Shown here: positions 1 through 64,000 of the stretch, one piece after another | Layout: each line of letters starts with the position of its first letter | Numbering within the stretch: the stretch's first letter is position 1 | Assembly: GCF_900218065.1 (NCBI RefSeq) | Contig: NZ_OBMU01000001.1 | Location: 850,060-914,059 of the forward strand | DNA length: 64,000 nucleotides | From: Novosphingobium sp. Chol11 | GTDB lineage: Bacteria; Pseudomonadota; Alphaproteobacteria; Sphingomonadales; Sphingomonadaceae | Reading direction: 5' to 3' | Program-made: the position numbers and the translations under genes | Notes under the pieces: model-generated | The model's input: only the letters and a program-made list of their open reading frames with translations | What the model was told of the DNA's origin: nothing | Database searches by the model: none

Positions 1-2
1 TT

Positions 3-3000
3 GCGCTGAGCGTCACCGGCACCAGCGGCACCAGCGGCAGCGACACGCTGGTCGTGCGGATCATCGATGATGCGCCGATTGCGGTGAACGATGCGGGCGG
101 CACGCTGACCGAGGATGTGGCGGGAAGCCTGTCCGGCAATGTACTGAGCAACGATGTGTCAGGCGCTGATACGCCCAAGAGCTTCGTCGCCTGGGGTGCG
201 GATGCCGCGGCGGTGGCGGAGCTCAACAGCTACGGCACGCTGACGCAGAACAGCGACGGCAGCTGGAGCTATGTGCTCGACAACAGCCGGGCGGCGACGC
301 AGGCGCTGGGCAGCGGGTTTGCCAAGGACTTCACGCTCAACTACATGATGCAGGATGCCGATGGCGACCAGTCGCCTGCGACGCTGACCATCACGGTGAA
401 GGGTGCGGACGACAGCGCAAGCGTCGTGACGGCAGCGGCGACCGGCCCCGACGCGACCGTCTATGAGGCAGGCCTGCCGAGCGGCACGGCGCATGACGGC
501 AGCCATGTGACCTCCGGCAGCTTCACCGTCTCTGCAACCGACGGCATCGCCAGCATCACGGTGGGTGGCACAAGCTTCACCCTGGCGCAGATGCAGGCCT
601 TCGCCACCACCAATGGCGTTGTGAACACAGGCGAGGGGACGCTGACGCTCACGGGCTACAATGCTGCGACGGGAGCAGTGAGCTACAGCTATACGCTGCT
701 CGCCACCATCGACAATGACAACAAGACAGGTGCAACCCTCACCGAGTTCGACGACAGCATCGTGCTGAGCGTCAACGGCATTACCGGCACCAGCGGCAGC
801 GATACGCTGGTCGTGCGGATCGTCGATGATGCTCCACAAGCTGCCAATGACGCAGACAGCGTGACGGAAGGCCTTGGCAACAAGGCTGACGGCAATGTGT
901 TCAGCGGGGTTGGGGGCACGGACGTCAACCCGACTGACGGTACGGCTGACACGATCGGAGCGGATGGCGCAGCGCCGGGCGGGGCGGTGACAGGGGCTCG
1001 GGTTGGCACGGAGGCAGGTGGCGGCGCGCTGACGGTGGTGAGCGCTGCGGGCACCTTGATCAGCGGGACTTATGGGGACCTGCTGATCAAAGCAGACGGC
1101 AGCTATACCTACACGCTGAAGACTGCGTCCATCCCGGCGGGTGTGGGAAGTGAGACCTTCACCTACCAGATCAAGGACGGCGACGGTGACACCGACCTGG
1201 CGCAGCTCGTGATCAGCCTGAACCAAGATGGGCGCGTGCCCGACGTAACGGGCGACACGAGCACGGTCTATGAGGACGGTCTGGCCGATGGTGCGCAGCA
1301 TGGCGCGACCAGTGAGACCGACACCAGCGGCCAGTTCACGGTCAATGCCAATGGCGAGAGCTACACGCTGACGCTCAATGGCGATCTCAACCCAGCGCAG
1401 ACCATCACGGCCGTAGGCCAGCAGGTGGTGACCAGCAAGGGCGTGCTGACGATCACCTCGATCTCGGCGCCGGACGTGAACGGTATAGTGACCTATGGTT
1501 ACAGCTATGCCCTGGCTCATGCGCTCACGCACAGCGGGCAGGGAGAGATCAACCCGCTGACCGACACGATCAGCATGACCGTGACCGACGCGACCGGTGA
1601 CAACGACGCGACGCCGGGATCGATCGTCATCTCTATCGTGGATGACGTTCCGACATTGTCTTCCGTCACCGATTTGTCGGTGGCGAATTCCATTCACACA
1701 TACAGCGGCAATGACATCAGTTTCACATATGGCGCCGATCAGGCGGGCAGCATCACGCTCACCCATCTGACTGACATCACGGGTATCGTTTATTCAGGTG
1801 ATGGCACCGGAACGGTGACGGCCAGCGTGAACGGCAATCCCTACTTCACCATATCCGTTGATCAGACGACGGGCGACTATACGGTGGACGTGCTGACTAC
1901 ACGACCAGTGGTGAACACCCCGCTCAGCTTCAGCAATATCGCACCTGGCAATTATACGACGGTCACGCTGCCGGGCGGGCAAGTGTTCGACGGCGTTTCT
2001 TACGCCAACGGGACGACGACCGCCCAAGCCTTCACTAACGATGGATCGACTATCAATCCGTCGGGCAACGGCTTCGGTGTGGCGAACAACCTCGTCAATG
2101 ACAATGAAGGCTTCCTGTTCAGCAATCCGGATTCTTCGTCCCTGAGCTTCGATGTGAATTTCCAGCCGAATACATCTTCGGTGACTGTCACATGGGCCAC
2201 CTACGCTGGTGGCACGCCGGCAGGTGGCGCGGCGCCGCTCCAAACCGGGAGCTTTGTCGTCACGAAGGACGCGGACGGGATCACCCATGTCGATATCGAC
2301 CCGACGCTGGATTTCGACCACATGGTCGTCCGCTTTGATTACAGTGGAAGCGGCAATCCGGCAGCGCGCGTTGAAAATTTCAGTGTGACGCAGCAGGTCA
2401 TTCCTGACGACCAAGTGCTGCAATTTGCGGTCACGGTGAAAGATGCAGATGGCGACACCGTCACCAGCACGACGCCTGTTACAACGATAGATATCGCTTT
2501 CCAGGGCGGTGCGCCGGTTCCGCCGGTGGCGATCGACCTGGATGGCGATGGCCTGGAATTCATCGATCGTTCGGCGGGCGTTACCCATGATTATGGTAGT
2601 GGCCTGGTCAGCACCGCCTGGGTTTCGCCCGATGACGGCCTGCTCGCTCATGCGACCGCCGGCTCCTACGATATCGTCTTTGCGGATGACGCACCGGGAG
2701 CGAAGAGCGATCTGGAGGGCCTCCGCCTTGCCTATGACAGCAATGGCGATGCTGTGTTCGACGCCCGTGATGCCGCTTATTCCGAATTCGGCGTGTGGCA
2801 GGACCTGAACAGCAACGGGATAGTCGATGGCGGCGAGTTCAAGTCGCTGGCGGACATGGGCATCGCATCGCTCAAGCTGACATCCGATGGCCATAATTAT
2901 CAGGCGGCGGGCGGCGATGTCACGGTGCTGGGTGAAGCAACCTTCACCCGGACCGACGGCACGACGGGCACTGTCGGGGACGTGGTGTTCGCTACCTCTA

Positions 3001-3695
3001 AGGATGGCGGCCCGGCCAAGACGGAAAGCACGGCCAGCGGCTTCAATCAGGCGTTGATAGCGGCGAGCCTGGTCGCGGTGGCTGGTGCTGCCGAGACGGT
3101 GGAGCAGGCGCCTGCGCCCGCTGTCGCTGAGGTCGAGACGACGACGACCGCTGCCCCGCCGCCTGATGCGAGCACGGTTGCGGAGCCTGCAAACGACCAT
3201 GACGCAAGCACGTCGGTATTGAGCGAAAGCCAGGAAAGTCATGTCGCGGAACAGCCTGTCGAACAGACGAGCCATAGCGGCAGCGATGATGCGGCTCAGG
3301 ATCATTCGACGCTTTCGGGCGGGGATGATGCACCGGTCCCTGCCGTCCATGATGATGGCCAGGCGCAGCCCACATTGGACGATCATCAGGGCCTGCTCGC
3401 CCAGACGGTCGATCTGCCGACCTTCGATGTGAATGCCGCGGCGCTCGTTGCGGCGCAAGAGGAGGCTCCGAACACCAACGCGGCGGCGCAAGTCGTTGCG
3501 GAAGCGCTGGGCGCGCACGGAGCGCCTGACATCGACGCTCTGCTGGCTGCACTGCCGGGGGTTGAGCATGCCCCAGTGCTGCTCAACCCGGTAGCGGTCG
3601 AAGCCGGCGATGCCGGGCACATGATGGCGATGGCGGTGACTGTCTTCGATGCGGCGATGGCCGCGCATGAGGCGATGGCGGTCGCTCACGGGTGA
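3..3695 (+). CDS. Giant VCBS/Ig-like repeat adhesin, type I secreted (3' part; gene starts before the window)
   Basis: The frame is open from the left edge, so only the C-terminal 1230 or so residues are visible. They hold repeated VCBS/cadherin-like modules, each ending in a V-R-I-(I/V)-D-D-A-P type junction, at window residues of about 15-25, 265-280 and 540-550. The DNA of the first two junctions is nearly identical (about 10-75 and 770-835). Residues about 830-990 form a distinct module with Asp-rich, EF-hand-like loops (DLDGDG, DSNGD, DLNSNG), suggesting calcium binding. The last 200 residues are Ala/Glu/His-rich and of low complexity. I see no classical GGxGxD RTX nonapeptide run in this part. 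The exporter genes lie directly downstream on the same strand, so it is very probably the secreted cargo. Adhesin or biofilm function is inferred from the architecture. Confidence 0.85.
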   Translation, partial: ALSVTGTSGTSGSDTLVVRIIDDAPIAVNDAGGTLTEDVAGSLSGNVLSNDVSGADTPKSFVAWGADAAAVAELNSYGTLTQNSDGSWSYVLDNSRAATQALGSGFAKDFTLNYMMQDADGDQSPATLTITVKGADDSASVVTAAATGPDATVYEAGLPSGTAHDGSHVTSGSFTVSATDGIASITVGGTSFTLAQMQAFATTNGVVNTGEGTLTLTGYNAATGAVSYSYTLLATIDNDNKTGATLTEFDDSIVLSVNGITGTSGSDTLVVRIVDDAPQAANDADSVTEGLGNKADGNVFSGVGGTDVNPTDGTADTIGADGAAPGGAVTGARVGTEAGGGALTVVSAAGTLISGTYGDLLIKADGSYTYTLKTASIPAGVGSETFTYQIKDGDGDTDLAQLVISLNQDGRVPDVTGDTSTVYEDGLADGAQHGATSETDTSGQFTVNANGESYTLTLNGDLNPAQTITAVGQQVVTSKGVLTITSISAPDVNGIVTYGYSYALAHALTHSGQGEINPLTDTISMTVTDATGDNDATPGSIVISIVDDVPTLSSVTDLSVANSIHTYSGNDISFTYGADQAGSITLTHLTDITGIVYSGDGTGTVTASVNGNPYFTISVDQTTGDYTVDVLTTRPVVNTPLSFSNIAPGNYTTVTLPGGQVFDGVSYANGTTTAQAFTNDGSTINPSGNGFGVANNLVNDNEGFLFSNPDSSSLSFDVNFQPNTSSVTVTWATYAGGTPAGGAAPLQTGSFVVTKDADGITHVDIDPTLDFDHMVVRFDYSGSGNPAARVENFSVTQQVIPDDQVLQFAVTVKDADGDTVTSTTPVTTIDIAFQGGAPVPPVAIDLDGDGLEFIDRSAGVTHDYGSGLVSTAWVSPDDGLLAHATAGSYDIVFADDAPGAKSDLEGLRLAYDSNGDAVFDARDAAYSEFGVWQDLNSNGIVDGGEFKSLADMGIASLKLTSDGHNYQAAGGDVTVLGEATFTRTDGTTGTVGDVVFATSKDGGPAKTESTASGFNQALIAASLVAVAGAAETVEQAPAPAVAEVETTTTAAPPPDASTVAEPANDHDASTSVLSESQESHVAEQPVEQTSHSGSDDAAQDHSTLSGGDDAPVPAVHDDGQAQPTLDDHQGLLAQTVDLPTFDVNAAALVAAQEEAPNTNAAAQVVAEALGAHGAPDIDALLAALPGVEHAPVLLNPVAVEAGDAGHMMAMAVTVFDAAMAAHEAMAVAHG

Positions 3696-3742
3696 TCGCC
3701 AGGGTTGGGATTTCTCGCGGGTATATTTGGGGGAGAATGATT

Positions 3743-4450
3743 ATGCGGAACAGGTTGAGAAGCATCGCTTCCTTCGGCCTTGCAGCGGGGATGATGTCTA
3801 CGGGGGCCTTGGCGGCGCCCGCTTCGCCCCTGCTGCAGATGGGTAGTTCAGAGCTCAAGGGTGCGTTGAAGAGCCGTTATGACACGGCTGTCGCAGCGGC
3901 GGGCGACGCAAGCCTGCGGGCAGCGCAGGACAGCCGTTGGACCTGGGCCGTGGAGGCCAAGAACCAGTGCGGCATAGCGCTGGGCTTCATGAAATCCGGC
4001 ACTAGGGATGCGGACAGCATCAACAAGTGCGACGACTTTGTGGCACGCCTAGCGGCGCCGCCACCGCCGCCGGTGCCGGCCGCAGCTTCAGCCCCACCCG
4101 CGCTGGACTGTACGGCACCGGCGGTGTCCATTTTCTTCGACTGGAACATGGATACGCCGCTGCCCGAGGGTGCTGCGACGATCAGTCAGGTGACGCAGTC
4201 GGCCGCTCAATGTGGTTGGACCCGCTTTGGCATCACCGGCTATACCGACACGTCGGGCGGCACGGGCTATAATGATGCCCTGTCGCTGCGCCGGGCGCAG
4301 AATGTCGCCGGGCTGATGGCCCAGGGCGGCATCGCGATGGATGCGATGACCGTCAGCGGGTTGGGCGAGACCCAACTCAAGATCGAAACAGCCGACAATG
4401 TGCGCGAACCGATGAACCGTCGGGTCGAAGTCACTGCCAGCGCGAATTGA
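3743..4450 (+). CDS. OmpA-family outer-membrane/peptidoglycan-binding protein
   Basis: A 235-residue protein with a signal peptide (MRNRL, hydrophobic core, cleavage near ALA-AP). The C-terminal 110 residues form an OmpA-like domain, with beta-strand S-I-F-F-D-W, the GYTDTSGG segment, the LSLRRAQNV helix and a closing NRRVEV motif. Such domains bind diaminopimelate in peptidoglycan. I chose the ATG at 3743 because GGGGGAG (3729-3735) sits 7 nt before it. A GTG at 3692 and an ATG at 3737 are in frame but poorly spaced. It lies between the adhesin and the TolC-type channel gene, 13 bp before the latter, so it is probably an accessory anchoring part of the secretion apparatus. That role is inferred. 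Confidence 0.85.
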   Translation: MRNRLRSIASFGLAAGMMSTGALAAPASPLLQMGSSELKGALKSRYDTAVAAAGDASLRAAQDSRWTWAVEAKNQCGIALGFMKSGTRDADSINKCDDFVARLAAPPPPPVPAAASAPPALDCTAPAVSIFFDWNMDTPLPEGAATISQVTQSAAQCGWTRFGITGYTDTSGGTGYNDALSLRRAQNVAGLMAQGGIAMDAMTVSGLGETQLKIETADNVREPMNRRVEVTASAN

Positions 4451-4463
4451 GGGGAGCGCGATC

Positions 4464-5858
4464 ATGACAATCCTGCGCAAGACATGCGGCAGCCTGATGG
4501 CTCTGTGCGCCGCGACCATGGCAACGAGCGGCTGGGCACAGACCACCGATCTCAAGAGCGCCATTGCCGCCGCTATCGATAGCCATCCGGAAATCAATCA
4601 GGCGATCCAGAACAAGGAAGCGATCGAGTTCGAGCGGGAACAGGCCAAGGGCTTGTATCTGCCCCGGGTCAGCGTGGAAGGATCGGCTGGTATTCGCCGG
4701 CTGGAGAACAACACGCGGCGGACGCTGGGTATCGGCGACCAGACGCTTTATCCACTGGAAGCGAGCGTCCTGGCGGAGCAGACTCTGTTCGATTCTGGCT
4801 ACCGCAGCGCCGAAAAGCGGCGTCAGGCCGCCCGGATCGACGGCGCGGCTCTGCGCGTGGGCGAACGGTCGCAGTTCGTTGCGTTGAACGTCACGCGGCA
4901 ATATCTGGACTATATGCTGCAACAGCGCGTCGTAGCAGCGGCGGAGGATAACATCGCCTTCCACCGCAAGCTGCTCGGCGACCTGGGCGAGGGCGTGTCG
5001 AAGGGGTCGATCAGCATCGCCGATCAGCAGCAGGCCGAAGAGCGGCTGCAATCCGCGCTGGTGCGCAAGAGCGAAGCCGAGCAGGACCTGACCAACGCCG
5101 CGATCAGCTTCCGGACGCTCACCGGCCTTTCCATCGATCAGGTGTCGATGCCTGATTCAGTGATGAGCGCCGTCCCGCCGACGCTGGACGAAGCAATAGC
5201 TGGCGCGCGCACCAACAATCCCCTGATCCGGGAAGCGGAGGCCGACATTCAGGCGGCTCATGCGGTCGTCGATGAGGCGGAGTCCGAGCTTGGGCCGAAG
5301 GTTGTGCTGGAAGGGCGTGGCCGCATCGGCGAGGATGTCGATGGCTTCCGTGGCAGCACCAATGACGTGCAGGGGCGTGTCGTCCTGCGCTGGCAACTGT
5401 TCGACGGCGGGATCAACCGGGCGAAGGTCCAGGAAATGACCCGCCGGGCAAGCGAAGCGCGTTTCCGGCTCAGCCAGCGTCAGCGGGAGGCGGAAGACGA
5501 TGTCCGCACCGCCTGGAACCGTTGGGACACGGAAAAGAAGCGGCTGACCGACCTGTCGCGCCAGGCAACCGTGTCGGACTCCCTGCTGGTGTCTTACCGC
5601 GAGCAGTTCAACGTTGGACGCCGTTCGCTGCTTGACGTGCTGGACAGCCAGAACACGCGTTTCAATACGCAGGTGCGGACGGAAACGGCCCGCTTTTCCG
5701 AAATCTTCGCGCAATATCAGATCCTGGCGGCGACCAATCAGCTGCTCGACACTCTGGGGATTGCCCAGCCTTCGGGCGCCAATCCTTACGCGCGCAAGAA
5801 ATATGATGTTCCGGATCTGCCGCCCGCCGAATTGCAGCGGCGGCGCTATCCGGGCTGA
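4464..5858 (+). CDS. TolC-family outer-membrane channel of a type I secretion system
   Basis: 464 residues with a signal peptide ending near GWA-Q, followed by the duplicated TolC/OEP helical repeat: S-H-P-E-I near residue 35, and a second copy around residues 225-430 with a conserved L-x-D-V-L-D-S-Q-N segment. Length and layout fit the LapE/TolC class (TIGR01844-like). It would form the trimeric outer-membrane and periplasmic tunnel that docks onto the HlyD adaptor encoded at 9073. It follows the OmpA-like gene by 13 bp and is separated from the ABC gene by a 54-bp spacer holding a UUCG-loop hairpin. Confidence 0.93.
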   Translation: MTILRKTCGSLMALCAATMATSGWAQTTDLKSAIAAAIDSHPEINQAIQNKEAIEFEREQAKGLYLPRVSVEGSAGIRRLENNTRRTLGIGDQTLYPLEASVLAEQTLFDSGYRSAEKRRQAARIDGAALRVGERSQFVALNVTRQYLDYMLQQRVVAAAEDNIAFHRKLLGDLGEGVSKGSISIADQQQAEERLQSALVRKSEAEQDLTNAAISFRTLTGLSIDQVSMPDSVMSAVPPTLDEAIAGARTNNPLIREAEADIQAAHAVVDEAESELGPKVVLEGRGRIGEDVDGFRGSTNDVQGRVVLRWQLFDGGINRAKVQEMTRRASEARFRLSQRQREAEDDVRTAWNRWDTEKKRLTDLSRQATVSDSLLVSYREQFNVGRRSLLDVLDSQNTRFNTQVRTETARFSEIFAQYQILAATNQLLDTLGIAQPSGANPYARKKYDVPDLPPAELQRRRYPG

Positions 5859-5876
5859 GTTTCCATCTTTGGGGGT

Positions 5877-5898
5877 CACCCCGGCTTCGGCTGGGGTG
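5877..5898 (+). repeat. Intergenic stem-loop with UUCG tetraloop (sphingomonad CACCCC palindrome)
   Basis: CACCCCGGC (5877-5885) pairs with GCTGGGGTG (5890-5898) around a TTCG tetraloop, 9 pairs including one G-U. It lies between the TolC and ABC genes, within the presumed operon. A similar ACCCCAGCG/CGCTGGGGT palindrome occurs at 22257-22276, so this looks like a dispersed intergenic repeat. It could attenuate or stabilise the operon mRNA, but there is no T-run to make it a strong terminator. Confidence 0.6.
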
Positions 5899-5912
5899 GC
5901 GCGGGGTAAACA

Positions 5913-8072
5913 ATGTTGGAACGAAGCACATTAAGTCTGGCCGAATGGCTGGACCATCAGGGTACGCCCGGCGACGAATTGAGTGAGTGTATCGCCCATG
6001 TCGCGCGGCATTTCGATCGATCCCCCGGGATCGTCGCGTTACGGGCGGGCCTTGCCGTTGATGAGTCGGGGCGCTTGCCCTTTCATCAGGCGGAGTCCGC
6101 ACTGGATCAGATTGGCCTGCTGAGCGACCATGTCCGCGGCCGTCTGGAAAAATGGCGGCCTGCCAATCTGCCCGCGATCCTCCCGCTAAAGGGCCAGCGC
6201 TTTCTCCTCCTGCTGGATCTGAAGCAGGGCGACGCGCTGATCCAACTGCCTCGTGCGAGTGAGCCGGTGTGGGCCCGGCTTTCCGATCTGGAGCCTTATT
6301 TTCTTGGCGAGGCGCTGGCGGTCATGGCCGATCATGGCCGCGAGCGGGCCGAGGAACGGCCGTGGGATGAACGGGCACGGCAGCATTGGTTCTGGCGCGA
6401 AGTCTGGCGGGCGCGGGGCTCCTTCGGCTATGTCATGCTTGCGGCGGGGATCATCAATCTGCTCGCCTTTGCGCTGCCGCTGTTCACGATGAACGTCTAT
6501 GACCGGATCATCCCGAACAAGGCGGCGTCCAGCCTTTGGGTGCTGGGCGCAGGCGTCATGCTGGCCTTTGGCCTCGACTTCGCGCTGAGGCTCGCCCGGG
6601 CCCGGCTGGTCGATGAGGCTGGCCGGGACATTGACGAGCGCCTGTCGCAGCGATTGTTCGAGAAGGTGATGAATGTGCCGCTCGCCAGCCGGGCGGGCAG
6701 CACCGGGGCTCTGGCTCGGCGCGTGTCGGAATTCGAAAGCGTTCGGGAGTTCTTCACATCCACCACCGTGGTGCTGGTGGTGGACCTCAGTTTCCTGTTC
6801 GTGTTCGTCGGCATCATCGCGCTGCTGGGTGGTTGGCTCGCGATCGTTCCTGTCGTCATGATCGGGATCATGGCGACGGCGGGCTATTTCCTGCAGCGTT
6901 CCATGGCGGCGCTGTCGCGTGACGCGCAAGCGGATGCCAGCCTGCAAAGTGCAGCGCTGGTGGAAGCAATTGGGGGCATGGAAACGCTGAAGGCATGTCG
7001 CGCCGAAGGACGGATGCTCGACCGGTGGCGCCGTTACGCTCGAATGAGTGCATCGACGCAGGAAAAGCTGCGGCGGCTGAGTTCGACCAGCGTGACGCTC
7101 GCATCGCTGTGCCAGCAGGTGACGAGCATCGCGCTGGTGATCGGCGGTTTCTATATGTTCGCGGCTGGCGACATCACCATGGGCGCAATTATCGCGATCG
7201 TCATGCTGGCGGGCCGGTCATTGGCGCCCGTCGGGCAGTTGGCCTTCGTGATTGTCCGCGCACGGCAGGCGATGACGACGTTGGGCAGCCTGCAGACGCT
7301 GATCGACCAGCCGGACGAGCGGCTGGATGGCGCGCGTGGCATCATTCCCAAGGTGCGCAAGGGTGCCATCGTCGCCAAGGGGCTGGAGTTCAGCTATCCG
7401 GGCGCCACCCAACCGAGTCTGAAGGGCATCGATCTGCGTATCGAGCCGGGCGAACGGATCGGCATCATCGGGCGCGTGGCATCTGGCAAATCGACGCTGG
7501 GGCGAGTGTTGTGCGGCCTCTACCCGCCAGCGGGTGGCATGCTGACCATCGATGATGTGGACAGCCGCCAATATCATCCGCACGAACTGCGTTCCGCCTT
7601 CCGCTATGTCGGGCAGGATGCCGAGCTGTTCAGCGGCTCGGTGCGCGAAAACCTGTTGCTGGGAGCACGGGACGCCGACGATGAGAAGCTGCTGGACGCG
7701 CTGGAGCGTTCGGGCGCGTCCCGCTTCTTCGGGCGCGATGCCGCCGGGTTCGACCTGCACATCGGTGAGCGCGGCAGCCGTTTGTCGGGCGGGCAGCGCA
7801 GCTTTCTGGTGCTGGCACGGGCATTGGTGGAACCGGCGCGGTTGCTCTTTCTCGATGAGCCGACCGGAGCGATGGACAATCAGACGGAAAACCTCTTCGT
7901 CGATCATCTGGCAAAGGCATTGGAGCCGGAGCAGACGCTGATCGTATCGACGCACCGGCATGCGCTGCTGCGCATCGTCGATCGGCTGATCGTGATCGAT
8001 CAGGGCGTGGTGCTGGCGGATGGGCCACGCGACGAGGTTATCGGGCAGCTTCAGAAGGGAGCGGTGCAATGA
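5913..8072 (+). CDS. Type I secretion ABC exporter (permease-ATPase, LapB/LssB type)
   Basis: 719 residues. Residues 1-140 resemble a C39-like domain that lacks a recognisable Cys-His-Asp protease set, as in exporters that do not cleave their cargo. The transmembrane part spans about 165-440 and the nucleotide-binding domain about 480-715. The NBD has a Walker A-like G-R-V-A-S-G-K-S (7470-7493), signature LSGGQ, Walker B LLFLDEP and a switch His in STHRH. Consensus Walker A has Gly where this has Ala. The next gene overlaps by 4 bp (ATGA). It should energise export of the adhesin upstream through the TolC-type channel and HlyD-like adaptor. Confidence 0.93.
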   Translation: MLERSTLSLAEWLDHQGTPGDELSECIAHVARHFDRSPGIVALRAGLAVDESGRLPFHQAESALDQIGLLSDHVRGRLEKWRPANLPAILPLKGQRFLLLLDLKQGDALIQLPRASEPVWARLSDLEPYFLGEALAVMADHGRERAEERPWDERARQHWFWREVWRARGSFGYVMLAAGIINLLAFALPLFTMNVYDRIIPNKAASSLWVLGAGVMLAFGLDFALRLARARLVDEAGRDIDERLSQRLFEKVMNVPLASRAGSTGALARRVSEFESVREFFTSTTVVLVVDLSFLFVFVGIIALLGGWLAIVPVVMIGIMATAGYFLQRSMAALSRDAQADASLQSAALVEAIGGMETLKACRAEGRMLDRWRRYARMSASTQEKLRRLSSTSVTLASLCQQVTSIALVIGGFYMFAAGDITMGAIIAIVMLAGRSLAPVGQLAFVIVRARQAMTTLGSLQTLIDQPDERLDGARGIIPKVRKGAIVAKGLEFSYPGATQPSLKGIDLRIEPGERIGIIGRVASGKSTLGRVLCGLYPPAGGMLTIDDVDSRQYHPHELRSAFRYVGQDAELFSGSVRENLLLGARDADDEKLLDALERSGASRFFGRDAAGFDLHIGERGSRLSGGQRSFLVLARALVEPARLLFLDEPTGAMDNQTENLFVDHLAKALEPEQTLIVSTHRHALLRIVDRLIVIDQGVVLADGPRDEVIGQLQKGAVQ

Positions 8073-9076
8073 GCGCGCTATCCGCACGTGAAGCATCCCT
8101 GCTCGGCGTGGCTTGTGCGCTTGTCGCGGTTCTGGGCGCAGGAATGGGCGGCTGGCATAGTGGTCCTGCTCCCCACATGTCGGTCCAGACAAAGATCGTG
8201 GACGATGTGCCCGCCATTCCCCGTCAATATCGCGCACTGGTAGACATTACCGAACGCGAAGCCGCGCCCTTGACGACTGGGCAGGAGGCGGAGGCGCAGA
8301 ATGGCAGGCTCCGGTTTGCGCAGGGGGCTGTTGCGGCAGCGTCGCCTTTTCGGGCCCTTCAATCAGCAGGCGAGGACAGGAGCCGCGCGCTGCAATGCCT
8401 GACGCAGGCCATCTATTATGAAGCGGCTGCTGAACCGGAAAGCGGCCAGCGCGCGGTGGCGCAGGTCGTGCTCAACCGTGTGCGTCATCCCGCCTTCGCC
8501 AAGACGGTGTGCGGCGTGGTATATCAGCGCTTCAACGCGTCGATATGCCAATTCAGTTTCGTGTGTGATGGGTCGCTCGCGCGGCGGCCTGTGGCTGTGC
8601 TCTGGAACCGGGCACAGCGGATCGCTGCGGCGGCGCTGGCGGGCGAGGTTGAACCCAGTGTCGGCACGGCGACCCATTATCATGCGGATTATGTGTTTCC
8701 TGGATGGGCGCCGCACCTGGCAAAGCTGGCGAAGATCGGCGCGCACATCTTCTATCGCTGGCCGGGCACCTGGGGCCTGCCACGCGCCTTTGTCGGACGC
8801 TATGCCGGTGGTGAATATATCCCCGCCTTCAATCCGGCGCAGACGGCGGCGGTGAGCGAGCCGGAGATCGATTATCCACCAATCGCGGCGCTGCCGGAAC
8901 GGCGGGCGGCCAATGATGTGGGCGGACGCATGGACCCGACCAAAGGGTGGAAGCTGTCCATCCCTGATCCTTCGCAAGGTGGCGGTGCGCTCAGCACCAT
9001 GCTGGCGGCGCAGGAAAAGGCGAAGGCGGTAGCGCTCGCTGCCGATGAACATGCAATGCAAGAGGCAAAACCATGA
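8069..9076 (+). CDS. SleB-type cell-wall hydrolase embedded in the secretion operon
   Basis: 335 residues with one N-terminal membrane segment (about 10-28), then a Hydrolase_2/SleB domain at about 105-230. The domain shows A-I-Y-Y-E-A-A with the likely catalytic Glu, the V-V-L-N-R-V-R-H helix, the C-Q-F-S-F segment and paired Cys residues. This family cleaves peptidoglycan (lytic transglycosylase or amidase type). The C-terminal 100 residues are poorly conserved. The start overlaps the ABC stop by 4 bp and the stop overlaps the HlyD start by 4 bp, so the hydrolase is probably translationally coupled to both. A local peptidoglycan-opening role during assembly of the trans-envelope channel is inferred. 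Confidence 0.88.
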   Translation: MSALSAREASLLGVACALVAVLGAGMGGWHSGPAPHMSVQTKIVDDVPAIPRQYRALVDITEREAAPLTTGQEAEAQNGRLRFAQGAVAAASPFRALQSAGEDRSRALQCLTQAIYYEAAAEPESGQRAVAQVVLNRVRHPAFAKTVCGVVYQRFNASICQFSFVCDGSLARRPVAVLWNRAQRIAAAALAGEVEPSVGTATHYHADYVFPGWAPHLAKLAKIGAHIFYRWPGTWGLPRAFVGRYAGGEYIPAFNPAQTAAVSEPEIDYPPIAALPERRAANDVGGRMDPTKGWKLSIPDPSQGGGALSTMLAAQEKAKAVALAADEHAMQEAKP

Positions 9077-10347
9077 TGGGGCGCTGGATCGACTGGCTGC
9101 GGGGGCAGCCGGGCAACAAGCAGGTCATCCTTTATAGCGGCGGGGGCATGCTGGCGTTCCTCTTGTGGGCCAGCCTCGCGCCAGTGGACGAAGTGACGCA
9201 TGGGCAGGGGCGGGTGATCCCGTCAAGCAAGGCGCAGGTGATCCAGTCCGCCGAACCGACCACGATCGAAGAGATATTGGTCCGGTCGGGGCAGAAGGTC
9301 AGCAAGGGACAGCTGCTGGTGCGGCTGGATGACGCGATGTTGGCATCCGAGCTGGGGCAGTTGCAGGCGGAGACGCGATCGCTTGCCGCGCGGGCAGGAA
9401 GGCTGGAGAAGGAAGGCACTGGAGCGGGCGAAAATTGCACGACCGGTGGCCCCGAATGTCAGCAGGAGCAGGCGCTCGCGGCCGTCCGTCAATCGGCGCT
9501 CCGCAGCAAGCAGGATGGGCTGTCCGCTCAGGTGGAGCAGCGCCGCCGGGAACTGGGCGAGGCGCAGGCCACGATCGATAGCCTGGGTGGCAGCGTCCAA
9601 CTGGCGCGGCAACGGGTGGCGATGTTGGAGCCACTGGCCGCAAAGTCCATTATCCCCCAGACGGAATTGCTCGATGCCCGGCGTGACCTGGTGGATGCAC
9701 AGGGGCGGCTCAACGCGGCGCAGCAGCAGGCGTCACGCGCATCCGCCGCGATCCGCGAGGCGCAGGCGCAGCTATCGGAAGCCAACTACCAGTTCCGTCA
9801 GGATGCTTTGAACGAACGCAGCCAGTTGGAGGCGAAGATCGCCGTCAACAGTGAGTCTCTGCGGGGGGCGAAGGGCCGGGCACAGCGCGCGGAAATTCGC
9901 TCGCCAGTCGATGGCGTCGTCAATGATGTGCAAGTGACGACCATCGGCGGCTTCGTGACCGCGGGTCAGAAGATCATGCAGATCGTGCCCATCGGCGACA
10001 AGCTGCTGGTAGAGACGCGGGTGAAGCCAAACGACATCGCCTTCATCAAGACCGGTGATCGCGCCGTGGTGAAGGTGACGGCATACGACTTTTCCATCTA
10101 CGGCGGCCTGAGCGGGACCGTGCAGCAGGTTTCAGCCGACAGCGTCTATGACGAAGCGACGCGGGAGGCCTATTTCACGGTGGTCGTCGAAACGGATCGG
10201 GCGTGGCTTGGGTCGGGCGCGCACAAACTGCCGATCACACCCGGCATGGTGTGCGATGTCGAGATATTGACGGGCCGCAAATCGGTACTGGCCTACCTGC
10301 TGAAGCCGATCATGAAGGCACGCGCGGAGGCGTTGCGGGAGCGGTAA
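9073..10347 (+). CDS. HlyD-family periplasmic adaptor of type I secretion
   Basis: 424 residues: a short cytoplasmic N-terminus, one membrane segment (about 20-38), a lipoyl half-motif (residues 45-90), a long coiled-coil hairpin (about 95-265), then the second lipoyl half with the R-S-P-V-D-G-V-V motif and a beta-barrel C-terminus. Length and order match the TIGR01843 class of adaptors. It bridges the ABC exporter and the TolC-type channel. It starts inside the SleB gene stop (ATGA overlap) and ends the plus-strand operon, 14 bp before a convergent gene. Confidence 0.93.
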   Translation: MMGRWIDWLRGQPGNKQVILYSGGGMLAFLLWASLAPVDEVTHGQGRVIPSSKAQVIQSAEPTTIEEILVRSGQKVSKGQLLVRLDDAMLASELGQLQAETRSLAARAGRLEKEGTGAGENCTTGGPECQQEQALAAVRQSALRSKQDGLSAQVEQRRRELGEAQATIDSLGGSVQLARQRVAMLEPLAAKSIIPQTELLDARRDLVDAQGRLNAAQQQASRASAAIREAQAQLSEANYQFRQDALNERSQLEAKIAVNSESLRGAKGRAQRAEIRSPVDGVVNDVQVTTIGGFVTAGQKIMQIVPIGDKLLVETRVKPNDIAFIKTGDRAVVKVTAYDFSIYGGLSGTVQQVSADSVYDEATREAYFTVVVETDRAWLGSGAHKLPITPGMVCDVEILTGRKSVLAYLLKPIMKARAEALRER

Positions 10348-10361
10348 GGCAGCGCGTCTTG

Positions 10362-11387
10362 TCAGCGAGCGGCGAACTGGACCGGGTGCGGCGTCGTCAC
10401 GCGATAGCCGTGGGTCCAGCGGCCATAGGCGTTGAAGCTCATGATCGGCCGATAGTCACTGACCGCAGACGAAGGCAGAATCCGGTCCGTCATATTGTCG
10501 AGGACCATCAATTCGCTGCCTACACGTACGGCCAGCACGGCATGATCGGCCTGCCGTACCAGGTCTCGCGCGATGACGAGGAACATGGCGCGCCGGTCGA
10601 AGCCTGCCGCTTCCAGCAATTGCATCTTGGCTATGGCATAGTCTTCGCAGTCGCCGACCCCGCGCTGTAGCGACTGGCTGGCCGAAGCCCAGCTGTCGCG
10701 CCCCTGCCGGTCATCAGCGAAGCGCAGGCGGCTGTTGACCCAGCGATTCACCATCTCCACCTGTTGAAGCCCGGCGGCGGCGCGGGCCGATCGCAAGAAG
10801 CTTGCGGATATGACGGGAGCGGAAGCCGATCGGGCGATTGCCGCCCATTTGTTGTCGAGCGGTGTCCGGCTTACCGCCATCGCCACCGATCCGAAGATAT
10901 CCGGCTGTCCCGCGCGTGGCGCTGGAGCAGATGGCAGCGGCGTGGCCTTAGGCACGACGAAGGTAGCGGCTGGTGCCGTCATCAGCCCGCGCATGAAGGC
11001 CGGGACAAGGTCGGGTTGTTTGTAGCTGAGCGAAGACTGGTTCAGCATCAACCGGACGCCTTGCAATTCCCACCCAGGCATCTGCGACAGCATCCGCTCG
11101 ACCCGGCTGCCGTTGACGACGGCCTGCGGTTCGGCAAGCGGCGACGCCCAGTTCAAGGAAGATCCGCTCCCTTGCTGCGCGCTGATGGCGGTGAGGCGGC
11201 TCATGCCGCCCGCGAGCAGGGTGGATGCGAGACGGTCGGCCTGACCGTAGGCTGCACCGCTTGTCGTCGAACTGAGCACGGCGGCCGGAGCAGGGGCTTG
11301 GGCGAATGCGGCGCCGCTCTGAAGCGTCAGCAGCAGGACCGGAGCGGCGCGTGGCGCGATGCGAAGGATCGGGGCGAAGCCTGACAT
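10362..11387 (-). CDS. LapG-like transglutaminase-type periplasmic cysteine protease (BTLCP family)
   Basis: 341 residues with a signal peptide (cleavage near AFA-QA). The C-terminal half carries the bacterial transglutaminase-like triad: Cys in G-V-G-D-C-E-D-Y, His in Q-A-D-H-A-V-L and Asp in L-D-N-M-T-D. This is the LapG family, which releases giant surface adhesins by cutting near their N-terminal retention module under c-di-GMP control. It is about 100 residues longer than LapG of Pseudomonas, with an extra N-terminal region of unknown role. It lies tail-to-tail with the HlyD gene, which supports a link to the adhesin. No lapD-like receptor gene is visible in the window. Confidence 0.82.
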   Translation of the reverse strand: MSGFAPILRIAPRAAPVLLLTLQSGAAFAQAPAPAAVLSSTTSGAAYGQADRLASTLLAGGMSRLTAISAQQGSGSSLNWASPLAEPQAVVNGSRVERMLSQMPGWELQGVRLMLNQSSLSYKQPDLVPAFMRGLMTAPAATFVVPKATPLPSAPAPRAGQPDIFGSVAMAVSRTPLDNKWAAIARSASAPVISASFLRSARAAAGLQQVEMVNRWVNSRLRFADDRQGRDSWASASQSLQRGVGDCEDYAIAKMQLLEAAGFDRRAMFLVIARDLVRQADHAVLAVRVGSELMVLDNMTDRILPSSAVSDYRPIMSFNAYGRWTHGYRVTTPHPVQFAAR

Positions 11388-11500
11388 ACTTGCCCGTATC
11401 GCCCGGAAAATTGAACATCCCGTGGCCCGCCGTGGTTAATGCTGCGGTAGCCACGAAATCGCGACAGGCTCATTGTCGGGGCGCTGATGCGCGAATAGCG

Positions 11501-13483
<1,983 letters not shown>

Positions 13484-13527
13484 CTATAGGCGGGTGGGCG
13501 GCGGGCGCAAGCAGGAGGAATGAAGAA

Positions 13528-13550
13528 GGGCCGGTCTCATCGACCGGCCC
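13528..13550 (-). terminator. Stem-loop downstream of gcrA
   Basis: GGGCCGGTC (13528-13536) and GACCGGCCC (13542-13550) form a perfect 9-bp stem with a 5-nt loop. It begins 28 bp past the gcrA stop on the minus strand and is followed there by TTCTTC rather than a pure T-run. It is a likely intrinsic terminator of modest strength, separating gcrA from parE. Confidence 0.6.
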
Positions 13551-13577
13551 CGTAATATTCTAGAGGTAAGCGAAGCG

Positions 13578-14261
13578 TCAGCGCACGCGCGGTCCGCCGA
13601 AGGGCAGCGGCGGCGGTGGCCGGCGCGTACCGCGTGGAAGTTGGGCCTGATAGGCGCGGCCGCAATGCTCGACGCAATAGGGGAAGCCCGGATTTACGGC
13701 TTCACCGCAGAAATGGAAGTCCGGTTCGCCCGGGTGGCCCATAGGCCATTTGCAGATACGCTCGGTCAGGTCGAGCAGCGTCGTCTTGCCTGCGATTTCC
13801 GGGCTCGGCTTGGCAGGGACCAGGCGGCGCGGTGGCGCGGGGGGGATCGGAGCCTGCTGGTCGCCGGGGCCCTGGCGCAGGAAGCCACCCGGTCCGACCG
13901 ATATGATGCGCGGTTGCGGCGCGGGGGCGGGGGTTTCCGCGGAAGGTGCCGCAGCAGATTGCGCAGGAGCGGGCGCGACCGGCGGGGCAGGCCGCGCGGG
14001 CGCTGGTGCGCTATGCTGCTGCACGGGCGCGGCAGGCTTGGGCGCTTCGGCCTCCGCCGCAGCTTTCCGGACGGGCGCGGTCTTCTTGGGCGCTTCGTTC
14101 GGCTTAACGGGCGATGGGCGCGACTGCAGGCCAAGGCGATGCGCCTTGCCGATCACGGCATTACGGCTGACCCCGCCCAGTTCGTCCGCGATCTGGCTGG
14201 CGGTCAGGCCTTTTTCCCACATTGCCTTGAGCTGGTCGATACGCTCGTCGGTCCAGGACAA
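13578..14261 (-). CDS. gcrA: GcrA-family cell-cycle regulator (TTG start)
   Basis: GcrA binds sigma-70 RNA polymerase at CcrM-methylated promoters and drives cell-cycle transcription in alphaproteobacteria. The N-terminus (S-W-T-D-E-R-I, then A-S-Q-I-A-D-E-L and the V-S-R-N-A-V-I-G-K-A-H-R helix) is the diagnostic GcrA DNA-binding part. A Pro/Ala-rich linker (about 50-145) and a C-terminal sigma-binding segment with Cys/His residues (C-K-W-P-M-G, F-C-G, Y-C-x-x-H-C) follow. I place the start at TTG 14261: GAGGAG (14274-14269) is 7 nt upstream, and the product then begins MSWTDER as the family normally does. A further in-frame TTG at 14276 would put the Shine-Dalgarno inside the gene. The protein is 227 residues. 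Confidence 0.92.
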   Translation of the reverse strand: MSWTDERIDQLKAMWEKGLTASQIADELGGVSRNAVIGKAHRLGLQSRPSPVKPNEAPKKTAPVRKAAAEAEAPKPAAPVQQHSAPAPARPAPPVAPAPAQSAAAPSAETPAPAPQPRIISVGPGGFLRQGPGDQQAPIPPAPPRRLVPAKPSPEIAGKTTLLDLTERICKWPMGHPGEPDFHFCGEAVNPGFPYCVEHCGRAYQAQLPRGTRRPPPPLPFGGPRVR

Positions 14262-14376
14262 TGAATGACTCCTCAAATTCTCTGGCTAGCGCCCTATATG
14301 GGACGCGCCTGCACAGGTTAAAGCCCGTGCACAACGCCCTTGCGGCACAACAGACCAGCCGATAGTCGATCGAAGC

Positions 14377-15225
14377 ATGAACGAACAGCCCCAATTTTCC
14401 GTACCCGCCTCTTCGCGGCCCGCTTTTCATGAACCGGGTGAGCTCGTCATCCGCAACGTCAATTGGGCGGGCACGCGTGCGCTGTACCGGAAGGAGGTGC
14501 GCCGCTTCATGAAGGTGCAGCTCCAGACCATCTGGGCGCCCGCCGTGACGACGCTGATGTTCCTCATCATTTTCTCGATCGCCCTGGGAGGCGCGAACCG
14601 GCAGGTGCTGGGTGTACCCTTCGCGGACTTCATAGCGCCTGGCCTCATGATCATGGGCATGATGAACAATGCGTTTGCCAACAGCAGCTTCTCCCTGCTC
14701 GCGGGCAAGATGCAGGGTACGTTGATCGACTATCTGATGCCGCCCTTGTCCAACAGTGAATTGCTGCTGGCTCTTGTCGGTGCGGCAGTGACGCGGGCAT
14801 TCTGCGTCGGACTCTCCCTGTGGGGAGCGATGGCGCTGTGGCCGGGCGTCCATGTTACGCCTGCACATCCCTGGGCGATCGTCTGGTTCGGCCTGATGGG
14901 GGCGGCGCTGACGGCGTTCATCGGCGTACTGACATCGATCTGGGCCGAAAAGTTCGATCATGCCGCTGCGATCACCAATTTCGTGATCGGCCCGATGACG
15001 CTGCTGTCCGGTACATTCTATTCCATCGATCGACTGGCGCCAGTATTCCAGGCGATCAGCCATGCCAACCCGTTTTTCTATGCGATCTCGGGGTTCCGCT
15101 ATGGGTTCGTGGCGGCGGCCGATGGAGACGTGGTGGTGGGCAGCATCGTACTTTTGGTGCTCAACATCGCGCTGGCGCTGCTGTGCTATATTCTTCTGAA
15201 GCGTGGTTGGAAGCTTAAGGCTTGA
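14377..15225 (+). CDS. ABC-2 type transporter permease
   Basis: 282 residues with six predicted membrane segments and the ABC-2 signature region near residues 195-225 (G-P-M-T-L-L-S-G-T-F-Y). The N-terminal Y-R-K-E-V-R-R-F amphipathic segment is typical of NodJ/DrrB-like export permeases. The substrate cannot be told from sequence. No ATP-binding partner is next to it, so the ATPase must be encoded elsewhere. It is divergent from gcrA across about 115 bp. Confidence 0.88.
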   Translation: MNEQPQFSVPASSRPAFHEPGELVIRNVNWAGTRALYRKEVRRFMKVQLQTIWAPAVTTLMFLIIFSIALGGANRQVLGVPFADFIAPGLMIMGMMNNAFANSSFSLLAGKMQGTLIDYLMPPLSNSELLLALVGAAVTRAFCVGLSLWGAMALWPGVHVTPAHPWAIVWFGLMGAALTAFIGVLTSIWAEKFDHAAAITNFVIGPMTLLSGTFYSIDRLAPVFQAISHANPFFYAISGFRYGFVAAADGDVVVGSIVLLVLNIALALLCYILLKRGWKLKA

Positions 15226-15240
15226 TATGTGGCGAATGGG

Positions 15241-15366
15241 TCAGATGAAGCCCGCTATCACCGGGACGATCTGGGTCAGGACGAACAGAGCCGCCGCGGC
15301 GGCCAACCAATGACGGAGGCGGGGAAGACGGGAACCGTCCCAGCCTTCCCCGGAGCGAAAATCCAT
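15241..15366 (-). CDS. 41-residue single-span membrane peptide coupled to ugd
   Basis: A short ORF whose ATG (15366-15364) shares one base with the ugd stop codon (TGATG), so it could be translated by re-initiation. The product starts MDFRSGEGWDG, then a basic stretch (R-L-P-R-L-R-H-W), then a hydrophobic segment of about 20 residues (L-A-A-A-A-A-L-F-V-L through A-G-F-I) running to the C-terminus. A basic N-terminus followed by one span suggests an inner-membrane peptide. I do not recognise a family. It may be chance in GC-rich DNA, but the overlap and the amphipathic design favour a real gene. Confidence 0.45.
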   Translation of the reverse strand: MDFRSGEGWDGSRLPRLRHWLAAAAALFVLTQIVPVIAGFI

Positions 15367-16682
15367 CAGATCACGCCCTTGCCACCTACGCGGGTAAGGG
15401 CGAATCCTGCTGCCTCTGCTTCGCTGCGCGGATAAATATTGCGCAGGTCGATCAGCAGCGGCGTGTTCATCGAACCGGCGAGGCGCTTTAGATCAAGCGC
15501 GCGGAAGATATCCCATTCAGTGACAAGCACGAGCGCATCGGCGCCTGTTGCCGCTTCATAAGCGTCTTTCGCCATCGATACGCCCGGCATCATTGGCTTG
15601 GCGACATCCATGCCTTCGGGATCATAGGCGACGATCCGTGCGCCTGCATCCTCCAACGCCTGCACGATCGCGAGGCTGGGCGCATCACGCATGTCGTCAG
15701 TGTTGGGTTTGAAGGTGAGTCCGAGCAGCGCGACGGTCTTGCCGCGCGCTTCCCCACCCAGCGCCTTCACGATCTTGCGGCCCATCGCTCGCTTGCGCAG
15801 GTCATTTACCTGCACCACCGTCTCCACGATGCGGATCGGCGTGTCATAATCCTGCCCGGTCTTCACCAGGGCCAGCGTGTCCTTCGGGAAGCAGGAACCG
15901 CCATAGCCGGGACCCGCGTGCAGGAACTTGCTGCCGATCCGGTTGTCGAGACCGATGCCGCGCGACACGTCCTGCACCTCGGCGCCGACCGCTTCGCACA
16001 GGTCCGCCATCTCGTTGATGAAGGTGATCTTGGTCGCCAGGAAGGCGTTGGCTGCATATTTGATGAGTTCGGCCGTCCGGCGGCCCGTGAACATCACCGG
16101 CGCCTGATTGAGGTTCAGCGGCCGGTAGATCTGGGCCATCACAGCGGTCGCCCGTTCGTTGCCGGTGGTGCCCACGACCACGCGGTCGGGCCGCTTGAAA
16201 TCGCTGATCGCGGCGCCCTCGCGCAGGAATTCGGGGTTGGAAACCACCTGAATATCCATGCCTGGGCGGACTTCATGGACGATGCGTTCGACTTCATCGC
16301 CTGTCCCAACGGGCACGGTCGACTTCGTGACGATAACGGTGGGGCCGTCTACTGCTTGTGCGATCTCGCGTGCTGCAGCGTAGACGTAGCTGAGGTCCGC
16401 ATGGCCATCGCCGCGGCGCGAAGGCGTGCCGACGGCGATGAAGATAGCATCCGCGCCCTTCACGCCCGCGGCAAGGTCAGTCGTGAAAGTCAATCGCCCC
16501 GCCGCGGCATTATTTGCCACCAGTTGATCGAGGCCGGGTTCGTAGATCGGCATGCGGCCAGACAAGATCGCGTCGATCTTGGCAGCATCCTTGTCGACGC
16601 ACACTACGTCATGGCCGAAATCGGCGAAGCAGGCACCTGATACCAGGCCGACATATCCCGTGCCGATCATCGTGATCTTCAT
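15366..16682 (-). CDS. ugd: UDP-glucose 6-dehydrogenase
   Basis: Oxidises UDP-glucose to UDP-glucuronate with two NAD+, feeding surface polysaccharide or LPS synthesis. 438 residues with the N-terminal Rossmann motif G-T-G-Y-V-G-L-V, the substrate segment F-L-R-E-G-A-A and the catalytic Cys in G-G-S-C-F-P-K-D-T. The C-terminal UDP-binding domain is intact. It is divergent from wecB across 160 bp and may be translationally coupled at its 3' end to a 41-residue membrane peptide. Confidence 0.96.
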   Translation of the reverse strand: MKITMIGTGYVGLVSGACFADFGHDVVCVDKDAAKIDAILSGRMPIYEPGLDQLVANNAAAGRLTFTTDLAAGVKGADAIFIAVGTPSRRGDGHADLSYVYAAAREIAQAVDGPTVIVTKSTVPVGTGDEVERIVHEVRPGMDIQVVSNPEFLREGAAISDFKRPDRVVVGTTGNERATAVMAQIYRPLNLNQAPVMFTGRRTAELIKYAANAFLATKITFINEMADLCEAVGAEVQDVSRGIGLDNRIGSKFLHAGPGYGGSCFPKDTLALVKTGQDYDTPIRIVETVVQVNDLRKRAMGRKIVKALGGEARGKTVALLGLTFKPNTDDMRDAPSLAIVQALEDAGARIVAYDPEGMDVAKPMMPGVSMAKDAYEAATGADALVLVTEWDIFRALDLKRLAGSMNTPLLIDLRNIYPRSEAEAAGFALTRVGGKGVI

Positions 16683-16771
16683 AAATTACCCACTGCCTCG
16701 TTCGAAAAAATGAAGGATTGACCGGGCCCTAGCATAGGTCATTGCACCTGCGAAAGCGCGCGTCGGAATTA

Positions 16772-16837
16772 CCCCTTGTTCAGGGGATGGTTACGATTTG
16801 CTGGCAGGGGGTAGCCTTAAAGGCTCGCATCAAGGGG
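16772..16837 (+). promoter_or_regulatory. wecB leader with competing anti-Shine-Dalgarno pairings
   Basis: CCCCTTG (16772-16778) can pair locally with AGGGG (16782-16786) or with CAAGGGG (16831-16837), which contains the wecB ribosome-binding site. The two pairings are mutually exclusive. A small palindrome AGCCT/AGGCT (16812-16824) lies between. This could be a translational switch, but no ligand motif is recognised and the arms are only 5-7 bp. Confidence 0.3.
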
Positions 16838-16842
16838 CGAAT

Positions 16843-17988
16843 ATGAAAGTTGCGGTGGTATTCGGGACACGTCCCGAAGCGATCAAGCTGTTTCCCGTTA
16901 TTCATGCGTTGCGCGCGCGCGATCATGTCGATGTGCGCGTGATCGTCACGGCGCAGCACAGGGGTTTGCTGGACCAGGTTCTCGACATTGCTGGCATAAA
17001 GCCGGACATCGACCTGGACGTGATGACGCCGAACCAGACGCTGGATGGATTGACGGCCAAGCTGATCGTCGACCTCGGCAAAGCGTTCGATGCAGAAAAG
17101 CCCGATCGCATCATCGTGCATGGTGACACGCTGACGACCATGGTTGCGAGCCTTGCTGCCTATTACCGGCAAATTCCGGTCGCTCATGTGGAGGCCGGGC
17201 TGCGCAGCGGAGATATTTATCACCCCTGGCCGGAGGAGGTGAACCGGCGAGTTGTCGCTTGCGTGGCCGACATGAACTTCGCTCCGACCCAGGCTGCGGC
17301 CGACGCCCTGTTGCGCGAAAGCCGCGATCCGTCCGGCATCCATGTCACTGGCAATACCGTGATCGATGCTCTGCTTACGACGCGCGAAAGGATCGTCGCA
17401 ATGCCTGGGCTTGCGTCTGGCCTGGATCAGTTGGCGACGCGATTTGCAGGAAAGCGCATCCTCGCCGTCACCAGCCATCGGCGGGAGAATTTCGGCGGCG
17501 GCATGGAGGCGATCGCCCGCTCCATTGCTGACATCGCGGCACGTCCGGACATCGCCGTGATCTTTCCCGTTCACCCCAATCCAAATGTGCGCCCGATCAT
17601 GGAGGCTGTTCTGGGCGGATTGCAGAACGTCGCGATAATCGAACCGCTTGATTATCCCCATTTCGTAAGGCTGCTGGACATGTGCCATCTGGTGCTGACC
17701 GACAGCGGTGGCGTGCAGGAGGAGGCTCCGTCGCTCGGCAAGCCGGTGCTCGTCATGCGCGAAACGACGGAACGTCCCGAAGGGATAGCGGCTGGGACCG
17801 CCAAGCTGGTGGGGACAGATCGCGCCCGGATAGTTTGCGAGGTCCTGTCGCTGCTTGATGACGAAGGAGCCTACCGGGCAATGGCGCGCGCGCATAATCC
17901 ATTTGGCGATGGCCGCGCTTCGGAGCGGATTGCAGCCATCATCGCATCAGGAAGCGCAGAGACGGAAGGGCTGGACGAGGCAGCATAG
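16843..17988 (+). CDS. wecB: UDP-N-acetylglucosamine 2-epimerase (non-hydrolysing)
   Basis: Interconverts UDP-GlcNAc and UDP-ManNAc for surface polysaccharides. 381 residues starting M-K-V-A-V-V-F-G-T-R-P-E-A-I-K. Further family motifs are H-G-D-T, H-V-E-A-G-L-R, T-S-H-R-R-E-N and the C-terminal D-S-G-G-V-Q-E-E-A. I chose ATG 16843, preceded by AAGGGGCGA, over an in-frame TTG at 16798 that lacks family sequence. It is divergent from ugd, so two nucleotide-sugar genes share one control region. It ends 31 bp before a convergent phosphoesterase gene. Confidence 0.96.
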   Translation: MKVAVVFGTRPEAIKLFPVIHALRARDHVDVRVIVTAQHRGLLDQVLDIAGIKPDIDLDVMTPNQTLDGLTAKLIVDLGKAFDAEKPDRIIVHGDTLTTMVASLAAYYRQIPVAHVEAGLRSGDIYHPWPEEVNRRVVACVADMNFAPTQAAADALLRESRDPSGIHVTGNTVIDALLTTRERIVAMPGLASGLDQLATRFAGKRILAVTSHRRENFGGGMEAIARSIADIAARPDIAVIFPVHPNPNVRPIMEAVLGGLQNVAIIEPLDYPHFVRLLDMCHLVLTDSGGVQEEAPSLGKPVLVMRETTERPEGIAAGTAKLVGTDRARIVCEVLSLLDDEGAYRAMARAHNPFGDGRASERIAAIIASGSAETEGLDEAA

Positions 17989-18019
17989 CTTCGCGCGCCG
18001 ACTTTTCATGCCTCGGCCA

Positions 18020-18901
18020 TCAGGCGCGGGCGGCTTGCGCCACGCGGACGCCGGGGCGAGCGGAGGGGTCTGCCAGTTCATGCGCCTGCCAACCGGCCGC
18101 GTCCCGGCTATATTCGACATGGTGGCCGCGCTGAAAGCTTGCGCCGTCCCAGACGATGACTTGCAGCTCGATCCGGTCGTTGCGGTGGACGTGGAGCCAG
18201 TTGAAGCTTTGCGGTTCGGCATTGCGCAGGCGGATCGACGTGGCGGTGCCAGCCTGGATGACAAGCGCGCCGCCTGCGTCTGCGACCATCTTTTGCGCGG
18301 ATTCGGCGTAGGTGCGGTGGAAATGCCCCGCGAGCGCGATGTGGATGCCCGCTTCCGCCGCTGCCTCCACCGCGTCATCATGACGGCCGACAGCTTCGCT
18401 GAGTTCGCCACCCTTGCCGATCGGCATGGCGAACAACGGGTGGTGGGTGACGAGGATGCGCGTTTTTTCCGGCGCGACCGGGGCGAAGCGCTTCTTGATC
18501 ATGTTCATTTGGTCATGATTGATGCGCCCGTCCTTGATCGTCAGCGACCGGGCGGTGTTGATCCCCAGGATCGCGACCTTTTCATCCTCATACCAGGGGC
18601 AAAGCTCATTGCTGATATAGCGCTTGTAGCGGCGTAGCGGCGCGGCGAAGCGGCGGAAAACGTCATAGAGCGGCACGTCATGATTGCCGGGGATGACGAG
18701 CAGGCGCATGCCCGCGGCGCGCAGCCGGTTGAGCCAGGCGGAAGCGGCGCGGAACTGCTCGACACGGGCGCGCTGGGTGAAATCGCCGCTGATGATGACG
18801 AGGTCGGGCTGGCTGCGTTCGAGCCAGGCTTCGGTGGCGGATACGATCTTGGGATCATTGGCGCCGAAATGAACGTCGGACAGGTGAGCGATGCGAGCCA
18901 T
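18020..18901 (-). CDS. Calcineurin-like metallophosphoesterase
   Basis: 293 residues. The N-terminal L-S-D-V-H-F-G, then G-D-F-T, P-G-N-H-D, a His in T-H-H-P-L and G-H-F-H supply the usual two-metal site of the cpdA/YfcE-like superfamily. It is most similar in plan to class III cyclic-nucleotide phosphodiesterases, but the substrate is not determined by these motifs. The start at 18901 (MARIAHLSD) puts the first metal motif at residue 8, as in relatives. An upstream extension to 19102 would run into the divergent lipid-kinase gene. Confidence 0.88.
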   Translation of the reverse strand: MARIAHLSDVHFGANDPKIVSATEAWLERSQPDLVIISGDFTQRARVEQFRAASAWLNRLRAAGMRLLVIPGNHDVPLYDVFRRFAAPLRRYKRYISNELCPWYEDEKVAILGINTARSLTIKDGRINHDQMNMIKKRFAPVAPEKTRILVTHHPLFAMPIGKGGELSEAVGRHDDAVEAAAEAGIHIALAGHFHRTYAESAQKMVADAGGALVIQAGTATSIRLRNAEPQSFNWLHVHRNDRIELQVIVWDGASFQRGHHVEYSRDAAGWQAHELADPSARPGVRVAQAARA

Positions 18902-18973
18902 GGCCTTCCAACGACTGTTCCTGCGGATTTGTTGCGAGCAGGAGCCGATCGGCACTTGGCGAGTTGTTGGGGC

Positions 18974-19864
18974 ATGGAAACGAACTCCCTGCCGCGCGAA
19001 GCGGCGCTGATCGTCAATGTCCACAGCCGCAAGGGGGAGGCGCTCTTCGAACAGGCGCGCGAAAAGCTCGAGGCGGCGGGCATCCGCCTGACCGCCGCCC
19101 ATGCGGTGCGCGATCCGGCGCGCTTGCAGGAAACCGTGCGCCAGGCTGTGAGCTGCGGAGCGCCCATGGTTATCGTGGGCGGCGGAGACGGTTCCCTCTC
19201 AGGGACGGTGGATGAGCTGGTGGGCAAGAATTGTGTTTTCGGCGTGCTGCCGCTCGGCACCGCGAACAGCTTTGCGCGGACGCTCGGTATCGGGCTGGAC
19301 CTGGATAGCGCGGTAGAGACGATCGCCAATGGCAGGCGGCGGCGGATCGACCTGGGCATGATCGACGGCGATTATTTCGTGAACGCGGCTTCGCTGGGGC
19401 TGTCGCCGATGATCGGGGAGACGGTGCCGCATAAGCTGAAACGTTATCTGGGGCGTGTCGGCTATCTGCTGTGGGCGGTGAAATGTTCGGCCGGGTTCCG
19501 GGCGTTCCGCCTTACCATCGACGATGGCAAGGCCAAGCGGCGCATGTGGTCGACCGAGGTGCGAATCTTGAACGGGCCTTATCATGGCGGGGTCGAGCTG
19601 TCCGACCGTGCTGATGTGGACAGCGGCGAGATCGTGATACAGGCGGTCGTGGGGCGCAGCCATGCGCGGCTGGCGTGGGACTGGTACGCCAAATTCTTCA
19701 AGCTGCGCGATCGGGATGCCCGGACCGAAGAGTATCGAGGCCAGTCCTTCCGCATCGAGACGCGGCCGCGGCAGCGCATCTCGATTGACGGGGAAGTCGT
19801 CGCCAGGACGCCCGCGACGGTGAAGATTGCGCCGGGCGCGATCGACGTGGCGGTGCCGCGTTAG
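18974..19864 (+). CDS. Diacylglycerol/lipid kinase family protein (YegS-like), copy 1
   Basis: 296 residues beginning METNSLPRE. It has the DAGK catalytic-domain G-G-G-D-G-S-L motif near residue 60 and L-P-L-G-T-A-N-S-F-A-R-T near 90, which bind ATP and phosphates. A C-terminal beta domain follows, with a G-P-Y-H-G-G segment and S-I-D-G-E at the end. Such enzymes phosphorylate diacylglycerol or related lipids, and some bacterial members act on sphingoid bases. A second paralogue lies at 25247. It is divergent from the phosphoesterase (72-bp spacer) and overlaps the next gene tail-to-tail by 4 bp. Confidence 0.88.
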   Translation: METNSLPREAALIVNVHSRKGEALFEQAREKLEAAGIRLTAAHAVRDPARLQETVRQAVSCGAPMVIVGGGDGSLSGTVDELVGKNCVFGVLPLGTANSFARTLGIGLDLDSAVETIANGRRRRIDLGMIDGDYFVNAASLGLSPMIGETVPHKLKRYLGRVGYLLWAVKCSAGFRAFRLTIDDGKAKRRMWSTEVRILNGPYHGGVELSDRADVDSGEIVIQAVVGRSHARLAWDWYAKFFKLRDRDARTEEYRGQSFRIETRPRQRISIDGEVVARTPATVKIAPGAIDVAVPR

Positions 19865-21027
19865 GGCGTGACGAGGTCTTTCTCGTAGATCTGGTAGACT
19901 TTGTTCACCTTGCTGTCGATCGCGTCGGCGATGGCGTTCATGCCCTGATTATCGTCCAGCACCCAGCCAATCTCACCCCGCGTGGCGCCATAGCGGGTGA
20001 TGGCGTTGCGGCGGATATATTCGATCATCATGAAGGCAAGCTGGCTCGCGAGGCGCGACGATTGCAGCCGCTGAACTACGCCCATGAGGGGCACGCGCAT
20101 GGTGCGAACCTGGGGCTTGCGCAGCCACCAAAGGAGCTTTGCCCAACCGAAGGGAAGCAGCGAGCCATTGAGCGGCGCGGTGGCTTCGTTGAGGTCGGGC
20201 AGGGTCATCATGAAGGCGACCGGTTCGCCATCCAATTCGGCGATCATGATCAGATCCTCGAACACGATGGGCTTCAGCTTCTTGCCGGTGTGGGCGACTT
20301 CGGCGTCGGTGATGGGGACGAAACCCCAATTCTTGCCCCAGGCGTCGTTGAGGATACCAAGGAGGATCGCCGCTTCCGCATCGAATTTCGACTTGTCGAC
20401 AGGGCGGATGCGGATGCGGTCGCTCTTTTCTCCCGACGATACGATGCGCTGGATGAGGGGCGGGAAGGGGTGAGTGATGTCGAGCTCATAGGTTTTGAGC
20501 TGCTTGATGGGCTGATAGCCCGCGCCCTCGATCATCGCCTGATATGCGGGGCTGTTGTGCCCCATCATCACCGTCGGCGGATGGTCGTGGCCTTGGATCA
20601 GCAGGCCGGGTTCTTCCCAGATCGACAGGGAAATCGGCCCCAAAACCCGGGTCATGCCCTTGGCGCGGAGCCAGCCTTCAGCCGCTTCGATCAGCGCCTT
20701 GCCGGTTTGCGCGTCCTCCGCCTCGAAAAAGCCGAAGTTTCCGGTGCCGGGGCCCATTCCCTGTTCGACTGGCTGGGCGAGCGCCAGATGATCGATATGG
20801 GCAGAGATGCGGCCGACGACGCGATTGTCGCGGCGGGCGAGGAAATATTGCGCCTCGGCATGGCCGAAAAAGGGGTTCTTGGCTGGCTCTATGACGCCGT
20901 ACACTTCACTTTTGAGAGGCGGCACCCAATTGGGATCATTGGCATAAAGGCGCCATGGCAAGTCCACGAAGGCCTTTTTGTCGGCCTTGGAAGTGACGGG
21001 GGTGATTACCAGATCGGAATGAGCCAC
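19861..21027 (-). CDS. GNAT-like acyltransferase family protein
   Basis: 388 residues. The N-terminus (D-L-P-W-R-L-Y-A-N-D-P-N-W-V-P-P) and the R-V-V-G-R-I-S-A-H-I-D segment match a conserved alphaproteobacterial family usually annotated as an N-acetyltransferase or hypothetical protein. The C-terminal half (Y-G-A-T-R-G-E-I-G-W-V-L-D-D-N) resembles a second GNAT fold. The substrate is unknown. It is convergent with the lipid kinase, sharing the 4-bp stop overlap TTAG, and divergent from the desaturase. Being next to a lipid kinase and a desaturase hints at lipid modification, but that is inference. Confidence 0.75.
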   Translation of the reverse strand: MAHSDLVITPVTSKADKKAFVDLPWRLYANDPNWVPPLKSEVYGVIEPAKNPFFGHAEAQYFLARRDNRVVGRISAHIDHLALAQPVEQGMGPGTGNFGFFEAEDAQTGKALIEAAEGWLRAKGMTRVLGPISLSIWEEPGLLIQGHDHPPTVMMGHNSPAYQAMIEGAGYQPIKQLKTYELDITHPFPPLIQRIVSSGEKSDRIRIRPVDKSKFDAEAAILLGILNDAWGKNWGFVPITDAEVAHTGKKLKPIVFEDLIMIAELDGEPVAFMMTLPDLNEATAPLNGSLLPFGWAKLLWWLRKPQVRTMRVPLMGVVQRLQSSRLASQLAFMMIEYIRRNAITRYGATRGEIGWVLDDNQGMNAIADAIDSKVNKVYQIYEKDLVTP

Positions 21028-21169
21028 GGCAGAGCTTTCGCTAAAGGACCGCAGCAGTTCGGCGCTTGTTACGGGATTGTCAATCCGGAGCGCGCTGGAT
21101 CATGCACCAAGGCGAAAAGGTCATGCCGCTGCCACGATTTCAGCGCATTTACGATTTAGGAGCGCATGC

Positions 21170-22237
21170 ATGACTGTGCATGATCCCATCAGAGCGGACG
21201 CGGCCGTCAAGCGCGTCGCCATTGCCGATGACGCCGCGATGCTGCGCGCCGCCGCGGAATTGTCGCGCGAATTTGCGGTGGCGAACCCACGGATTTACTG
21301 GCCTGACCTGCTGGCATCGGCGCTGATCGGCTATGCGGCGCTTGCCGGAGCGATCCTTGCGAACAATGTCGCGCTGGCTCTGGTTTGCGGGCTGGTTGCG
21401 ATGCTGGCGCTCTATCGCGCGGCGAGCTTCATCCATGAGCTGACGCATATCCGCAAGGACGCCCTTCCCGGATTCCGGCTGGGCTGGAACCTGCTCGTTG
21501 GCATTCCGCTGATGATCCCGTCCTTCATGTATGAGGAAGTGCATACGCAGCATCATGCGCGCACCCGCTATGGCACGGCGAATGATCCGGAATATCTCCC
21601 GCTGGCGCTGATGAAGCCGTGGTCGCTGCCTTTGTTCATCCTGATCGCGTCGCTTGCGCCCGTGGGCCTGATCCTGCGCTATGGCGTGCTGGCCCCGCTC
21701 AGCCTTTTCGTGCCCGCGCTACGGCGGAAGGTCGTCGCTGAATTTTCCGCGCTGTCGATCAACCCCGCCTATCGCCGCCGCCCGCCGGAGGGCGCGTTCC
21801 GCCGCCGCTGGCTGTGGCAGGAAGCGGGCGCATCGCTGTTCGCGCTTGCCCTGATCGGCAGCGTGTTTGCCTTCGGATGGAAGCCGCTGCTCGTCTATAT
21901 GGCGGTGCACTCGGCGATGACCGTCATCAACCAATTGCGCACGCTGGTCGCGCATCTGTGGGAGAATGAGGGCGACGCGATGACCGTGACGGCGCAATAT
22001 CTGGATTCAGTGAATGTGCCGCCGCCTTCGCCGCTGGCCGCCATCTGGGCCCCGGTAGGCCTGCGCTATCATGCGCTGCACCATCTGCTGCCGAGCGTGC
22101 CCTATCATGCGCTGGGGAAGGCGCACGCCCGGCTGATTGCGGCTCTGGGCGAGGAGTCGCCTTATCATCGCGGCAATTATGCGGGCATGTGGCCGCTCGT
22201 CGGGAAGATCGCGCGGAGCACGATGGTTCGGCGTTGA
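21170..22237 (+). CDS. Membrane fatty-acid desaturase family protein
   Basis: 355 residues with four or five membrane segments and three His boxes: H-E-L-T-H near residue 85, H-T-Q-H-H near 125 and H-A-L-H-H near 300. The boxes ligate the di-iron centre of membrane desaturases and hydroxylases. The start at ATG 21170 has TTTAGGAG 9 bp upstream. The frame is open back to 21077 but lacks a good start there. The lipid substrate and position of the double bond cannot be inferred. Confidence 0.88.
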   Translation: MTVHDPIRADAAVKRVAIADDAAMLRAAAELSREFAVANPRIYWPDLLASALIGYAALAGAILANNVALALVCGLVAMLALYRAASFIHELTHIRKDALPGFRLGWNLLVGIPLMIPSFMYEEVHTQHHARTRYGTANDPEYLPLALMKPWSLPLFILIASLAPVGLILRYGVLAPLSLFVPALRRKVVAEFSALSINPAYRRRPPEGAFRRRWLWQEAGASLFALALIGSVFAFGWKPLLVYMAVHSAMTVINQLRTLVAHLWENEGDAMTVTAQYLDSVNVPPPSPLAAIWAPVGLRYHALHHLLPSVPYHALGKAHARLIAALGEESPYHRGNYAGMWPLVGKIARSTMVRR

Positions 22238-22256
22238 GCACTCTTAAACGCCTGAG

Positions 22257-22276
22257 ACCCCAGCGTTCGCTGGGGT
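22257..22276. terminator. Palindrome between convergent desaturase and lptG
   Basis: ACCCCAGCGTTCGCTGGGGT is a perfect 8-bp stem (22257-22264 / 22269-22276) with a 4-nt loop. It lies in the 56-bp gap between two convergent stops and probably serves as a bidirectional end. It resembles the hairpin at 5877-5898 and belongs to a dispersed palindrome family. Confidence 0.55.
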
Positions 22277-22293
22277 GACGGGCGTAAGTGGAT

Positions 22294-23394
22294 TTATTCC
22301 TCCGTTCGGAACAGCACTGTTTCGCCTACCAGCAGGAACAGGAAGAAGGGCGCCCAGGCCGCGAGGATGGGCGGGTAAGCGCCGAGATTGCCCATGGCGA
22401 GCGAGAAATTGTCCGCTACGAAATAGGCAAAGCCGAGCGCCATGCCGATCACAGCACGGACGAACAACTGGCCGGAGCGCGCAAGGCCGAAGGCGGCGAC
22501 CGATCCCAGGATGGGCATGAGCAGGGCTGACAGCGGTCCCGACAGCTTGTGCCAGAGGCTGCCTTCCAGTTCGGCCGTCGGGCGGCCCGCGTCGCGCAAG
22601 TCGCCGATGGCGGCCTGCAATTCGGAAAAGGTCATGGCGTCCGGATCGACCTTCGCCAGCGTGAACTGATCGGGCCGGATCGCACGGCCGAACCGGACGG
22701 TGCCGATCTGCCGCTCCGTGCCGCGCGCCACGTCGAACTGGTGCGCATCCTCCAGCACCCAACTCTTGCTGGCCGCATCATAATGGCCGCGCGGTGCCTG
22801 AATGATGGTGGTGAGGCCATTGTTCACGCGATTGAAAATCTCGACCTTGCGCAGCTGCACCGCAGTGCCGCGGCCCGCCACAATCGCGGCGGTAACGAGA
22901 TTGTTGCCATCGCGCACCCAAGGGTTGGTCTTGATGCCGCTGTCGGTGGGAACGGGGCCATAATCAACCGCTTGCCATGCGCTGAGCGAAGCCGTCGCCC
23001 GGGCGACGACGCGTTCGTTGAAGGCATAGCTGATGACGGCGACACCAAGCGCGGCGGCGATCAGCGGCGCCAATATCTGATGTGCGGACAGGCCCGCCGC
23101 CTTCATCGAGATGATCTCGCTATTCTGGTTGAGGCTGGCGAGCATGATCAGCGTGCCGAGCAGCACCGAAAAGGGCAGGAATCGGGCGATGATCTGCGGT
23201 ACGCGCAGGCCGACATAATGCCACAACTGCGCATCGCCATTGCCTGCATAGGACAGAATGTCGCCGGACTCGCCGAGCAGGTCGAGCGTTTGCAGCACGA
23301 CCACCAGCAGCGCCAGCACCGCAAAAGTGCGCGTCAGGAACAGCCGCGCCATGTACCAGCTGAGCTGGCGGGAGGGGAAGAAGTCGAACTGCAT
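22294..23394 (-). CDS. lptG: LPS export ABC transporter permease LptG
   Basis: 366 residues with N-terminal membrane segments (about 15-35 and 60-120), a periplasmic jellyroll domain (about 130-270) and C-terminal membrane segments (about 275-360). This is the LptF/LptG (YjgP/YjgQ) architecture. With LptF and LptB it extracts LPS from the inner membrane. Its start is 3 bp after the lptF stop, so the pair is an operon. Assignment as LptG rather than LptF is by second position in the pair and by length. Confidence 0.92.
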   Translation of the reverse strand: MQFDFFPSRQLSWYMARLFLTRTFAVLALLVVVLQTLDLLGESGDILSYAGNGDAQLWHYVGLRVPQIIARFLPFSVLLGTLIMLASLNQNSEIISMKAAGLSAHQILAPLIAAALGVAVISYAFNERVVARATASLSAWQAVDYGPVPTDSGIKTNPWVRDGNNLVTAAIVAGRGTAVQLRKVEIFNRVNNGLTTIIQAPRGHYDAASKSWVLEDAHQFDVARGTERQIGTVRFGRAIRPDQFTLAKVDPDAMTFSELQAAIGDLRDAGRPTAELEGSLWHKLSGPLSALLMPILGSVAAFGLARSGQLFVRAVIGMALGFAYFVADNFSLAMGNLGAYPPILAAWAPFFLFLLVGETVLFRTEE

Positions 23395-23397
23395 GGG

Positions 23398-24609
23398 TCA
23401 GGCTGCTCCCTGCGCGGTGGCCGTCCGCTTTCGCCCGAAACGAAGCAGTTTGGCGACCTGCTTGCCAAGCTTGGCAAAGGCATATTCCAGCGCGCCGATC
23501 GGCTGGCCGCCGGGGCGGTGCGCGACGACATGATACATCCAGAGGATCAGCCCTGCGGTCAGCAGGAACGGCGTCCAGAGCGCGATGATGGGGTCGATCC
23601 TGCCCAATGCGCCGACGCCTTGGCCATATTCGTTGATCTTGTGATAGGTCACGATGAATACGATCGACAGGAACACGCCCAGCGCGGAGGTCGATCGCTT
23701 GGGCGGGATGGCGAAGGCGAGCGCGGCGAGCGGCAGCAACAGCATCATCGCGACCTCGACCAGGCGGAAGTGGAAATTGGCGCGGATTTCGTTGCGCAGC
23801 TTCTCCGGCGTCGCGGGGTCGTGACCCATGACGGCCAGTTCTGGAATGGTCTTTTCCCGGTCCACGCTGCGTCCACGGAACCGCTCGATCTGCGGCAGGT
23901 CGATCGGCAGGTCATGGCTGGAGAAGGACAGGATGCGGGGCGACTTGTATTTGGGGGCATCGTTGACCAGCACGCCGTCGCGCAGGCGGAAGATGATGGT
24001 GTCCGGGTCATCCGTCGCCAGGAAGCTTCCTTGCGCGGCGGTCACGGCGACGGTCTGCCCGTCCTTGCCAGCGGCGCGGACGAATATGCCCTGGAGGTTG
24101 CGCCCCTCATCCAGGCTGCGTTCGATGCGCAGGGTCATGCGCTTGCCAAGATTGGTGAACTCCCCGACCTTGATCGAAGCGCCGAGCGCGCCTGAGCGCA
24201 GTTCAAAGCGCAACGCTTCATAGGCGTGGCGGGAGAGGGGCTGGACGAAACCGACGATGCCGAAGTTGAGCAACGCAAGCGCGATCGCATACATATAGGG
24301 TACGCGCAGCAGGCGTCCGTAGGACAGGCCGACCGCGCGCATCACGTCCAGTTCCGACGACAGGGCAAGCTTGCGAAACGCCAGCAATATGCCGAGCATC
24401 AGGCCGATCGGGATGCCGAGCGACAGATATTCCGGCATCATGTTGGCGAGCATGCGCCACACGACGCTGACTGGGCCGCCCTCCGCCGCGACGAAATCGA
24501 ACAGGCTGAGCATCTTGTCGAGCACCAGCAGCATCGCGGAAATGACCAGCGTGCCAAGCATCGGCAGCGCTATCAGGCGGGCGAGATATCGGTCGGTGGC
24601 GGTCAGCAT
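23398..24609 (-). CDS. lptF: LPS export ABC transporter permease LptF
   Basis: 403 residues with the same plan as LptG. The N-terminus M-L-T-A-T-D-R-Y-L-A-R and the G-I-P-I-G-L-M-L-G-I segment are characteristic of LptF. The extra C-terminal tail (about 365-403, K-L-G-K-Q, basic) is longer than usual. It is first gene of the lptF-lptG operon and divergent from the DUF2141 gene across 136 bp. Partner genes lptB, lptC and lptA are not in the window. Confidence 0.92.
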   Translation of the reverse strand: MLTATDRYLARLIALPMLGTLVISAMLLVLDKMLSLFDFVAAEGGPVSVVWRMLANMMPEYLSLGIPIGLMLGILLAFRKLALSSELDVMRAVGLSYGRLLRVPYMYAIALALLNFGIVGFVQPLSRHAYEALRFELRSGALGASIKVGEFTNLGKRMTLRIERSLDEGRNLQGIFVRAAGKDGQTVAVTAAQGSFLATDDPDTIIFRLRDGVLVNDAPKYKSPRILSFSSHDLPIDLPQIERFRGRSVDREKTIPELAVMGHDPATPEKLRNEIRANFHFRLVEVAMMLLLPLAALAFAIPPKRSTSALGVFLSIVFIVTYHKINEYGQGVGALGRIDPIIALWTPFLLTAGLILWMYHVVAHRPGGQPIGALEYAFAKLGKQVAKLLRFGRKRTATAQGAA

Positions 24610-24745
24610 TCTCTATGTGGTCGTCCCATCACCATGATTTGGCCGCAAACCCCGCTCATAGCAGAATCACGGAAATGAAGTTCGCGGGGGCGAACAGGGG
24701 CTCGCCGTCCGGTTTCCTCGGGCGGCTATAGCTTCACGGAGTTGG

Positions 24746-25240
24746 ATGGTCATGTTCAAAGTTGCGATGGGTCTTCTGCCGGTGGCGGCCATATTTGCGG
24801 CTGCCCCAGCGCTGGCTCACAGCGAGGTCATTGCAAACGACCTTGCTCGTTGCGGCGAGTCCGCGAAGGGACCGGCGCTGCTGGTCGATGTCCGGGGTTT
24901 CGCGGCGGCGACCGGCAAGGTTCGCGTTCAATCCTATCCCGCCACCAAGAATGCCTGGCTGTCGAAGGGCGCATGGCTCAACCGGATCGATACCGTAGTG
25001 CGTCCCAGCAATGGCGGTATGCGCTTCTGCATGCCGGTGCCGGAGCCGGGCCGCTATGCCATCGCGGTGCGTCATGATCGCGACGGCGACGGGAAGACCA
25101 GCATTTCGCGCGATGGCGGCGGCTTTTCCAACAATCCGTCCATCAGCATCTTCAACCTGGGCAAGCCGTCGGTCGAAAAGGCCGCCGTCAAGGTCGGGCC
25201 TGGTGTGACGCGGATCACCATTAAACTTCAATATATGTGA
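24746..25240 (+). CDS. DUF2141-type secreted protein
   Basis: 164 residues with a signal peptide (cleavage near ALA-HS). The mature part matches the DUF2141 pattern: a V-R-V-Q-S-Y-P strand, the P-G-R-Y-A-I-A-V-R-H-D-R-D-G-D-G-K segment and F-S-N-N-P-S. The Asp-rich D-R-D-G-D-G-K run may bind metal. Function is unknown; homologues are small beta-sandwich secreted proteins. It precedes a lipid-kinase paralogue by 6 bp, so the two are probably co-transcribed. ATGs at 24746 and 24752 are both possible starts. Confidence 0.82.
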   Translation: MVMFKVAMGLLPVAAIFAAAPALAHSEVIANDLARCGESAKGPALLVDVRGFAAATGKVRVQSYPATKNAWLSKGAWLNRIDTVVRPSNGGMRFCMPVPEPGRYAIAVRHDRDGDGKTSISRDGGGFSNNPSISIFNLGKPSVEKAAVKVGPGVTRITIKLQYM

Positions 25241-25246
25241 GTTCCG

Positions 25247-26215
25247 ATGGTCCGGGTCGCGCTTCTGTCCAATCCCAAGTCGACGGGCAACCGGCAGACG
25301 CTACCGCGCGTGCGGAGCTATTGCGCCAGCAACCCGGATATCTTTCACTATGAGGTTGAGCATGTCGACCAGATCGGCCGCGCGTTGCAGACCATCGCGC
25401 GGGTCGATCCGGTCGTCATCGTCATCAACGGCGGTGACGGCACGGTGCAGGCCGCGCTGACTGAGTTGTACCAGGGCGAGCATTTCACAGGGCGCGTGCC
25501 GCCCATTGCGGTGCTGCCCAATGGCAAGACCAATCTGATTGCGCTCGACCTTGGCATCCATGGCGATCCGATCAAGGCGCTGGAGCGGATAGTCCAGATC
25601 GCCAAGGCAGGCGTCGACAATCATGTAGTGGCGCGCGAGTTGATCGCCCTGTCGGACGGCCGGGCAGAATCGCGGCCGGTGCTGGGCATGTTCCTGGGCG
25701 GCGCGGGGCTTGCGGACTATATGCTTTACTGCCGCAATCAGATTTATCCTCTGGGGCTATCCAACGGCATCAGCCATTTCCTGACTGTCATCGCGGTGCT
25801 GGTGTCGTTGATCTTCGGCATTCGCGCCCGGTTCCTGCCGCAGTCCAGCCATCCGGTGCGTATTTCGCTGATCCGGGAAGGGCAGCTGGCGGGGCGCTTT
25901 GCCGTGTTGATCGTAACGACGCTCGACCGGCTGCTGCTGGGCGTGCAGGCGGGGGACAGCCGTCGCGGCAACATGAAGTTGATGGCGGTGGACCAGAGCC
26001 TGGCAGCGCTCATGCGGCTGGCCTGGGCAAGCATCACGCGCCGGGTCGGCAAGTCGCAGGTGCAGGGCGTGCATCTGGAGCAGGGCGACATCATTCGGAT
26101 TGAGGGCGACCATAGCAGCGTCATCCTGGACGGCGAGCTGTTCGAAGCGTCGGAAGGCAAGCCGATCGTGCTGCGATCGACGGAGCCGGTGCCTTTCCTG
26201 CGGTTGGCGGCGTAG
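25247..26215 (+). CDS. Diacylglycerol/lipid kinase family protein, copy 2
   Basis: 322 residues with the catalytic motif N-G-G-D-G-T-V near residue 62 and L-P-N-G-K-T-N near 90, which replaces the usual L-P-x-G-T-x-N, and a C-terminal beta domain with I-L-D-G-E-L-F. A hydrophobic region in the middle (about 165-190) suggests membrane contact. It is diverged from the copy at 18974 and likely has a different lipid substrate. It is in operon with the DUF2141 gene (6-bp gap). Confidence 0.83.
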   Translation: MVRVALLSNPKSTGNRQTLPRVRSYCASNPDIFHYEVEHVDQIGRALQTIARVDPVVIVINGGDGTVQAALTELYQGEHFTGRVPPIAVLPNGKTNLIALDLGIHGDPIKALERIVQIAKAGVDNHVVARELIALSDGRAESRPVLGMFLGGAGLADYMLYCRNQIYPLGLSNGISHFLTVIAVLVSLIFGIRARFLPQSSHPVRISLIREGQLAGRFAVLIVTTLDRLLLGVQAGDSRRGNMKLMAVDQSLAALMRLAWASITRRVGKSQVQGVHLEQGDIIRIEGDHSSVILDGELFEASEGKPIVLRSTEPVPFLRLAA

Positions 26216-26246
26216 AGTGACACGACTTGCTTAAGAGTTCTTATCA

Positions 26247-26270
26247 CCGTTCGACGCTCAGGCCGAACGG
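26247..26270. terminator. Palindrome between convergent lipid-kinase and methyltransferase genes
   Basis: CCGTTCG (26247-26253) and CGAACGG (26264-26270) form a 7-bp stem. The sequence CCGTTCG...CTCAG...CGAACGG is a reduced form of the sphingomonad repeat seen in full at 61617-61695. It lies in the 78-bp convergent gap and may act as a terminator. Confidence 0.45.
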
Positions 26271-26293
26271 AGTTGAGAGGCACTGAAAGGGCC

Positions 26294-27142
26294 TTAATCC
26301 TTCCGCTTGAGCGCTTCCGCCAGCGAAACGGTCGCGCTCCCGCGCTTGGCTGGCTGGGCCTGGCTCGGATCCGGCTTCCACCCGCTTAGATAGACTATCG
26401 CCATGTCCTCTGTCGTGCGGCCATCCGGGTCCGCGGCGGAGGCGAAATGTTGGCTCGCCCCGATCAACGCGTCCCTGCGCAGAGCCGGAGGATGCGACGC
26501 CAGCACATTGCCCGCGCCCATGCCGCGCAAGTCATGCATCAGGCGCACTATGTCGCCATAGCGCACAGTCAGCGTCTCGCTGTCGGCGACCGGCATGGCG
26601 AAACCCGCGCGGCTCAAAAGGTCGCCTGCCGCGCGCACGTCCACTTGCGGGTGGATATGCTGGGCGGGCCGATCGCCCTCCCCGGTCATCAGCGCGGCGC
26701 GCAGGCGCGGAAGGCTGCCCGCGCCGGTAAAGGCCGCGAGCAGCAGGCCATCGGGCCGTAGGATGCGCCGCATCAGGATAAGCGCGCCGGGCAGGTCGTT
26801 GACGCTGTCGAGCGTGCCGCAGGCGATGATGAGGTCGAAACTGTCGTCGGCGAAGGGCAGCGAGTCCTCTTCCGCCTGCACCCCGCCTTGCGCGCGGGCT
26901 GCGGCAAATCCGGGGTCGGCGCACACCACTTTCTTGCCCCTCGCTTCCATGGCGGCGCGGGCGCTGCCATCCGGGCAGCCGATGACAAGGGTTTCGGGGA
27001 GTTCGCGCTGCACATCGGCGAGCCGGTCGAGCAATTCGTCCATCATCGCGCGGTAAAGGAAGTCATGCTCGGAAAAGCGCGGCATCATCCGGTCCCGCCG
27101 CCTGGCGCGCAATTGGCGATCGAAGATGTCGGGCTGGGTCAT
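26294..27142 (-). CDS. SAM-dependent methyltransferase (BioC/NDUFAF5-like)
   Basis: 282 residues starting MTQPDIFDRQLRARRRDR, an N-terminus typical of the alphaproteobacterial family related to mitochondrial NDUFAF5. The class I fold shows the V-I-G-C-P-D-G glycine-rich loop near residue 50 and D-L-I-I-A-C-G-T-L-D-S-V-N-D-L-P in motif III, followed by the R-P-D-G-L-L-L-A-A-F segment. NDUFAF5 hydroxylates a complex I subunit; the substrate here is unknown. The start at 27142 is 45 bp from the divergent comF start; a longer frame upstream would run through comF. Confidence 0.85.
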   Translation of the reverse strand: MTQPDIFDRQLRARRRDRMMPRFSEHDFLYRAMMDELLDRLADVQRELPETLVIGCPDGSARAAMEARGKKVVCADPGFAAARAQGGVQAEEDSLPFADDSFDLIIACGTLDSVNDLPGALILMRRILRPDGLLLAAFTGAGSLPRLRAALMTGEGDRPAQHIHPQVDVRAAGDLLSRAGFAMPVADSETLTVRYGDIVRLMHDLRGMGAGNVLASHPPALRRDALIGASQHFASAADPDGRTTEDMAIVYLSGWKPDPSQAQPAKRGSATVSLAEALKRKD

Positions 27143-27187
27143 TGGCGGGCCTTGTGCATTGGAGCGGGAGCGGGAACAAGGGAGATC

Positions 27188-27937
27188 ATGCATCTCGCTT
27201 CCCTTCTCAAGGGCGCTGTCCGCCCAGCGCTCGATTATGCGCTGCCGCCGCGTTGTCCCGGATGCGGCGTTATCGTCGAGGCCGACGACGCCTTTTGCCT
27301 GACCTGCTGGAGCGGGATGCGCTTTCTGGGCGAACCATGCTGCGCGCGATGTGGCGTGCCGTTCGAGCATGACCGGGGCAGCGACGCGGCATGCGGCGCT
27401 TGCCTGGCCGAGCCGCCGCCGTTCGACAGCGCGCGCGCGGTGCTGGCCTATGGCGACATTGCGCGGAATGTGGCGCTCAAGCTCAAATATGGGCGGCGTA
27501 TCGGCCTCGCGCGGCTGATCGCGCGGCATATGGTGCGGCGCTTGCCCCCATTCGAAGCGCCGCCCGTAATCGTCCCGGTGCCGCTGCATCGCTGGCGCTT
27601 GTGGTGGCGGGGCTTCAACCAGTCGGCGCTGATTGCGGACCATCTTGGCAAAGCTTCGGGGCTCGTCGTGGACAAGCATGCGCTGCTCCGCATCCGCGCG
27701 ACGCAGCCCCTGCGCGGCATGCATGCGCGGCAGCGGACCAAGGCGGTCGCGGGCGCCTTTGCGCTGGCGAAGGGGCATGGCGTCAAGGGCAGGGCGGTTC
27801 TGCTGATCGACGATGTCCATACCAGCGGCGCGACCGCCGCCGCCTGCGCCCGGGTGCTGAAACGCGGCGGCGCGTCCAGCGTTCACCTGTTGTGCTGGGC
27901 GCGGGCTTTGCCGGAAGGCGCCGAAGGCACTGATTGA
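27188..27937 (+). CDS. comF: ComF-family phosphoribosyltransferase-like protein
   Basis: 249 residues. The N-terminal zinc-ribbon is formed by C-P-G-C-G, C-L-T-C, C-A-R-C-G and C-G-A-C. The C-terminal PRTase domain has V-P-V-P-L-H, R-G-F-N-Q-S and the PRPP loop L-L-I-D-D-V-H-T-S-G-A-T. ComF homologues help DNA uptake in naturally competent bacteria, but in most genomes the role is unproven. The true start is ATG 27188; the frame is open to 26888 but that stretch lies over the divergent methyltransferase. Confidence 0.9.
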   Translation: MHLASLLKGAVRPALDYALPPRCPGCGVIVEADDAFCLTCWSGMRFLGEPCCARCGVPFEHDRGSDAACGACLAEPPPFDSARAVLAYGDIARNVALKLKYGRRIGLARLIARHMVRRLPPFEAPPVIVPVPLHRWRLWWRGFNQSALIADHLGKASGLVVDKHALLRIRATQPLRGMHARQRTKAVAGAFALAKGHGVKGRAVLLIDDVHTSGATAAACARVLKRGGASSVHLLCWARALPEGAEGTD

Positions 27938-27981
27938 CAAAGGCTTGCCCAGCCACAATTTCAGCGCGCAAGGAGTATCGA

Positions 27982-28239
27982 ATGGCGAAGGTTGAAATCT
28001 ACACGAAGGCATGGTGCGGCTATTGCGCGCGGGCCAAGGCGCTGCTGGAAGGCAAGGGCGTCGCCTTTGACGAATATGACATCACGATGGGTGGGCCCAA
28101 GCGCAGCGAAATGCTGGATCGCGCCAATGGCGGGACCACGGTGCCGCAGATCTTCATCGACGGCAGGCATATCGGCGGCAGCGACGACATGGCGGCGCTG
28201 GATCGTCAGGGCAAGCTCGACCCGCTGCTGGGCGTGTAA
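27982..28239 (+). CDS. grxC: Glutaredoxin 3
   Basis: 85 residues: M-A-K-V-E-I-Y-T-K-A-W-C-G-Y-C with the C-x-x-C redox pair, the T-V-P-Q-I-F-I cis-Pro loop and the G-G-S-D-D glutathione-binding turn. It reduces protein disulfides and glutathione mixed disulfides. AAGGAG precedes ATG 27982. It starts 44 bp after comF and 5 bp before the nitrilase gene. Confidence 0.95.
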   Translation: MAKVEIYTKAWCGYCARAKALLEGKGVAFDEYDITMGGPKRSEMLDRANGGTTVPQIFIDGRHIGGSDDMAALDRQGKLDPLLGV

Positions 28240-28244
28240 GCCAC

Positions 28245-29075
28245 ATGCGCGCGGCCGTCCTTCAGATGACGAGCGGGATCGATCCCGCGGCGAATGCGGC
28301 GGCCATCGTCGAAGCTGTCCGCCAAGCGGCCGAGCAAGGCGCGGATATGCTGTTTACCCCGGAAATGGCGGGCTATCTTGACCGCAACCGCGCGCGGGCG
28401 GCGGAAACATTGCGGAGCGAAGCCGACGATCCGGTGTTGGCGACCGTGCGCGAAGCTGCGGCCCGGCACGGCCTTTGGGTGCATCTTGGTTCATTGCCGC
28501 TCAGGCAAGAGGATGGCGACGAGCGCTGGGTCAATCGCAGCTTCGTGATCGACAACAAGGGTGAGATCCGCGCCCGTTATGACAAGATCCACCTGTTTGA
28601 CGTCGATCTGGCGACAGGGGAAAGCTGGCGCGAGTCAGCGGTCTACCGCCCAGGCGAAAAGGTTGTGGCAGTTGATACGCCATGGGGCCGGATGGGCTTG
28701 TCGGTCTGTTACGACCTGCGGTTCCCGGACTTGTACCGCGCCCTCACCAATTCGGGCGTGACGATGCTGCTCGTGCCCGCGGCCTTCACCGTGCCGACCG
28801 GCCAGGCGCATTGGCATGTCCTGCTCCGCGCCCGTGCGATCGAGGCGGGCTGCTTCGTGATCGCGCCTGCGCAAACGGGCCGCCATGAGGATGGACGCGA
28901 GACATATGGTCATAGCCTGGTCATCGACCCTTGGGGCGACATCCTGCTGGACATGGAGGAGAAGGCGGGACTGGCTCTTGCCGACATCGACCTGTCGCGC
29001 GTAGAGGAGGTTCGCGGGCGGGTGCCTGCGATCGCCAACCGGCGAAATATTCCAGTGGACGTGACCCTTTCGTGA
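28245..29075 (+). CDS. Carbon-nitrogen hydrolase (Nit1-like, probable deaminated-glutathione amidase)
   Basis: 276 residues of the nitrilase superfamily. The Glu-Lys-Cys triad is visible: Glu in F-T-P-E-M, Lys in Y-D-K-I-H-L-F and Cys in S-V-C-Y-D-L-R-F. The I-H-L-F-D-V-D and Y-D-L-R-F-P segments are typical of Nit1/NitFhit-like members, which repair deaminated glutathione. Location 5 bp after glutaredoxin 3 fits a glutathione-related task. The substrate is inferred, not shown. The next gene overlaps its stop by 4 bp. Confidence 0.9.
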   Translation: MRAAVLQMTSGIDPAANAAAIVEAVRQAAEQGADMLFTPEMAGYLDRNRARAAETLRSEADDPVLATVREAAARHGLWVHLGSLPLRQEDGDERWVNRSFVIDNKGEIRARYDKIHLFDVDLATGESWRESAVYRPGEKVVAVDTPWGRMGLSVCYDLRFPDLYRALTNSGVTMLLVPAAFTVPTGQAHWHVLLRARAIEAGCFVIAPAQTGRHEDGRETYGHSLVIDPWGDILLDMEEKAGLALADIDLSRVEEVRGRVPAIANRRNIPVDVTLS

Positions 29076-29548
29076 TTGTCTTCGACCTCAAATGCAATTC
29101 CCATGGCCATGTGTTCGAAGCTTGGTTCGGGTCCAGCGCGGACTATGAGGATCAGTTGGCCCGCGGTTTGCTGGCGTGCCCGATGTGCGGCGATCCGGAG
29201 GTGTCGAAAGCGCTGATGGCGCCCGCCGTCGCAGCAAAAGGGAACAGCAGGAAGCCGGAAATGATGCCTGCGGACGCGCCGACCGCTCCGGTCGCCATGG
29301 CAGGAGACGAGGCGCGGATGCGCGAAATGGTGCAGGCGCTGGCACAGGCGCAAGCAAAGGTCCTGGAAGATTCGACCTGGGTCGGCCGGGGCTTTGCCGA
29401 ACATGCCCGCGCCATGCATTATGGCGAGAAGGAGCGGTCGAGTATCCACGGCGAAGTCGCCCCCGACGAAGCGCGCGCGCTGGTTTCGGAAGGCGTCGAG
29501 GTCGCGCCGCTGTTGTTTCCTGTCGTGCCGCCCGAAGCGAAGAATTGA
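29072..29548 (+). CDS. DUF1178 family protein (GTG start)
   Basis: 158 residues. The N-terminus I-V-F-D-L-K-C-N-S-H-G-H-V-F-E-A-W-F and L-L-A-C-P-M-C-G are diagnostic of DUF1178. The Cys/His pattern suggests a small zinc ribbon. The C-terminal W-V-G-R-G-F-A-E-H-A-R-A-M-H-Y-G-E segment is also conserved. Function is unknown. The start is GTG 29072, overlapping the nitrilase TGA (GTGA); upstream extension to 28931 is antisense-like shadow. Confidence 0.88.
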   Translation: MIVFDLKCNSHGHVFEAWFGSSADYEDQLARGLLACPMCGDPEVSKALMAPAVAAKGNSRKPEMMPADAPTAPVAMAGDEARMREMVQALAQAQAKVLEDSTWVGRGFAEHARAMHYGEKERSSIHGEVAPDEARALVSEGVEVAPLLFPVVPPEAKN

Positions 29549-29574
29549 CCGCGCCGCATCGGCAGCATAGAGCC
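29546..29574 (+). promoter_or_regulatory. Candidate original tRNA-Arg promoter, now driving the truncated copy
   Basis: TTGACC at about 29546 overlaps the DUF1178 stop, with ATAGAG about 16 nt downstream, just before the tRNA 5' half. It fits a sigma-70-like promoter for the ancestral tRNA-Arg gene. Since the island separates it from the intact tRNA at 34568, it may now transcribe only the broken copy. Weak -10 match, so tentative. Confidence 0.3.
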
Positions 29575-29582
29575 ACCAGCGG

Positions 29583-29623
29583 GCGCCCATAGCTCAGCAG
29601 GATAGAGCGTCGGATTCCTAATC
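29583..29623 (+). repeat. attL-like repeat: 5' half of tRNA-Arg(CCT)
   Basis: Identical to bases 1-41 of the intact tRNA at 34568-34644, ending inside the 3' strand of the anticodon stem. After it the sequence diverges, apart from a shared GAA 1 nt further on. It cannot fold into a full tRNA. It marks the left end of the island. Confidence 0.9.
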
Positions 29624-29660
29624 TGAATGTGAGCGCCAGAAAACGGAAGAAATCCGCCGT

Positions 29661-30435
29661 TTATGCTCGCTTTTTCTTAGATTGTGACGCGGAATGTGAC
29701 GCGAAGGCTTCAGCGACCCGGTCGAAAGCCGTTGTCGTGGCGTGCGGTTTGATGTGGGCATAGCGCTGCGTCACAGAGACGCTGGAGTGCGCAAGAGCCT
29801 CGCAGATGTCGAGCAAGTCGGCACCGTTGATCCTCGCCCAGCTGGCGAAGGTGTGGCGAAGATCGTGGAAATGAAAGTCGACAAGACCGGCGGCCTTCAC
29901 CGCCTGTTCCCAGCGGCGCTTATGGTTGGTCGCGTCGAAGACCGGCCCTTTGCGGTCCTTCGGCCTGGTGCGGCCGAGAGCCGCGCGCAGTACAGGCGCG
30001 ATCTGGACAGCATGGGGCTTTCCGCCTTTCATGGTCGGCAGAGTGATGGTTGAGGCGCGCAGGTCCACCTGATGCCATTCTATCGCGAAAATCGAACCCC
30101 GGCGCAGGCCAGTAGTGACAGCGCACAGGATGATGTCGCGCATGGCTGGGTGAGCCGCGCGCAGCAGGTCGGCGAATTCATCGCCGCTTGCAAAGCGGAC
30201 ACGGAAAGGCGCTTCCTTAGCTTTCAGGCCCTTCCAGTTGATGCGCGGCATGATCTTGCCATGCATGTTCGCGGCCCAGTTCATCGCAGCGCGCAGATGG
30301 GCAAAGTCGCGGTTTACAGACTGAGGTTGGATCGGCGCGATGAAGCCCTTGTCTGTGATCGCGCGGGCTCGCCATGAGGCGCTGCGCTCCAGCATGTCAT
30401 CGGTTGCCTTGATGCTGCCACCGCGCCGGGCTGCC
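29661..30435 (-). pseudogene. Tyrosine recombinase/integrase, 5'-truncated
   Basis: The C-terminal catalytic domain is complete: Arg in T-G-L-R-R-G, His-x-x-Arg in H-D-L-R-H-T-F, His in A-H-S-S-V-S-V-T-Q and the nucleophile Tyr in R-Y-A-H-I. Part of the core-binding domain remains (residues about 1-75 from the internal ATG 30395). Upstream the frame reads on to about 30435 and then meets sequence that encodes, on the other strand, a phage terminase. Family members are about 380-400 residues, so at least 120 N-terminal residues, including the arm-binding domain, are gone. An ATG at 30395 could give a 244-residue product, but recombination activity is unlikely. Confidence 0.82.
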
Positions 30436-30685
30436 CGGTAAGGCGAAGAACGTCATCACCAGCGGACGCCTGCAATTCGATGCCGGTTGGCTCGACGTGG
30501 TGCAGGCCTTCATGGCGATCAGGCCGGAAATCACCAAGGGCGGGACGCAGGTCACCTATGTGGCGAGCCGCGCGGGCGGCGCGGGTCATGCCGATCTGGC
30601 CTGGGCAATCATGCACGCCCTTTTCTTCGAACCGCTCGACATCACCGAGCCTGTCGGCGGCGGCTCAACCGTGGAGATCATGTAA
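30434..30685 (+). pseudogene. Phage terminase large subunit, C-terminal fragment (P2 GpP-like)
   Basis: An open stretch of about 80 residues ending at TAA 30683-30685. The S-G-R-L-Q-F-D-A-G-W, T-Y-V-A-S-R and H-A-D-L-A-W-A-I-M-H-A-L segments match the C-terminus of P2-type terminase ATPase/nuclease subunits. The N-terminal 500 or so residues are missing; the frame begins at the junction with the opposing integrase remnant. The stop overlaps the portal start (TAATG). Confidence 0.75.
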
Positions 30686-31062
30686 TGCAGGAAGTCGTGG
30701 AGCAGGGGACAAGGCCCGCCGAACCGATCGTTTTCAGCTTCGGCGACCCAGAGAGCGTGCTGGACCGGCGCGAGCTATTCGACCTGTTCGAGGTCGCCCA
30801 TAACGGGCGCTGGTTCGAACCGGCAGTGCCGATGACGATGTTGGGCAAGACCTATCGCATGGTCAGCCATCACCAGAGCGCGATCATCCTGAAGCGCAAC
30901 CTGCTGGTCGGCAGCTTCAAGCCTTCGCGCTGGTTGAGCCGGGGCGACTTCTCGCGCTGGGTCCTGGACTGGCTGATCTTCGGCAACGCCTATCTGGAGC
31001 GGCTCGACAATATCGCGGGGCGGCCGATGACGCTGAAGCCGTCGCCCGCCGCTTATACGCGG
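30685..31062 (+). pseudogene. Phage portal protein, N-terminal fragment (P2 GpQ-like)
   Basis: About 125 residues from ATG 30685. F-S-F-G-D-P-E-S-V-L-D-R-R, N-G-R-W-F-E-P, H-H-Q-S-A-I-I-L-K-R-N and D-F-S-R-W-V-L-D-W-L-I-F-G-N-A-Y-L-E match P2 portal proteins, which form the head-tail connector. Similarity ends at S-P-A-A-Y-T-R near 31060. The frame continues without homology to 31173. Beyond this point a different frame encodes DNA ligase. It is broken by a deletion that removed two thirds of the gene. Confidence 0.78.
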
Positions 31063-31358
31063 GTGGGGATCACTTCGTCATCGTCGGCACAGAGCAGGGC
31101 ATTGGCCCCACCACCGCCTTATGTGCGCGCGAGACACCTCACGGCCTCGAATATGTCGGCGGCGCCATGCTGACCCTCACAGCGAAGGAGCGGGAGAAAT
31201 TCTGGCAAACTGCTGAGCTGTTGCGGAGACCCTCCCCCCCGCTCAAGATCGACAAGCGAAAAGGCGCTCAGTGGATGCAGCCGAGCCTGAGAGCGCGAGT
31301 GCGTCACCTTCGGGGCGAAGAGAAGCTGCGGCATGCAACAGTGCTTGAGTTCCTATGA
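31063..31358 (+). pseudogene. ATP-dependent DNA ligase, C-terminal fragment
   Basis: Open in frame from the portal junction: D-H-F-V-I-V-G, then E-Y-V-G-G-A-M-L-T-L and a C-terminal L-R-A-R-V-R-H-L-R-G-E-E-K-L-R-H-A-T. This pattern is that of the OB-fold domain of bacterial ATP-dependent (LigD-type or short) DNA ligases. The nucleotidyltransferase domain with the catalytic Lys is absent. An internal ATG at 31167 exists but would give only 63 residues. The stop overlaps the next ORF (ATGA). Confidence 0.6.
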
Positions 31359-31534
31359 TCGACGGTCGTTCACGCGAGGAGCTAAACGCGCTTCCATGCA
31401 CAGCCCCCGATCTGGAGGACGAGGCGGAGCACTTCATTGTTTGTCCTGAATGCGGGCAGGCTTTCGACTGCCGGAAGCTTGGCGATGTGCTGCATCATGA
31501 TGAGCCCGGGCATGAGCCGCTGACGGTGCAATAG
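31355..31534 (+). CDS. 59-residue small protein with a putative zinc knuckle
   Basis: ATG 31355 overlaps the ligase-fragment stop. The product holds V-C-P-E-C-G-Q-A-F-D-C and, 11 residues on, L-H-H-D-E-P-G-H, so two or three Cys and two His could bind zinc. Acidic elsewhere. Similar short proteins seem common in alphaproteobacterial accessory DNA, but I know no function. Its coupling to the ligase gene suggests the pair was once an operon. Confidence 0.6.
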   Translation: MIDGRSREELNALPCTAPDLEDEAEHFIVCPECGQAFDCRKLGDVLHHDEPGHEPLTVQ

Positions 31535-31690
31535 TTCGCTCGGTGCCGGACCGAGAAAAGCTTCGATTGCGACCCAAACCTCAACCCGGCCCGACGAAGC
31601 TGCATTACCGTGACTCGCTGTCCGACGCTAATTATCGATGTGGTTATCTGTAATCGATTCTCTGATCGAACGGATTAAGCCACCGCCACT

Positions 31691-31718
31691 AAAAAGCCCC
31701 GCCGTCGAAGGGCGGGGC
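31691..31718 (-). terminator. Rho-independent terminator (minus strand)
   Basis: GCCCCGCC (31696-31703) and GGCGGGGC (31711-31718) form an 8-bp GC stem; on the minus strand it is followed by TTTTT (31695-31691). It has no obvious minus-strand gene immediately upstream, so it may be a relic, or end read-through from the SRAP gene. Confidence 0.6.
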
Positions 31719-31839
31719 CAGTTAGGGTCGCAATGCAGGATACCTGCGCGGCTATAGCATCATGGCGGAGCGGGAATATCAATATGTCTTTCGCTATACT
31801 CGTATCGATCCTCACCGCCTTGTATGCTTAACAGCTACA

Positions 31840-31896
31840 TTGGTTAGTTCTCGTTTACCTTGGAACATCGCTGCCGCTCTCACGGTTGGTTAGTTC
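31840..31896. repeat. Two TTGGTTAGTTC direct repeats, possible operator
   Basis: Exact 11-bp copies at 31840-31850 and 31886-31896, spaced 46 bp start-to-start (about four helical turns). They end 17 nt before the start codon at 31913. The placement suits a repressor or activator site. The protein that would bind is unknown. Confidence 0.4.
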
Positions 31897-31912
31897 CAAG
31901 ATGGAGGAAGAG

Positions 31913-32122
31913 ATGTCCAACGAGTCCGGGCCGCCAATGATCGCCGAGTTCACCCTCAACGACGGCAACCCTGTCTCAATCAATATGGAGCAGATCGACT
32001 ATTTCCAGCCCTGTGACGATGGAACGCTGGTCGTGTTCGCCGACGGCCGCCAGCTCGAGCTTCAGGAGAGCTACGACGCCGTGGCGGAGGTGATGAACCC
32101 CGAGCGGCAGGCGGGCTGCTAG
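31913..32122 (+). CDS. 69-residue hypothetical protein
   Basis: Starts M-S-N-E-S-G at 31913 with GGAGG 5 nt upstream; a longer frame exists but this ribosome site decides it. The product has a small beta-rich pattern (E-F-T-L-N-D-G-N-P-V-S-I-N-M-E-Q-I, then L-V-V-F-A-D-G-R-Q-L), loosely like FlbD-type small proteins. That resemblance is weak. It is convergent with the SRAP gene, overlapping by 4 bp. Two 11-bp direct repeats precede it. Confidence 0.6.
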   Translation: MSNESGPPMIAEFTLNDGNPVSINMEQIDYFQPCDDGTLVVFADGRQLELQESYDAVAEVMNPERQAGC

Positions 32123-32775
32123 AGCAGCGTGGGCCCTTCGACCGGAGCCGCCTTTCTCTGGAACCACGGCGTGGCGGTATGCTCGACGCGCAGCCGATCG
32201 GCAGGATAGGGCCGGTCAAGCCGGTATAGCTCCTCAAGCGGCGCGGTGAGCCAAAAATCCCAATCCTCTGGATCGATGATCACGGGCGAGCGATCGTGGA
32301 TGTCGATCAGGTCCGGGGCGTTGTCCGTCATTACGCCGGTGAAGACACTGCCCCACTCGTCGCTGTTTGCCCAAAGCCCGGCCCAGGCGAAGATGGGCTG
32401 GTCCTTCACCGATAGCCAGGTCTCGGTCATGCAGCCGGGCTCGCCACAGGCTTCGCAGTAGCGCGCCGTCGGGATCAGGCAGCGGTTCTCCGGCTTGGAG
32501 GCGGCCCACTTCCAGAAATAAGTATGCAGCTTGTCGAAGCGAGCGTTGTTCACCGGCTTAGGCTTCAGCGGCTTGCCGGTCTTCTTGCTCTTCTGGATGA
32601 GCGGAAAGCCCCAGGTCATCTGCTCCAGCACCCGCTCTCCATTCTCGACGCGGATCACAGTACCGGGCTGGGCAGGATGGATCTGGAGCGGTCCTTCATT
32701 GAAGCGCGCGCCTTTGCGCGCGCCGAACAGGTTTAGCACCTTCTGCGTGTCGCCGCGTTCCGCTCGATTGCACAT
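32119..32775 (-). CDS. SRAP-family protein (YedK/HMCES-like abasic-site sensor)
   Basis: 218 residues from ATG 32775, giving an N-terminal M-C, the catalytic Cys2 that cross-links to abasic sites in single-stranded DNA after Met removal. Other family residues are visible: Asn in V-N-N-A-R-F, a Glu in Y-C-E-A-C-G-E and His in I-H-D-R-S-P-V-I. Extra Cys residues near E-A-C-G-E-P-G-C are unusual and may bind metal. A GTTC-N7-GTTC box lies 50 bp upstream, so SOS induction is plausible. Island copies of SRAP genes are frequent on phages and plasmids. Confidence 0.88.
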   Translation of the reverse strand: MCNRAERGDTQKVLNLFGARKGARFNEGPLQIHPAQPGTVIRVENGERVLEQMTWGFPLIQKSKKTGKPLKPKPVNNARFDKLHTYFWKWAASKPENRCLIPTARYCEACGEPGCMTETWLSVKDQPIFAWAGLWANSDEWGSVFTGVMTDNAPDLIDIHDRSPVIIDPEDWDFWLTAPLEELYRLDRPYPADRLRVEHTATPWFQRKAAPVEGPTLL

Positions 32776-32824
32776 GACTAGAAGTTGAGAAGCGACAGGC
32801 CGAGAGTCAACCGGACTCCCGTTT

Positions 32825-32839
32825 GTTCTCATTTCGTTC
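32825..32839 (-). promoter_or_regulatory. LexA-type SOS box (GTTC-N7-GTTC)
   Basis: GTTC at 32825-32828 and GTTC at 32836-32839, exactly 7 nt apart, which is the alphaproteobacterial LexA consensus. It lies in the 95-bp divergent gap, 50 bp before the SRAP start and 32 bp before the plus-strand ORF, and could control either gene. Confidence 0.65.
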
Positions 32840-32870
32840 TACAATCGGGCATCGAATCGGAGGACGGAAA

Positions 32871-33158
32871 ATGCAGCAGGAACGACACGCACAATTCATC
32901 GGCTCATCGCATCCGGACGTGAATTTGGAGTTTGGCGACGGCAAATGGTTCGTGGCCGTGCGGCGGGCTGAGCCTCAATCCCACTCGACCCACGAGCGGC
33001 AAGGTGAGGGCTATTTCTCCCACGTCGACGCTGCCCGCGCGGCGGTTGATCTGGCGATCTCGCGCGGGTTGACCGTTCCCACCGAGGCCGAGCTTATCGA
33101 GGCTGCTGAAGAGTTTCGCAGCTTCGTTGATGGCGAAGACCGCGCCTTTGTCATGTAA
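32871..33158 (+). CDS. 95-residue hypothetical protein, divergent from SRAP
   Basis: ATG 32871 follows a GGAGGACGGAAA ribosome site. The product is acidic, with a short N-terminal beta part (L-E-F-G-D-G-K-W-F-V-A-V-R-R) and a helical C-terminus (A-A-R-A-A-V-D-L-A, E-A-A-E-E-F-R-S-F). No family recognised. It may share the SOS-type box with the SRAP gene. Confidence 0.6.
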   Translation: MQQERHAQFIGSSHPDVNLEFGDGKWFVAVRRAEPQSHSTHERQGEGYFSHVDAARAAVDLAISRGLTVPTEAELIEAAEEFRSFVDGEDRAFVM

Positions 33159-33170
33159 GGGCGCAGGCCG

Positions 33171-33365
33171 ATGGACCAGATTGAGATCGCGCGGCGCGGC
33201 CGAGACCCTGTCCTGCGCGAATATAATGCCATGATGAAGCAGATCGAACGCGGAGATCCGATGCACCCTCGGGAAGTTCAGGACATGATCAATGACCTGG
33301 TCTCAGAGGGGTATAACACCCAAGCTGCCGCGCTCGCTCGGGCGGAGGTGAATTGGGATCAGTGA
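33171..33365 (+). CDS. 64-residue hypothetical protein
   Basis: Starts 12 bp after the previous stop. Mostly helical and charged (M-K-Q-I-E-R-G-D, V-Q-D-M-I-N-D-L-V-S-E-G). The ribosome site is weak. Likely real as part of the small-ORF operon, but no function can be given. Confidence 0.5.
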   Translation: MDQIEIARRGRDPVLREYNAMMKQIERGDPMHPREVQDMINDLVSEGYNTQAAALARAEVNWDQ

Positions 33366-33405
33366 GCGCCGAAGTTGGGCGCCAGCATGCAGAGTGGAGG
33401 GATGA

Positions 33406-33735
33406 GTGTCCCGCTATTTGGATGGCCTGAAGGTTCCCACCTGTCTGTTTGAAGCAGCAGCCTGGCGGTATGCCGTCAAGGTTGGTTGTGGCTGCGGGCA
33501 TTTCGCTGCGTTTCAACCGCACGGCATCTGGTGGCATTTCCACCGCAAGGGCTGGCCTGACGATTTCAGAAGTGCTCGATCAAGGATGTGGTGTCGCGTC
33601 TGCCGACAATCCACGGGGGAAAAGGTGAGGCCGCGAAGGTTGGATGCGATCAGGCCGTACACGGGCAGGCTGATTGCTCTGCCGATGCCTGATGAGCGCG
33701 AATGGAAGCGGGTTGTAAACAGGTTCAGAGGGTGA
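33406..33735 (+). CDS. 109-residue Cys-rich hypothetical protein (GTG start)
   Basis: GTG 33406 has GGAGG 5 nt upstream. The sequence has G-C-G-C-G-H-F-A-A-F and W-C-R-V-C-R-Q, two Cys pairs that could form a zinc finger. The C-terminal half is basic, as in DNA-binding phage proteins. I do not recognise the family. Confidence 0.6.
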   Translation: MSRYLDGLKVPTCLFEAAAWRYAVKVGCGCGHFAAFQPHGIWWHFHRKGWPDDFRSARSRMWCRVCRQSTGEKVRPRRLDAIRPYTGRLIALPMPDEREWKRVVNRFRG

Positions 33736-34567
33736 ACCTGGCCGGAACCGCGCCGCAGGATGCGCGTCTCGGTGCAGTCTCGCCCTCTGCTTCACCGCCT
33801 CACCCAAGGGGGCGAGACACCCGGATACACTCAGGCGCGCGGAACGATTGGTTCGACACAGATCGGACCTCGATCCGGTGATGCGCGCCGCGCTTGCCCC
33901 CACGCCCCGCCCGCTCCTTCTTCCTATGGAAATTTTGCACCTAAAGCGCCTTGGATGCAGCGCTGGACCTTCGGTGGACCGGCACTTCGTGAAGGCTGCA
34001 GCGGTTCAGGTCCGCCGATGCATTTTTTTCAGATCGTGACCAGCCAGCGAACGGCGGATTTCTGCCGATTTTCGTTCGAGGAGACGGGGTGGGATCGGGA
34101 AAAGCGTTACCTCCGTCACCTTTCCCCATTTCCCCGGCTAAATTGTTGAAAAGACTTATTTTTATTGTGACGTATCAGCCGTTACCTTTCGTCACTATTG
34201 AGGGCAAGTTCTGTTACCTCATTGATATGTAATGATATTTTTTATGTCATTTGTAACCTTATAGAGGCGTTACCCGGTGACAGAAAGGTAACGGAAAAGT
34301 AACGGCAAAAACGGCTGATTTCCGCCAATGTAACGGAGGTAACGCTTTTCCCGCGCACCCCCCTCAACCTAATCCCGAATTTGCCTTCGCATGCGACCGA
34401 AGCAGCATGAGAGCCTGTAGCTGCGATCGTCGCTGATGAATGTGCCGGGCTTTGTGACCAGATTGTGCCGCGATGTGCCGCAGGTAGCCGCTTCGTTCCG
34501 GGATCAGTTGACGGCGGCGGCCAAGGTCACTAACGAAAACGCCCGGAAAGCTTGGACTTTCAGGTGT
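33736..34567. other. Gene-poor right end of the island with GTTACC motif cluster
   Basis: No credible complete gene in 832 bp; the open frames (33760-34149 plus, 33941-34129 minus) have no good start or composition. From about 34140 the sequence is markedly AT-richer. It holds a 24-bp inverted repeat (34096-34119 and 34330-34353, one mismatch) and repeated GTTACC/GGTAAC words. It may be a replication or control region, or a fossil of the 3' end of a replication gene. Confidence 0.55.
34096..34353. repeat. 24-bp inverted repeat flanking GTTACC/GGTAAC words
   Basis: Arms 34096-34119 and 34330-34353 match at 23 of 24 positions when one is reverse-complemented. Between or within them GTTACC occurs at 34106, 34181, 34213 and 34269, and GGTAAC at 34287 and 34338. 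The central part is AT-rich. Such a layout is seen in iteron or operator regions. No initiator gene is adjacent. Confidence 0.6.
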
Positions 34568-34644
34568 GCGCCCATAGCTCAGCAGGATAGAGCGTCGGAT
34601 TCCTAATCCGAAGGCCACAGGTTCGAATCCTGTTGGGCGCACCA
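34568..34644 (+). tRNA. tRNA-Arg (anticodon CCT)
   Basis: Complete cloverleaf: acceptor GCGCCCA pairs with TGGGCGC (34634-34640), D-arm GCTC/GAGC, anticodon arm TCGGA-TTCCTAA-TCCGA with anticodon CCT, T-arm ACAGG-TTCGAAT-CCTGT, and encoded ACCA. It reads AGG codons. The 5' 41 bases are repeated at 29583, so this gene was rebuilt by integration: its 5' half comes from the element and its 3' half from the host. Confidence 0.96.
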
Positions 34645-34730
34645 CTTCTTCAAACAACGGAGAGAATTGCGGTTGGCGCTACCAACCGGATGTGGTGAGC
34701 CGCGCTGCCATAGCAGGCGGCCCCCTTCAT

Positions 34731-35066
34731 TCACGCCATGGCTTCGATCGTCATGCGATGGCGCAGCGTGTCGACACGCTCCCGGATGATACCCGGAATG
34801 AGGAACAGGTCGATGAACGCCCAAAGGCCTGAGATGATGAGACCGATGATTGTGAGGCCAAGGATCAGCATCACGGCACCGGTGCCCTTTTGACCTAGAT
34901 AAAATCGGTGGATGCCAAAGCCGCCAAGAAAGAAGCAGAGCAGATAAGCCGCTCCCGTCGATGGCTTTTCATTGGTGATCCGCTGCTCGATAAGCATGCG
35001 CTGCGTATCGGTAAGACGGCCAGCATGTGGCTGTTCGACAGCCGGAGCCGTTGCTTCGATGGTCAT
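34731..35066 (-). CDS. TM2-domain membrane protein
   Basis: About 111 residues from ATG 35066 (AGGGGG 4 nt upstream; ATG 35069 is the alternative). The C-terminal half has the TM2 pattern: Y-L-L-C-F-F-L-G-G-F-G-I-H-R-F-Y-L-G, then a second hydrophobic helix and the L-W-A-F-I-D-L-F-L-I-P segment. Function of TM2 proteins is unknown in bacteria. The leader has a 7-bp hairpin (35080-35098). Confidence 0.85.
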   Translation of the reverse strand: MTIEATAPAVEQPHAGRLTDTQRMLIEQRITNEKPSTGAAYLLCFFLGGFGIHRFYLGQKGTGAVMLILGLTIIGLIISGLWAFIDLFLIPGIIRERVDTLRHRMTIEAMA

Positions 35067-35079
35067 CATTCCCCCTGAT

Positions 35080-35098
35080 CTTCGCTCCCCAAGCGAAG
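35080..35098 (-). other. Leader hairpin of the TM2 gene
   Basis: CTTCGCT (35080-35086) pairs with AGCGAAG (35092-35098) around CCCCA. It sits a few bases upstream of the ribosome site of the TM2 gene. Function unknown. Confidence 0.35.
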
Positions 35099-35165
35099 CC
35101 GCCATATACCGCGATTCCCGGACGTTACGTCAACGCAAATCTCACCGCTCAGCCCGGCGGACGTA

Positions 35166-37385
35166 TCAGGAAATCGTCACGACCCGCGCAGGTCCGGTTC
35201 GGTCGAGCGGCTTGACGACCACCTTGTCGCCCATCCGGTCAAAGGCGATGTCAACCGACGCTTCCCCCACGCGCAGGCCATATAGCCTCAGTTCGTCAAG
35301 AAAACGGGGAAGGGCCGGTTCGCGCAGGGAGATTTCCGGCCCGGCCACATCGAAGCCGATCCCAAGGCTCGACTGGATGAGGGAGAGAGGTGCGGCGGCT
35401 GACCATGCCTGCGGGCTGCAGGCGACGGGGTAGAAGGTTGGGCCCTGTGCACGGCGGCGCGGGAATCCGCAGAAGAGTTCCGGCAGGCGCATGAGATCGA
35501 CATAGGTGGCCGCCGCGAACAGCCCTTCGAATATCTGTGCCGCCTCCCGCTTGTAGCCGTAGCGTGAAAAGCCCGCCGCGATGAGGGCATTGTCGTGCGG
35601 CCAGATCGACCCGTTGTGATAGCTCATCGGATTGTACCGCGCTTCGGTGGAGGCGATGGTGCGCACGCCCCATCCGGAAAAGGAGGCTGGCGCCATCAGC
35701 GTCCGGACCACGGACTCCACCCTGTTTTCCTTTGCCAGGCCAGTGAAGAGCACATGGCCAGCGTTCGACGAACGCACACGGCATGGCCGCTTTTCCCCGT
35801 CGAGCGCGAGCACATAGGTGCCAAGTTGCGCGTCGAAAAAGGCATCGTCAAAATGGTCGCGCAGGCGATCCGCCCTCGACCCATAGTCCAGCCCGCGCGC
35901 AGCATCGCCGAGCGCGGCGTAGATGACTTCGGCGGCTTTCCAGGCCCCGTAGATATAGGCCTGAACCTCGGCAAGGGCGATGGGTCCACGGGCGATCGAA
36001 CCGTCTTCGTGGAAAACGGAATCATGGCTGTCCTTCCAGCCCTGATTGGTAAGGCCCTGGTCCGTCAGGCGGCCATATTCGACGAAGCCGTCCTTGTCCC
36101 GATCGCCATGATCGTCGATCCACAGCAGTGCCGCTTCGATATTAGAGAGCAGGCTCGTGACGAAGGAGACGTCCCCGGTGCGCTCCAGATACGCGCCCGC
36201 GAGCATGATGAACAAGGGAGTGGAATCGATGCTGCCATAATAGTGGCGGAAGGGCACTTCGCCCAGTTCCGCCATTTCGCCATGGCGCACCTCATGCAGG
36301 ATCTTACCGGGTTCCGCATCGGCAGCGGGATCAAACTGCGTCGCTTGATGCTTGGCCAGATAGCCCAGCACGCCACGGCTCATCGCCGGATCCAGCCAGA
36401 GCGTCTCCAGCGCGGTGATGATCGCGTCACGCCCGAACACGGTGCTGAACCATGGGATGCCGGCGTAAGGGTAGGGGCCATATTCAGTATCGGTGGACAG
36501 CATCGTGATGTCCGCGACTGAGCGGCGCGTAACCTCATCGAACAGCGGGTTGGACGATCGCACCGTCGCGCCCCGCGCCCGTGCCTGTTTCAGCGACTGC
36601 ATGGATTCGCGAAGGGCTTTCAGGAACTGACGCGAGAAGGGTTCGGGCGCGAGTTCCACACGTTCGCAAGCGATCCGCATGTACAAGGTGCGCCGTTCAC
36701 CGGCTGGCACGACGATTTCGAAGGCGGCGTGGCTTTCGGTAAGTTCCTGGGGCTGCGGATCGAAGCAGATATGGGTTTCGCGCGTCTTTGCGTCTCGCCC
36801 CTCATAGGCGAGCAGAACGTCTGCGGCGCCAAGCACCGGCGGCTTCATCGATCCTTTCCGCAGCCGCGTCATGCCACGTATCTCGAACAGGTCGGCAAAG
36901 TCGGCGGCAAAGCCCACGTCGACCCGCACGGTTCGCGCTTCGGCATCGAAATTGCGGATCGTGATCCGTTCATGGATCGCGGATTCCCAGAGAAACCGGG
37001 TGCGGCGGAAATGGATCAGGTCATGTTCCACCGCGACCCTGCCATCGTCGCCCGGAAAATCCGGGTTGGTGAGGTCGCATGTCAGGATGGCATTGTCATC
37101 ACGCAGCGCTGAACTCAGCAGGATCGGCCGCTGCCCATTGATCGTCAGGTACAGGTGCGACAGGTGCCGGGTGTCCCGGTGGTACAGCCCCTCCGGACTG
37201 CCGGGCCCGGCAATCGCGTCGCCGCTATGATCGAACACCGCAAAGCTGTCGCCATGCTTCAACGTTCGCGGCCTCCGCTCGTGCAGGGAAGCTGTGGCCG
37301 GAATGAAGAATTGGGTCTGCTGCTGGGACAGGGACTTTGCCGGTTCGGCTGCCAAGGCTTCTGGCTGCAACTGGCTCACTGTCAT
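35166..37385 (-). CDS. Amylo-alpha-1,6-glucosidase/glycogen-debranching family protein
   Basis: 739 residues. The N-terminal domain has G-L-Y-H-R-D-T-R-H-L-S-H; the (alpha/alpha)6 C-terminal part shows I-P-W-F-S-T-V-F-G-R-D-A, and S-Y-H-N-G-S-I-W-P-H-D-N. Members hydrolyse alpha-1,6 branches or related glucosides, often under osmotic or starvation stress. It is second in an operon with the glycosyltransferase gene (10-bp gap), suggesting a shared glucan or trehalose-type pathway. The substrate is not certain. Confidence 0.88.
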   Translation of the reverse strand: MTVSQLQPEALAAEPAKSLSQQQTQFFIPATASLHERRPRTLKHGDSFAVFDHSGDAIAGPGSPEGLYHRDTRHLSHLYLTINGQRPILLSSALRDDNAILTCDLTNPDFPGDDGRVAVEHDLIHFRRTRFLWESAIHERITIRNFDAEARTVRVDVGFAADFADLFEIRGMTRLRKGSMKPPVLGAADVLLAYEGRDAKTRETHICFDPQPQELTESHAAFEIVVPAGERRTLYMRIACERVELAPEPFSRQFLKALRESMQSLKQARARGATVRSSNPLFDEVTRRSVADITMLSTDTEYGPYPYAGIPWFSTVFGRDAIITALETLWLDPAMSRGVLGYLAKHQATQFDPAADAEPGKILHEVRHGEMAELGEVPFRHYYGSIDSTPLFIMLAGAYLERTGDVSFVTSLLSNIEAALLWIDDHGDRDKDGFVEYGRLTDQGLTNQGWKDSHDSVFHEDGSIARGPIALAEVQAYIYGAWKAAEVIYAALGDAARGLDYGSRADRLRDHFDDAFFDAQLGTYVLALDGEKRPCRVRSSNAGHVLFTGLAKENRVESVVRTLMAPASFSGWGVRTIASTEARYNPMSYHNGSIWPHDNALIAAGFSRYGYKREAAQIFEGLFAAATYVDLMRLPELFCGFPRRRAQGPTFYPVACSPQAWSAAAPLSLIQSSLGIGFDVAGPEISLREPALPRFLDELRLYGLRVGEASVDIAFDRMGDKVVVKPLDRTGPARVVTIS

Positions 37386-37395
37386 GCAACGCTCC

Positions 37396-38496
37396 TTATC
37401 CGACTACCTGCAAATGAAGTTCCGCTTCGTCCCCGCGCTCGCGGCGGAGCCTTGCGGCATCGGTTCGTGCGCCGGGCAGAGCATGGTAGAGCGAGACATA
37501 GCCTGCCGCCATCCGGTCTGCCGTGAAGCGTGCGTCAAAGGCGGCGCGCACGGCGCTGCGATCAAGTTCGCCGAGCCGGGACACGGCTTCCACTGCCTGA
37601 TCCTCGGTATCGACGATGAAGCCGGACACACCATGGTCGATGATCTCCGGCACCGAACCGCAGCGGAAGGCGATAACGGGCGTGGCGCAGGCCATCGCCT
37701 CGATCATCACGAGGCCGAACGGCTCTGGCCAGTCGATCGGGAACAGAAGTGCGCTGGCGCCTCCAAGGAATTCCGCTTTTTGCGTTTCGTTGATCTCTCC
37801 GATGAAATCGATGTTGGGATAGAGGCTGAGGAGCGGCGCAATCTCCGCTTCCCAATATCCCTTGTCCACATTGTCGATCTTTGCGGCGATCTTGAGCGGC
37901 TTGCCTGAGCGGGCGGCGATGCGGATCGCGCGATCGGGCCGCTTTTCAGGCGATATGCGCCCCAGGAAAGCGAGATAGCCATCGTCGCAGGCGATCTTGG
38001 GCGGCAGCAGATCGGCGGGAAGACCGTGATAGACCGTCCCCGCCCAGTTCACCGGCGGCATCGGCAGCCTTTGATGATCGGAAATGGACACCAGGCTGTG
38101 GTTGGGGAAGGTCTGGTAGAAGGGGACCAGATCGGGAAGGTCCAGCCGCCCATGCAGAGTGGTGATGCACCGGCCGATGATGTCCTGGAACATCGGTATG
38201 TGGACCAGATCGATGTGAAAATGCAGCGCATCGAATTCGTCGGCCCGTTGGCGCACGGCATCGAGCAGCATCATGTGATAGGGGATGGGATCGCGGACAT
38301 GGGGATTGAGCCGCAACGCCATGTCCGTCACCGGAACCAGTTCCGCGCGCGTGATGGAATCTCCGCTGGCGAACAAGGTCACGTCATGGCCCTGGTCGAT
38401 CAGCGCCTCGGTCAGATAGGAAACGATACGCTCGGTTCCGCCATAGAGCTTTGGCGGCACGCTTTCGGCCAGTGGAGCGATTTGCGCGATTTTCAT
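37396..38496 (-). CDS. Family 4 glycosyltransferase
   Basis: 366 residues of GT-B fold. N-terminal Y-G-G-T-E-R-I-V glycine-rich loop, A-S-G-D-S, and the C-terminal G-R-I-S-P-E-K-R-P-D-R-A donor loop with E-P-F-G-L-V-M-I-E-A-M-A-C-A-T-P-V-I-A, as in GT4. It probably transfers a hexose from a nucleotide sugar. First gene of the operon with the debranching-like enzyme. Confidence 0.9.
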   Translation of the reverse strand: MKIAQIAPLAESVPPKLYGGTERIVSYLTEALIDQGHDVTLFASGDSITRAELVPVTDMALRLNPHVRDPIPYHMMLLDAVRQRADEFDALHFHIDLVHIPMFQDIIGRCITTLHGRLDLPDLVPFYQTFPNHSLVSISDHQRLPMPPVNWAGTVYHGLPADLLPPKIACDDGYLAFLGRISPEKRPDRAIRIAARSGKPLKIAAKIDNVDKGYWEAEIAPLLSLYPNIDFIGEINETQKAEFLGGASALLFPIDWPEPFGLVMIEAMACATPVIAFRCGSVPEIIDHGVSGFIVDTEDQAVEAVSRLGELDRSAVRAAFDARFTADRMAAGYVSLYHALPGARTDAARLRRERGDEAELHLQVVG

Positions 38497-38760
38497 TCGG
38501 TAACCCCATCATTGGACTTGAAAGCCGCCACGGCACGGAGCCGTTGACGTGGGTTAAAAACTTAAATGTTGGTTCGGTTGCATAGGATTGTACGGCCAGT
38601 CGCGGTTCAAGGACGTACCGCGGAACGGTGCGCCGTCAGCAATGCGGGACATGCCTTTCAAAGCCCTCCAGCAACAATTTGTAACATTCGGCAAATTTCA
38701 GAGACATTCGCGCCTTTTATGCGTGAGCCGGTTGTCTTTCGTCGGCAGGAGTTGGTTCGG

Positions 38761-39198
38761 ATGTTTCCCATCATTGCGTCAGCCGCAGCCTTGACCTTGA
38801 CCGCTCCTGTTCACAGCGCGGACATCAGCCACGGCGCCACGCGATATCGCGCCAGCTACGAGACGATATCGACGGTTCATTTCCAGCAAGTGGAGCCGCG
38901 CTTTGCCACGCGTTCCGCGACGCCCGTTTGCCGTTGGCAAGCGAATGTCGGCGTCGCTCGCACGGTCAATTCGGAAGGGCGTGCTGTTTCCGCCTTGGGC
39001 AAAGCCATCCACCGCTTCACGCCGCTGTCGGGCAGCTATGCCGGCGCCTGCGCAAGTGCGCGCAGCCAAATAGATGCAGAGATGGATCGCTATGCACGGT
39101 CGACCGCGGCCGAGGCGCTGATGGTAGCACAGCAGGACAGCGCAACCGTTTCAGGAGAACTCCAACCCCTCCACAGCCTGTCAGTGAAGGGTGGATGA
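38761..39198 (+). CDS. Secreted hypothetical protein coupled to a response regulator
   Basis: 145 residues from ATG 38761; AGGAG lies about 12 nt upstream. It starts with a signal peptide (cleavage near VHS-AD). Two Cys (V-C-R-W-Q and G-A-C-A-S-A) could form a disulfide. The sequence includes an R-S-Q-I-D-A-E-M helix. No known family. The stop overlaps the next gene start (ATGA), so it is probably made with the regulator. Confidence 0.7.
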   Translation: MFPIIASAAALTLTAPVHSADISHGATRYRASYETISTVHFQQVEPRFATRSATPVCRWQANVGVARTVNSEGRAVSALGKAIHRFTPLSGSYAGACASARSQIDAEMDRYARSTAAEALMVAQQDSATVSGELQPLHSLSVKGG

Positions 39199-39905
39199 GC
39201 GCACCCCTGATCCTGATTGCCGAGGAAAAGCCGGATCTGCGCGAGCAGGTACGCGAATATCTGGAGCAGAGCGGCTTTCGCGCGCTGCCCGCCGGATCGG
39301 CATCCGACATATTCAACGCGATCAAGGCCGTGCCGGTAGGCGCGTTGGTGCTGGATGCCGCCTTGCGCGGTGCCGATGGCCTTGACCTGTGCCGGGACGT
39401 CCGGGAACGGAGCGACATTCCGATCATATTGGTAGGCGCGGGTGGCAGCGAGGTCGACCGGGTCGTCGGGCTGGAACTGGGCGCTGATGACTATATGGCC
39501 AAGCCCTATTCGAACCGGGAACTTGCCGCCCGGCTGCGCGCGGTGCTGCGCCGCAGCAAGAAAGACCGGCTTATCGGCCTGCGAGCCAGCACCCTCGCGC
39601 AGTTCGATGGATGGCAGGTCGATTTCGCCCGGCGCGAGGTGCGGGACGGGGAGGGCGCGCTGATCGCACTCACGGCGGCTGAATTCGCATTGCTGCAAGT
39701 GTTGCTGGATCATCCGCAGACGGTGATCCCGCGCCTTAGGTTGATGGAATTGGCTGGAGTTCGCGACGCGCCGTCATCTGACCGCAGCATAGATGTGCTG
39801 GTCAGCCGCGTTCGCCGGAAGCTCAGCGTTGGCGGCAGGCCAGCCCCGATCGTCACTGTCCGGGGCGCCGGATATATGCTGAGCGCCGCCGTTGAACGGC
39901 AGTGA
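39195..39905 (+). CDS. OmpR-type response regulator with a degenerate receiver
   Basis: 236 residues. Receiver (1-120) then winged helix (about 135-235, D-R-S-I-D-V-L-V-S-R-V-R-R-K, V-R-G-A-G-Y-M-L). The phospho-acceptor Asp is present in V-L-D-A-A-L, and the Lys in M-A-K-P-Y. But the acidic pair reads A-E-E-K instead of E-D-D, and the switch Ser/Thr position is Gly (L-V-G-A-G-G). Both changes weaken phosphorylation, so it may be constitutively active or use another signal. No kinase gene is adjacent. A canonical paralogue lies at 43559. Confidence 0.88.
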   Translation: MSAPLILIAEEKPDLREQVREYLEQSGFRALPAGSASDIFNAIKAVPVGALVLDAALRGADGLDLCRDVRERSDIPIILVGAGGSEVDRVVGLELGADDYMAKPYSNRELAARLRAVLRRSKKDRLIGLRASTLAQFDGWQVDFARREVRDGEGALIALTAAEFALLQVLLDHPQTVIPRLRLMELAGVRDAPSSDRSIDVLVSRVRRKLSVGGRPAPIVTVRGAGYMLSAAVERQ

Positions 39906-39969
39906 CGGCAGAAAATCCAGTCAGACATAATATTTAACAAAAGCGCTGCGACGCAGCAAAGGGCCGTTC

Positions 39970-40027
39970 CTATCCTTCAAACTACGCCGGTCTGTCGCCC
40001 TGACCGGCAACCAGTAAAGAAGGATAG
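39970..40027 (+). promoter_or_regulatory. Two-tier leader hairpin that can hide the carbonic-anhydrase ribosome site
   Basis: CTATCCTTC (39970-39978) is fully complementary to GAAGGATAG (40019-40027), which contains the Shine-Dalgarno AAGGA (40020-40024). Nested inside, GCCGGTC (39986-39992) pairs with GACCGGC (40002-40008). The two stems are 9 and 7 bp. Together they could fold the leader and block ribosome binding until melted, as RNA thermometers or riboswitch-like elements do. The signal is unknown. The start codon is at 40033. Confidence 0.5.
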
Positions 40028-40032
40028 ACACG

Positions 40033-40731
40033 ATGAACGAGCTTATCGGTCGCGTCTTCAGTTTCGAAAGCCAGGTCTTTTCGAAGAAGAGCGCGCTCTA
40101 CAACCAGCTTGCCAGCCATGGGCAGAGCCCCAAGGCGCTGATGATATCCTGCGCCGATTCCCGCATCGTGCCGGAACATATCATGCAGGCTGATCCGGGC
40201 GATCTGTTCGTGTGCCGCAACGCGGGCAACATCGTTCCCCCGCATGCGAGTCAGCTGGGCGGCGTCACCGCGACGGTCGAATATGCCGTCATGGTTCTGG
40301 GCGTGCGCGACATCATCGTATGCGGTCACAGCGATTGCGGCGCGATGAAGGCGCTGGCGACTGACGCCGACCTGACGTCGATGCCCAATGTCGCCGCTTG
40401 GCTGCGCCATTCGCACGCCGCGCAGAAGGTGTGCCGGGAAAGCTACCCGTCCGACCTCAGCGACGCTGAAAAGCTGCGCAACATGGCGCTTGAAAATGTC
40501 GTGGTGCAGCTGAACCATCTGCGCACCCATCCGTCGGTGGCGTCGGGCATGGCGCGCGGGGAAATCGCGCTGCACGGCTGGTATGTCGATATCCATGCGG
40601 GTCAGGTGCTTGGGCTCGATGGCGAAACCGGACGGTTCGTCGCCATGCGTGAAGGCCAGCCGCTTCCCGTCGCTCAGGCGCAGTCGCGCCGCCTTGCTGG
40701 CGAAACCAGCATCGCCGTGGCTGCGGAGTAA
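40033..40731 (+). CDS. Beta-class carbonic anhydrase
   Basis: Hydrates CO2 to bicarbonate. 232 residues with the zinc ligands Cys (S-C-A-D-S-R), His and Cys (G-H-S-D-C-G-A), and the Asp-Arg dyad of the first motif. It is followed 3 bp later by a SulP transporter. The leader has a possible ribosome-site hairpin. Confidence 0.95.
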   Translation: MNELIGRVFSFESQVFSKKSALYNQLASHGQSPKALMISCADSRIVPEHIMQADPGDLFVCRNAGNIVPPHASQLGGVTATVEYAVMVLGVRDIIVCGHSDCGAMKALATDADLTSMPNVAAWLRHSHAAQKVCRESYPSDLSDAEKLRNMALENVVVQLNHLRTHPSVASGMARGEIALHGWYVDIHAGQVLGLDGETGRFVAMREGQPLPVAQAQSRRLAGETSIAVAAE

Positions 40732-40734
40732 ACC

Positions 40735-42231
40735 ATGTTGAAAGCTCTTTCCGGCGGCACTTTCAGCCGCGACTTGACTGCTTCCATCGTCGTGTTCCTG
40801 GTGGCGATGCCGCTCTGCATGGGCATTGCGGTCGCATCCGGCGTGCCACCGGAAAAGGGCCTGATCACCGGCATCATCGGCGGCATCATCGTTGGTCTGC
40901 TGGCGGGTTCTCCCCTGCAGGTCAGCGGCCCTGCGGCAGGCCTTGCCGTCATCGTCTTCGAAATCGTGCGCGAACAGGGGCTGTCCGCCCTCGGCCCGAT
41001 CCTGATCCTTGCGGGCGCGATCCAGGTCGTCGCCGGCCTCCTGCGCGTCGGCGGATGGTTTCGCGCCATTTCGCCTGCGGTCGTGCACGGCATGCTGGCG
41101 GGGATCGGCGTCCTCATCGTCGTCGGTCAGTTCCACGTCCTGTTCGATGACAAGCCGTTGTCGAGCGGCCTTGCCAACCTCGTTGCGATGCCGGGCCAGA
41201 TCTTCGGCCTCAGCAATCAGGACGCAGCGACTGCCTTTGCCATCGGTCTTGTCACCATCGGCGGGATGTTGGGTTGGGAAAAGATCCGCCCCGCTTCCAT
41301 GAAGCTGCTGCCCGGCGCACTGGTCGGCGTCGTGCTGGCGACGCTGGTGGCATTCCTGTTCAGCCTGCCGGTGGCACGCGTCGTGGTGCCCGAATCCATC
41401 GTGGCGGCGGTGACCTTGCCGGGCGAGGGTCTGCTTCAGCAGTTGATGAACCCCACGATCATCACCACTGCCGTCGCGATCGCCTTCATCGCCAGCGCGG
41501 AAACGCTGTTGTCCGCGGCCGCGGTGGACCGGATGCATAATGGCGTGCGGACCAACTATAACAGGGAACTGAGCGCCCAGGGTGTCGGCAACCTGCTGTG
41601 CGGCGTGGCTGGTGCCTTGCCGATGACCGGCGTCATCGTCCGCAGCTCCGCCAACGTCCAGGCTGGCGCGAAGACCCGGCTGTCCGCGATCATGCACGGC
41701 TTCTGGATACTCGGCTTCGTCGCGTTGCTGCCTTGGCTGCTGCGCGAAATCCCGATGGCTGCGCTCGCAGGCATATTGGTCGTGACGGGTGTCCGGCTGG
41801 TCAGCCTGGATCATGCCAAGCACCTGCTGCACCGCTATGGTCCGCTGCCGGTGGTTGTCTGGGCCGCGACGTTGATCATGGTCGTGGCTACCGATCTGCT
41901 GACCGGCGTGCTGGTGGGCATCGGCCTGTCCCTTCTGGAACTGCTGCCCCATGCCCGCCGCCTGAAGCTCGGCATGGACGACGAGCAGCGCGGCGATACG
42001 CATGAGCTGGCCCTGCATGGCACCGCGACCTTCCTGACCTTGCCGAAATTGTCGGCGAAGCTGGAAGCGGTTCCTGCCGAGCGCCCTGTCATCCTGAATG
42101 TCGAGCGATTGCTGCACATCGACCATACCTGTGCCGAAATGGTGCGGGAATGGATGGATCGGCGTCGGGGTGCCGGGACCAGTGTCGAACTGTCAGGTGC
42201 CGCAGGGCGCCTGCGCAATTTAGCCGCCTGA
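40735..42231 (+). CDS. SulP-family anion transporter (probable bicarbonate)
   Basis: 498 residues with about 10-12 membrane segments and the SulP signature near the N-terminus (A-M-P-L-C-M-G-I-A-V-A-S-G, G-P-A-A-G-L-A). The C-terminal 80 residues (I-L-N-V-E-R-L-L-H-I-D-H) resemble a shortened STAS domain. SulP genes next to carbonic anhydrases usually move bicarbonate or sulfate. The coupling supports bicarbonate, but substrate is inferred. It ends at a strong terminator. Confidence 0.9.
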   Translation: MLKALSGGTFSRDLTASIVVFLVAMPLCMGIAVASGVPPEKGLITGIIGGIIVGLLAGSPLQVSGPAAGLAVIVFEIVREQGLSALGPILILAGAIQVVAGLLRVGGWFRAISPAVVHGMLAGIGVLIVVGQFHVLFDDKPLSSGLANLVAMPGQIFGLSNQDAATAFAIGLVTIGGMLGWEKIRPASMKLLPGALVGVVLATLVAFLFSLPVARVVVPESIVAAVTLPGEGLLQQLMNPTIITTAVAIAFIASAETLLSAAAVDRMHNGVRTNYNRELSAQGVGNLLCGVAGALPMTGVIVRSSANVQAGAKTRLSAIMHGFWILGFVALLPWLLREIPMAALAGILVVTGVRLVSLDHAKHLLHRYGPLPVVVWAATLIMVVATDLLTGVLVGIGLSLLELLPHARRLKLGMDDEQRGDTHELALHGTATFLTLPKLSAKLEAVPAERPVILNVERLLHIDHTCAEMVREWMDRRRGAGTSVELSGAAGRLRNLAA

Positions 42232-42256
42232 ACTGTCACCCCCGTCAGGCGACGTG

Positions 42257-42292
42257 GCCGCCGCGCCCCTTCCGAGGCGCGGCGGCATTTTT
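42257..42292 (+). terminator. Rho-independent terminator of the carbonic anhydrase/SulP operon
   Basis: GCCGCCGCGCC (42257-42267) and GGCGCGGCGGC (42276-42286) form an 11-bp stem with an 8-nt loop, followed by ATTTTT. It is 26 bp beyond the SulP stop. Confidence 0.88.
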
Positions 42293-42323
42293 ACATCCAT
42301 GTGCGATATAGAAACGAAACAGA

Positions 42324-42374
42324 CATATTCAGAATGAATATGGACAATAACCGTGCCTTTTGCGGCACGCTTTT
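42324..42374. promoter_or_regulatory. Palindrome and short hairpin upstream of the TorF-type porin gene
   Basis: CATATTC-AGAAT-GAATATG (42324-42342) is a 7-bp palindrome typical of dimeric regulator sites. Just downstream CGTGCC/GGCACG (42352-42369) forms a hairpin followed by CTTTTG, an attenuator-like pattern. Both lie 150-200 bp before the porin start. Confidence 0.4.
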
Positions 42375-42526
42375 GCTGTTGCCTTCGCAGGTGCAGTAAA
42401 ATGCCATTCCGCTTTCGGACGGCGCGACATAGCCTGCTGTCAATCCGCCGGTAATCGCAGGCAAGACGACCTAAGAACCAGCGCGGACGCAGGACGGAAC
42501 ATTCTTACCGAAAAAGGGGAATGTTC

Positions 42527-43363
42527 ATGAAATACCAGATCGCCTGTGCGGCTCTCGCCCTCTTGTCGAGTGCCCCGGCCTTTGCCCAGGAAGAAGCCGA
42601 AGGACCCGTCACCGTATCGGGCAGCGTCGCGCTCGTTTCCGATTATCGTTTCCGCGGCGTGTCTCAGACTGACCAGGGCATGGCCATTCAGGGGGGCATC
42701 ACCGCCACGCACGAAAGCGGCGCCTATGCCGGCGCATGGGCTTCGAACCTTGCTGGCTGGGGCCAGTTCGGCGGCGCCAACATGGAACTCGATCTGTTCG
42801 CGGGCTACGCCATTCCGCTTGGCGGCGCAACGCTGGACGTTGGTCTCACCTGGTACATGTACCCGTCGGGCGCGGACAAGACCGACTTCGCCGAGCCCTA
42901 CGTGAAGCTTTCCAGCCAGCTTGGTCCGGTCAAGGGTCTGCTCGGCGTCGCCTATGCGCCCAAGCAGCAGGCTCTGGGCAACTGGTGCAGCGATGCGGCC
43001 TGCACCGTCGCAAATCCGGGTGACAAGGAAGACAATCTCTACATCTGGGGTGATATCAGCGGTTCCATCCCCGAAACCCCGCTCACGCTGAAGGCGCATC
43101 TGGGCTATTCGGACGGCAACCCCGGCCTTGGCCCGAACGGCACGTCGATCGCGCCTACGGGCAAGTATCTCGACTGGCTGATCGGCGCTGACCTCGCGAT
43201 CCCCGGCACCCCGCTGACGCTGGGCGTTGCTTATGTCGATACCGACATCAAGCGTTCGGAAGAAAACTACATCCGCCCGAACTTCATGGTTCAGGACGGC
43301 GACAATTTCGGCAAGTCGATCGCCCGCAGCCAGGTGGTCTTCTCCCTTACGGCCGCCTTCTGA
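42527..43363 (+). CDS. TorF-family outer-membrane porin
   Basis: 278 residues from ATG 42527 (GGGGA 6 nt upstream; ATG 42521 is too close). The signal peptide ends near AFA-QE. The mature part starts T-V-S-G-S-V-A-L-V-S-D-Y-R-F-R-G-V-S-Q-T and alternates beta-strands rich in Gly and aromatic residues, ending in Phe, typical of a small porin (TIGR02001 class). The solute is unknown. Confidence 0.9.
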   Translation: MKYQIACAALALLSSAPAFAQEEAEGPVTVSGSVALVSDYRFRGVSQTDQGMAIQGGITATHESGAYAGAWASNLAGWGQFGGANMELDLFAGYAIPLGGATLDVGLTWYMYPSGADKTDFAEPYVKLSSQLGPVKGLLGVAYAPKQQALGNWCSDAACTVANPGDKEDNLYIWGDISGSIPETPLTLKAHLGYSDGNPGLGPNGTSIAPTGKYLDWLIGADLAIPGTPLTLGVAYVDTDIKRSEENYIRPNFMVQDGDNFGKSIARSQVVFSLTAAF

Positions 43364-43369
43364 CGGAAG

Positions 43370-43401
43370 CATGCCGGGCCCTCATATGCGGGCCCGGCAT
43401 G
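43370..43401 (+). terminator. Stem-loop after the porin gene
   Basis: CATGCCGGGCCC (43370-43381) and GGGCCCGGCATG (43390-43401) make a perfect 12-bp stem with an 8-nt loop. It lies 6 bp past the stop. It lacks a T-run, but stem strength suggests mRNA-end formation. Confidence 0.65.
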
Positions 43402-43558
43402 ATAATCTGCATGATTTCGGGGGAAGAATGTCCCCGGCATGACAAAATATTGCTGAACCTGTTTCCAAGGGTTTCTGGGGCAAGCATCGGTTGACCCCCT
43501 TGGCAGCGCTCTCTATCCCGAACGGCATGAGCCGTTCCCGTTGCGCACCCTTTCCGGC

Positions 43559-44269
43559 ATGACCGCTCCCACGATCATACTTGTCGAAGACGATCCGCCG
43601 CTGCGTACGCTGACCGCGCGCGCGCTTCAGGAACATGGTTATCAGGTCCGCCCTGCCTCTTCGGGCCCGGAAATGTGGGTCGCTTTTGACGCAGGACCGG
43701 TCGATCTGGTCGTGCTGGATGTCATGCTGCCCGGCACCAACGGCATCGATCTTTGCCGCCAGATCCGGCGCAAAAGCGACGTTCCCATCATCTTCATCAG
43801 CGCGAAGGGCAGTGAGACCGATCGCATCGTCGGGCTGGAACTCGGCGCGGACGACTATCTGCCCAAGCCGTTTGGCACCCGCGAGTTGATCGCGCGGATC
43901 AGGGCGATCCTGCGCCGTGTCGGCGTTGAGCGCGGCCCTGACGAACATCGGGAAAATGAAGCGCGCTTCGACGGCTGGATCGTGAACTTCCCCCGCCGGG
44001 AACTGCGTTCGCCCACCGGCGCGATCGTGGACCTCACCGGCGCCGAATTCGACCTGCTCGGATCGTTCCTCAGCCATCCGCAGCGCGTCATCGCGCGCGA
44101 GCGCTTGATCGAATTGTCGCGCACCCGCATGGGCGACAGTTCCGACCGGAGCATCGACGTGCTTGTCAGCCGCCTGCGGCGCAAGCTTTCGACCGAAGGC
44201 GCGGCAGCGCCCATCACCACGGTGCGTGGCGTGGGCTATATGTTCAACGCGGAAGTCAGTAGGGCTTGA
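43559..44269 (+). CDS. OmpR-family response regulator
   Basis: 236 residues with a complete receiver: E-D-D acid pair near residue 10, phospho-acceptor Asp in L-D-V-M-L-P-G, switch Ser in I-S-A-K and Lys in P-K-P-F. The winged helix contains D-R-S-I-D-V-L-V-S-R-L-R-R-K. The start ATG 43559 is an internal in-frame choice over TTG 43541. The kinase gene overlaps its stop (TTGA). Target genes are unknown; the porin gene just upstream is a candidate. Confidence 0.93.
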   Translation: MTAPTIILVEDDPPLRTLTARALQEHGYQVRPASSGPEMWVAFDAGPVDLVVLDVMLPGTNGIDLCRQIRRKSDVPIIFISAKGSETDRIVGLELGADDYLPKPFGTRELIARIRAILRRVGVERGPDEHRENEARFDGWIVNFPRRELRSPTGAIVDLTGAEFDLLGSFLSHPQRVIARERLIELSRTRMGDSSDRSIDVLVSRLRRKLSTEGAAAPITTVRGVGYMFNAEVSRA

Positions 44270-45579
44270 GGCTGCATGTGAGCCGGTCGGTAGGCCTGGT
44301 TGGACGGCTTCTGGCAATCCTGCTGCTGGCGCTGACGCTCGAATTCGCCGTCGGGACTCTGATTTACGAGCGGGCGGGGCACCTGTCCCTGCAGGATGAC
44401 GAAGCCCGGCGGCTGGCCGAGCATCTGGTGATCGCGCGCAAGCTGGTGACGGAGCAGCCGCCGGGCGAGCGGCACGCCATGGCCATCCAGCTCACCACCG
44501 ACCGCTACGACGTGCACTGGACACCCGCATCCCCGCCGCCGCCTGCACTCGCGCCGGAGCTGGAACGCATGCGGCGCCAGATCATCGCGTGGGAACCAAG
44601 CCTTGAGCAGTCCAGCCTGTGGCTGCGCCTGGCGTCACCGGGCCGCAGTTCGCAGATCAATGGCGGCTTGCAGCTGCCTGATGGCAGCTGGCTCTATTTC
44701 GGCATGCGCCACACCGGGGGCCAATGGACCTTCACTATCGGCCGGATGGGGCTGGCGCTCATCCCGCTCGTGGCGTTGATGGTGGCGGGCGCGATGATGA
44801 TCCGGCGGACGCTCGCGCCGCTCAAGGACCTCACCAAGGCGACGGAGCATATCGGCCTCAGCGACGAGGTCGTGGTTGCGGAGGGTGGCACCAGTGACGT
44901 GCGGGACTTGATCCGCGCGTTCAACGCGATGCAGAAGCGCATCCACCGCCTGATTACGGAACGGACCGAGACATTGGCGGCGGTCGGACATGATCTGCGC
45001 ACGCCGCTCGCCCGCCTGCAACTGCGTCTTGAGGCCATCCAGGATGACGAAGCGCGCGACGCCATGGCCGAAGATCTGGCGGAAATGGGCGCGATGATCG
45101 AATCCCTGCTCGCGTTCTTGGGCGGAGAAAAGAACGGCGAGGCTCCGGTCCGGGCGGATGTTGCCGTCACTGTGGCGACCGTGGTCGACGCCTTTCAGGA
45201 TCAGGGCGCGGATGTCAGCTATGAAGGGCCCGATCATCTGGAGATGAATGCCCGGCCGCTCCACCTGCGCCGCGCGGTCATGAACCTGGTGGAAAATGCG
45301 CTTCATTATGGGCAGCGGGCTTATGTGACCGTTGAGCGCCGCACCGGCAAAGTGCTGATCCGGGTGGAAGATGACGGCCCCGGCATCCCGGAAGACAAGA
45401 TGGAAGAGGTGCTGAAGCCCTTTGCCCGGCTCGACGAGGCGCGCGGGCGCAACACAAGGGGCTTGGGTCTGGGCCTGGCGATCGTCGCGAAGGCGGTGGA
45501 ACAGGAGGATGGCGAGCTCATCCTGGCCAACCGGCCGACCGGCGGACTGAGCGCCGAAATCCGCCTGCCTCTGGAGTAA
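44266..45579 (+). CDS. Sensor histidine kinase
   Basis: 437 residues. Two membrane segments (about 10-30 and 155-175) enclose a periplasmic sensor of about 120 residues. HAMP follows (about 180-235), then the HisKA box with V-G-H-D-L-R-T-P-L-A-R near 245, and the HATPase with N-L-V-E-N-A-L-H-Y-G, D-D-G-P-G-I-P and G-L-G-L-G-L-A-I-V. The TTG at 44266 overlaps the regulator stop; GTG 44278 is a less likely start. Pairs with the upstream regulator. Confidence 0.92.
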   Translation: MRLHVSRSVGLVGRLLAILLLALTLEFAVGTLIYERAGHLSLQDDEARRLAEHLVIARKLVTEQPPGERHAMAIQLTTDRYDVHWTPASPPPPALAPELERMRRQIIAWEPSLEQSSLWLRLASPGRSSQINGGLQLPDGSWLYFGMRHTGGQWTFTIGRMGLALIPLVALMVAGAMMIRRTLAPLKDLTKATEHIGLSDEVVVAEGGTSDVRDLIRAFNAMQKRIHRLITERTETLAAVGHDLRTPLARLQLRLEAIQDDEARDAMAEDLAEMGAMIESLLAFLGGEKNGEAPVRADVAVTVATVVDAFQDQGADVSYEGPDHLEMNARPLHLRRAVMNLVENALHYGQRAYVTVERRTGKVLIRVEDDGPGIPEDKMEEVLKPFARLDEARGRNTRGLGLGLAIVAKAVEQEDGELILANRPTGGLSAEIRLPLE

Positions 45580-45708
45580 GCGGCTCCCTTCCACTGCAGC
45601 AAGTAGCCCCCTCCGGCGAAAAGAGAAGCTTCGGGGCTGCAAGCAAAACTCGTTTACCGAACAGCCCGATCGCGGTCTATGCCACCCCTTGTGGAACAAG
45701 AGGCGTAT

Positions 45709-46716
45709 ATGACGGCAGAAGGCGAAGAAGATCCGGTGGTGGAAGGCTATTGGGACCTCGACCGGCTCGTGAGCGATCTTGGGGCGGTGCGCACCCGCTG
45801 GCGGGAAGCGCAGCAGCATCATGCCGAATATGGCGCTGAAGGTTTTCCCTCGCGCGCCAATCTCGCCAAGATCATGAGTTCGCTCTGCGGCGCACTCTTC
45901 CCGCTCCGCCTGGGGCCGAGCTTCGTGCGCATCCACAATGAAAATGCCTTTGTGGCGCAGACGTTGCAGACGGCGCTCAGCCGCCTCTACGGTCAGATCC
46001 GCCTTGAACTGCTCTACGCCATGCATGGCAGCCCAGCGGCCGAGATCGATCGTGAAGCGTCGCAAATCATCGGCAACTTCGCCCAAAGCCTGCCGGGTCT
46101 GCGCGAATTGCTGGACACGGACGTGGAAGCCGCGTTTCTGGGTGATCCCGCCGCGCGCAGCGTTGATGAGGTGCTGATCTGCTACCCGTCGATGCTGGCG
46201 ATCATCCATCACCGGCTTGCGCATCGCCTCTATGATCTGGGCGCGCCCTTGGTAGCGCGCATCATCTCGGAAATCGCCCATTCGCGCACCGGCATCGACA
46301 TTCATCCGGGCGCGACGATCGGCCGCAGCTTCTTCATCGACCATGGGACCGGCGTGGTGATCGGCGAAACGGCGATCGTGGGAGACCGGGTGCGGCTATA
46401 TCAAGGCGTGACGCTGGGTGCGCGCAGCTTCCCCGCTGACGAAAGGGGCGCGCTTGCCAAGGCATTGCCCCGGCACCCGATCTTAGAGGATGACGTGGTG
46501 ATCTATGCCGGTGCAACGATCCTCGGCCGCATTATCATCGGCAGCCGCTCAGTCATCGGCGGCAATGTCTGGCTGACCGACAGCGTGCCCGCGAACAGCA
46601 ATGTCCGCCAGGCTAAGGCCCAATATGAAGTGACCAGCCGGGTCGAAGTCTCCGCCCCGCACCGCGTCCATGCTCTGGTCGACGCGGAGCGGGATGGGTT
46701 CGCGGAGAATATCTGA
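45709..46716 (+). CDS. Serine O-acetyltransferase (EpsC/SatA-like)
   Basis: Makes O-acetylserine for cysteine synthesis. 335 residues; the C-terminal left-handed beta-helix has the hexapeptide repeats (I-D-I-H-P-G-A-T-I-G) and the active-site H-G-T-G-V-V-I-G-E-T. An N-terminal extension of about 150 residues exceeds the usual CysE length, as in EpsC-type enzymes. The start at ATG 45709 (AGAGG upstream) is preferred to ATG 45679. Confidence 0.88.
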   Translation: MTAEGEEDPVVEGYWDLDRLVSDLGAVRTRWREAQQHHAEYGAEGFPSRANLAKIMSSLCGALFPLRLGPSFVRIHNENAFVAQTLQTALSRLYGQIRLELLYAMHGSPAAEIDREASQIIGNFAQSLPGLRELLDTDVEAAFLGDPAARSVDEVLICYPSMLAIIHHRLAHRLYDLGAPLVARIISEIAHSRTGIDIHPGATIGRSFFIDHGTGVVIGETAIVGDRVRLYQGVTLGARSFPADERGALAKALPRHPILEDDVVIYAGATILGRIIIGSRSVIGGNVWLTDSVPANSNVRQAKAQYEVTSRVEVSAPHRVHALVDAERDGFAENI

Positions 46717-46718
46717 CC

Positions 46719-48365
46719 TTATCTCCCGGCGCAGCTATCCTCTGGCCCGGCGATCAGGTCCAGGCACCGGCCGTCAATCTCGCTCCGGGGTATGGGTAAG
46801 CCGATCAGCGCGGCAAGCGTCGGCATGATGTCCACCGTCTCGACCCCCAACGGCTGTTCGAAGGAGCGCATCCCCTTGCGCCAGAACAGCATAGGGACGC
46901 GGCGATCCGTGTCCCAGGGAGAGCCGTGGGTGGCGACGGAGCCGTGCGAGGGGTCGGTGATCGGCGTTATCCGGGGTTTCAGCAGCAACAGAAGGTCGCC
47001 CGACCGCTCGGTATTGAAACTGGCGCGCGCCTCCTGAATCAGGCTCCAGCTTTCCGGCGGCCCCGAAGGCGAGGGAGTGGCCGCAAGCTGCGCCTTGGTG
47101 AACACGGCTTCCACCTGGGGATGCGCGCGGAGCAGCGCGAGGGTCGCTGCTTCCACCTTGGCGCGCTGGGCAGGCGTCAGCCCAAGGTTGAAATAAAGGT
47201 CGCCCGAGGGCCCATCGCCCAGGATAAGCCCCTTTGCCTCCGTTCCGGTGCGAGCGGCCACGGCCTTTGCAAGCGCGCCGGGCAGCAGCGCCGGGTCGAC
47301 GCGCTGCTCCATCGGCATGGCATTTTGCTGGTGGCGTTCGGGAAGGTCATGGCCGCCATGGTCCGCCGTCAGGACCACCACATAGTCCAGACCCTGCTGA
47401 TCGAGCCGGTCGAAGAAGGCGCCCAGTTCGCGGTCCAGCCGATCGACCTGGATGCAGCTTTCCGTTCCTTCCGTGCCATAGGCGTGACCGATGACGTCCG
47501 TTGCCGAAAGTCCGATGGAGATGATGTCGGTCTGGGGCTGCTTGCCAAGGCCCATCGTCTCGATCGTGGCCGCCGCGAATGCGAGCGTCATCGCGTCCTG
47601 TTCAGGCGACGCGCGGAACGCATCATAGCGGCCTGCGGGCCTTTCGAAGCGTCCCGTACCCACCGTGCGATCCGGCGCCACCCGCACCGGAAAGTCCTTC
47701 GCGGCGCATTGCGCAGGCAGTTCGAACCCGGCATTGGGCTCAGCCAAACGCTGCTGGAATATCTCATTGACCCGCGCGACCAGCGGCGGCGTGGCGATGC
47801 CGGGATAGCTGACATAGCCCTTGGAACTCAGCCACCAGATCTGGTCCGCCTTTGCGCCGCCCATCATGATGGCAGCGCGATCCTTGCCAGCGATGGCGAT
47901 GTTGCGGGTTGCCGGATTTGCCGCTTTCATGCGCTCGCCCAGCGTGGGCACGCGCAGATGGATGGGGGAGGCGACATAGTTGGAGCTGCTGCTGCCCGCC
48001 TGGCTCTCATCCTCCGCGCAATAGATCGTCTTGTCGGCCCGGCCAGCCTTCTGATCGATCCAGCTATTGGCGATGATGCCCGTGCGGGAAGGGCGGCTGC
48101 CCGTCAGGATGGTGCTGTGGCCAGGGCAGGTTTCGGTCGCGGCATGGCTTTGATAGCCGCGCGGAAACACTGCGCCCCCACTCAATCGCTTCAGACCGCC
48201 CGTGTAATAAGGGCGATATTCGCTGAAGAGATCAGCGGAAAACTGGTCGACGGAGATGGCGATGATCAGGCGGGGCGGCGTGCCGGAACCCGTCGGTGCT
48301 GCCGGTTGCGCCAGCACGGGCAGGGGCGCCAGCAGCAGGAGGGTATGAAGCACTTTCCCTAACAT
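46719..48365 (-). CDS. Secreted alkaline phosphatase-superfamily hydrolase (PafA-like)
   Basis: 548 residues with a signal peptide (cleavage near VLA-QP). The metal/nucleophile region shows S-V-D-Q-F, then A-T-E-T-C-P-G-H-S-T with the Thr nucleophile, and C-terminal metal ligands D-V-I-G-H-A-Y-G and D-H-G-G-H. This matches type I phosphodiesterase or PafA-type phosphatases. The start ATG 48365 has AAGGGA 9 nt upstream; a TTG at 48374 is in frame. Confidence 0.88.
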   Translation of the reverse strand: MLGKVLHTLLLLAPLPVLAQPAAPTGSGTPPRLIIAISVDQFSADLFSEYRPYYTGGLKRLSGGAVFPRGYQSHAATETCPGHSTILTGSRPSRTGIIANSWIDQKAGRADKTIYCAEDESQAGSSSSNYVASPIHLRVPTLGERMKAANPATRNIAIAGKDRAAIMMGGAKADQIWWLSSKGYVSYPGIATPPLVARVNEIFQQRLAEPNAGFELPAQCAAKDFPVRVAPDRTVGTGRFERPAGRYDAFRASPEQDAMTLAFAAATIETMGLGKQPQTDIISIGLSATDVIGHAYGTEGTESCIQVDRLDRELGAFFDRLDQQGLDYVVVLTADHGGHDLPERHQQNAMPMEQRVDPALLPGALAKAVAARTGTEAKGLILGDGPSGDLYFNLGLTPAQRAKVEAATLALLRAHPQVEAVFTKAQLAATPSPSGPPESWSLIQEARASFNTERSGDLLLLLKPRITPITDPSHGSVATHGSPWDTDRRVPMLFWRKGMRSFEQPLGVETVDIMPTLAALIGLPIPRSEIDGRCLDLIAGPEDSCAGR

Positions 48366-48444
48366 CTTTTCCAATCCCTTCTGGCGCCTTGACGGCGCAA
48401 CCCTGCGGACCTAGCCCGCTGTGATCTACGCGAACAGAGGCCCG

Positions 48445-50466
48445 ATGCGGATTTTCCATGTCCTCTTGATGACGCTGGCGCTCTTTGTCGCGCCGGCCGC
48501 TAGCGCCCAGGGCGCATTCGGATCGGGCAGGCCGCACATCGCCCTGCAACTCGTTCCCGAAAGTCCAGCGCCTGCCCCGGGATCGGCGAGCCTGATCGCC
48601 TTCGCCATGACGCCCGAAGCGGGCTGGCACGGCTATTGGCAAAATCCGGGCGATGCGGGCTTGGGCATGACGGTCAAATGGTCGTTGCCAAAGGGCGTCA
48701 GCGTCGGCCCGCTCCGTTACCCCGTGCCAGAAACCCTGCTGATCTCCGGCCTCATGAACCATGTCTATGAAGGTCCCTACGCGCTTCTTGCGCCGTTACG
48801 CATTGCGCCAGAGGTGGCCAAGGGCACGCGACTGCCGATCCGTGGCAAGGCGGAGTGGCTGGCCTGCACTGACAAGATATGCGTGCCCGAAAGCGCGGAC
48901 ATCGCCCTTGATCTGATCGTAGGTGACGGCACCGTGTCGCCTGCCGTTCAGTCCCGGTTCGATACATGGCGCGCGCGCCTGCCCCGGCCGCTGGGGAGCG
49001 AGGCGGCCTATGCTGTTGCCGATGGCAAGTTGCTTGTGTCCATTCCCTTTCCCCGGGAAGCTGCGGCGGCTGATGTCCATCTTTTCCCGCTGGCGGATGG
49101 CGTCGTCCGCTATGCCGCGCCGCAAAAGGTGCAGCGCGAGGGCGACCGGCTGCTGATCGAAACCGAAGCAGGGCAGGGCTTGAAGGAAGGCGCGGTCGAG
49201 GCGGTTGTTCGCACCGGCGATCATGTGGGCTTCCTGCTGACCGCGCGGCCGGGCGAGGTCGCCAGGCCAGCTTCCGGCCTGTTGTCCACAGCCATGCTGG
49301 CACTGGGCGGAGCGATATTGGGCGGGCTTCTGCTCAACATCATGCCCTGCGTATTCCCGATCCTGGGGTTGAAGGCGCTCAAGCTGGCCCGAGCGGGGGG
49401 CGACGAAGCGGCGGTTCGGCGGGAAGCGCTTGGCTATGCCGCTGGCGTCATCCTCACCTGCCTGGCGCTGGGCGGCTTGTTGCTCGCGGTCCGGGCGGCG
49501 GGTGTCGCGGCGGGCTGGGCATTCCAGTTGCAGGACCCGCGCATCATATTGCTGCTGTTGCTGCTGGTCACGGCGGTGGCGTTCAATCTTGCCGGGCTAT
49601 TCGAACTCAGCGCCTTTGGCGGCGGCGGGAAGCTGGCGGGCAAGGCTGGCGTTGCCGGTTCTTTCTGGACCGGCGCGCTGGTCGCCTTTGTGGCCACGCC
49701 ATGCACCGGCCCCTTCATGGGCGTCGCGATGGGCGCGGCGCTGGTGTTGCCGCTGGCGGCGGCGCTCGCGGTTTTCGCTGGGCTCGGGCTTGGGCTCGCT
49801 CTCCCCTTCCTGCTGCTTGCTTATGTGCCTGCCTTGCGAGCAGGTTTGCCCCGGCCTGGCCCATGGATGCGTACCTTCCAGAGGATCCTGTCGATCCCGA
49901 TGTTCGTGACCGCCTTGGGGCTGGCTTGGCTGCTGGGGCAGCAGCGGGGCGTGCTCGCCATGACGATCGGCCTCGGCACGGCGTTGCTGCTGGCGTTGCT
50001 GCTCTGGTGGCTTGGAGAGCGCCAACATCATGGCAAGCGTGGAGGCCTTGCCGTCGCAGCCGCATCGCTGTTGCTGCTAGGCGCGGGTGCTACGGCCTTG
50101 CCTGCGCGCGCGGATGGCATTGCACAGGCGGAGAATGGCAGCGTCGCCTTCGATGAGGCGCGCCTCGCGAGCCTGCGCGCATCGGGCAAGCCTGTGTTCC
50201 TCTATTTCACTGCCGATTGGTGTCTGACCTGCAAGGCCAATGAGGCGGCAGCCATCGACCGTTCCGATACGCGGGTGGCCTTCAGAAAGGCGGGCGTAAC
50301 CGTGATGGTGGGAGACTGGACCAACGCCGACCCCGCAATCACGCGCTTCCTGGAGAAGCAGGGGCGGTCGGGCGTGCCGCTCTACCTCTTTTATGCGCCG
50401 GGCTACCCGGGGCGGACCTTGCCGCAACTGCTGACCGTATCCACTTTGACGGGGCTTGTGCGCTGA
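48445..50466 (+). CDS. DsbD-family protein-disulfide reductase
   Basis: 673 residues: signal peptide, DsbC/DsbD-N like domain (about 20-270), membrane core of eight helices (about 280-540) with the Cys in N-I-M-P-C-V-F-P and C-T-G-P-F-M, and a thioredoxin domain at the C-terminus with W-C-L-T-C. It passes electrons from cytoplasmic thioredoxin across the membrane to periplasmic disulfides. The start at 48445 (AGAGG upstream) is chosen over GTG 48421. The tlyA start shares one base with its stop. Confidence 0.9.
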   Translation: MRIFHVLLMTLALFVAPAASAQGAFGSGRPHIALQLVPESPAPAPGSASLIAFAMTPEAGWHGYWQNPGDAGLGMTVKWSLPKGVSVGPLRYPVPETLLISGLMNHVYEGPYALLAPLRIAPEVAKGTRLPIRGKAEWLACTDKICVPESADIALDLIVGDGTVSPAVQSRFDTWRARLPRPLGSEAAYAVADGKLLVSIPFPREAAAADVHLFPLADGVVRYAAPQKVQREGDRLLIETEAGQGLKEGAVEAVVRTGDHVGFLLTARPGEVARPASGLLSTAMLALGGAILGGLLLNIMPCVFPILGLKALKLARAGGDEAAVRREALGYAAGVILTCLALGGLLLAVRAAGVAAGWAFQLQDPRIILLLLLLVTAVAFNLAGLFELSAFGGGGKLAGKAGVAGSFWTGALVAFVATPCTGPFMGVAMGAALVLPLAAALAVFAGLGLGLALPFLLLAYVPALRAGLPRPGPWMRTFQRILSIPMFVTALGLAWLLGQQRGVLAMTIGLGTALLLALLLWWLGERQHHGKRGGLAVAAASLLLLGAGATALPARADGIAQAENGSVAFDEARLASLRASGKPVFLYFTADWCLTCKANEAAAIDRSDTRVAFRKAGVTVMVGDWTNADPAITRFLEKQGRSGVPLYLFYAPGYPGRTLPQLLTVSTLTGLVR

Positions 50467-51203
50467 TGGCGAAGGTGCGGGCCGACCAGTTGCTCGTCGA
50501 TCGTGGCTTGGCGGAGAGCAGGGCCCGTGCGCAGGCGCTCATTCTTGCCGGCCTTGTCTTCCTGGGCGACCGGAAGATCGAAAAGGCCGGACAGCAAGTC
50601 GCGGAAGACGCAGCGCTGGAGGTAAAGGGCCGCGATCACCCCTGGGTGTCCCGCGGCGGCATCAAACTCGCTCATGCCATCGAGCATTTCGCGCTCGACG
50701 TCAGTGGCATGGTTGCCATTGACGTTGGAAGCTCGACCGGGGGCTTCACCGACGTGCTGCTGACCAACGGAGCGGCGCGCGTCTATGCCGTGGACAGCGG
50801 CACGAACCAGCTTGCCTGGAAGCTGAGGTCGGACCCCCGCGTCATCGTGCATGAACAGACGAGCGCCCGCATCCTGACCGCCGACCATATCCCTGAGCCT
50901 ATCGACATCATCGTATGTGATGCGAGCTTCATCTCGCTCGCCAAGGTGCTGGAAAGGCCACTCGGCTTCGCGCGGCCGGGCGCGCATCTCGTCGCCCTCA
51001 TCAAGCCGCAATTCGAAGCAGGGCGGGAAGAAGTCGGCAAGGGCGGCGTCGTCCGCGATCCTGCCATTCATGCGCGCGTCTGCCAGGAAGTGCATGACTG
51101 GCTGACATCGAACGGATGGAGCGTGCTGGGCGTGACGGCCAGCCCGATCACCGGACCACAGGGCAATGTCGAGTTCCTGATCTGCGCGCAGCGGGAGGGA
51201 TGA
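50466..51203 (+). CDS. tlyA: TlyA-family rRNA 2'-O-methyltransferase
   Basis: 245 residues. N-terminal S4 RNA-binding domain (V-R-A-D-Q-L-L-V-D-R-G-L-A), then a FtsJ-like fold with D-V-G-S-S-T-G-G-F-T and the catalytic Lys-Asp-Lys-Glu-type residues in the L-I-K-P-Q-F-E segment. TlyA methylates 16S and 23S rRNA and affects capreomycin sensitivity. Start ATG overlaps the DsbD stop (TGATG). Confidence 0.93.
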   Translation: MAKVRADQLLVDRGLAESRARAQALILAGLVFLGDRKIEKAGQQVAEDAALEVKGRDHPWVSRGGIKLAHAIEHFALDVSGMVAIDVGSSTGGFTDVLLTNGAARVYAVDSGTNQLAWKLRSDPRVIVHEQTSARILTADHIPEPIDIIVCDASFISLAKVLERPLGFARPGAHLVALIKPQFEAGREEVGKGGVVRDPAIHARVCQEVHDWLTSNGWSVLGVTASPITGPQGNVEFLICAQREG

Positions 51204-51367
51204 CCGGGGGCCGGACGTTTGATTTTGTGACAAATGCTGAAACCCGGCCTTCATTCGCGGGTTGCGGGATGAAGTGTTTCACCGCAAACCATCGCCATAC
51301 GGCTTGACAGCATTTTCAAGGGATTCGCTGGCGGCCGCGAAAGAGGATGAGTGGAGCTGCGCCGCCG

Positions 51368-51916
51368 ATGAACGAAATCGCGTCCCCGGGTCAACTGCGC
51401 CTGGCCTATCTGCGCTGGGCACTTGTCACCGTCCCGGCCATCGTCTTCCTTGGCTTCCTGTCGGGCAAGCTCGCCAACAGCGGCTATGGCAACCGCTGGT
51501 TCGACGCGCTGGTGAAGCCAGATTTCATGCCGCCGGGTTGGGCGTTCGGCGTTGCCTGGACCATCCTCTACATTCTTATGGGGCTCGCGCTCGCCATCGT
51601 CATCCATGCGCGGGGGGCAAGGGGCAGGGGAGCAGCGATCATCCTTTTCCTGGTCCAGCTCGCACTGAACCTCGTCTGGTCGCCGCTTTTCTTCCGGGCG
51701 CATCAGGTCGACAATGCGCTGGCGCTCATCATTGTGCTGTTCGTCGTGGTGGCGGTGACGGCATGGCTTTTCTGGCGCATCCGGCGCCTCGCGGGATTGC
51801 TGTTGTTGCCTTATCTGGCGTGGCTGGCCTTTGCCTCGACGCTGAATTATGAGATCGGCCGCTTGAACCCGGGGGCCGAGACCCTTGTCGCACCGGCGCT
51901 CAAGACCCAGATATGA
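51368..51916 (+). CDS. TspO/MBR-family tryptophan-rich sensory protein
   Basis: 182 residues with five membrane helices. Conserved W-x-x-L-x-K-P-x-F-x-P-P-x-W-x-F, W-T-I-L-Y and N-L-V-W-S-P-L-F-F motifs bind porphyrin-like ligands in TspO. Start uncertain: ATG 51347 adds seven residues but its Shine-Dalgarno is directly adjacent; ATG 51368 has GGAG 13 nt upstream and matches family starts. Confidence 0.88.
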   Translation: MNEIASPGQLRLAYLRWALVTVPAIVFLGFLSGKLANSGYGNRWFDALVKPDFMPPGWAFGVAWTILYILMGLALAIVIHARGARGRGAAIILFLVQLALNLVWSPLFFRAHQVDNALALIIVLFVVVAVTAWLFWRIRRLAGLLLLPYLAWLAFASTLNYEIGRLNPGAETLVAPALKTQI

Positions 51917-51962
51917 TTTCGTGACGCGAAGGACGCGTCGGCAAACAAGGACATTTAAGATC

Positions 51963-52262
51963 ATGCAGAGCGAAAACCGCTTTTTCGACGACCTTGCCAA
52001 GCTGGTGAACGGCGCTGCGGGAACAGTCGCTGGCATGACCCGCGAGTTCGAAACCAACGCCCGCGAAAAGGCGAAGGAATGGATCGGCGGCATGGATTTC
52101 ATAAGCCGCGACGAATTCGATGCGGTGAAGGCGCTGGCTGCCGCTGCCCGTGAAGAGATCGAACTGCTGAAAGCGCGGATCGATGCTCTTGAAGGGCGTT
52201 CGGCTGAGCCGGTCACGAAAACCGTCCGATCCCCCAAAACCAAGCCGGGCGACGCGGAATAA
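51963..52262 (+). CDS. ubiK: UbiK-type accessory factor (BMFP domain)
   Basis: 99 residues beginning MQSENRFFDDLAKLVNGAAG. An amphipathic N-terminal helix and a coiled coil at about 55-85 (E-E-I-E-L-L-K-A-R-I-D-A-L-E) match the BMFP/UbiK family, which aids ubiquinone synthesis. The tail is Lys/Pro-rich. Confidence 0.85.
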   Translation: MQSENRFFDDLAKLVNGAAGTVAGMTREFETNAREKAKEWIGGMDFISRDEFDAVKALAAAAREEIELLKARIDALEGRSAEPVTKTVRSPKTKPGDAE

Positions 52263-52370
52263 GCAAGCTTCGCCGCCTGTCCGTTGGATTTGGGCAACGA
52301 TCGGCTATTTTGATGCGTTTCCCTCAGTCGGTGGTTTCCTTGCCGCCGGGAAATGCTCTATGGCCCACAT

Positions 52371-52877
52371 ATGATGGACAGCGACGAATTTGAAAATGGC
52401 GGCCAGGAAGCCGCTCCGATCGACATGCTGGCCGCCTATTTCGAAGCGAATGGGTGGAGTTTCGATCAGGTCGGCGAGGATGAGATCGTCGCGAGCACCC
52501 AGGGTAGCTGGGCGCAATATGAACTGCGCGGCATCTGGCGCGATGAGGATCAGGTCCTGCAATTGCTGGCGCTGCCCGACATCCGGGTGACGGATGAAAA
52601 GCGCGCGTCGATCTACGAAACCCTTGGCCTCATCAACGAACAGCTCTGGCTCGGCCATTTCGAGCTATGGTCGTCAAGCGGCATCATATTGTTCCGCCAC
52701 GGCGCCTTGCTGGGCGCGGGGGGCGTGCTGACGCTCGACCAGGCGCAGCTGCTGGTCGAAACGGCTATCGACGAATGCGAGCGTTTCTATCCCGTGTTCC
52801 AGTTCGTCCTGTGGGGCGGCAAGAGCCCGACCGAGGCGATCTCCGCCAGCCTGATCGAGACGCGCGGCGAAGCCTGA
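52371..52877 (+). CDS. YbjN-domain protein
   Basis: 168 residues with the YbjN/type III chaperone-like fold: A-Y-F-E-A-N-G-W-S-F, then F-R-H-G-A-L-L and E-C-E-R-F-Y-P-V-F-Q-F. The family has unknown function, possibly chaperone-like. Starts at 52353, 52371 and 52374 all lack a good ribosome site; I chose the one nearest to the conserved region. It ends 9 bp before proC. Confidence 0.8.
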   Translation: MMDSDEFENGGQEAAPIDMLAAYFEANGWSFDQVGEDEIVASTQGSWAQYELRGIWRDEDQVLQLLALPDIRVTDEKRASIYETLGLINEQLWLGHFELWSSSGIILFRHGALLGAGGVLTLDQAQLLVETAIDECERFYPVFQFVLWGGKSPTEAISASLIETRGEA

Positions 52878-52886
52878 GGATTGTCC

Positions 52887-53699
52887 ATGACGCAAGCTTG
52901 GCCCGCGCACCTGTTCATGGCCGGCTGCGGCAATATGGCGGGGCAAATGCTCGCCCGGTGGCTGGCATGCGGCCTTGATCCCGCGCGCGTCACCGTGTTG
53001 CGCCCCAGCGGCCGTGCGGTCGCGGATGGGGTGCAAGTGGTGACCGATTACCCCGCCTCGCTCCCGGCACAGGCGATGGTCATGCTGGGTATGAAGCCCT
53101 ATCAGCTGGATGATGTGGCGGTGTCGCTGGCACCGCTGTGCATGGCGGACACGCGCATCGTTTCTATTCTGGCCGGGACGCCGGTTGCCGACCTGCGGCA
53201 ACGTTTTCCGGCCGTCCGGGACGTTATCCGGGCGATGCCGAACCTGCCGGTCGCCTTGGGGCAGGGCGTCACCGGACTATATGCCGACCGCGATGTTTCG
53301 CCAGCAGCGCGATCCGCAGTGGATGCGATCATAAAGCCATTGGGCGCGGCCGAGTGGATCGAAGAGGAAGGGCAGTTCAACGCGCTGACCGCCCTGTCGG
53401 GCTGTGGCCCTGCCTTCTTGTTCCGTTTCATCGACGCCTTCTCGCGCGCGGGAGCAGCCATAGGGCTTTCGGCCGATCAGGCCGCAAGGATGGCGCTCGC
53501 TACCGTCCAGGGCTCTGCCAATCTCGCTGCCCAGGCGGAGGAAAGCCCAGCGACATTGGCTGACCGCGTGGCGAGCCCCGGCGGCATGACACGCGAGGGG
53601 TTGAACGTCCTCGACGCGGACGACCGGTTGCTCAACCTTCTCATCGATACGCTGGCGGCGGCACGGGACCGGGGCGAGGAAATCGCCCGCGCGCGCTGA
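52887..53699 (+). CDS. proC: Pyrroline-5-carboxylate reductase
   Basis: Last step of proline synthesis. 270 residues. N-terminal Rossmann G-C-G-N-M-A-G, the V-M-L-G-M-K-P segment and the C-terminal helical L-S-G-C-G-P-A-F-L-F signature with S-P-G-G-M-T at the end. ATG 52887 has TGAGGATT 7 nt upstream; TTG 52881 is the alternative. Confidence 0.92.
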   Translation: MTQAWPAHLFMAGCGNMAGQMLARWLACGLDPARVTVLRPSGRAVADGVQVVTDYPASLPAQAMVMLGMKPYQLDDVAVSLAPLCMADTRIVSILAGTPVADLRQRFPAVRDVIRAMPNLPVALGQGVTGLYADRDVSPAARSAVDAIIKPLGAAEWIEEEGQFNALTALSGCGPAFLFRFIDAFSRAGAAIGLSADQAARMALATVQGSANLAAQAEESPATLADRVASPGGMTREGLNVLDADDRLLNLLIDTLAAARDRGEEIARAR

Positions 53700-53770
53700 T
53701 CCGCGCTCCCGATGCGAGTTTAAGGCGCCCGGCGTGGCTGTCCGGGCATCTGTGAATATTGGAGTTTGTC

Positions 53771-54268
53771 ATGCTGCCTGCCGATACGCCGATCCTGCTC
53801 CTGACCACCGGCGGGACGATCGACAAAATCTATTTCGATGCCTTGTCGGACTATAAGGTCGGCGAAAGCGTGGTCGCCAAACTGCTGCAGATCGGCGGCG
53901 TCAAGCGCCCCTTCCGCATAGAAGAGGTGACGCGCAAGGACAGCCTGGAACTGGACGACGCCGACCGGGCGCAGATCCGCGAGCGGATTCTCTCCGCGCC
54001 GGAAAGCCATATCGTCATCACCCATGGCACGGATACCATGACGGACACGGCCAGGACGCTTGAGGACATAGCAGGCAAGACGATCGTGCTTGTCGGCGCG
54101 CTCGCCCCGGCGCGTTTCGGTGAAAGCGACGCGAGCTTCAACCTGGGCATGGCCTTCGCGACAGCCCAGATTGCCGGGCCCGGCGTCTACATCAGCATGA
54201 GCGGATCGGTGTTCCGCGCAGATCAGGTCGTAAAGGACCGGGCAAAAGGCGCCTTCGTCCCGCGATAA
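53771..54268 (+). CDS. Half-size L-asparaginase-like protein (N-terminal domain only)
   Basis: 165 residues. It shows the L-L-T-T-G-G-T-I-D-K first catalytic motif and T-H-G-T-D-T-M, the two Thr-containing motifs of type I/II asparaginases. Standard enzymes have about 320-350 residues with a C-terminal dimer domain, which is absent here. The stop codon is clean and no degraded 3' half follows. Known single-domain asparaginase-like proteins exist in proteobacteria. Activity is uncertain. Confidence 0.8.
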   Translation: MLPADTPILLLTTGGTIDKIYFDALSDYKVGESVVAKLLQIGGVKRPFRIEEVTRKDSLELDDADRAQIRERILSAPESHIVITHGTDTMTDTARTLEDIAGKTIVLVGALAPARFGESDASFNLGMAFATAQIAGPGVYISMSGSVFRADQVVKDRAKGAFVPR

Positions 54269-54299
54269 GGTGCCCATCCGCGTCAGCGCCATCTCCACA

Positions 54300-54320
54300 T
54301 CGACAGGCTCAGCCGAACGG
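54300..54320. repeat. Half copy of the sphingomonad palindromic repeat
   Basis: TCGACAGGCTCAGCCGAACGG matches one arm of the repeat at 61617-61695. It is in a 206-bp intergenic gap. Solo half-sites are common for this repeat type. Confidence 0.5.
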
Positions 54321-54474
54321 GTTGAATGGTTCCGATCAACACTCTGCCCGAAGATCATTTCTCGCATCTCCGCGTGAAACATCTATCCCGCGACCGTCCC
54401 CATATCTGACGCAGGAACCGCCTCCGCCATCGCGCATTATTCGTGCGGGTGGCGTAACGATGAGGAGGAAATTC

Positions 54475-54705
54475 ATGGCCGATTATCAGGAGCGTCCAAC
54501 GACGACGACTACGGTGATTGAGAAGCGCAGCGGCGGCACGGCGATTGCTGTCCTGCTCCTCGTGGTAGTAGTGGCGATCGCCGCCTTTTTCCTGATCAGC
54601 AGCCAGACCCGCAAGGACAGCGCGGTCGAGAGCGCTGCCACGCAAGTCGGTCAAGCCGCGAGTGATGTTGGAAGCGCAGCAAAGGACGCAGCGAACGGCG
54701 AATAG
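54475..54705 (+). CDS. 76-residue single-span membrane protein
   Basis: ATG 54475 follows AGGAGGA. The product starts MADYQERPTTTTTVIEKR, has one membrane helix (about 22-42, Val/Ala-rich) and a C-terminal part with A-A-T-Q-V-G-Q-A-A-S-D-V-G-S-A-A-K-D type heptads suggesting a short amphipathic helix. No family recognised; similar short proteins occur in sphingomonads. It is followed by a strong terminator. Confidence 0.72.
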   Translation: MADYQERPTTTTTVIEKRSGGTAIAVLLLVVVVAIAAFFLISSQTRKDSAVESAATQVGQAASDVGSAAKDAANGE

Positions 54706-54746
54706 GCGGGAACAGCTTGGCCGCGCCGTGCCTAAACTCAGCACCA

Positions 54747-54785
54747 CAAAAAAAAGGGCGCCCCTGTTTGGAGCGCCCTTTCTAC
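54747..54785. terminator. Bidirectional Rho-independent terminator
   Basis: GGGCGC (54756-54761) and GCGCCC (54773-54778) form the stem; A-run before and TTTC after serve plus-strand transcription, and the complementary T-run serves the minus strand carD. Placed between convergent units. Confidence 0.75.
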
Positions 54786-54823
54786 ATTGCTTCACCTGCC
54801 GTCATCGGCTCGGTTAAGGAAAT

Positions 54824-55351
54824 TCAGCCTTCCACCTTGGCATATTTGGGGGCGGCTTCGTTCAGGATGCGCAGGATCTTCTTGAGGGCGCTCGGCTCGT
54901 CCGTCTCTTCCATCGCGGCTAATTCGCGAGCAAGACGGCTGGACGCAGCTTCGAAGATCTGGCGTTCGGAATAGCTCTGCTCGGGCTGATCGTCAGCTCG
55001 GAACAGGTCGCGCGTCACTTCGGCGATGGAAACCAGATCGCCGGAGTTGATCTTCGCTTCATATTCCTGCGCGCGGCGCGACCACATGGTGCGCTTCACC
55101 TTCGGCTTGCCCTTCAGCGTTTCGATCGCTTCTTCCAGGGTCTTGTTCGACGAAAGCTTGCGCATGCCGACGCCTTCGGCCTTGTTCGTCGGCACGCGGA
55201 GCGTCATGCGCTCCTTTTCGAACCGGAGCACATACAGCTCCAGCTCCATGCCCGCGATCTGCTCCTTCTGAAGCTCCACCACACGGCCAACGCCATGCTT
55301 GGGGTAAACGACATAATCACCAACGTCAAAGGACAGCGCCTTGGCAGCCAT
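54824..55351 (-). CDS. CarD-family transcriptional regulator
   Basis: 175 residues starting M-A-A-K-A-L-S-F-D-V-G-D-Y-V-V-Y-P-K-H-G-V-G. The N-terminal RNA-polymerase-interacting domain and a C-terminal helical DNA-binding domain (T-M-W-S-R-R-A-Q-E-Y-E) match CarD, which stabilises open complexes. Start at 55351 with GAAAGG 7 nt upstream; longer frame to 55438 lacks support. Usually essential in alphaproteobacteria. Confidence 0.9.
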   Translation of the reverse strand: MAAKALSFDVGDYVVYPKHGVGRVVELQKEQIAGMELELYVLRFEKERMTLRVPTNKAEGVGMRKLSSNKTLEEAIETLKGKPKVKRTMWSRRAQEYEAKINSGDLVSIAEVTRDLFRADDQPEQSYSERQIFEAASSRLARELAAMEETDEPSALKKILRILNEAAPKYAKVEG

Positions 55352-55673
55352 TTGAAACCTTTCTAATTCTACCGGAGACGAGCAACCGCCGGTCACAGAA
55401 GCGCGGATGAGGCGCAACCGGGGAATCCACGGCGTCACCGTCAGGACATGAGCGAATACTCCAGGACGGATGCGACCATTTCCGCCTCTTGTCCTTCATT
55501 TAGCAGATTCGTAACAAAATTGCCACCCCCAGACGCAAAATCCGGGAGTAGGTGCGAGGGTGAGACGCTAGGGCTAGTAAGTTGCTCTTGCCCAGCCGCC
55601 GAATTTTCCGGCCGAATGGCAGGGCGCTCCTTGCCATGAGCGCGTCGATGATTTTATCGACGCCACCCTATGA
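55352..55673. other. Gap between carD and fdxA
   Basis: No convincing gene in 322 bp. The plus-strand frame at 55448-55639 lacks a good ribosome site and family features. The section next to fdxA contains the hairpin at 55642-55663. The carD promoter must lie in the left part. Confidence 0.55.
55642..55663 (-). terminator. Hairpin after fdxA
   Basis: GCGTCGAT (55642-55649) and ATCGACGC (55656-55663) pair with a 6-nt loop. On the minus strand it is 11 bp past the fdxA stop. No T-run. Confidence 0.5.
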
Positions 55674-56012
55674 TCAGCTGCCGGAACCGGGCTCGGGAGA
55701 GAAGAACTTCTCCAGCTTGTTTTCAATGCCCTTCATTTCATCAGCATCGGCGGGTGCGTCGCCCTTGACGGTGATGTTGGGCCATTCAGCGGAGAATTTG
55801 GTGTTCAGTTCCAGCCACTTTTCCAGGCCATTTTCCGTGTCGGGCAAAATGGCTTCGGCCGGGCATTCCGGCTCGCACACGCCGCAATCGATGCACTCGT
55901 TCGGATTGATGACCAGCATGTTTTCGCCCTCGTAGAAGCAATCGACGGGGCAGACCTCGACGCAATCCATATATTTGCAGCGGATGCAGTTGTCGGTCAC
56001 GACATAGGTCAT
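55674..56012 (-). CDS. fdxA: Ferredoxin FdxA (7Fe type)
   Basis: 112 residues with [14 protein letters not shown] and [12 protein letters not shown], giving [3Fe-4S] and [4Fe-4S] clusters. The C-terminal 50 residues extend the domain as in proteobacterial FdxA. It carries electrons to unknown partners. Confidence 0.95.
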
Positions 56013-56097
56013 GGATCAGCACTCTAAAGGGGTTTCGACAGCGGCGGCCCTGCTATGCCGCGCGCGCGCGAAGGTCAATGAGGATATTGTTGCGGCC

Positions 56098-56394
56098 CTA
56101 ATCGCCTAGCTTCAGTTCCTCATAGCAGCTTTGCGCTTCGGGGGCAGGGCCACGGCGGCCGGGGAGCTGGACGACGCGCACCACGCGCACGCCATGATGA
56201 TGGGGAAAGGTGATGAGGTCGCCCGTCCGCACCGGCGCATGGGCTCGCTCGATGCGGCGGCCGTTCAGCCGGATATGCCCATCCTCTGCCATTTTCTGCG
56301 CCATCGACCGACTTTTCGCGAGCCGCACGAACCACAGGAATTTGTCGATGCGCAGGCTCGGCCCATGGTTGCCGGCAGGGGCGCTCTCAGCCAT
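56098..56394 (-). CDS. S4-domain RNA-binding protein (Hsp15-like)
   Basis: 98 residues: L-R-I-D-K-F-L-W-F-V-R-L-A-K-S-R, D-G-H-I-R-L-N-G-R-R and V-R-T-G-D-L-I-T-F form an S4 domain as in Hsp15, which rescues stalled 50S subunits. The start ATG 56394 overlaps the helicase gene stop by 8 bp, so the two are coupled. Confidence 0.88.
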   Translation of the reverse strand: MAESAPAGNHGPSLRIDKFLWFVRLAKSRSMAQKMAEDGHIRLNGRRIERAHAPVRTGDLITFPHHHGVRVVRVVQLPGRRGPAPEAQSCYEELKLGD

Positions 56395-58990
56395 TGCGGC
56401 CCAGCAACTCCGCCAGGCCCGCAAAGGCATGGTTGCCATTCGCCGGCGTTGCGCTTGCGGCGGCGGGGCGGGGCGATGCACCGCGCGCAGGCGCGGCGCG
56501 CCGATTCGGCCCACGCCCCTGCTGCTGGTCGGGTCGAGCCTTTTGCCGTCCGCGGAACGTCCAGTTCGCGCCGCCTTCCGCCGCTGGTTCGATCGGCCGG
56601 AACCCGGCAAGGCGCATCAATTGGAGGAAGGAGGCTTCGTTGAGGCCGAGCGACACGATCTGCGGGCTAAGGGCTGTGAAGGCCTCGCCCTTCGCAATCG
56701 CTTCATGCGCCGCTCGCGCCATGCGCTCCGCCATGTCGATCCGCAGCATCTGGGCGTCAAAGCCCCTGAAGCCCGCGATACGCGCGCCCATCTGCTCCGC
56801 CCTTTCACCTGCGGGGATCAGCGTCAGGCCGGGAAGGGGAAGCGGAAGGCAAGGCTTGGCGATCCGCGCCGCCAGCAATGCCGACCGCCACCGCGCAGCT
56901 CCTGGCTTCAAGAGCCCGGGATGATAGATGTCGAGAACGCCGATATCGATGCCTGCGCGGCGCAGCAGGTGGCGCTGGTCCTTGTCGAGATGATTGAGGG
57001 CGGCGTCCAGATCCGTCCGGGCCATCACCCCGCCAGCGTCCGCCAATTGGGCGAAGACCGCGCGCACCACCGCAGGCACGGCCGGATCGGCGGCACTGGC
57101 GGCCATTTTGACGAGGGGTAGCAGATGCTTTTCCTTCTGCGCCTCCACCCAGGCGGCAAGGCGCGCAAGAACCTGCTTCTGCACATCCTGCCCAAGCGCC
57201 AGGAGCCCGCGATCCAGCCGGATTTCCGGCGCAAGCAGCGAGGACCCAGCAAGCAGCGCCGCGACGGCATTACCCTGCCAGCCGATACCAGGCGCCTGTC
57301 CCGGCTCGTCCATCAGCACGAAATCGGTGCCGGGCGCGCCCAGCAATTCGTCAGCCTTCACTCGCAATATCCTTCCAAGACGGCGTTCCGCCGCCGCCAG
57401 CAGCATCTTTCTATCCTGATGCCGCGTAGCCGGATCGACCGAGAAACGAAATCCGTCAAGTCGCCCGATCATCTCGCCATCGACGCAGACCGTCCCGTCC
57501 TGCTCCACATCGACCGGAAGATTGCTCGCATCCTGCCCCATGTCGCGCAGCAGGACTGAGGTGCGCCGATCCACGAAACGCTGGGTCAACGCTGTATGCA
57601 GGGCATCGGAAAGCCGCTCTTCCAGAGCGCGCGTCCGCTCTGCCATCTCGGCGGGATGCGCCAGCCAGTCGGGGCGGTGGGCGATGTAGGACCATGTCCG
57701 CGCCGCCGCGATCCGCGCGGACAGGGTATCGATATCACCCTGAACCGAATCGAGTCGCGTCAGTTGCTGGGCGAACCAGTCCCGTGGAATGTGGCCGCTG
57801 CCCTCCGACAGAAAGCGCCAGATCCGGTTCACCGTGCGCGCATGATGGTCCGCGCCCAGCTTCTGGAAGTCGGGAAGGCCGCAAGCGGCCCATAGCCGTT
57901 CGACCGCTTTCTTGCCCTGAACCCTTTCGATGACCAGCGGATCGTCCGACAGCCGCCGCAGCACGGCAAGGTCGACCGCTTCGGGTGCGGCACGCAGTTC
58001 ATCCCGGTCAGGCCGCGTCTCCAGTTCCATGATCAGCCGGTTGACGCTGTCCATGCGCGGCTTCCCCTCTCGCCAGAACAGCTGTTCGACAGGCGGGAAA
58101 TGATGATCTTCGATCGCTTCGATCTCTTCGGGCGTGAACGCCGCGTCGCCATCTTCATGGCCCAGGCTGCCGAAAGTGCCATCCTTGTGATGCCGTCCTG
58201 CACGCCCCGCAATCTGCGCCATTTCCGCTATGGTGAGCCGCCGCGTCCGTCGGCCGTCGAACTTGCGCAGCGAAGCGAAGGCGACATGGGCGACGTCGAG
58301 GTTCAGCCCCATGCCGATCGCATCGGTGGCGACCAGATAATCGACCTCGCCATTCAGGAACATCTGCACCTGCGCGTTGCGCGTGCGCGGGGAGAGCGCG
58401 CCCATCACAACGGCTGCGCCCCCGCGAAAGCGGCGCAGCATTTCCGCGACGGCATAGACTTCCTCCGCCGAGAAGGCGACGACCGCGGACCGCTTGGGCA
58501 GGCGTGACAATTTCTTCGCCCCGCCATAGGATAATGTCGAAAAGCGCGGGCGGCTGATGATCTCAACGTCCGGCACCAGCGCCTTCACGACCCGGCCGAT
58601 GCTGGCAGAGCCCAGGATCATGGTCTCTTCCCGCCCGCGCGCGCGCAGGAGCCGGTCGGTGAACACATGCCCGCGCTCCGGGTCGGACCCAAGTTGCGCC
58701 TCATCCAGCGCCACGAAAGCGAAATCCCCATCGACCGGCATCGATTCAGCGGTGCACAGATAATAGAGCGCGCCGGGCGGGAGTATCTTTTCTTCCCCGG
58801 TGATCAGCGCGACCTGATGCGCGCCCTTGATCGCGACCACCCGGTCATAGACTTCGCGCGCCAGCAAACGGAGCGGAAAGCCCATCATGCCGCTGGAATG
58901 ACCGCACATGCGCTCGACGGCCAGATGCGTCTTGCCGGTATTGGTGGGACCCAGCACGGCTGTGACGGGCGATCGGGCAAATTGAGCCAT
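56387..58990 (-). CDS. Suv3-like ATP-dependent RNA helicase
   Basis: 867 residues. Motif I G-P-T-N-T-G-K-T-H near residue 15, motif II L-D-E-A-Q-L near 95, motif VI Q-I-A-G-R-A-G-R near 260. The DEAQ-type pattern and the long C-terminal domain match the bacterial relatives of mitochondrial Suv3, which acts with polynucleotide phosphorylase or RNase in RNA turnover. The last 70 residues are Gly/Arg/Ala-rich and probably bind RNA. Coupled to the S4 gene. Confidence 0.9.
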   Translation of the reverse strand: MAQFARSPVTAVLGPTNTGKTHLAVERMCGHSSGMMGFPLRLLAREVYDRVVAIKGAHQVALITGEEKILPPGALYYLCTAESMPVDGDFAFVALDEAQLGSDPERGHVFTDRLLRARGREETMILGSASIGRVVKALVPDVEIISRPRFSTLSYGGAKKLSRLPKRSAVVAFSAEEVYAVAEMLRRFRGGAAVVMGALSPRTRNAQVQMFLNGEVDYLVATDAIGMGLNLDVAHVAFASLRKFDGRRTRRLTIAEMAQIAGRAGRHHKDGTFGSLGHEDGDAAFTPEEIEAIEDHHFPPVEQLFWREGKPRMDSVNRLIMELETRPDRDELRAAPEAVDLAVLRRLSDDPLVIERVQGKKAVERLWAACGLPDFQKLGADHHARTVNRIWRFLSEGSGHIPRDWFAQQLTRLDSVQGDIDTLSARIAAARTWSYIAHRPDWLAHPAEMAERTRALEERLSDALHTALTQRFVDRRTSVLLRDMGQDASNLPVDVEQDGTVCVDGEMIGRLDGFRFSVDPATRHQDRKMLLAAAERRLGRILRVKADELLGAPGTDFVLMDEPGQAPGIGWQGNAVAALLAGSSLLAPEIRLDRGLLALGQDVQKQVLARLAAWVEAQKEKHLLPLVKMAASAADPAVPAVVRAVFAQLADAGGVMARTDLDAALNHLDKDQRHLLRRAGIDIGVLDIYHPGLLKPGAARWRSALLAARIAKPCLPLPLPGLTLIPAGERAEQMGARIAGFRGFDAQMLRIDMAERMARAAHEAIAKGEAFTALSPQIVSLGLNEASFLQLMRLAGFRPIEPAAEGGANWTFRGRQKARPDQQQGRGPNRRAAPARGASPRPAAASATPANGNHAFAGLAELLGRNG

Positions 58991-59143
58991 GATCCTCTCT
59001 ATGTCGGGGATGAGCGCTGCAAGGGCAAGGGGAAGGCAGTGATTCTCCTCGGAGCGGTGGAGCTTGTGTCACTCAACGGCCGAAGGCCACGTTTCGTCGC
59101 GTGAAAAGAGTTAAAAAATCCGTCTTTATTTGACTTTAACCCT

Positions 59144-60751
59144 ATGCGTTCACAACAATGCCCACGAACGCGCGGCGGGGGCCGGGCGAAATTGCAGCCC
59201 GTGGGGGGCTTTTCCAAAGTGTTTCACGGCAGTCAATTCAGCCCTCAGCAGGGGGGCGCATCCGCATCCCTCTGGGTGACTGACGCGATCGGCGGGCGTC
59301 CCTTCGCGGCTGCCGATAGCCGAGACTGGCGCACCCGCCTGCGCGAATGGGCGGACGATGTCGAGCTGGTTCCCGATCTTGGCCAAAATGTCGGCAGCCG
59401 CACCTGGTTCCGCGGCCTTGCCACCTGTTTCGGCCTCTGTGCGTCAGCGCTCTACCTCTCGCCGGGCTTCCAGCCGCTGCCGGGCGCACCGCAACCGCTG
59501 CTCGACGCTCCGCAGTTCGAGGAAGTGCGCAGCCAGATGATCACGCCGCTTGCCATGGGCGCGGACAGCGGGCGGCGCATGGGGCCCACCGATGCCGTCC
59601 AGCCCCTGCGTGAGACGCCGGAGCGCCCGCAGATCGAATTGCGCGCCCAGATCGGGGGGAGTGACTCGCTCGGCCGCGCCTTGTCGCGCGCTGGCGTCAG
59701 CAATGCCGACGCCGCGCAGGTGATGGCTCTTGCCAGCGGCGACATTGCCAAGGGCCTGAAGCCGGGTACGCCGCTCGACATCATTCTTGGCCGCCGCGCC
59801 AGCCGCGACATGCCCCGCCCGCTGGATCATCTCGCTTTCCGCGCCCGGCTCGACCTCGCGCTCGAAATCAACCGGGTAGGTGGGATGCTTCAGGTAAAGC
59901 GCACGCCTATCCATGTCGACAATACGCCGCTGCGCATCCAGGGTGTGATCGGCGACAGCATCTATCAGTCCGCGCGCGCGGCCGGTGCGCCGCCCAAGGC
60001 GATCCAGAGCTTCCTGCGCGTTATTGCGCAGCAGGTCGATCTGGGATCGATCCAGAGCGGCGACCGCTACGACATCATCACCGAATATCGCCGTGCGGAA
60101 ACCGGAGACGTCGAAGTAGGCGACCTGTTGTTCGCGGGCCTGCACCGCGCCAGTGGACGTGGCATCGACATGCTGAAATGGACCAGCGACGGCCGCAGCC
60201 AGTGGTTCGAAGCATCGGGCGTCGGCGAACGTCGCGGCGTGCTGTCCGCGCCGGTGCGGGGGCGCATGTCATCCGGCTTCGGCATGCGCCGCCATCCCAT
60301 CCTCGGCTACACGCGCATGCATGCGGGGATCGACTTCGCCGCCGCCTATGGTTCGCCCATCTATGCGGCCACCGACGGCGTCGTGTCCTATTCCGGCCGC
60401 CATGGCGGCCATGGCAATTATGTCCGGCTGGAACATGGCAATGGCCTTGCCACCGGCTATGCGCATATGAGCCGCATCGCCGCACGCTACGGCCAGCGTG
60501 TCCGCCAGGGTCAGGTGATCGGCTATGTCGGGTCCAGCGGCCTTTCGACCGGCCCGCACCTCCATTATGAGCTGTATCGCAGCGGCCGCACGGTGAACCC
60601 GCTGTCGGTCAAGTTCACCACCACCGCGCAGCTTGCCGGGCGTGAACTGTCCGCGTTCCGCGAGCGGCTGAGGCAGCTCAAGAGCCTGCGGACGGGAATC
60701 CCCGTCACGGTCGCGCAGAACAAGCCGCAGGCTGCCGCGCCTGCCACATAG
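59144..60751 (+). CDS. M23-family metallopeptidase
   Basis: 535 residues, with one N-terminal membrane segment (about 90-108). Residues about 385-500 form the zinc peptidase domain: H-A-G-I-D-F, G-H-G-N-Y-V-R-L-E-H-G, H-M-S-R, and G-P-H-L-H-Y-E. It cleaves peptidoglycan cross-links or acts as a divisome activator. Two LysM-like or OapA-like modules precede the catalytic part. The start could be downstream of 59144. Confidence 0.88.
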   Translation: MRSQQCPRTRGGGRAKLQPVGGFSKVFHGSQFSPQQGGASASLWVTDAIGGRPFAAADSRDWRTRLREWADDVELVPDLGQNVGSRTWFRGLATCFGLCASALYLSPGFQPLPGAPQPLLDAPQFEEVRSQMITPLAMGADSGRRMGPTDAVQPLRETPERPQIELRAQIGGSDSLGRALSRAGVSNADAAQVMALASGDIAKGLKPGTPLDIILGRRASRDMPRPLDHLAFRARLDLALEINRVGGMLQVKRTPIHVDNTPLRIQGVIGDSIYQSARAAGAPPKAIQSFLRVIAQQVDLGSIQSGDRYDIITEYRRAETGDVEVGDLLFAGLHRASGRGIDMLKWTSDGRSQWFEASGVGERRGVLSAPVRGRMSSGFGMRRHPILGYTRMHAGIDFAAAYGSPIYAATDGVVSYSGRHGGHGNYVRLEHGNGLATGYAHMSRIAARYGQRVRQGQVIGYVGSSGLSTGPHLHYELYRSGRTVNPLSVKFTTTAQLAGRELSAFRERLRQLKSLRTGIPVTVAQNKPQAAAPAT

Positions 60752-60799
60752 AGCAATTAGCCGCTTCCCGTCCCCGGACCGCTTCGCTAACCCGCCTCC

Positions 60800-61582
60800 A
60801 TGACCAAGATCACCGCCCTGCTGCTCGCCGGATCGCGTCCCGGTTCCGATCCTCTGGCGCAGGCGGCCGGGGTCGCGGTCAAGCCTCTCGCTCCGGTTAG
60901 GGGCGAACCTATGATCAACTATCCCGCCCGCGCGCTGCTCGCGCATCCGTCGGTCGGACAGCTAGTCATTCTCACCCAAACGCCGGAGCTTTACCGCGCT
61001 GATCCCGCCACCGCCTGGCTGGACGAGGACCCGCGCGTCCGCTTCGAACAGAGCGGCAGCGGCATAGCATCCACATTGCTCGAACTCCTGGACCGGCCCG
61101 ATCTCCCCTTTCCGCTGCTCGTTACCACGGCCGACCATGTTCTGCTCGACGGCGACATGCTCGACCAGTTCGTTGCGGAGGCGGACGGGGCCGACATCGC
61201 GGTGGCGATGGTCGAACGCGCAACGCTGCTTGCTCGCTATCCGTCGTCCCGGCGCACCTGGCTCAAGTTCCGCGACGGCTGGTGGTCGGGCGCCAACCTC
61301 TTCTGGTTCGGCAGCGCCAAGGCGCGCGCGATCATCTCCCTCTGGCAGGAGGTGGAGCAGGACCGCAAGAAGGGGTGGAAGATCCTCGCCGCATTCGGGC
61401 CGATCGCCTTGCTCGGCGCCGTGCTGCGCGTCTCCACATTGCGCGGCGGCATAGCGCGCGTAGGCCGCCGCTTTGATCTCTTCGCCAGACTGGTGCCCAT
61501 GCGCAAAGCGGAAGCCTGCATCGACGCGGACAAGGTCGAGGACGTCGCCCTCATCGAACAGATATTGGACCGTCGCGGTTAG
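60800..61582 (+). CDS. MobA-like nucleotidyltransferase family protein
   Basis: 260 residues. The N-terminus A-L-L-L-A-G-S-R-P-G-S-D-P-L with G-V-A-V-K-P-L resembles NTP-transferase domains (MobA/GlmU type), and T-T-A-D-H-V-L-L contains the metal-binding Asp. The product cannot be named: related proteins make cofactor or nucleotide-sugar precursors. Confidence 0.82.
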   Translation: MTKITALLLAGSRPGSDPLAQAAGVAVKPLAPVRGEPMINYPARALLAHPSVGQLVILTQTPELYRADPATAWLDEDPRVRFEQSGSGIASTLLELLDRPDLPFPLLVTTADHVLLDGDMLDQFVAEADGADIAVAMVERATLLARYPSSRRTWLKFRDGWWSGANLFWFGSAKARAIISLWQEVEQDRKKGWKILAAFGPIALLGAVLRVSTLRGGIARVGRRFDLFARLVPMRKAEACIDADKVEDVALIEQILDRRG

Positions 61583-61616
61583 CTTTAGCGCTATTCGGTC
61601 GCGCAACCCTCAATTC

Positions 61617-61695
61617 CCGTTCGCCCTGAGCCTGTCGAAGGGCTCCACTTCCCCTCTTCGTAAGAAGAGGGCTTCGACAAGCTCAGCCCGAACGG
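61617..61695. repeat. Sphingomonad palindromic intergenic repeat (full copy)
   Basis: Two 28-bp arms (61617-61644 and 61668-61695), imperfectly inverted, contain CCGTTCG...GAGCCTGTCGAAG and its counterpart, around a nested CCTCTTC/GAAGAGG stem. Half or reduced copies occur at 26247 and 54300. It forms a large cruciform in the gap before sdhB. Confidence 0.75.
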
Positions 61696-61834
61696 ATGGC
61701 GTGATTGGGATTGAGCGCAACCCGTCCAAGCTTTTGCCACTTTGATGGGTAGCAAATGGCTGAACGAGGCGCTAAGGGCCTCATGCGCGCGCCCCCATGA
61801 TGATTATCGGCGCGGACGGAGGACATCTTAAACC

Positions 61835-62623
61835 ATGGCCGAATTCACCCTGCCCAAGAACAGCAAGATTTCCGGTAAGGGCGTGACCCACAAGGCTCCC
61901 GACGGCGCGAGCAACGTCAAGAGCTTCAAGGTCTATCGCTACGATCCCGACTCGGGTCAGAATCCGCGCTATGACACCTTTGAGATCGACCTCGACAATT
62001 GCGGTCCGATGGTCCTCGACGCACTGCTGAAGATCAAGAATGAATATGATCCGACGCTGACGTTCCGCCGGTCCTGCCGCGAAGGCATTTGCGGTTCCTG
62101 TTCGATGAACATGAACGGCAAGAATGGCCTCGCCTGCACCACCGCGATCGAGGATTGCGCGGGCAAGGAAGTGCGCGTCACGCCGCTGCCGCACATGGAC
62201 GTGATCAAGGATCTCGTCCCCGATTTCACGCATTTCTATGCGCAGTACAGTTCGATCAAGCCGTGGCTGCAAACCGTCACCCCGTCGCCGAGCGGCAAGG
62301 AGCGGCTCCAGTCGCCCGCCGACCGTGAAAAGCTCGACGGCCTGTACGAATGCATCCTGTGCGCCTGCTGCTCGACCAGCTGCCCCAGCTATTGGTGGAA
62401 CTCCGACAAGTTCCTTGGCCCGGCCATCCTGCTCCAGGCCTATCGTTGGCTGGCCGACAGCCGCGACGAATATACCGGCGAGCGTCTGGATGAGCTGGAA
62501 GATCCCTTCCGCCTCTATCGCTGCCACACCATCATGAACTGCGCGAATGTCTGCCCGAAGGGTCTCAGCCCTGCCAAGGCGATCGCCGAAACCAAGAAGA
62601 TGATGGTCGAACGGCAGCTTTGA
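61835..62623 (+). CDS. sdhB: Succinate dehydrogenase iron-sulfur subunit
   Basis: 262 residues. [2Fe-2S] ligands in [10 protein letters not shown] and a fourth Cys in L-A-C-T; [4Fe-4S] and [3Fe-4S] ligands in C-I-L-C-A-C-C and [12 protein letters not shown]. It transfers electrons from FAD to ubiquinone. sdhA is not immediately upstream; the nearest gene is a nucleotidyltransferase. Confidence 0.96.
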
Positions 62624-62627
62624 TGCA

Positions 62628-63089
62628 GTGAGTGACGATACTGGCCCTGTAAGCCTGGTGCTGGAAGGTCCTTGGGCTGACTGGCTGCGCTGGAGCGATC
62701 CGGTTTCGGAGACGTTTCTTAGCACATCCGTGGGGCCCAGCTATTCGCAAGGTGCCGGTGATCGTCGCGCCACGGTGATGCTGGAAACGCGCCGCTCGCA
62801 CGCCAATCGTAACGGCGCGCTGCATGGCGGTTTCCTCGCCGCCTTTGCCGATCATGCCTATTTTGCCGCGCTGGCGGCCATGGGGCGTCCTGAACAGGCC
62901 GCTGCCGTCACCGTCGACCTTTCCATGCAATATTGCGGCTCCGGAAAAGTGGGGCATCCGCTGCGGGCGGATGTGGAGGTCTTGCAGGAAACCGGGCGCT
63001 TGTTCTTCATGCGTCTGACGCTTCATCAGGAAGACGCGCTGGTCGCGTCCTCCACCGCCACGGTGCGAAAGGTGCCGGTCCCCAAATGA
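62628..63089 (+). CDS. PaaI-family hot-dog thioesterase
   Basis: 153 residues from GTG 62628. The H-G-G-F-L-A-A-F-A-D-H-A motif is the catalytic helix of PaaI/4HBT-type acyl-CoA thioesterases. The acyl substrate is unknown. Five bp after sdhB and overlapping zapE by 4 bp, so these form an operon. Confidence 0.88.
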   Translation: MSDDTGPVSLVLEGPWADWLRWSDPVSETFLSTSVGPSYSQGAGDRRATVMLETRRSHANRNGALHGGFLAAFADHAYFAALAAMGRPEQAAAVTVDLSMQYCGSGKVGHPLRADVEVLQETGRLFFMRLTLHQEDALVASSTATVRKVPVPK

Positions 63090-64000
63090 GCAGCGTGATC
63101 GAGCGTTATCACGCGCTCGTCGCGGCCGGGGAATTGCGCCCCGATCCGGACCAGCAAGCCGCAGCAGCGCGGCTGGCCGTGCTTCAGCAGGAACTGGAGG
63201 CGGCTCCTCCGCGTGGTTCGACCTTGTGGAAACTGCTGCGGAAAGCGCCCGAACCCCCACGCGGCCTCTACATGTGGGGCGGCGTCGGCCGGGGCAAGTC
63301 GATGTTGATGGACCTGTTCTTCGACACCGTGCAGGTCCGGAACAAGAAACGCGCTCATTTCCACGAGTTCATGCTCGACGTCCATGCGCGGCTTGCGGAG
63401 GTGCGCAAGGCGGAGAAGGGCGATCCCATCCCGCCGGTCGTGGACTCGCTCGCCGAAGAGGCGCGGCTGCTCTGCTTTGATGAGATGGTCGTGAACAACA
63501 TGGCCGACGCCGCCATCATGTCGCGCCTGTTCACCGGGCTGCTCGACAAGCGCGTGACGGTCGTCACCACCTCGAACCGCGCACCGGACGAACTCTACAA
63601 GGACGGCCTCAATCGGCAGCTTTTCCTGCCGTTCATCGACCTCATCAAGGATCGGCTGGACGTTCTGACGCTCGACGGGCCGACAGACTATCGGCTGGAT
63701 CGTCTGGGCGACGCGCAACTCTGGCATTCGCCCAACGGCCCGGAGGCGACCAGGGCGCTCTCCGACGCCTTCTTCCGCCTGACCGACTATCCGGTGGAAA
63801 ATCGGGCGAAGGTGCCTGCGGAGGATATTGAAGTGCAGGGCGGGCGCACCCTGCATGTGCCAAAGAGCTTGAAGGGCGTGGCGGTCTTCTCCTTCAAACG
63901 CCTATGCGCCGAAGCGCGCGGCGCGCCTGATTATCTGGCGATCGCCCGGCGGTTCCACACCGTCATTATTGTCGGCATCCCGGTACTGGGTCCGGAGAAC
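63086..64000 (+). CDS. zapE: ZapE/AFG1-family ATPase (runs off the right edge)
   Basis: 305 codons are visible with no stop. Walker A G-G-V-G-R-G-K-S near residue 67, Walker B L-L-C-F-D-E-M near 133, and R-A-F-H-E/F-H-E-F-M motifs match AFG1/ZapE, which links division-ring and membrane protein quality control. Start ATG 63086 overlaps the thioesterase stop (ATGA). Confidence 0.93.
   Translation, partial: MSSVIERYHALVAAGELRPDPDQQAAAARLAVLQQELEAAPPRGSTLWKLLRKAPEPPRGLYMWGGVGRGKSMLMDLFFDTVQVRNKKRAHFHEFMLDVHARLAEVRKAEKGDPIPPVVDSLAEEARLLCFDEMVVNNMADAAIMSRLFTGLLDKRVTVVTTSNRAPDELYKDGLNRQLFLPFIDLIKDRLDVLTLDGPTDYRLDRLGDAQLWHSPNGPEATRALSDAFFRLTDYPVENRAKVPAEDIEVQGGRTLHVPKSLKGVAVFSFKRLCAEARGAPDYLAIARRFHTVIIVGIPVLGPEN

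Follow-up and report, generated by a model that had tools for sequence, protein, structure and literature searches.

A prophage remnant splitting tRNA-Arg(CCT) in Novosphingobium sp. Chol11 and a candidate element-borne promoter before the rebuilt gene

Integrated elements that repeat the 5' part of their target gene have been described in several settings. In the available text of the Islander work (PMC4383910), a 5' tDNA fragment is given for 159 of 3919 islands. Rebuilt tRNA genes in bacteria are said, in the accessible passages of PMC8371274, to retain their original promoter with very few exceptions. The same passages describe the archaeal pTN3-like elements, which have their att site within the integrase gene; integration divides that gene, and the integrase promoter is said to drive the tRNA. 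In dusA-type insertion, the new dusA promoter is reported to have been demonstrated by lacZ fusion. Among the listings and passages covered by a literature search, neither a bacterial clade with a portable tRNA promoter nor clade-wide use of the 5' half nor promoter fossils were found. Islands with 5' tRNA fragments as such are already known.

The window, that is, the whole stretch of 64,000 nt analysed here, is from Novosphingobium sp. Chol11 (assembly GCF_900218065.1, contig NZ_OBMU01000001.1, positions 850,060-914,059 of the forward strand) and contains a single tRNA gene, tRNA-Arg(CCT) (Table 1). A repeat search of the window gave a direct repeat of 45 nt with one mismatch, the copies of which lie 4985 nt apart and flank a prophage remnant of about 5 kb. 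The repeat runs from tRNA position 1 into the 3' strand of the anticodon stem and so comprises the 5' half, as the initial annotation had recognized; the 41 bp given there are the uninterrupted stretch of the longer repeat. Such a match to a tRNA at this distance is no chance match, and the truncated copy scores 31 bits with the Rfam tRNA model, just over the gathering score of 29. The island thus has the intact tRNA and its fragment at opposite ends, and a tyrosine recombinase at an end. The integrase gene does abut the truncated copy, and the repeat and the loci of relatives bear out that the intact tRNA lies at the end away from the integrase and is preceded by element DNA, both as claimed earlier. 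In alignment the integrase lacks about 120 N-terminal residues present in full-length relatives.

Table 1. Features of the island and its borders (positions in the window)
Feature	Position	Strand	Basis or remark
Native host promoter TTGACC-N17-TAGAGC, now before truncated copy	29545..29573	+	Form in 41/46 genus genomes lacking element-type promoter; putative function
attL: truncated tRNA-Arg(CCT), positions 1-45	29583..29627	+	Repeat, 44/45
Tyrosine recombinase (integrase)	29661..30395	-	PF00589, E 1.9e-22; adjoins truncated tRNA copy
Two TGTGAC repeats within int 3' end, possible left arm-type sites	29683..29700	+	Read from sequence; putative function
Terminase large subunit fragment	30497..30682	+	PHROG 5713, E 3.7e-17
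Portal protein fragment	30685..31170	+	PHROG 8392, E 5.5e-40
SRAP-domain gene, cargo	32119..32832	-	PF02586, E 2.4e-22
Four TGTG[CA]C repeats, probable integrase arm-type sites	34441..34479	+	Putative function
Element-borne promoter TTGACG-N17-TAACGA before intact tRNA	34508..34536	+	15/15 related ends; predicted activity
attR: tRNA 5' half, element-supplied	34568..34612	+	Repeat
Intact tRNA-Arg(CCT), element 5' half plus host 3' half	34568..34644	+	ARAGORN; RF00005, 75.8 bits

In relatives, tRNA-Arg(CCT) usually stands behind DUF1178 and TTGACC-N17-TAGAGC. DUF1178 adjoins the tRNA in 16 of 19 relative loci; of the other three, two lack it at the locus and one shows only its end, 1.4 kb off. 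In a survey of the genus, 60 of 94 genomes were examined and six, which gave tRNA-Arg(CCG), were dropped, leaving 54 tRNA-Arg(CCT) genes; DUF1178 lies 17-92 nt upstream in 45 of these, and the native promoter form is found at -38 to -41 in 41 of the 46 genomes without an element-type promoter. Because DUF1178 is next to the tRNA in relatives, the tRNA once directly adjoined the left flank. The proposed adjacency of the flanks at 29582 and 34609 in a relative is therefore confirmed on the left side only; on the right, none of the 19 loci has the neighbour TM2 next to the tRNA. The same loci agree with the initial annotation that the host TTGACC region now faces the truncated copy, so that its promoter swap was right. 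In one locus (G117), DUF1178 is not left of the 5' fragment but about 2.5 kb past the intact tRNA, pointing the opposite way, so this site is rearranged or different.

The element-borne sequence TTGACG-N17-TAACGA starts 60 nt upstream of the intact tRNA, and the form TTG[AC][CG]N-N17-TANNNN occurs in all 15 related element ends read, before four tRNA species. The spacing tally gives 16 cases at 17 nt and at most one at every other value from 10 to 25. For a single end, 0.8-2.8% of shuffles match the pattern (14 ends), which was written after most sequences had been read, and the ends share descent. Among conventional relatives, 1 of 11 has the pattern upstream of the 3' half. Pairwise identity among the ends is 81% and 60% for the hexamers, values inflated by the TTG and TA that the pattern fixes. 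Upstream of the promoter-like sequence, the TGTG[CA]C repeats stand at -127, -115, -104 and -94 from the tRNA, with the spacing kept in most of the 15 ends. An E. coli-type sigma-70 scan of 29400-34700 gave 0 promoters against a mean of 1.6 in shuffles and also missed the native TTGACC-N17-TAGAGC, so this consensus scan is not useful here. Measured against the native promoter, TTGACG-N17-TAACGA is a good candidate promoter, which speaks against the earlier statement that no clear promoter precedes the intact tRNA. The -10 element TAACGA is far from TATAAT. A terminator right after the 5' half was also considered as a conserved feature and rejected: some elements have a hairpin followed by T, but the 19 ends that were folded did not consistently exceed their shuffles (z from -1.7 to 1.1, with one at -3.8).

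All eight elements of which both ends were read, including that of the window, have the 5' fragment beside int and the intact tRNA at the opposite end. Six of the 15 ends are apparent unintegrated attP sites (L096, L099, L117, L168, L249 and L252), so the phage itself appears to carry the promoter and the 5' half; the earlier idea that the tRNA had to acquire a promoter fails, as these attP sites already have one before the tRNA half. One apparent attP site is in a circular phage genome record. The relatives have a full-length int beside the tRNA half, and in one line (G522) a complete tRNA gene stands right at the att site. For the integrase tree, a motif scan for tRNA halves next to int covered 128 loci (from a further list of at least 80 loci, 42 were scanned), and 50 rows were used; loci without a half in the flank, near-copies and truncated integrases (the window and G048) were left out, as were 24 unclassed loci with a tRNA motif solely on the int start side. 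A branch supported 98/93 has all 23 5'-half rows, which represent five tRNAs, on the same side; one clade member, L250, is conventional. The labels of L051, L173, L175, L249 and L250 were assigned from BLAST or by eye; conventional rows with a whole tRNA beside int are motif-labelled with far ends unseen, so a whole-tRNA form like that of G522 could hide among them. With the own genome counted each time, close relatives (at least 59% identity, the next at 36%) are found in 5 of 94 genomes of the genus, and matches, not all of them clade members, in 3 of 397 genomes of the family sample at E 1e-40 and in 4 of 385 of the class sample at E 1e-50.

It is probable that a temperate-phage remnant split tRNA-Arg(CCT) at the anticodon arm and that the element promoter transcribes the rebuilt gene. 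A phage integrase would have recombined at the anticodon arm, with the crossover presumably within the anticodon loop. The sequence of the two junctions shows the host gene split, with its native promoter and a 5' half left at the int end (attL), and the tRNA restored at the opposite end (attR), where element DNA precedes it. TTGACG-N17-TAACGA would then transcribe the rebuilt tRNA and the lysogen would manage without the native promoter. Since the integrase lacks its N-terminal part, the swap is probably permanent in Chol11.

That the repeat arose when part of the tRNA was simply duplicated or transposed, without site-specific integration, fits the incomplete integrase of the window and is still most improbable, because the arrangement and the integrase family recur at this and other tRNA genes and full-length prophages and attP forms exist. 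Transcription of the intact tRNA by read-through, with the hexamers serving another use such as the binding of integrase, excisionase or a host factor, is unlikely: the hexamers do lie directly 3' of the arm-like TGTGNC repeats and have no standard sigma-70 match, but their 17-nt spacing and -35 equal what the native promoters of tRNA-Arg(CCT) have (41/46 genomes), the sequence of the spacer is variable (26% pairwise identity), in the Pro elements and some of the Arg elements the hexamers shift together with the start of the tRNA (-37 to -50), and the promoter is kept at three genes without a visible element.

These three genes (G037, G041 and G051) are among the eight of 54 tRNA-Arg(CCT) genes with an element-type promoter; five others (G031, G042, G043, G053 and G059) have neither type. 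They could be fossils of lost elements. It is conceivable, if somewhat doubtful, that their promoters are instead independent native variants or belong to displaced elements outside the 1.5-1.6 kb read upstream of each gene, as TTGAC-N17-TA is the common form at tRNA-Arg(CCT) and G041, with a score reached by 1 of 500 shuffles, shows neither arm repeats nor DUF1178 in the stretch read. Against this, G037 and G051 align better with the element ends than with any one of the 46 others, in each case outscoring 500 of 500 shuffles; G051 has arm-like repeats at -105 and -93 and DUF1178 1386 nt away, and G037 retains TTGACC after DUF1178, followed by the element-like promoter.

Returning to integration with an element promoter, a wider reading may be offered, which as a whole is speculative and rather unlikely to hold in every part. 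A clade of temperate phages, mostly of alphaproteobacteria, may habitually replace host tRNA promoters with its own. Its integrase would use the anticodon arm, a near-palindrome, in the orientation by which the native promoter is lost, and attP may for this reason have evolved a portable tRNA promoter phased with the integrase arm sites, and, in one line, a complete tRNA gene. The new promoter would outlive the phage, so that tRNA transcription would stay rewired in species that have lost it, and, for as long as the phage is there, integrase binding beside the promoter might couple the tRNA supply of its host to the phage state. Apart from this wider reading, the integrase clade gives up promoter retention and carries an apparent portable promoter instead, so the promoter constraint is directly testable with related integrases of opposite polarity. 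The clade would also be a source of tRNA promoter turnover resembling ordinary host evolution after phage loss, and of att sites with a built-in tRNA promoter.

The comparison with the described systems extends to the parts of the papers available. As in the Islander 5'-fragment islands (PMC4383910), a tyrosine recombinase displaces a 5' tRNA fragment and the gene is rebuilt, the fragment lying upstream of the intact tRNA in the same orientation; unlike that account, whose available text leaves promoters unmentioned, use of the 5' half here goes with a single integrase clade, and a conserved promoter adjoins the half gene. The archaeal pTN3-like elements (PMC5495485, PMC8371274) also use the tRNA 5' half, with 41 bp shared, and take the rebuilt tRNA off its original promoter. 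Here, unlike there, full-length relatives keep int whole next to attL, the promoter is distinct from the int promoter, and the att site is outside the integrase gene, the 5' half ending at 29627 and the integrase ORF at 29661. In dusA- and SXT-type insertion, integration at the 5' end likewise replaces the promoter and 5' part of the target, and promoter-like sequence in element DNA before the target is found here in 15/15 ends; the targets there are protein-coding, whereas here the target is a tRNA gene. In tRNA-dependent lysogeny (PMC10865867), too, a phage sits in a tRNA gene and tRNA function comes from a phage promoter, but in that system a separate tRNA gene of the phage complements a host tRNA that is not restored, whereas here the tRNA is rebuilt and ARAGORN finds no second tRNA in the window. 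G522, with a whole tRNA gene at its att site, is intermediate between tRNA-dependent lysogeny and the rebuilt form.

In the window, as the initial annotation had noticed, the 5' half of the tRNA-Arg(CCT) gene is repeated around an island, that is, a prophage remnant lies between a truncated copy and the intact gene (see the table). No close second whole copy of this gene is found in the same genome, the next best match being 79%.

Features of the tRNA-Arg(CCT) locus in the window
Feature	Position	Strand	Description
Promoter of native form	29545-29573		TTGACC-N17-TAGAGC, left of the truncated copy
Truncated tRNA-Arg(CCT) copy	29583-29627		repeats tRNA nucleotides 1-45, one mismatch
Prophage remnant	between truncated copy and tRNA-Arg(CCT)		integrase, terminase and portal fragments, SRAP gene
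Integrase	29661-30395	minus	without about the first 120 residues
Inverted repeat	34086-34363		37 nt, 84% complementary, amid a GTTACC/GGTAAC-rich stretch; looks iteron-like
tRNA-Arg(CCT)	34568-34644		only tRNA in the window

The usual gene order in relatives is a nitrilase gene, a DUF1178 gene and tRNA-Arg(CCT) (16 of 19 loci), with a native promoter of the form TTGAC[CG]-N17-TAGAG starting 38-41 nt ahead of the tRNA. Because the same DUF1178 gene and such a promoter precede the truncated copy, as at the relatives' empty sites, the host gene must have been split within the anticodon arm, its promoter being kept by the truncated half. The right flank beside the tRNA is not conserved in relatives, so this comparison covers only the tRNA gene and its left flank.

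The closest relatives of the integrase among named records come from Novosphingobium. Close relatives (59-76% identity) are present in four other genomes of the genus (G117, G021, G056 and G048); both element ends were read in these four, as well as in G298, which belongs to the same family, and in Novosphingobium G519 and G520. In all eight elements including the window's, a 5'-half fragment lies beside the integrase and the intact tRNA at the opposite end, with 4.2 to 43 kb between them; the gene hit is tRNA-Arg(CCT) or, in the Novosphingobium elements, tRNA-Thr(TGT). Halves of tRNA-Arg(TCT), tRNA-Pro(TGG) and tRNA-Val(TAC) came from additional loci, the anticodons of the halves and of the Thr genes being assigned by eye. 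G117 (L082, L085 and L266, contig C2) is a partial exception: DUF1178 is absent before the fragment and instead lies, oppositely oriented, about 2.5 kb past the intact tRNA, which suggests a rearrangement. The nitrilase gene is also there, in the same opposite direction. In addition, six loci have a half with element DNA on both sides and are taken as unintegrated attP sites (L096, L099, L168, L249, L252 and L117, the circular phage record PP496355.1). This phage was recorded from Microcystis viridis, while the clade's integrases otherwise come here from alphaproteobacteria and unassigned contigs; the phage may in fact infect a different bacterium of the culture.

The integrase tree (n = 50, midpoint-rooted for drawing only) holds 23 integrases beside a 5' half, two from G522 and G523, 23 labelled conventional and two mirror cases (L173 and L175), in which the integrase reads into a 3' half situated beyond the core. 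A branch with support 98/93 has all 23 5'-half rows and both G522/G523 rows on one side, together with conventional L250 and mirror L173, and the remaining 22 conventional rows and L175 on the other. Within the clade, we infer, the tRNA half usually lies on the core side away from the integrase, and the nearly palindromic anticodon arm could be used in either orientation, one retaining and the other losing the native promoter. Downstream of a distant integrase relative (L260, G666:C2:340162-341175), 3' tRNA-like pieces recur three times in tandem.

Ahead of the tRNA or its half, the pattern TTG[AC][CG]N, 17 nt, TANNNN occurs in 15 of 15 element ends, the first hexamer starting at -59 to -62 in 11 and at -50, -44, -38 and -37 in four. 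When spacings from 10 to 25 nt are compared, TA follows TTG[AC][CG] 16 times at 17 nt and no more than once at each of the others. Among 14 ends (G522 omitted as a near-copy of the window's end) the -35 has a pairwise identity of 81%, the -10 of 60% and the spacer of 26%, TTG and TA being fixed by the pattern itself; shuffles of single ends (14 ends) contain the pattern in 0.8-2.8%, and 1 of 11 conventional relatives has it before the 3' half. The pattern is predicted to be a portable promoter supplied by the element. Against this reading count that it was composed after most sequences had been read, that the ends are related by descent and that the second hexamer bears little resemblance to TATAAT; in its favour, 41 of 46 genomes show this form in the native promoter of tRNA-Arg(CCT). 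Directly upstream are TGTGNC repeats (in the window four, at -127, -115, -104 and -94), probably integrase arm sites. Of the earlier interpretation, the promoter swap stands, the host promoter having remained with the truncated half, but the lack of a clear promoter before the intact tRNA does not, since element ends carry a promoter-like pattern.

In G522 both ends carry a complete tRNA-Arg(CCT), so the whole gene is contained in its attP, and G523 has a complete tRNA at the integrase end, the only end seen. Since both nest among 5'-half-only rows in the tree, this form looks derived. Both complete tRNAs of G522 (L141 and L142) are chimeric, and by eye each acceptor stem has one imperfect pair, G-U 3-70 at attR and A-C 7-66 at attL.

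Element-type promoters at -59 to -61 precede 8 of 54 tRNA-Arg(CCT) genes, and five of the eight belong to elements with an integrase. The other three (G037, G041 and G051) show neither integrase nor 5' fragment within the 1.5-1.6 kb read. Their last 64 nt score best against an element end, above any of 46 others, and beat 500 of 500 shuffles in G037 and G051 and 499 in G041, the weakest case. In G037, DUF1178 is 92 nt off, followed by TTGACC and then the element-like promoter; in G051 it is 1386 nt off, and two arm-like repeats are present. The three promoters are read as probable fossils of lost elements, but in these genomes the element may instead have been displaced to another place. Furthermore, in G519 (Novosphingobium guangzhouense) the truncated and intact tRNA-Thr (L263 and L264, G519:C72:109691 and 152243) share 62 identical upstream nt, promoter included, so that the stretch before the 5' fragment equals the element's own promoter end. 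It lies about 750 nt from the host gene, the distance for the same gene in N. silvae being about 130 nt, and is possibly a promoter scar left by an earlier element.

Outside the window, the same genome has a 5' fragment of tRNA-Arg(CCG) that precedes the intact gene by 210 bp (G000:C10:1519141 and 1519351, L265), a 3' fragment at 1575796 and, by eye, AACTCACCA repeats on both sides; a single tRNA is thus read as bearing two islands or the scars of two.

In the literature search, clade-wide polarity, a conserved portable promoter, a whole-tRNA attP and fossil promoters were not found. The kind of system is already known, because Islander lists 159 of 3919 islands with a 5' fragment (PMC4383910), pTN3 integration parts a tRNA-Leu from its promoter (PMC5495485), an island at dusA supplies a new promoter, demonstrated with a lacZ fusion, in a paper that also cites SXT in prfC (PMC8409611), and phages carrying a separate tRNA are on record (PMC10865867).
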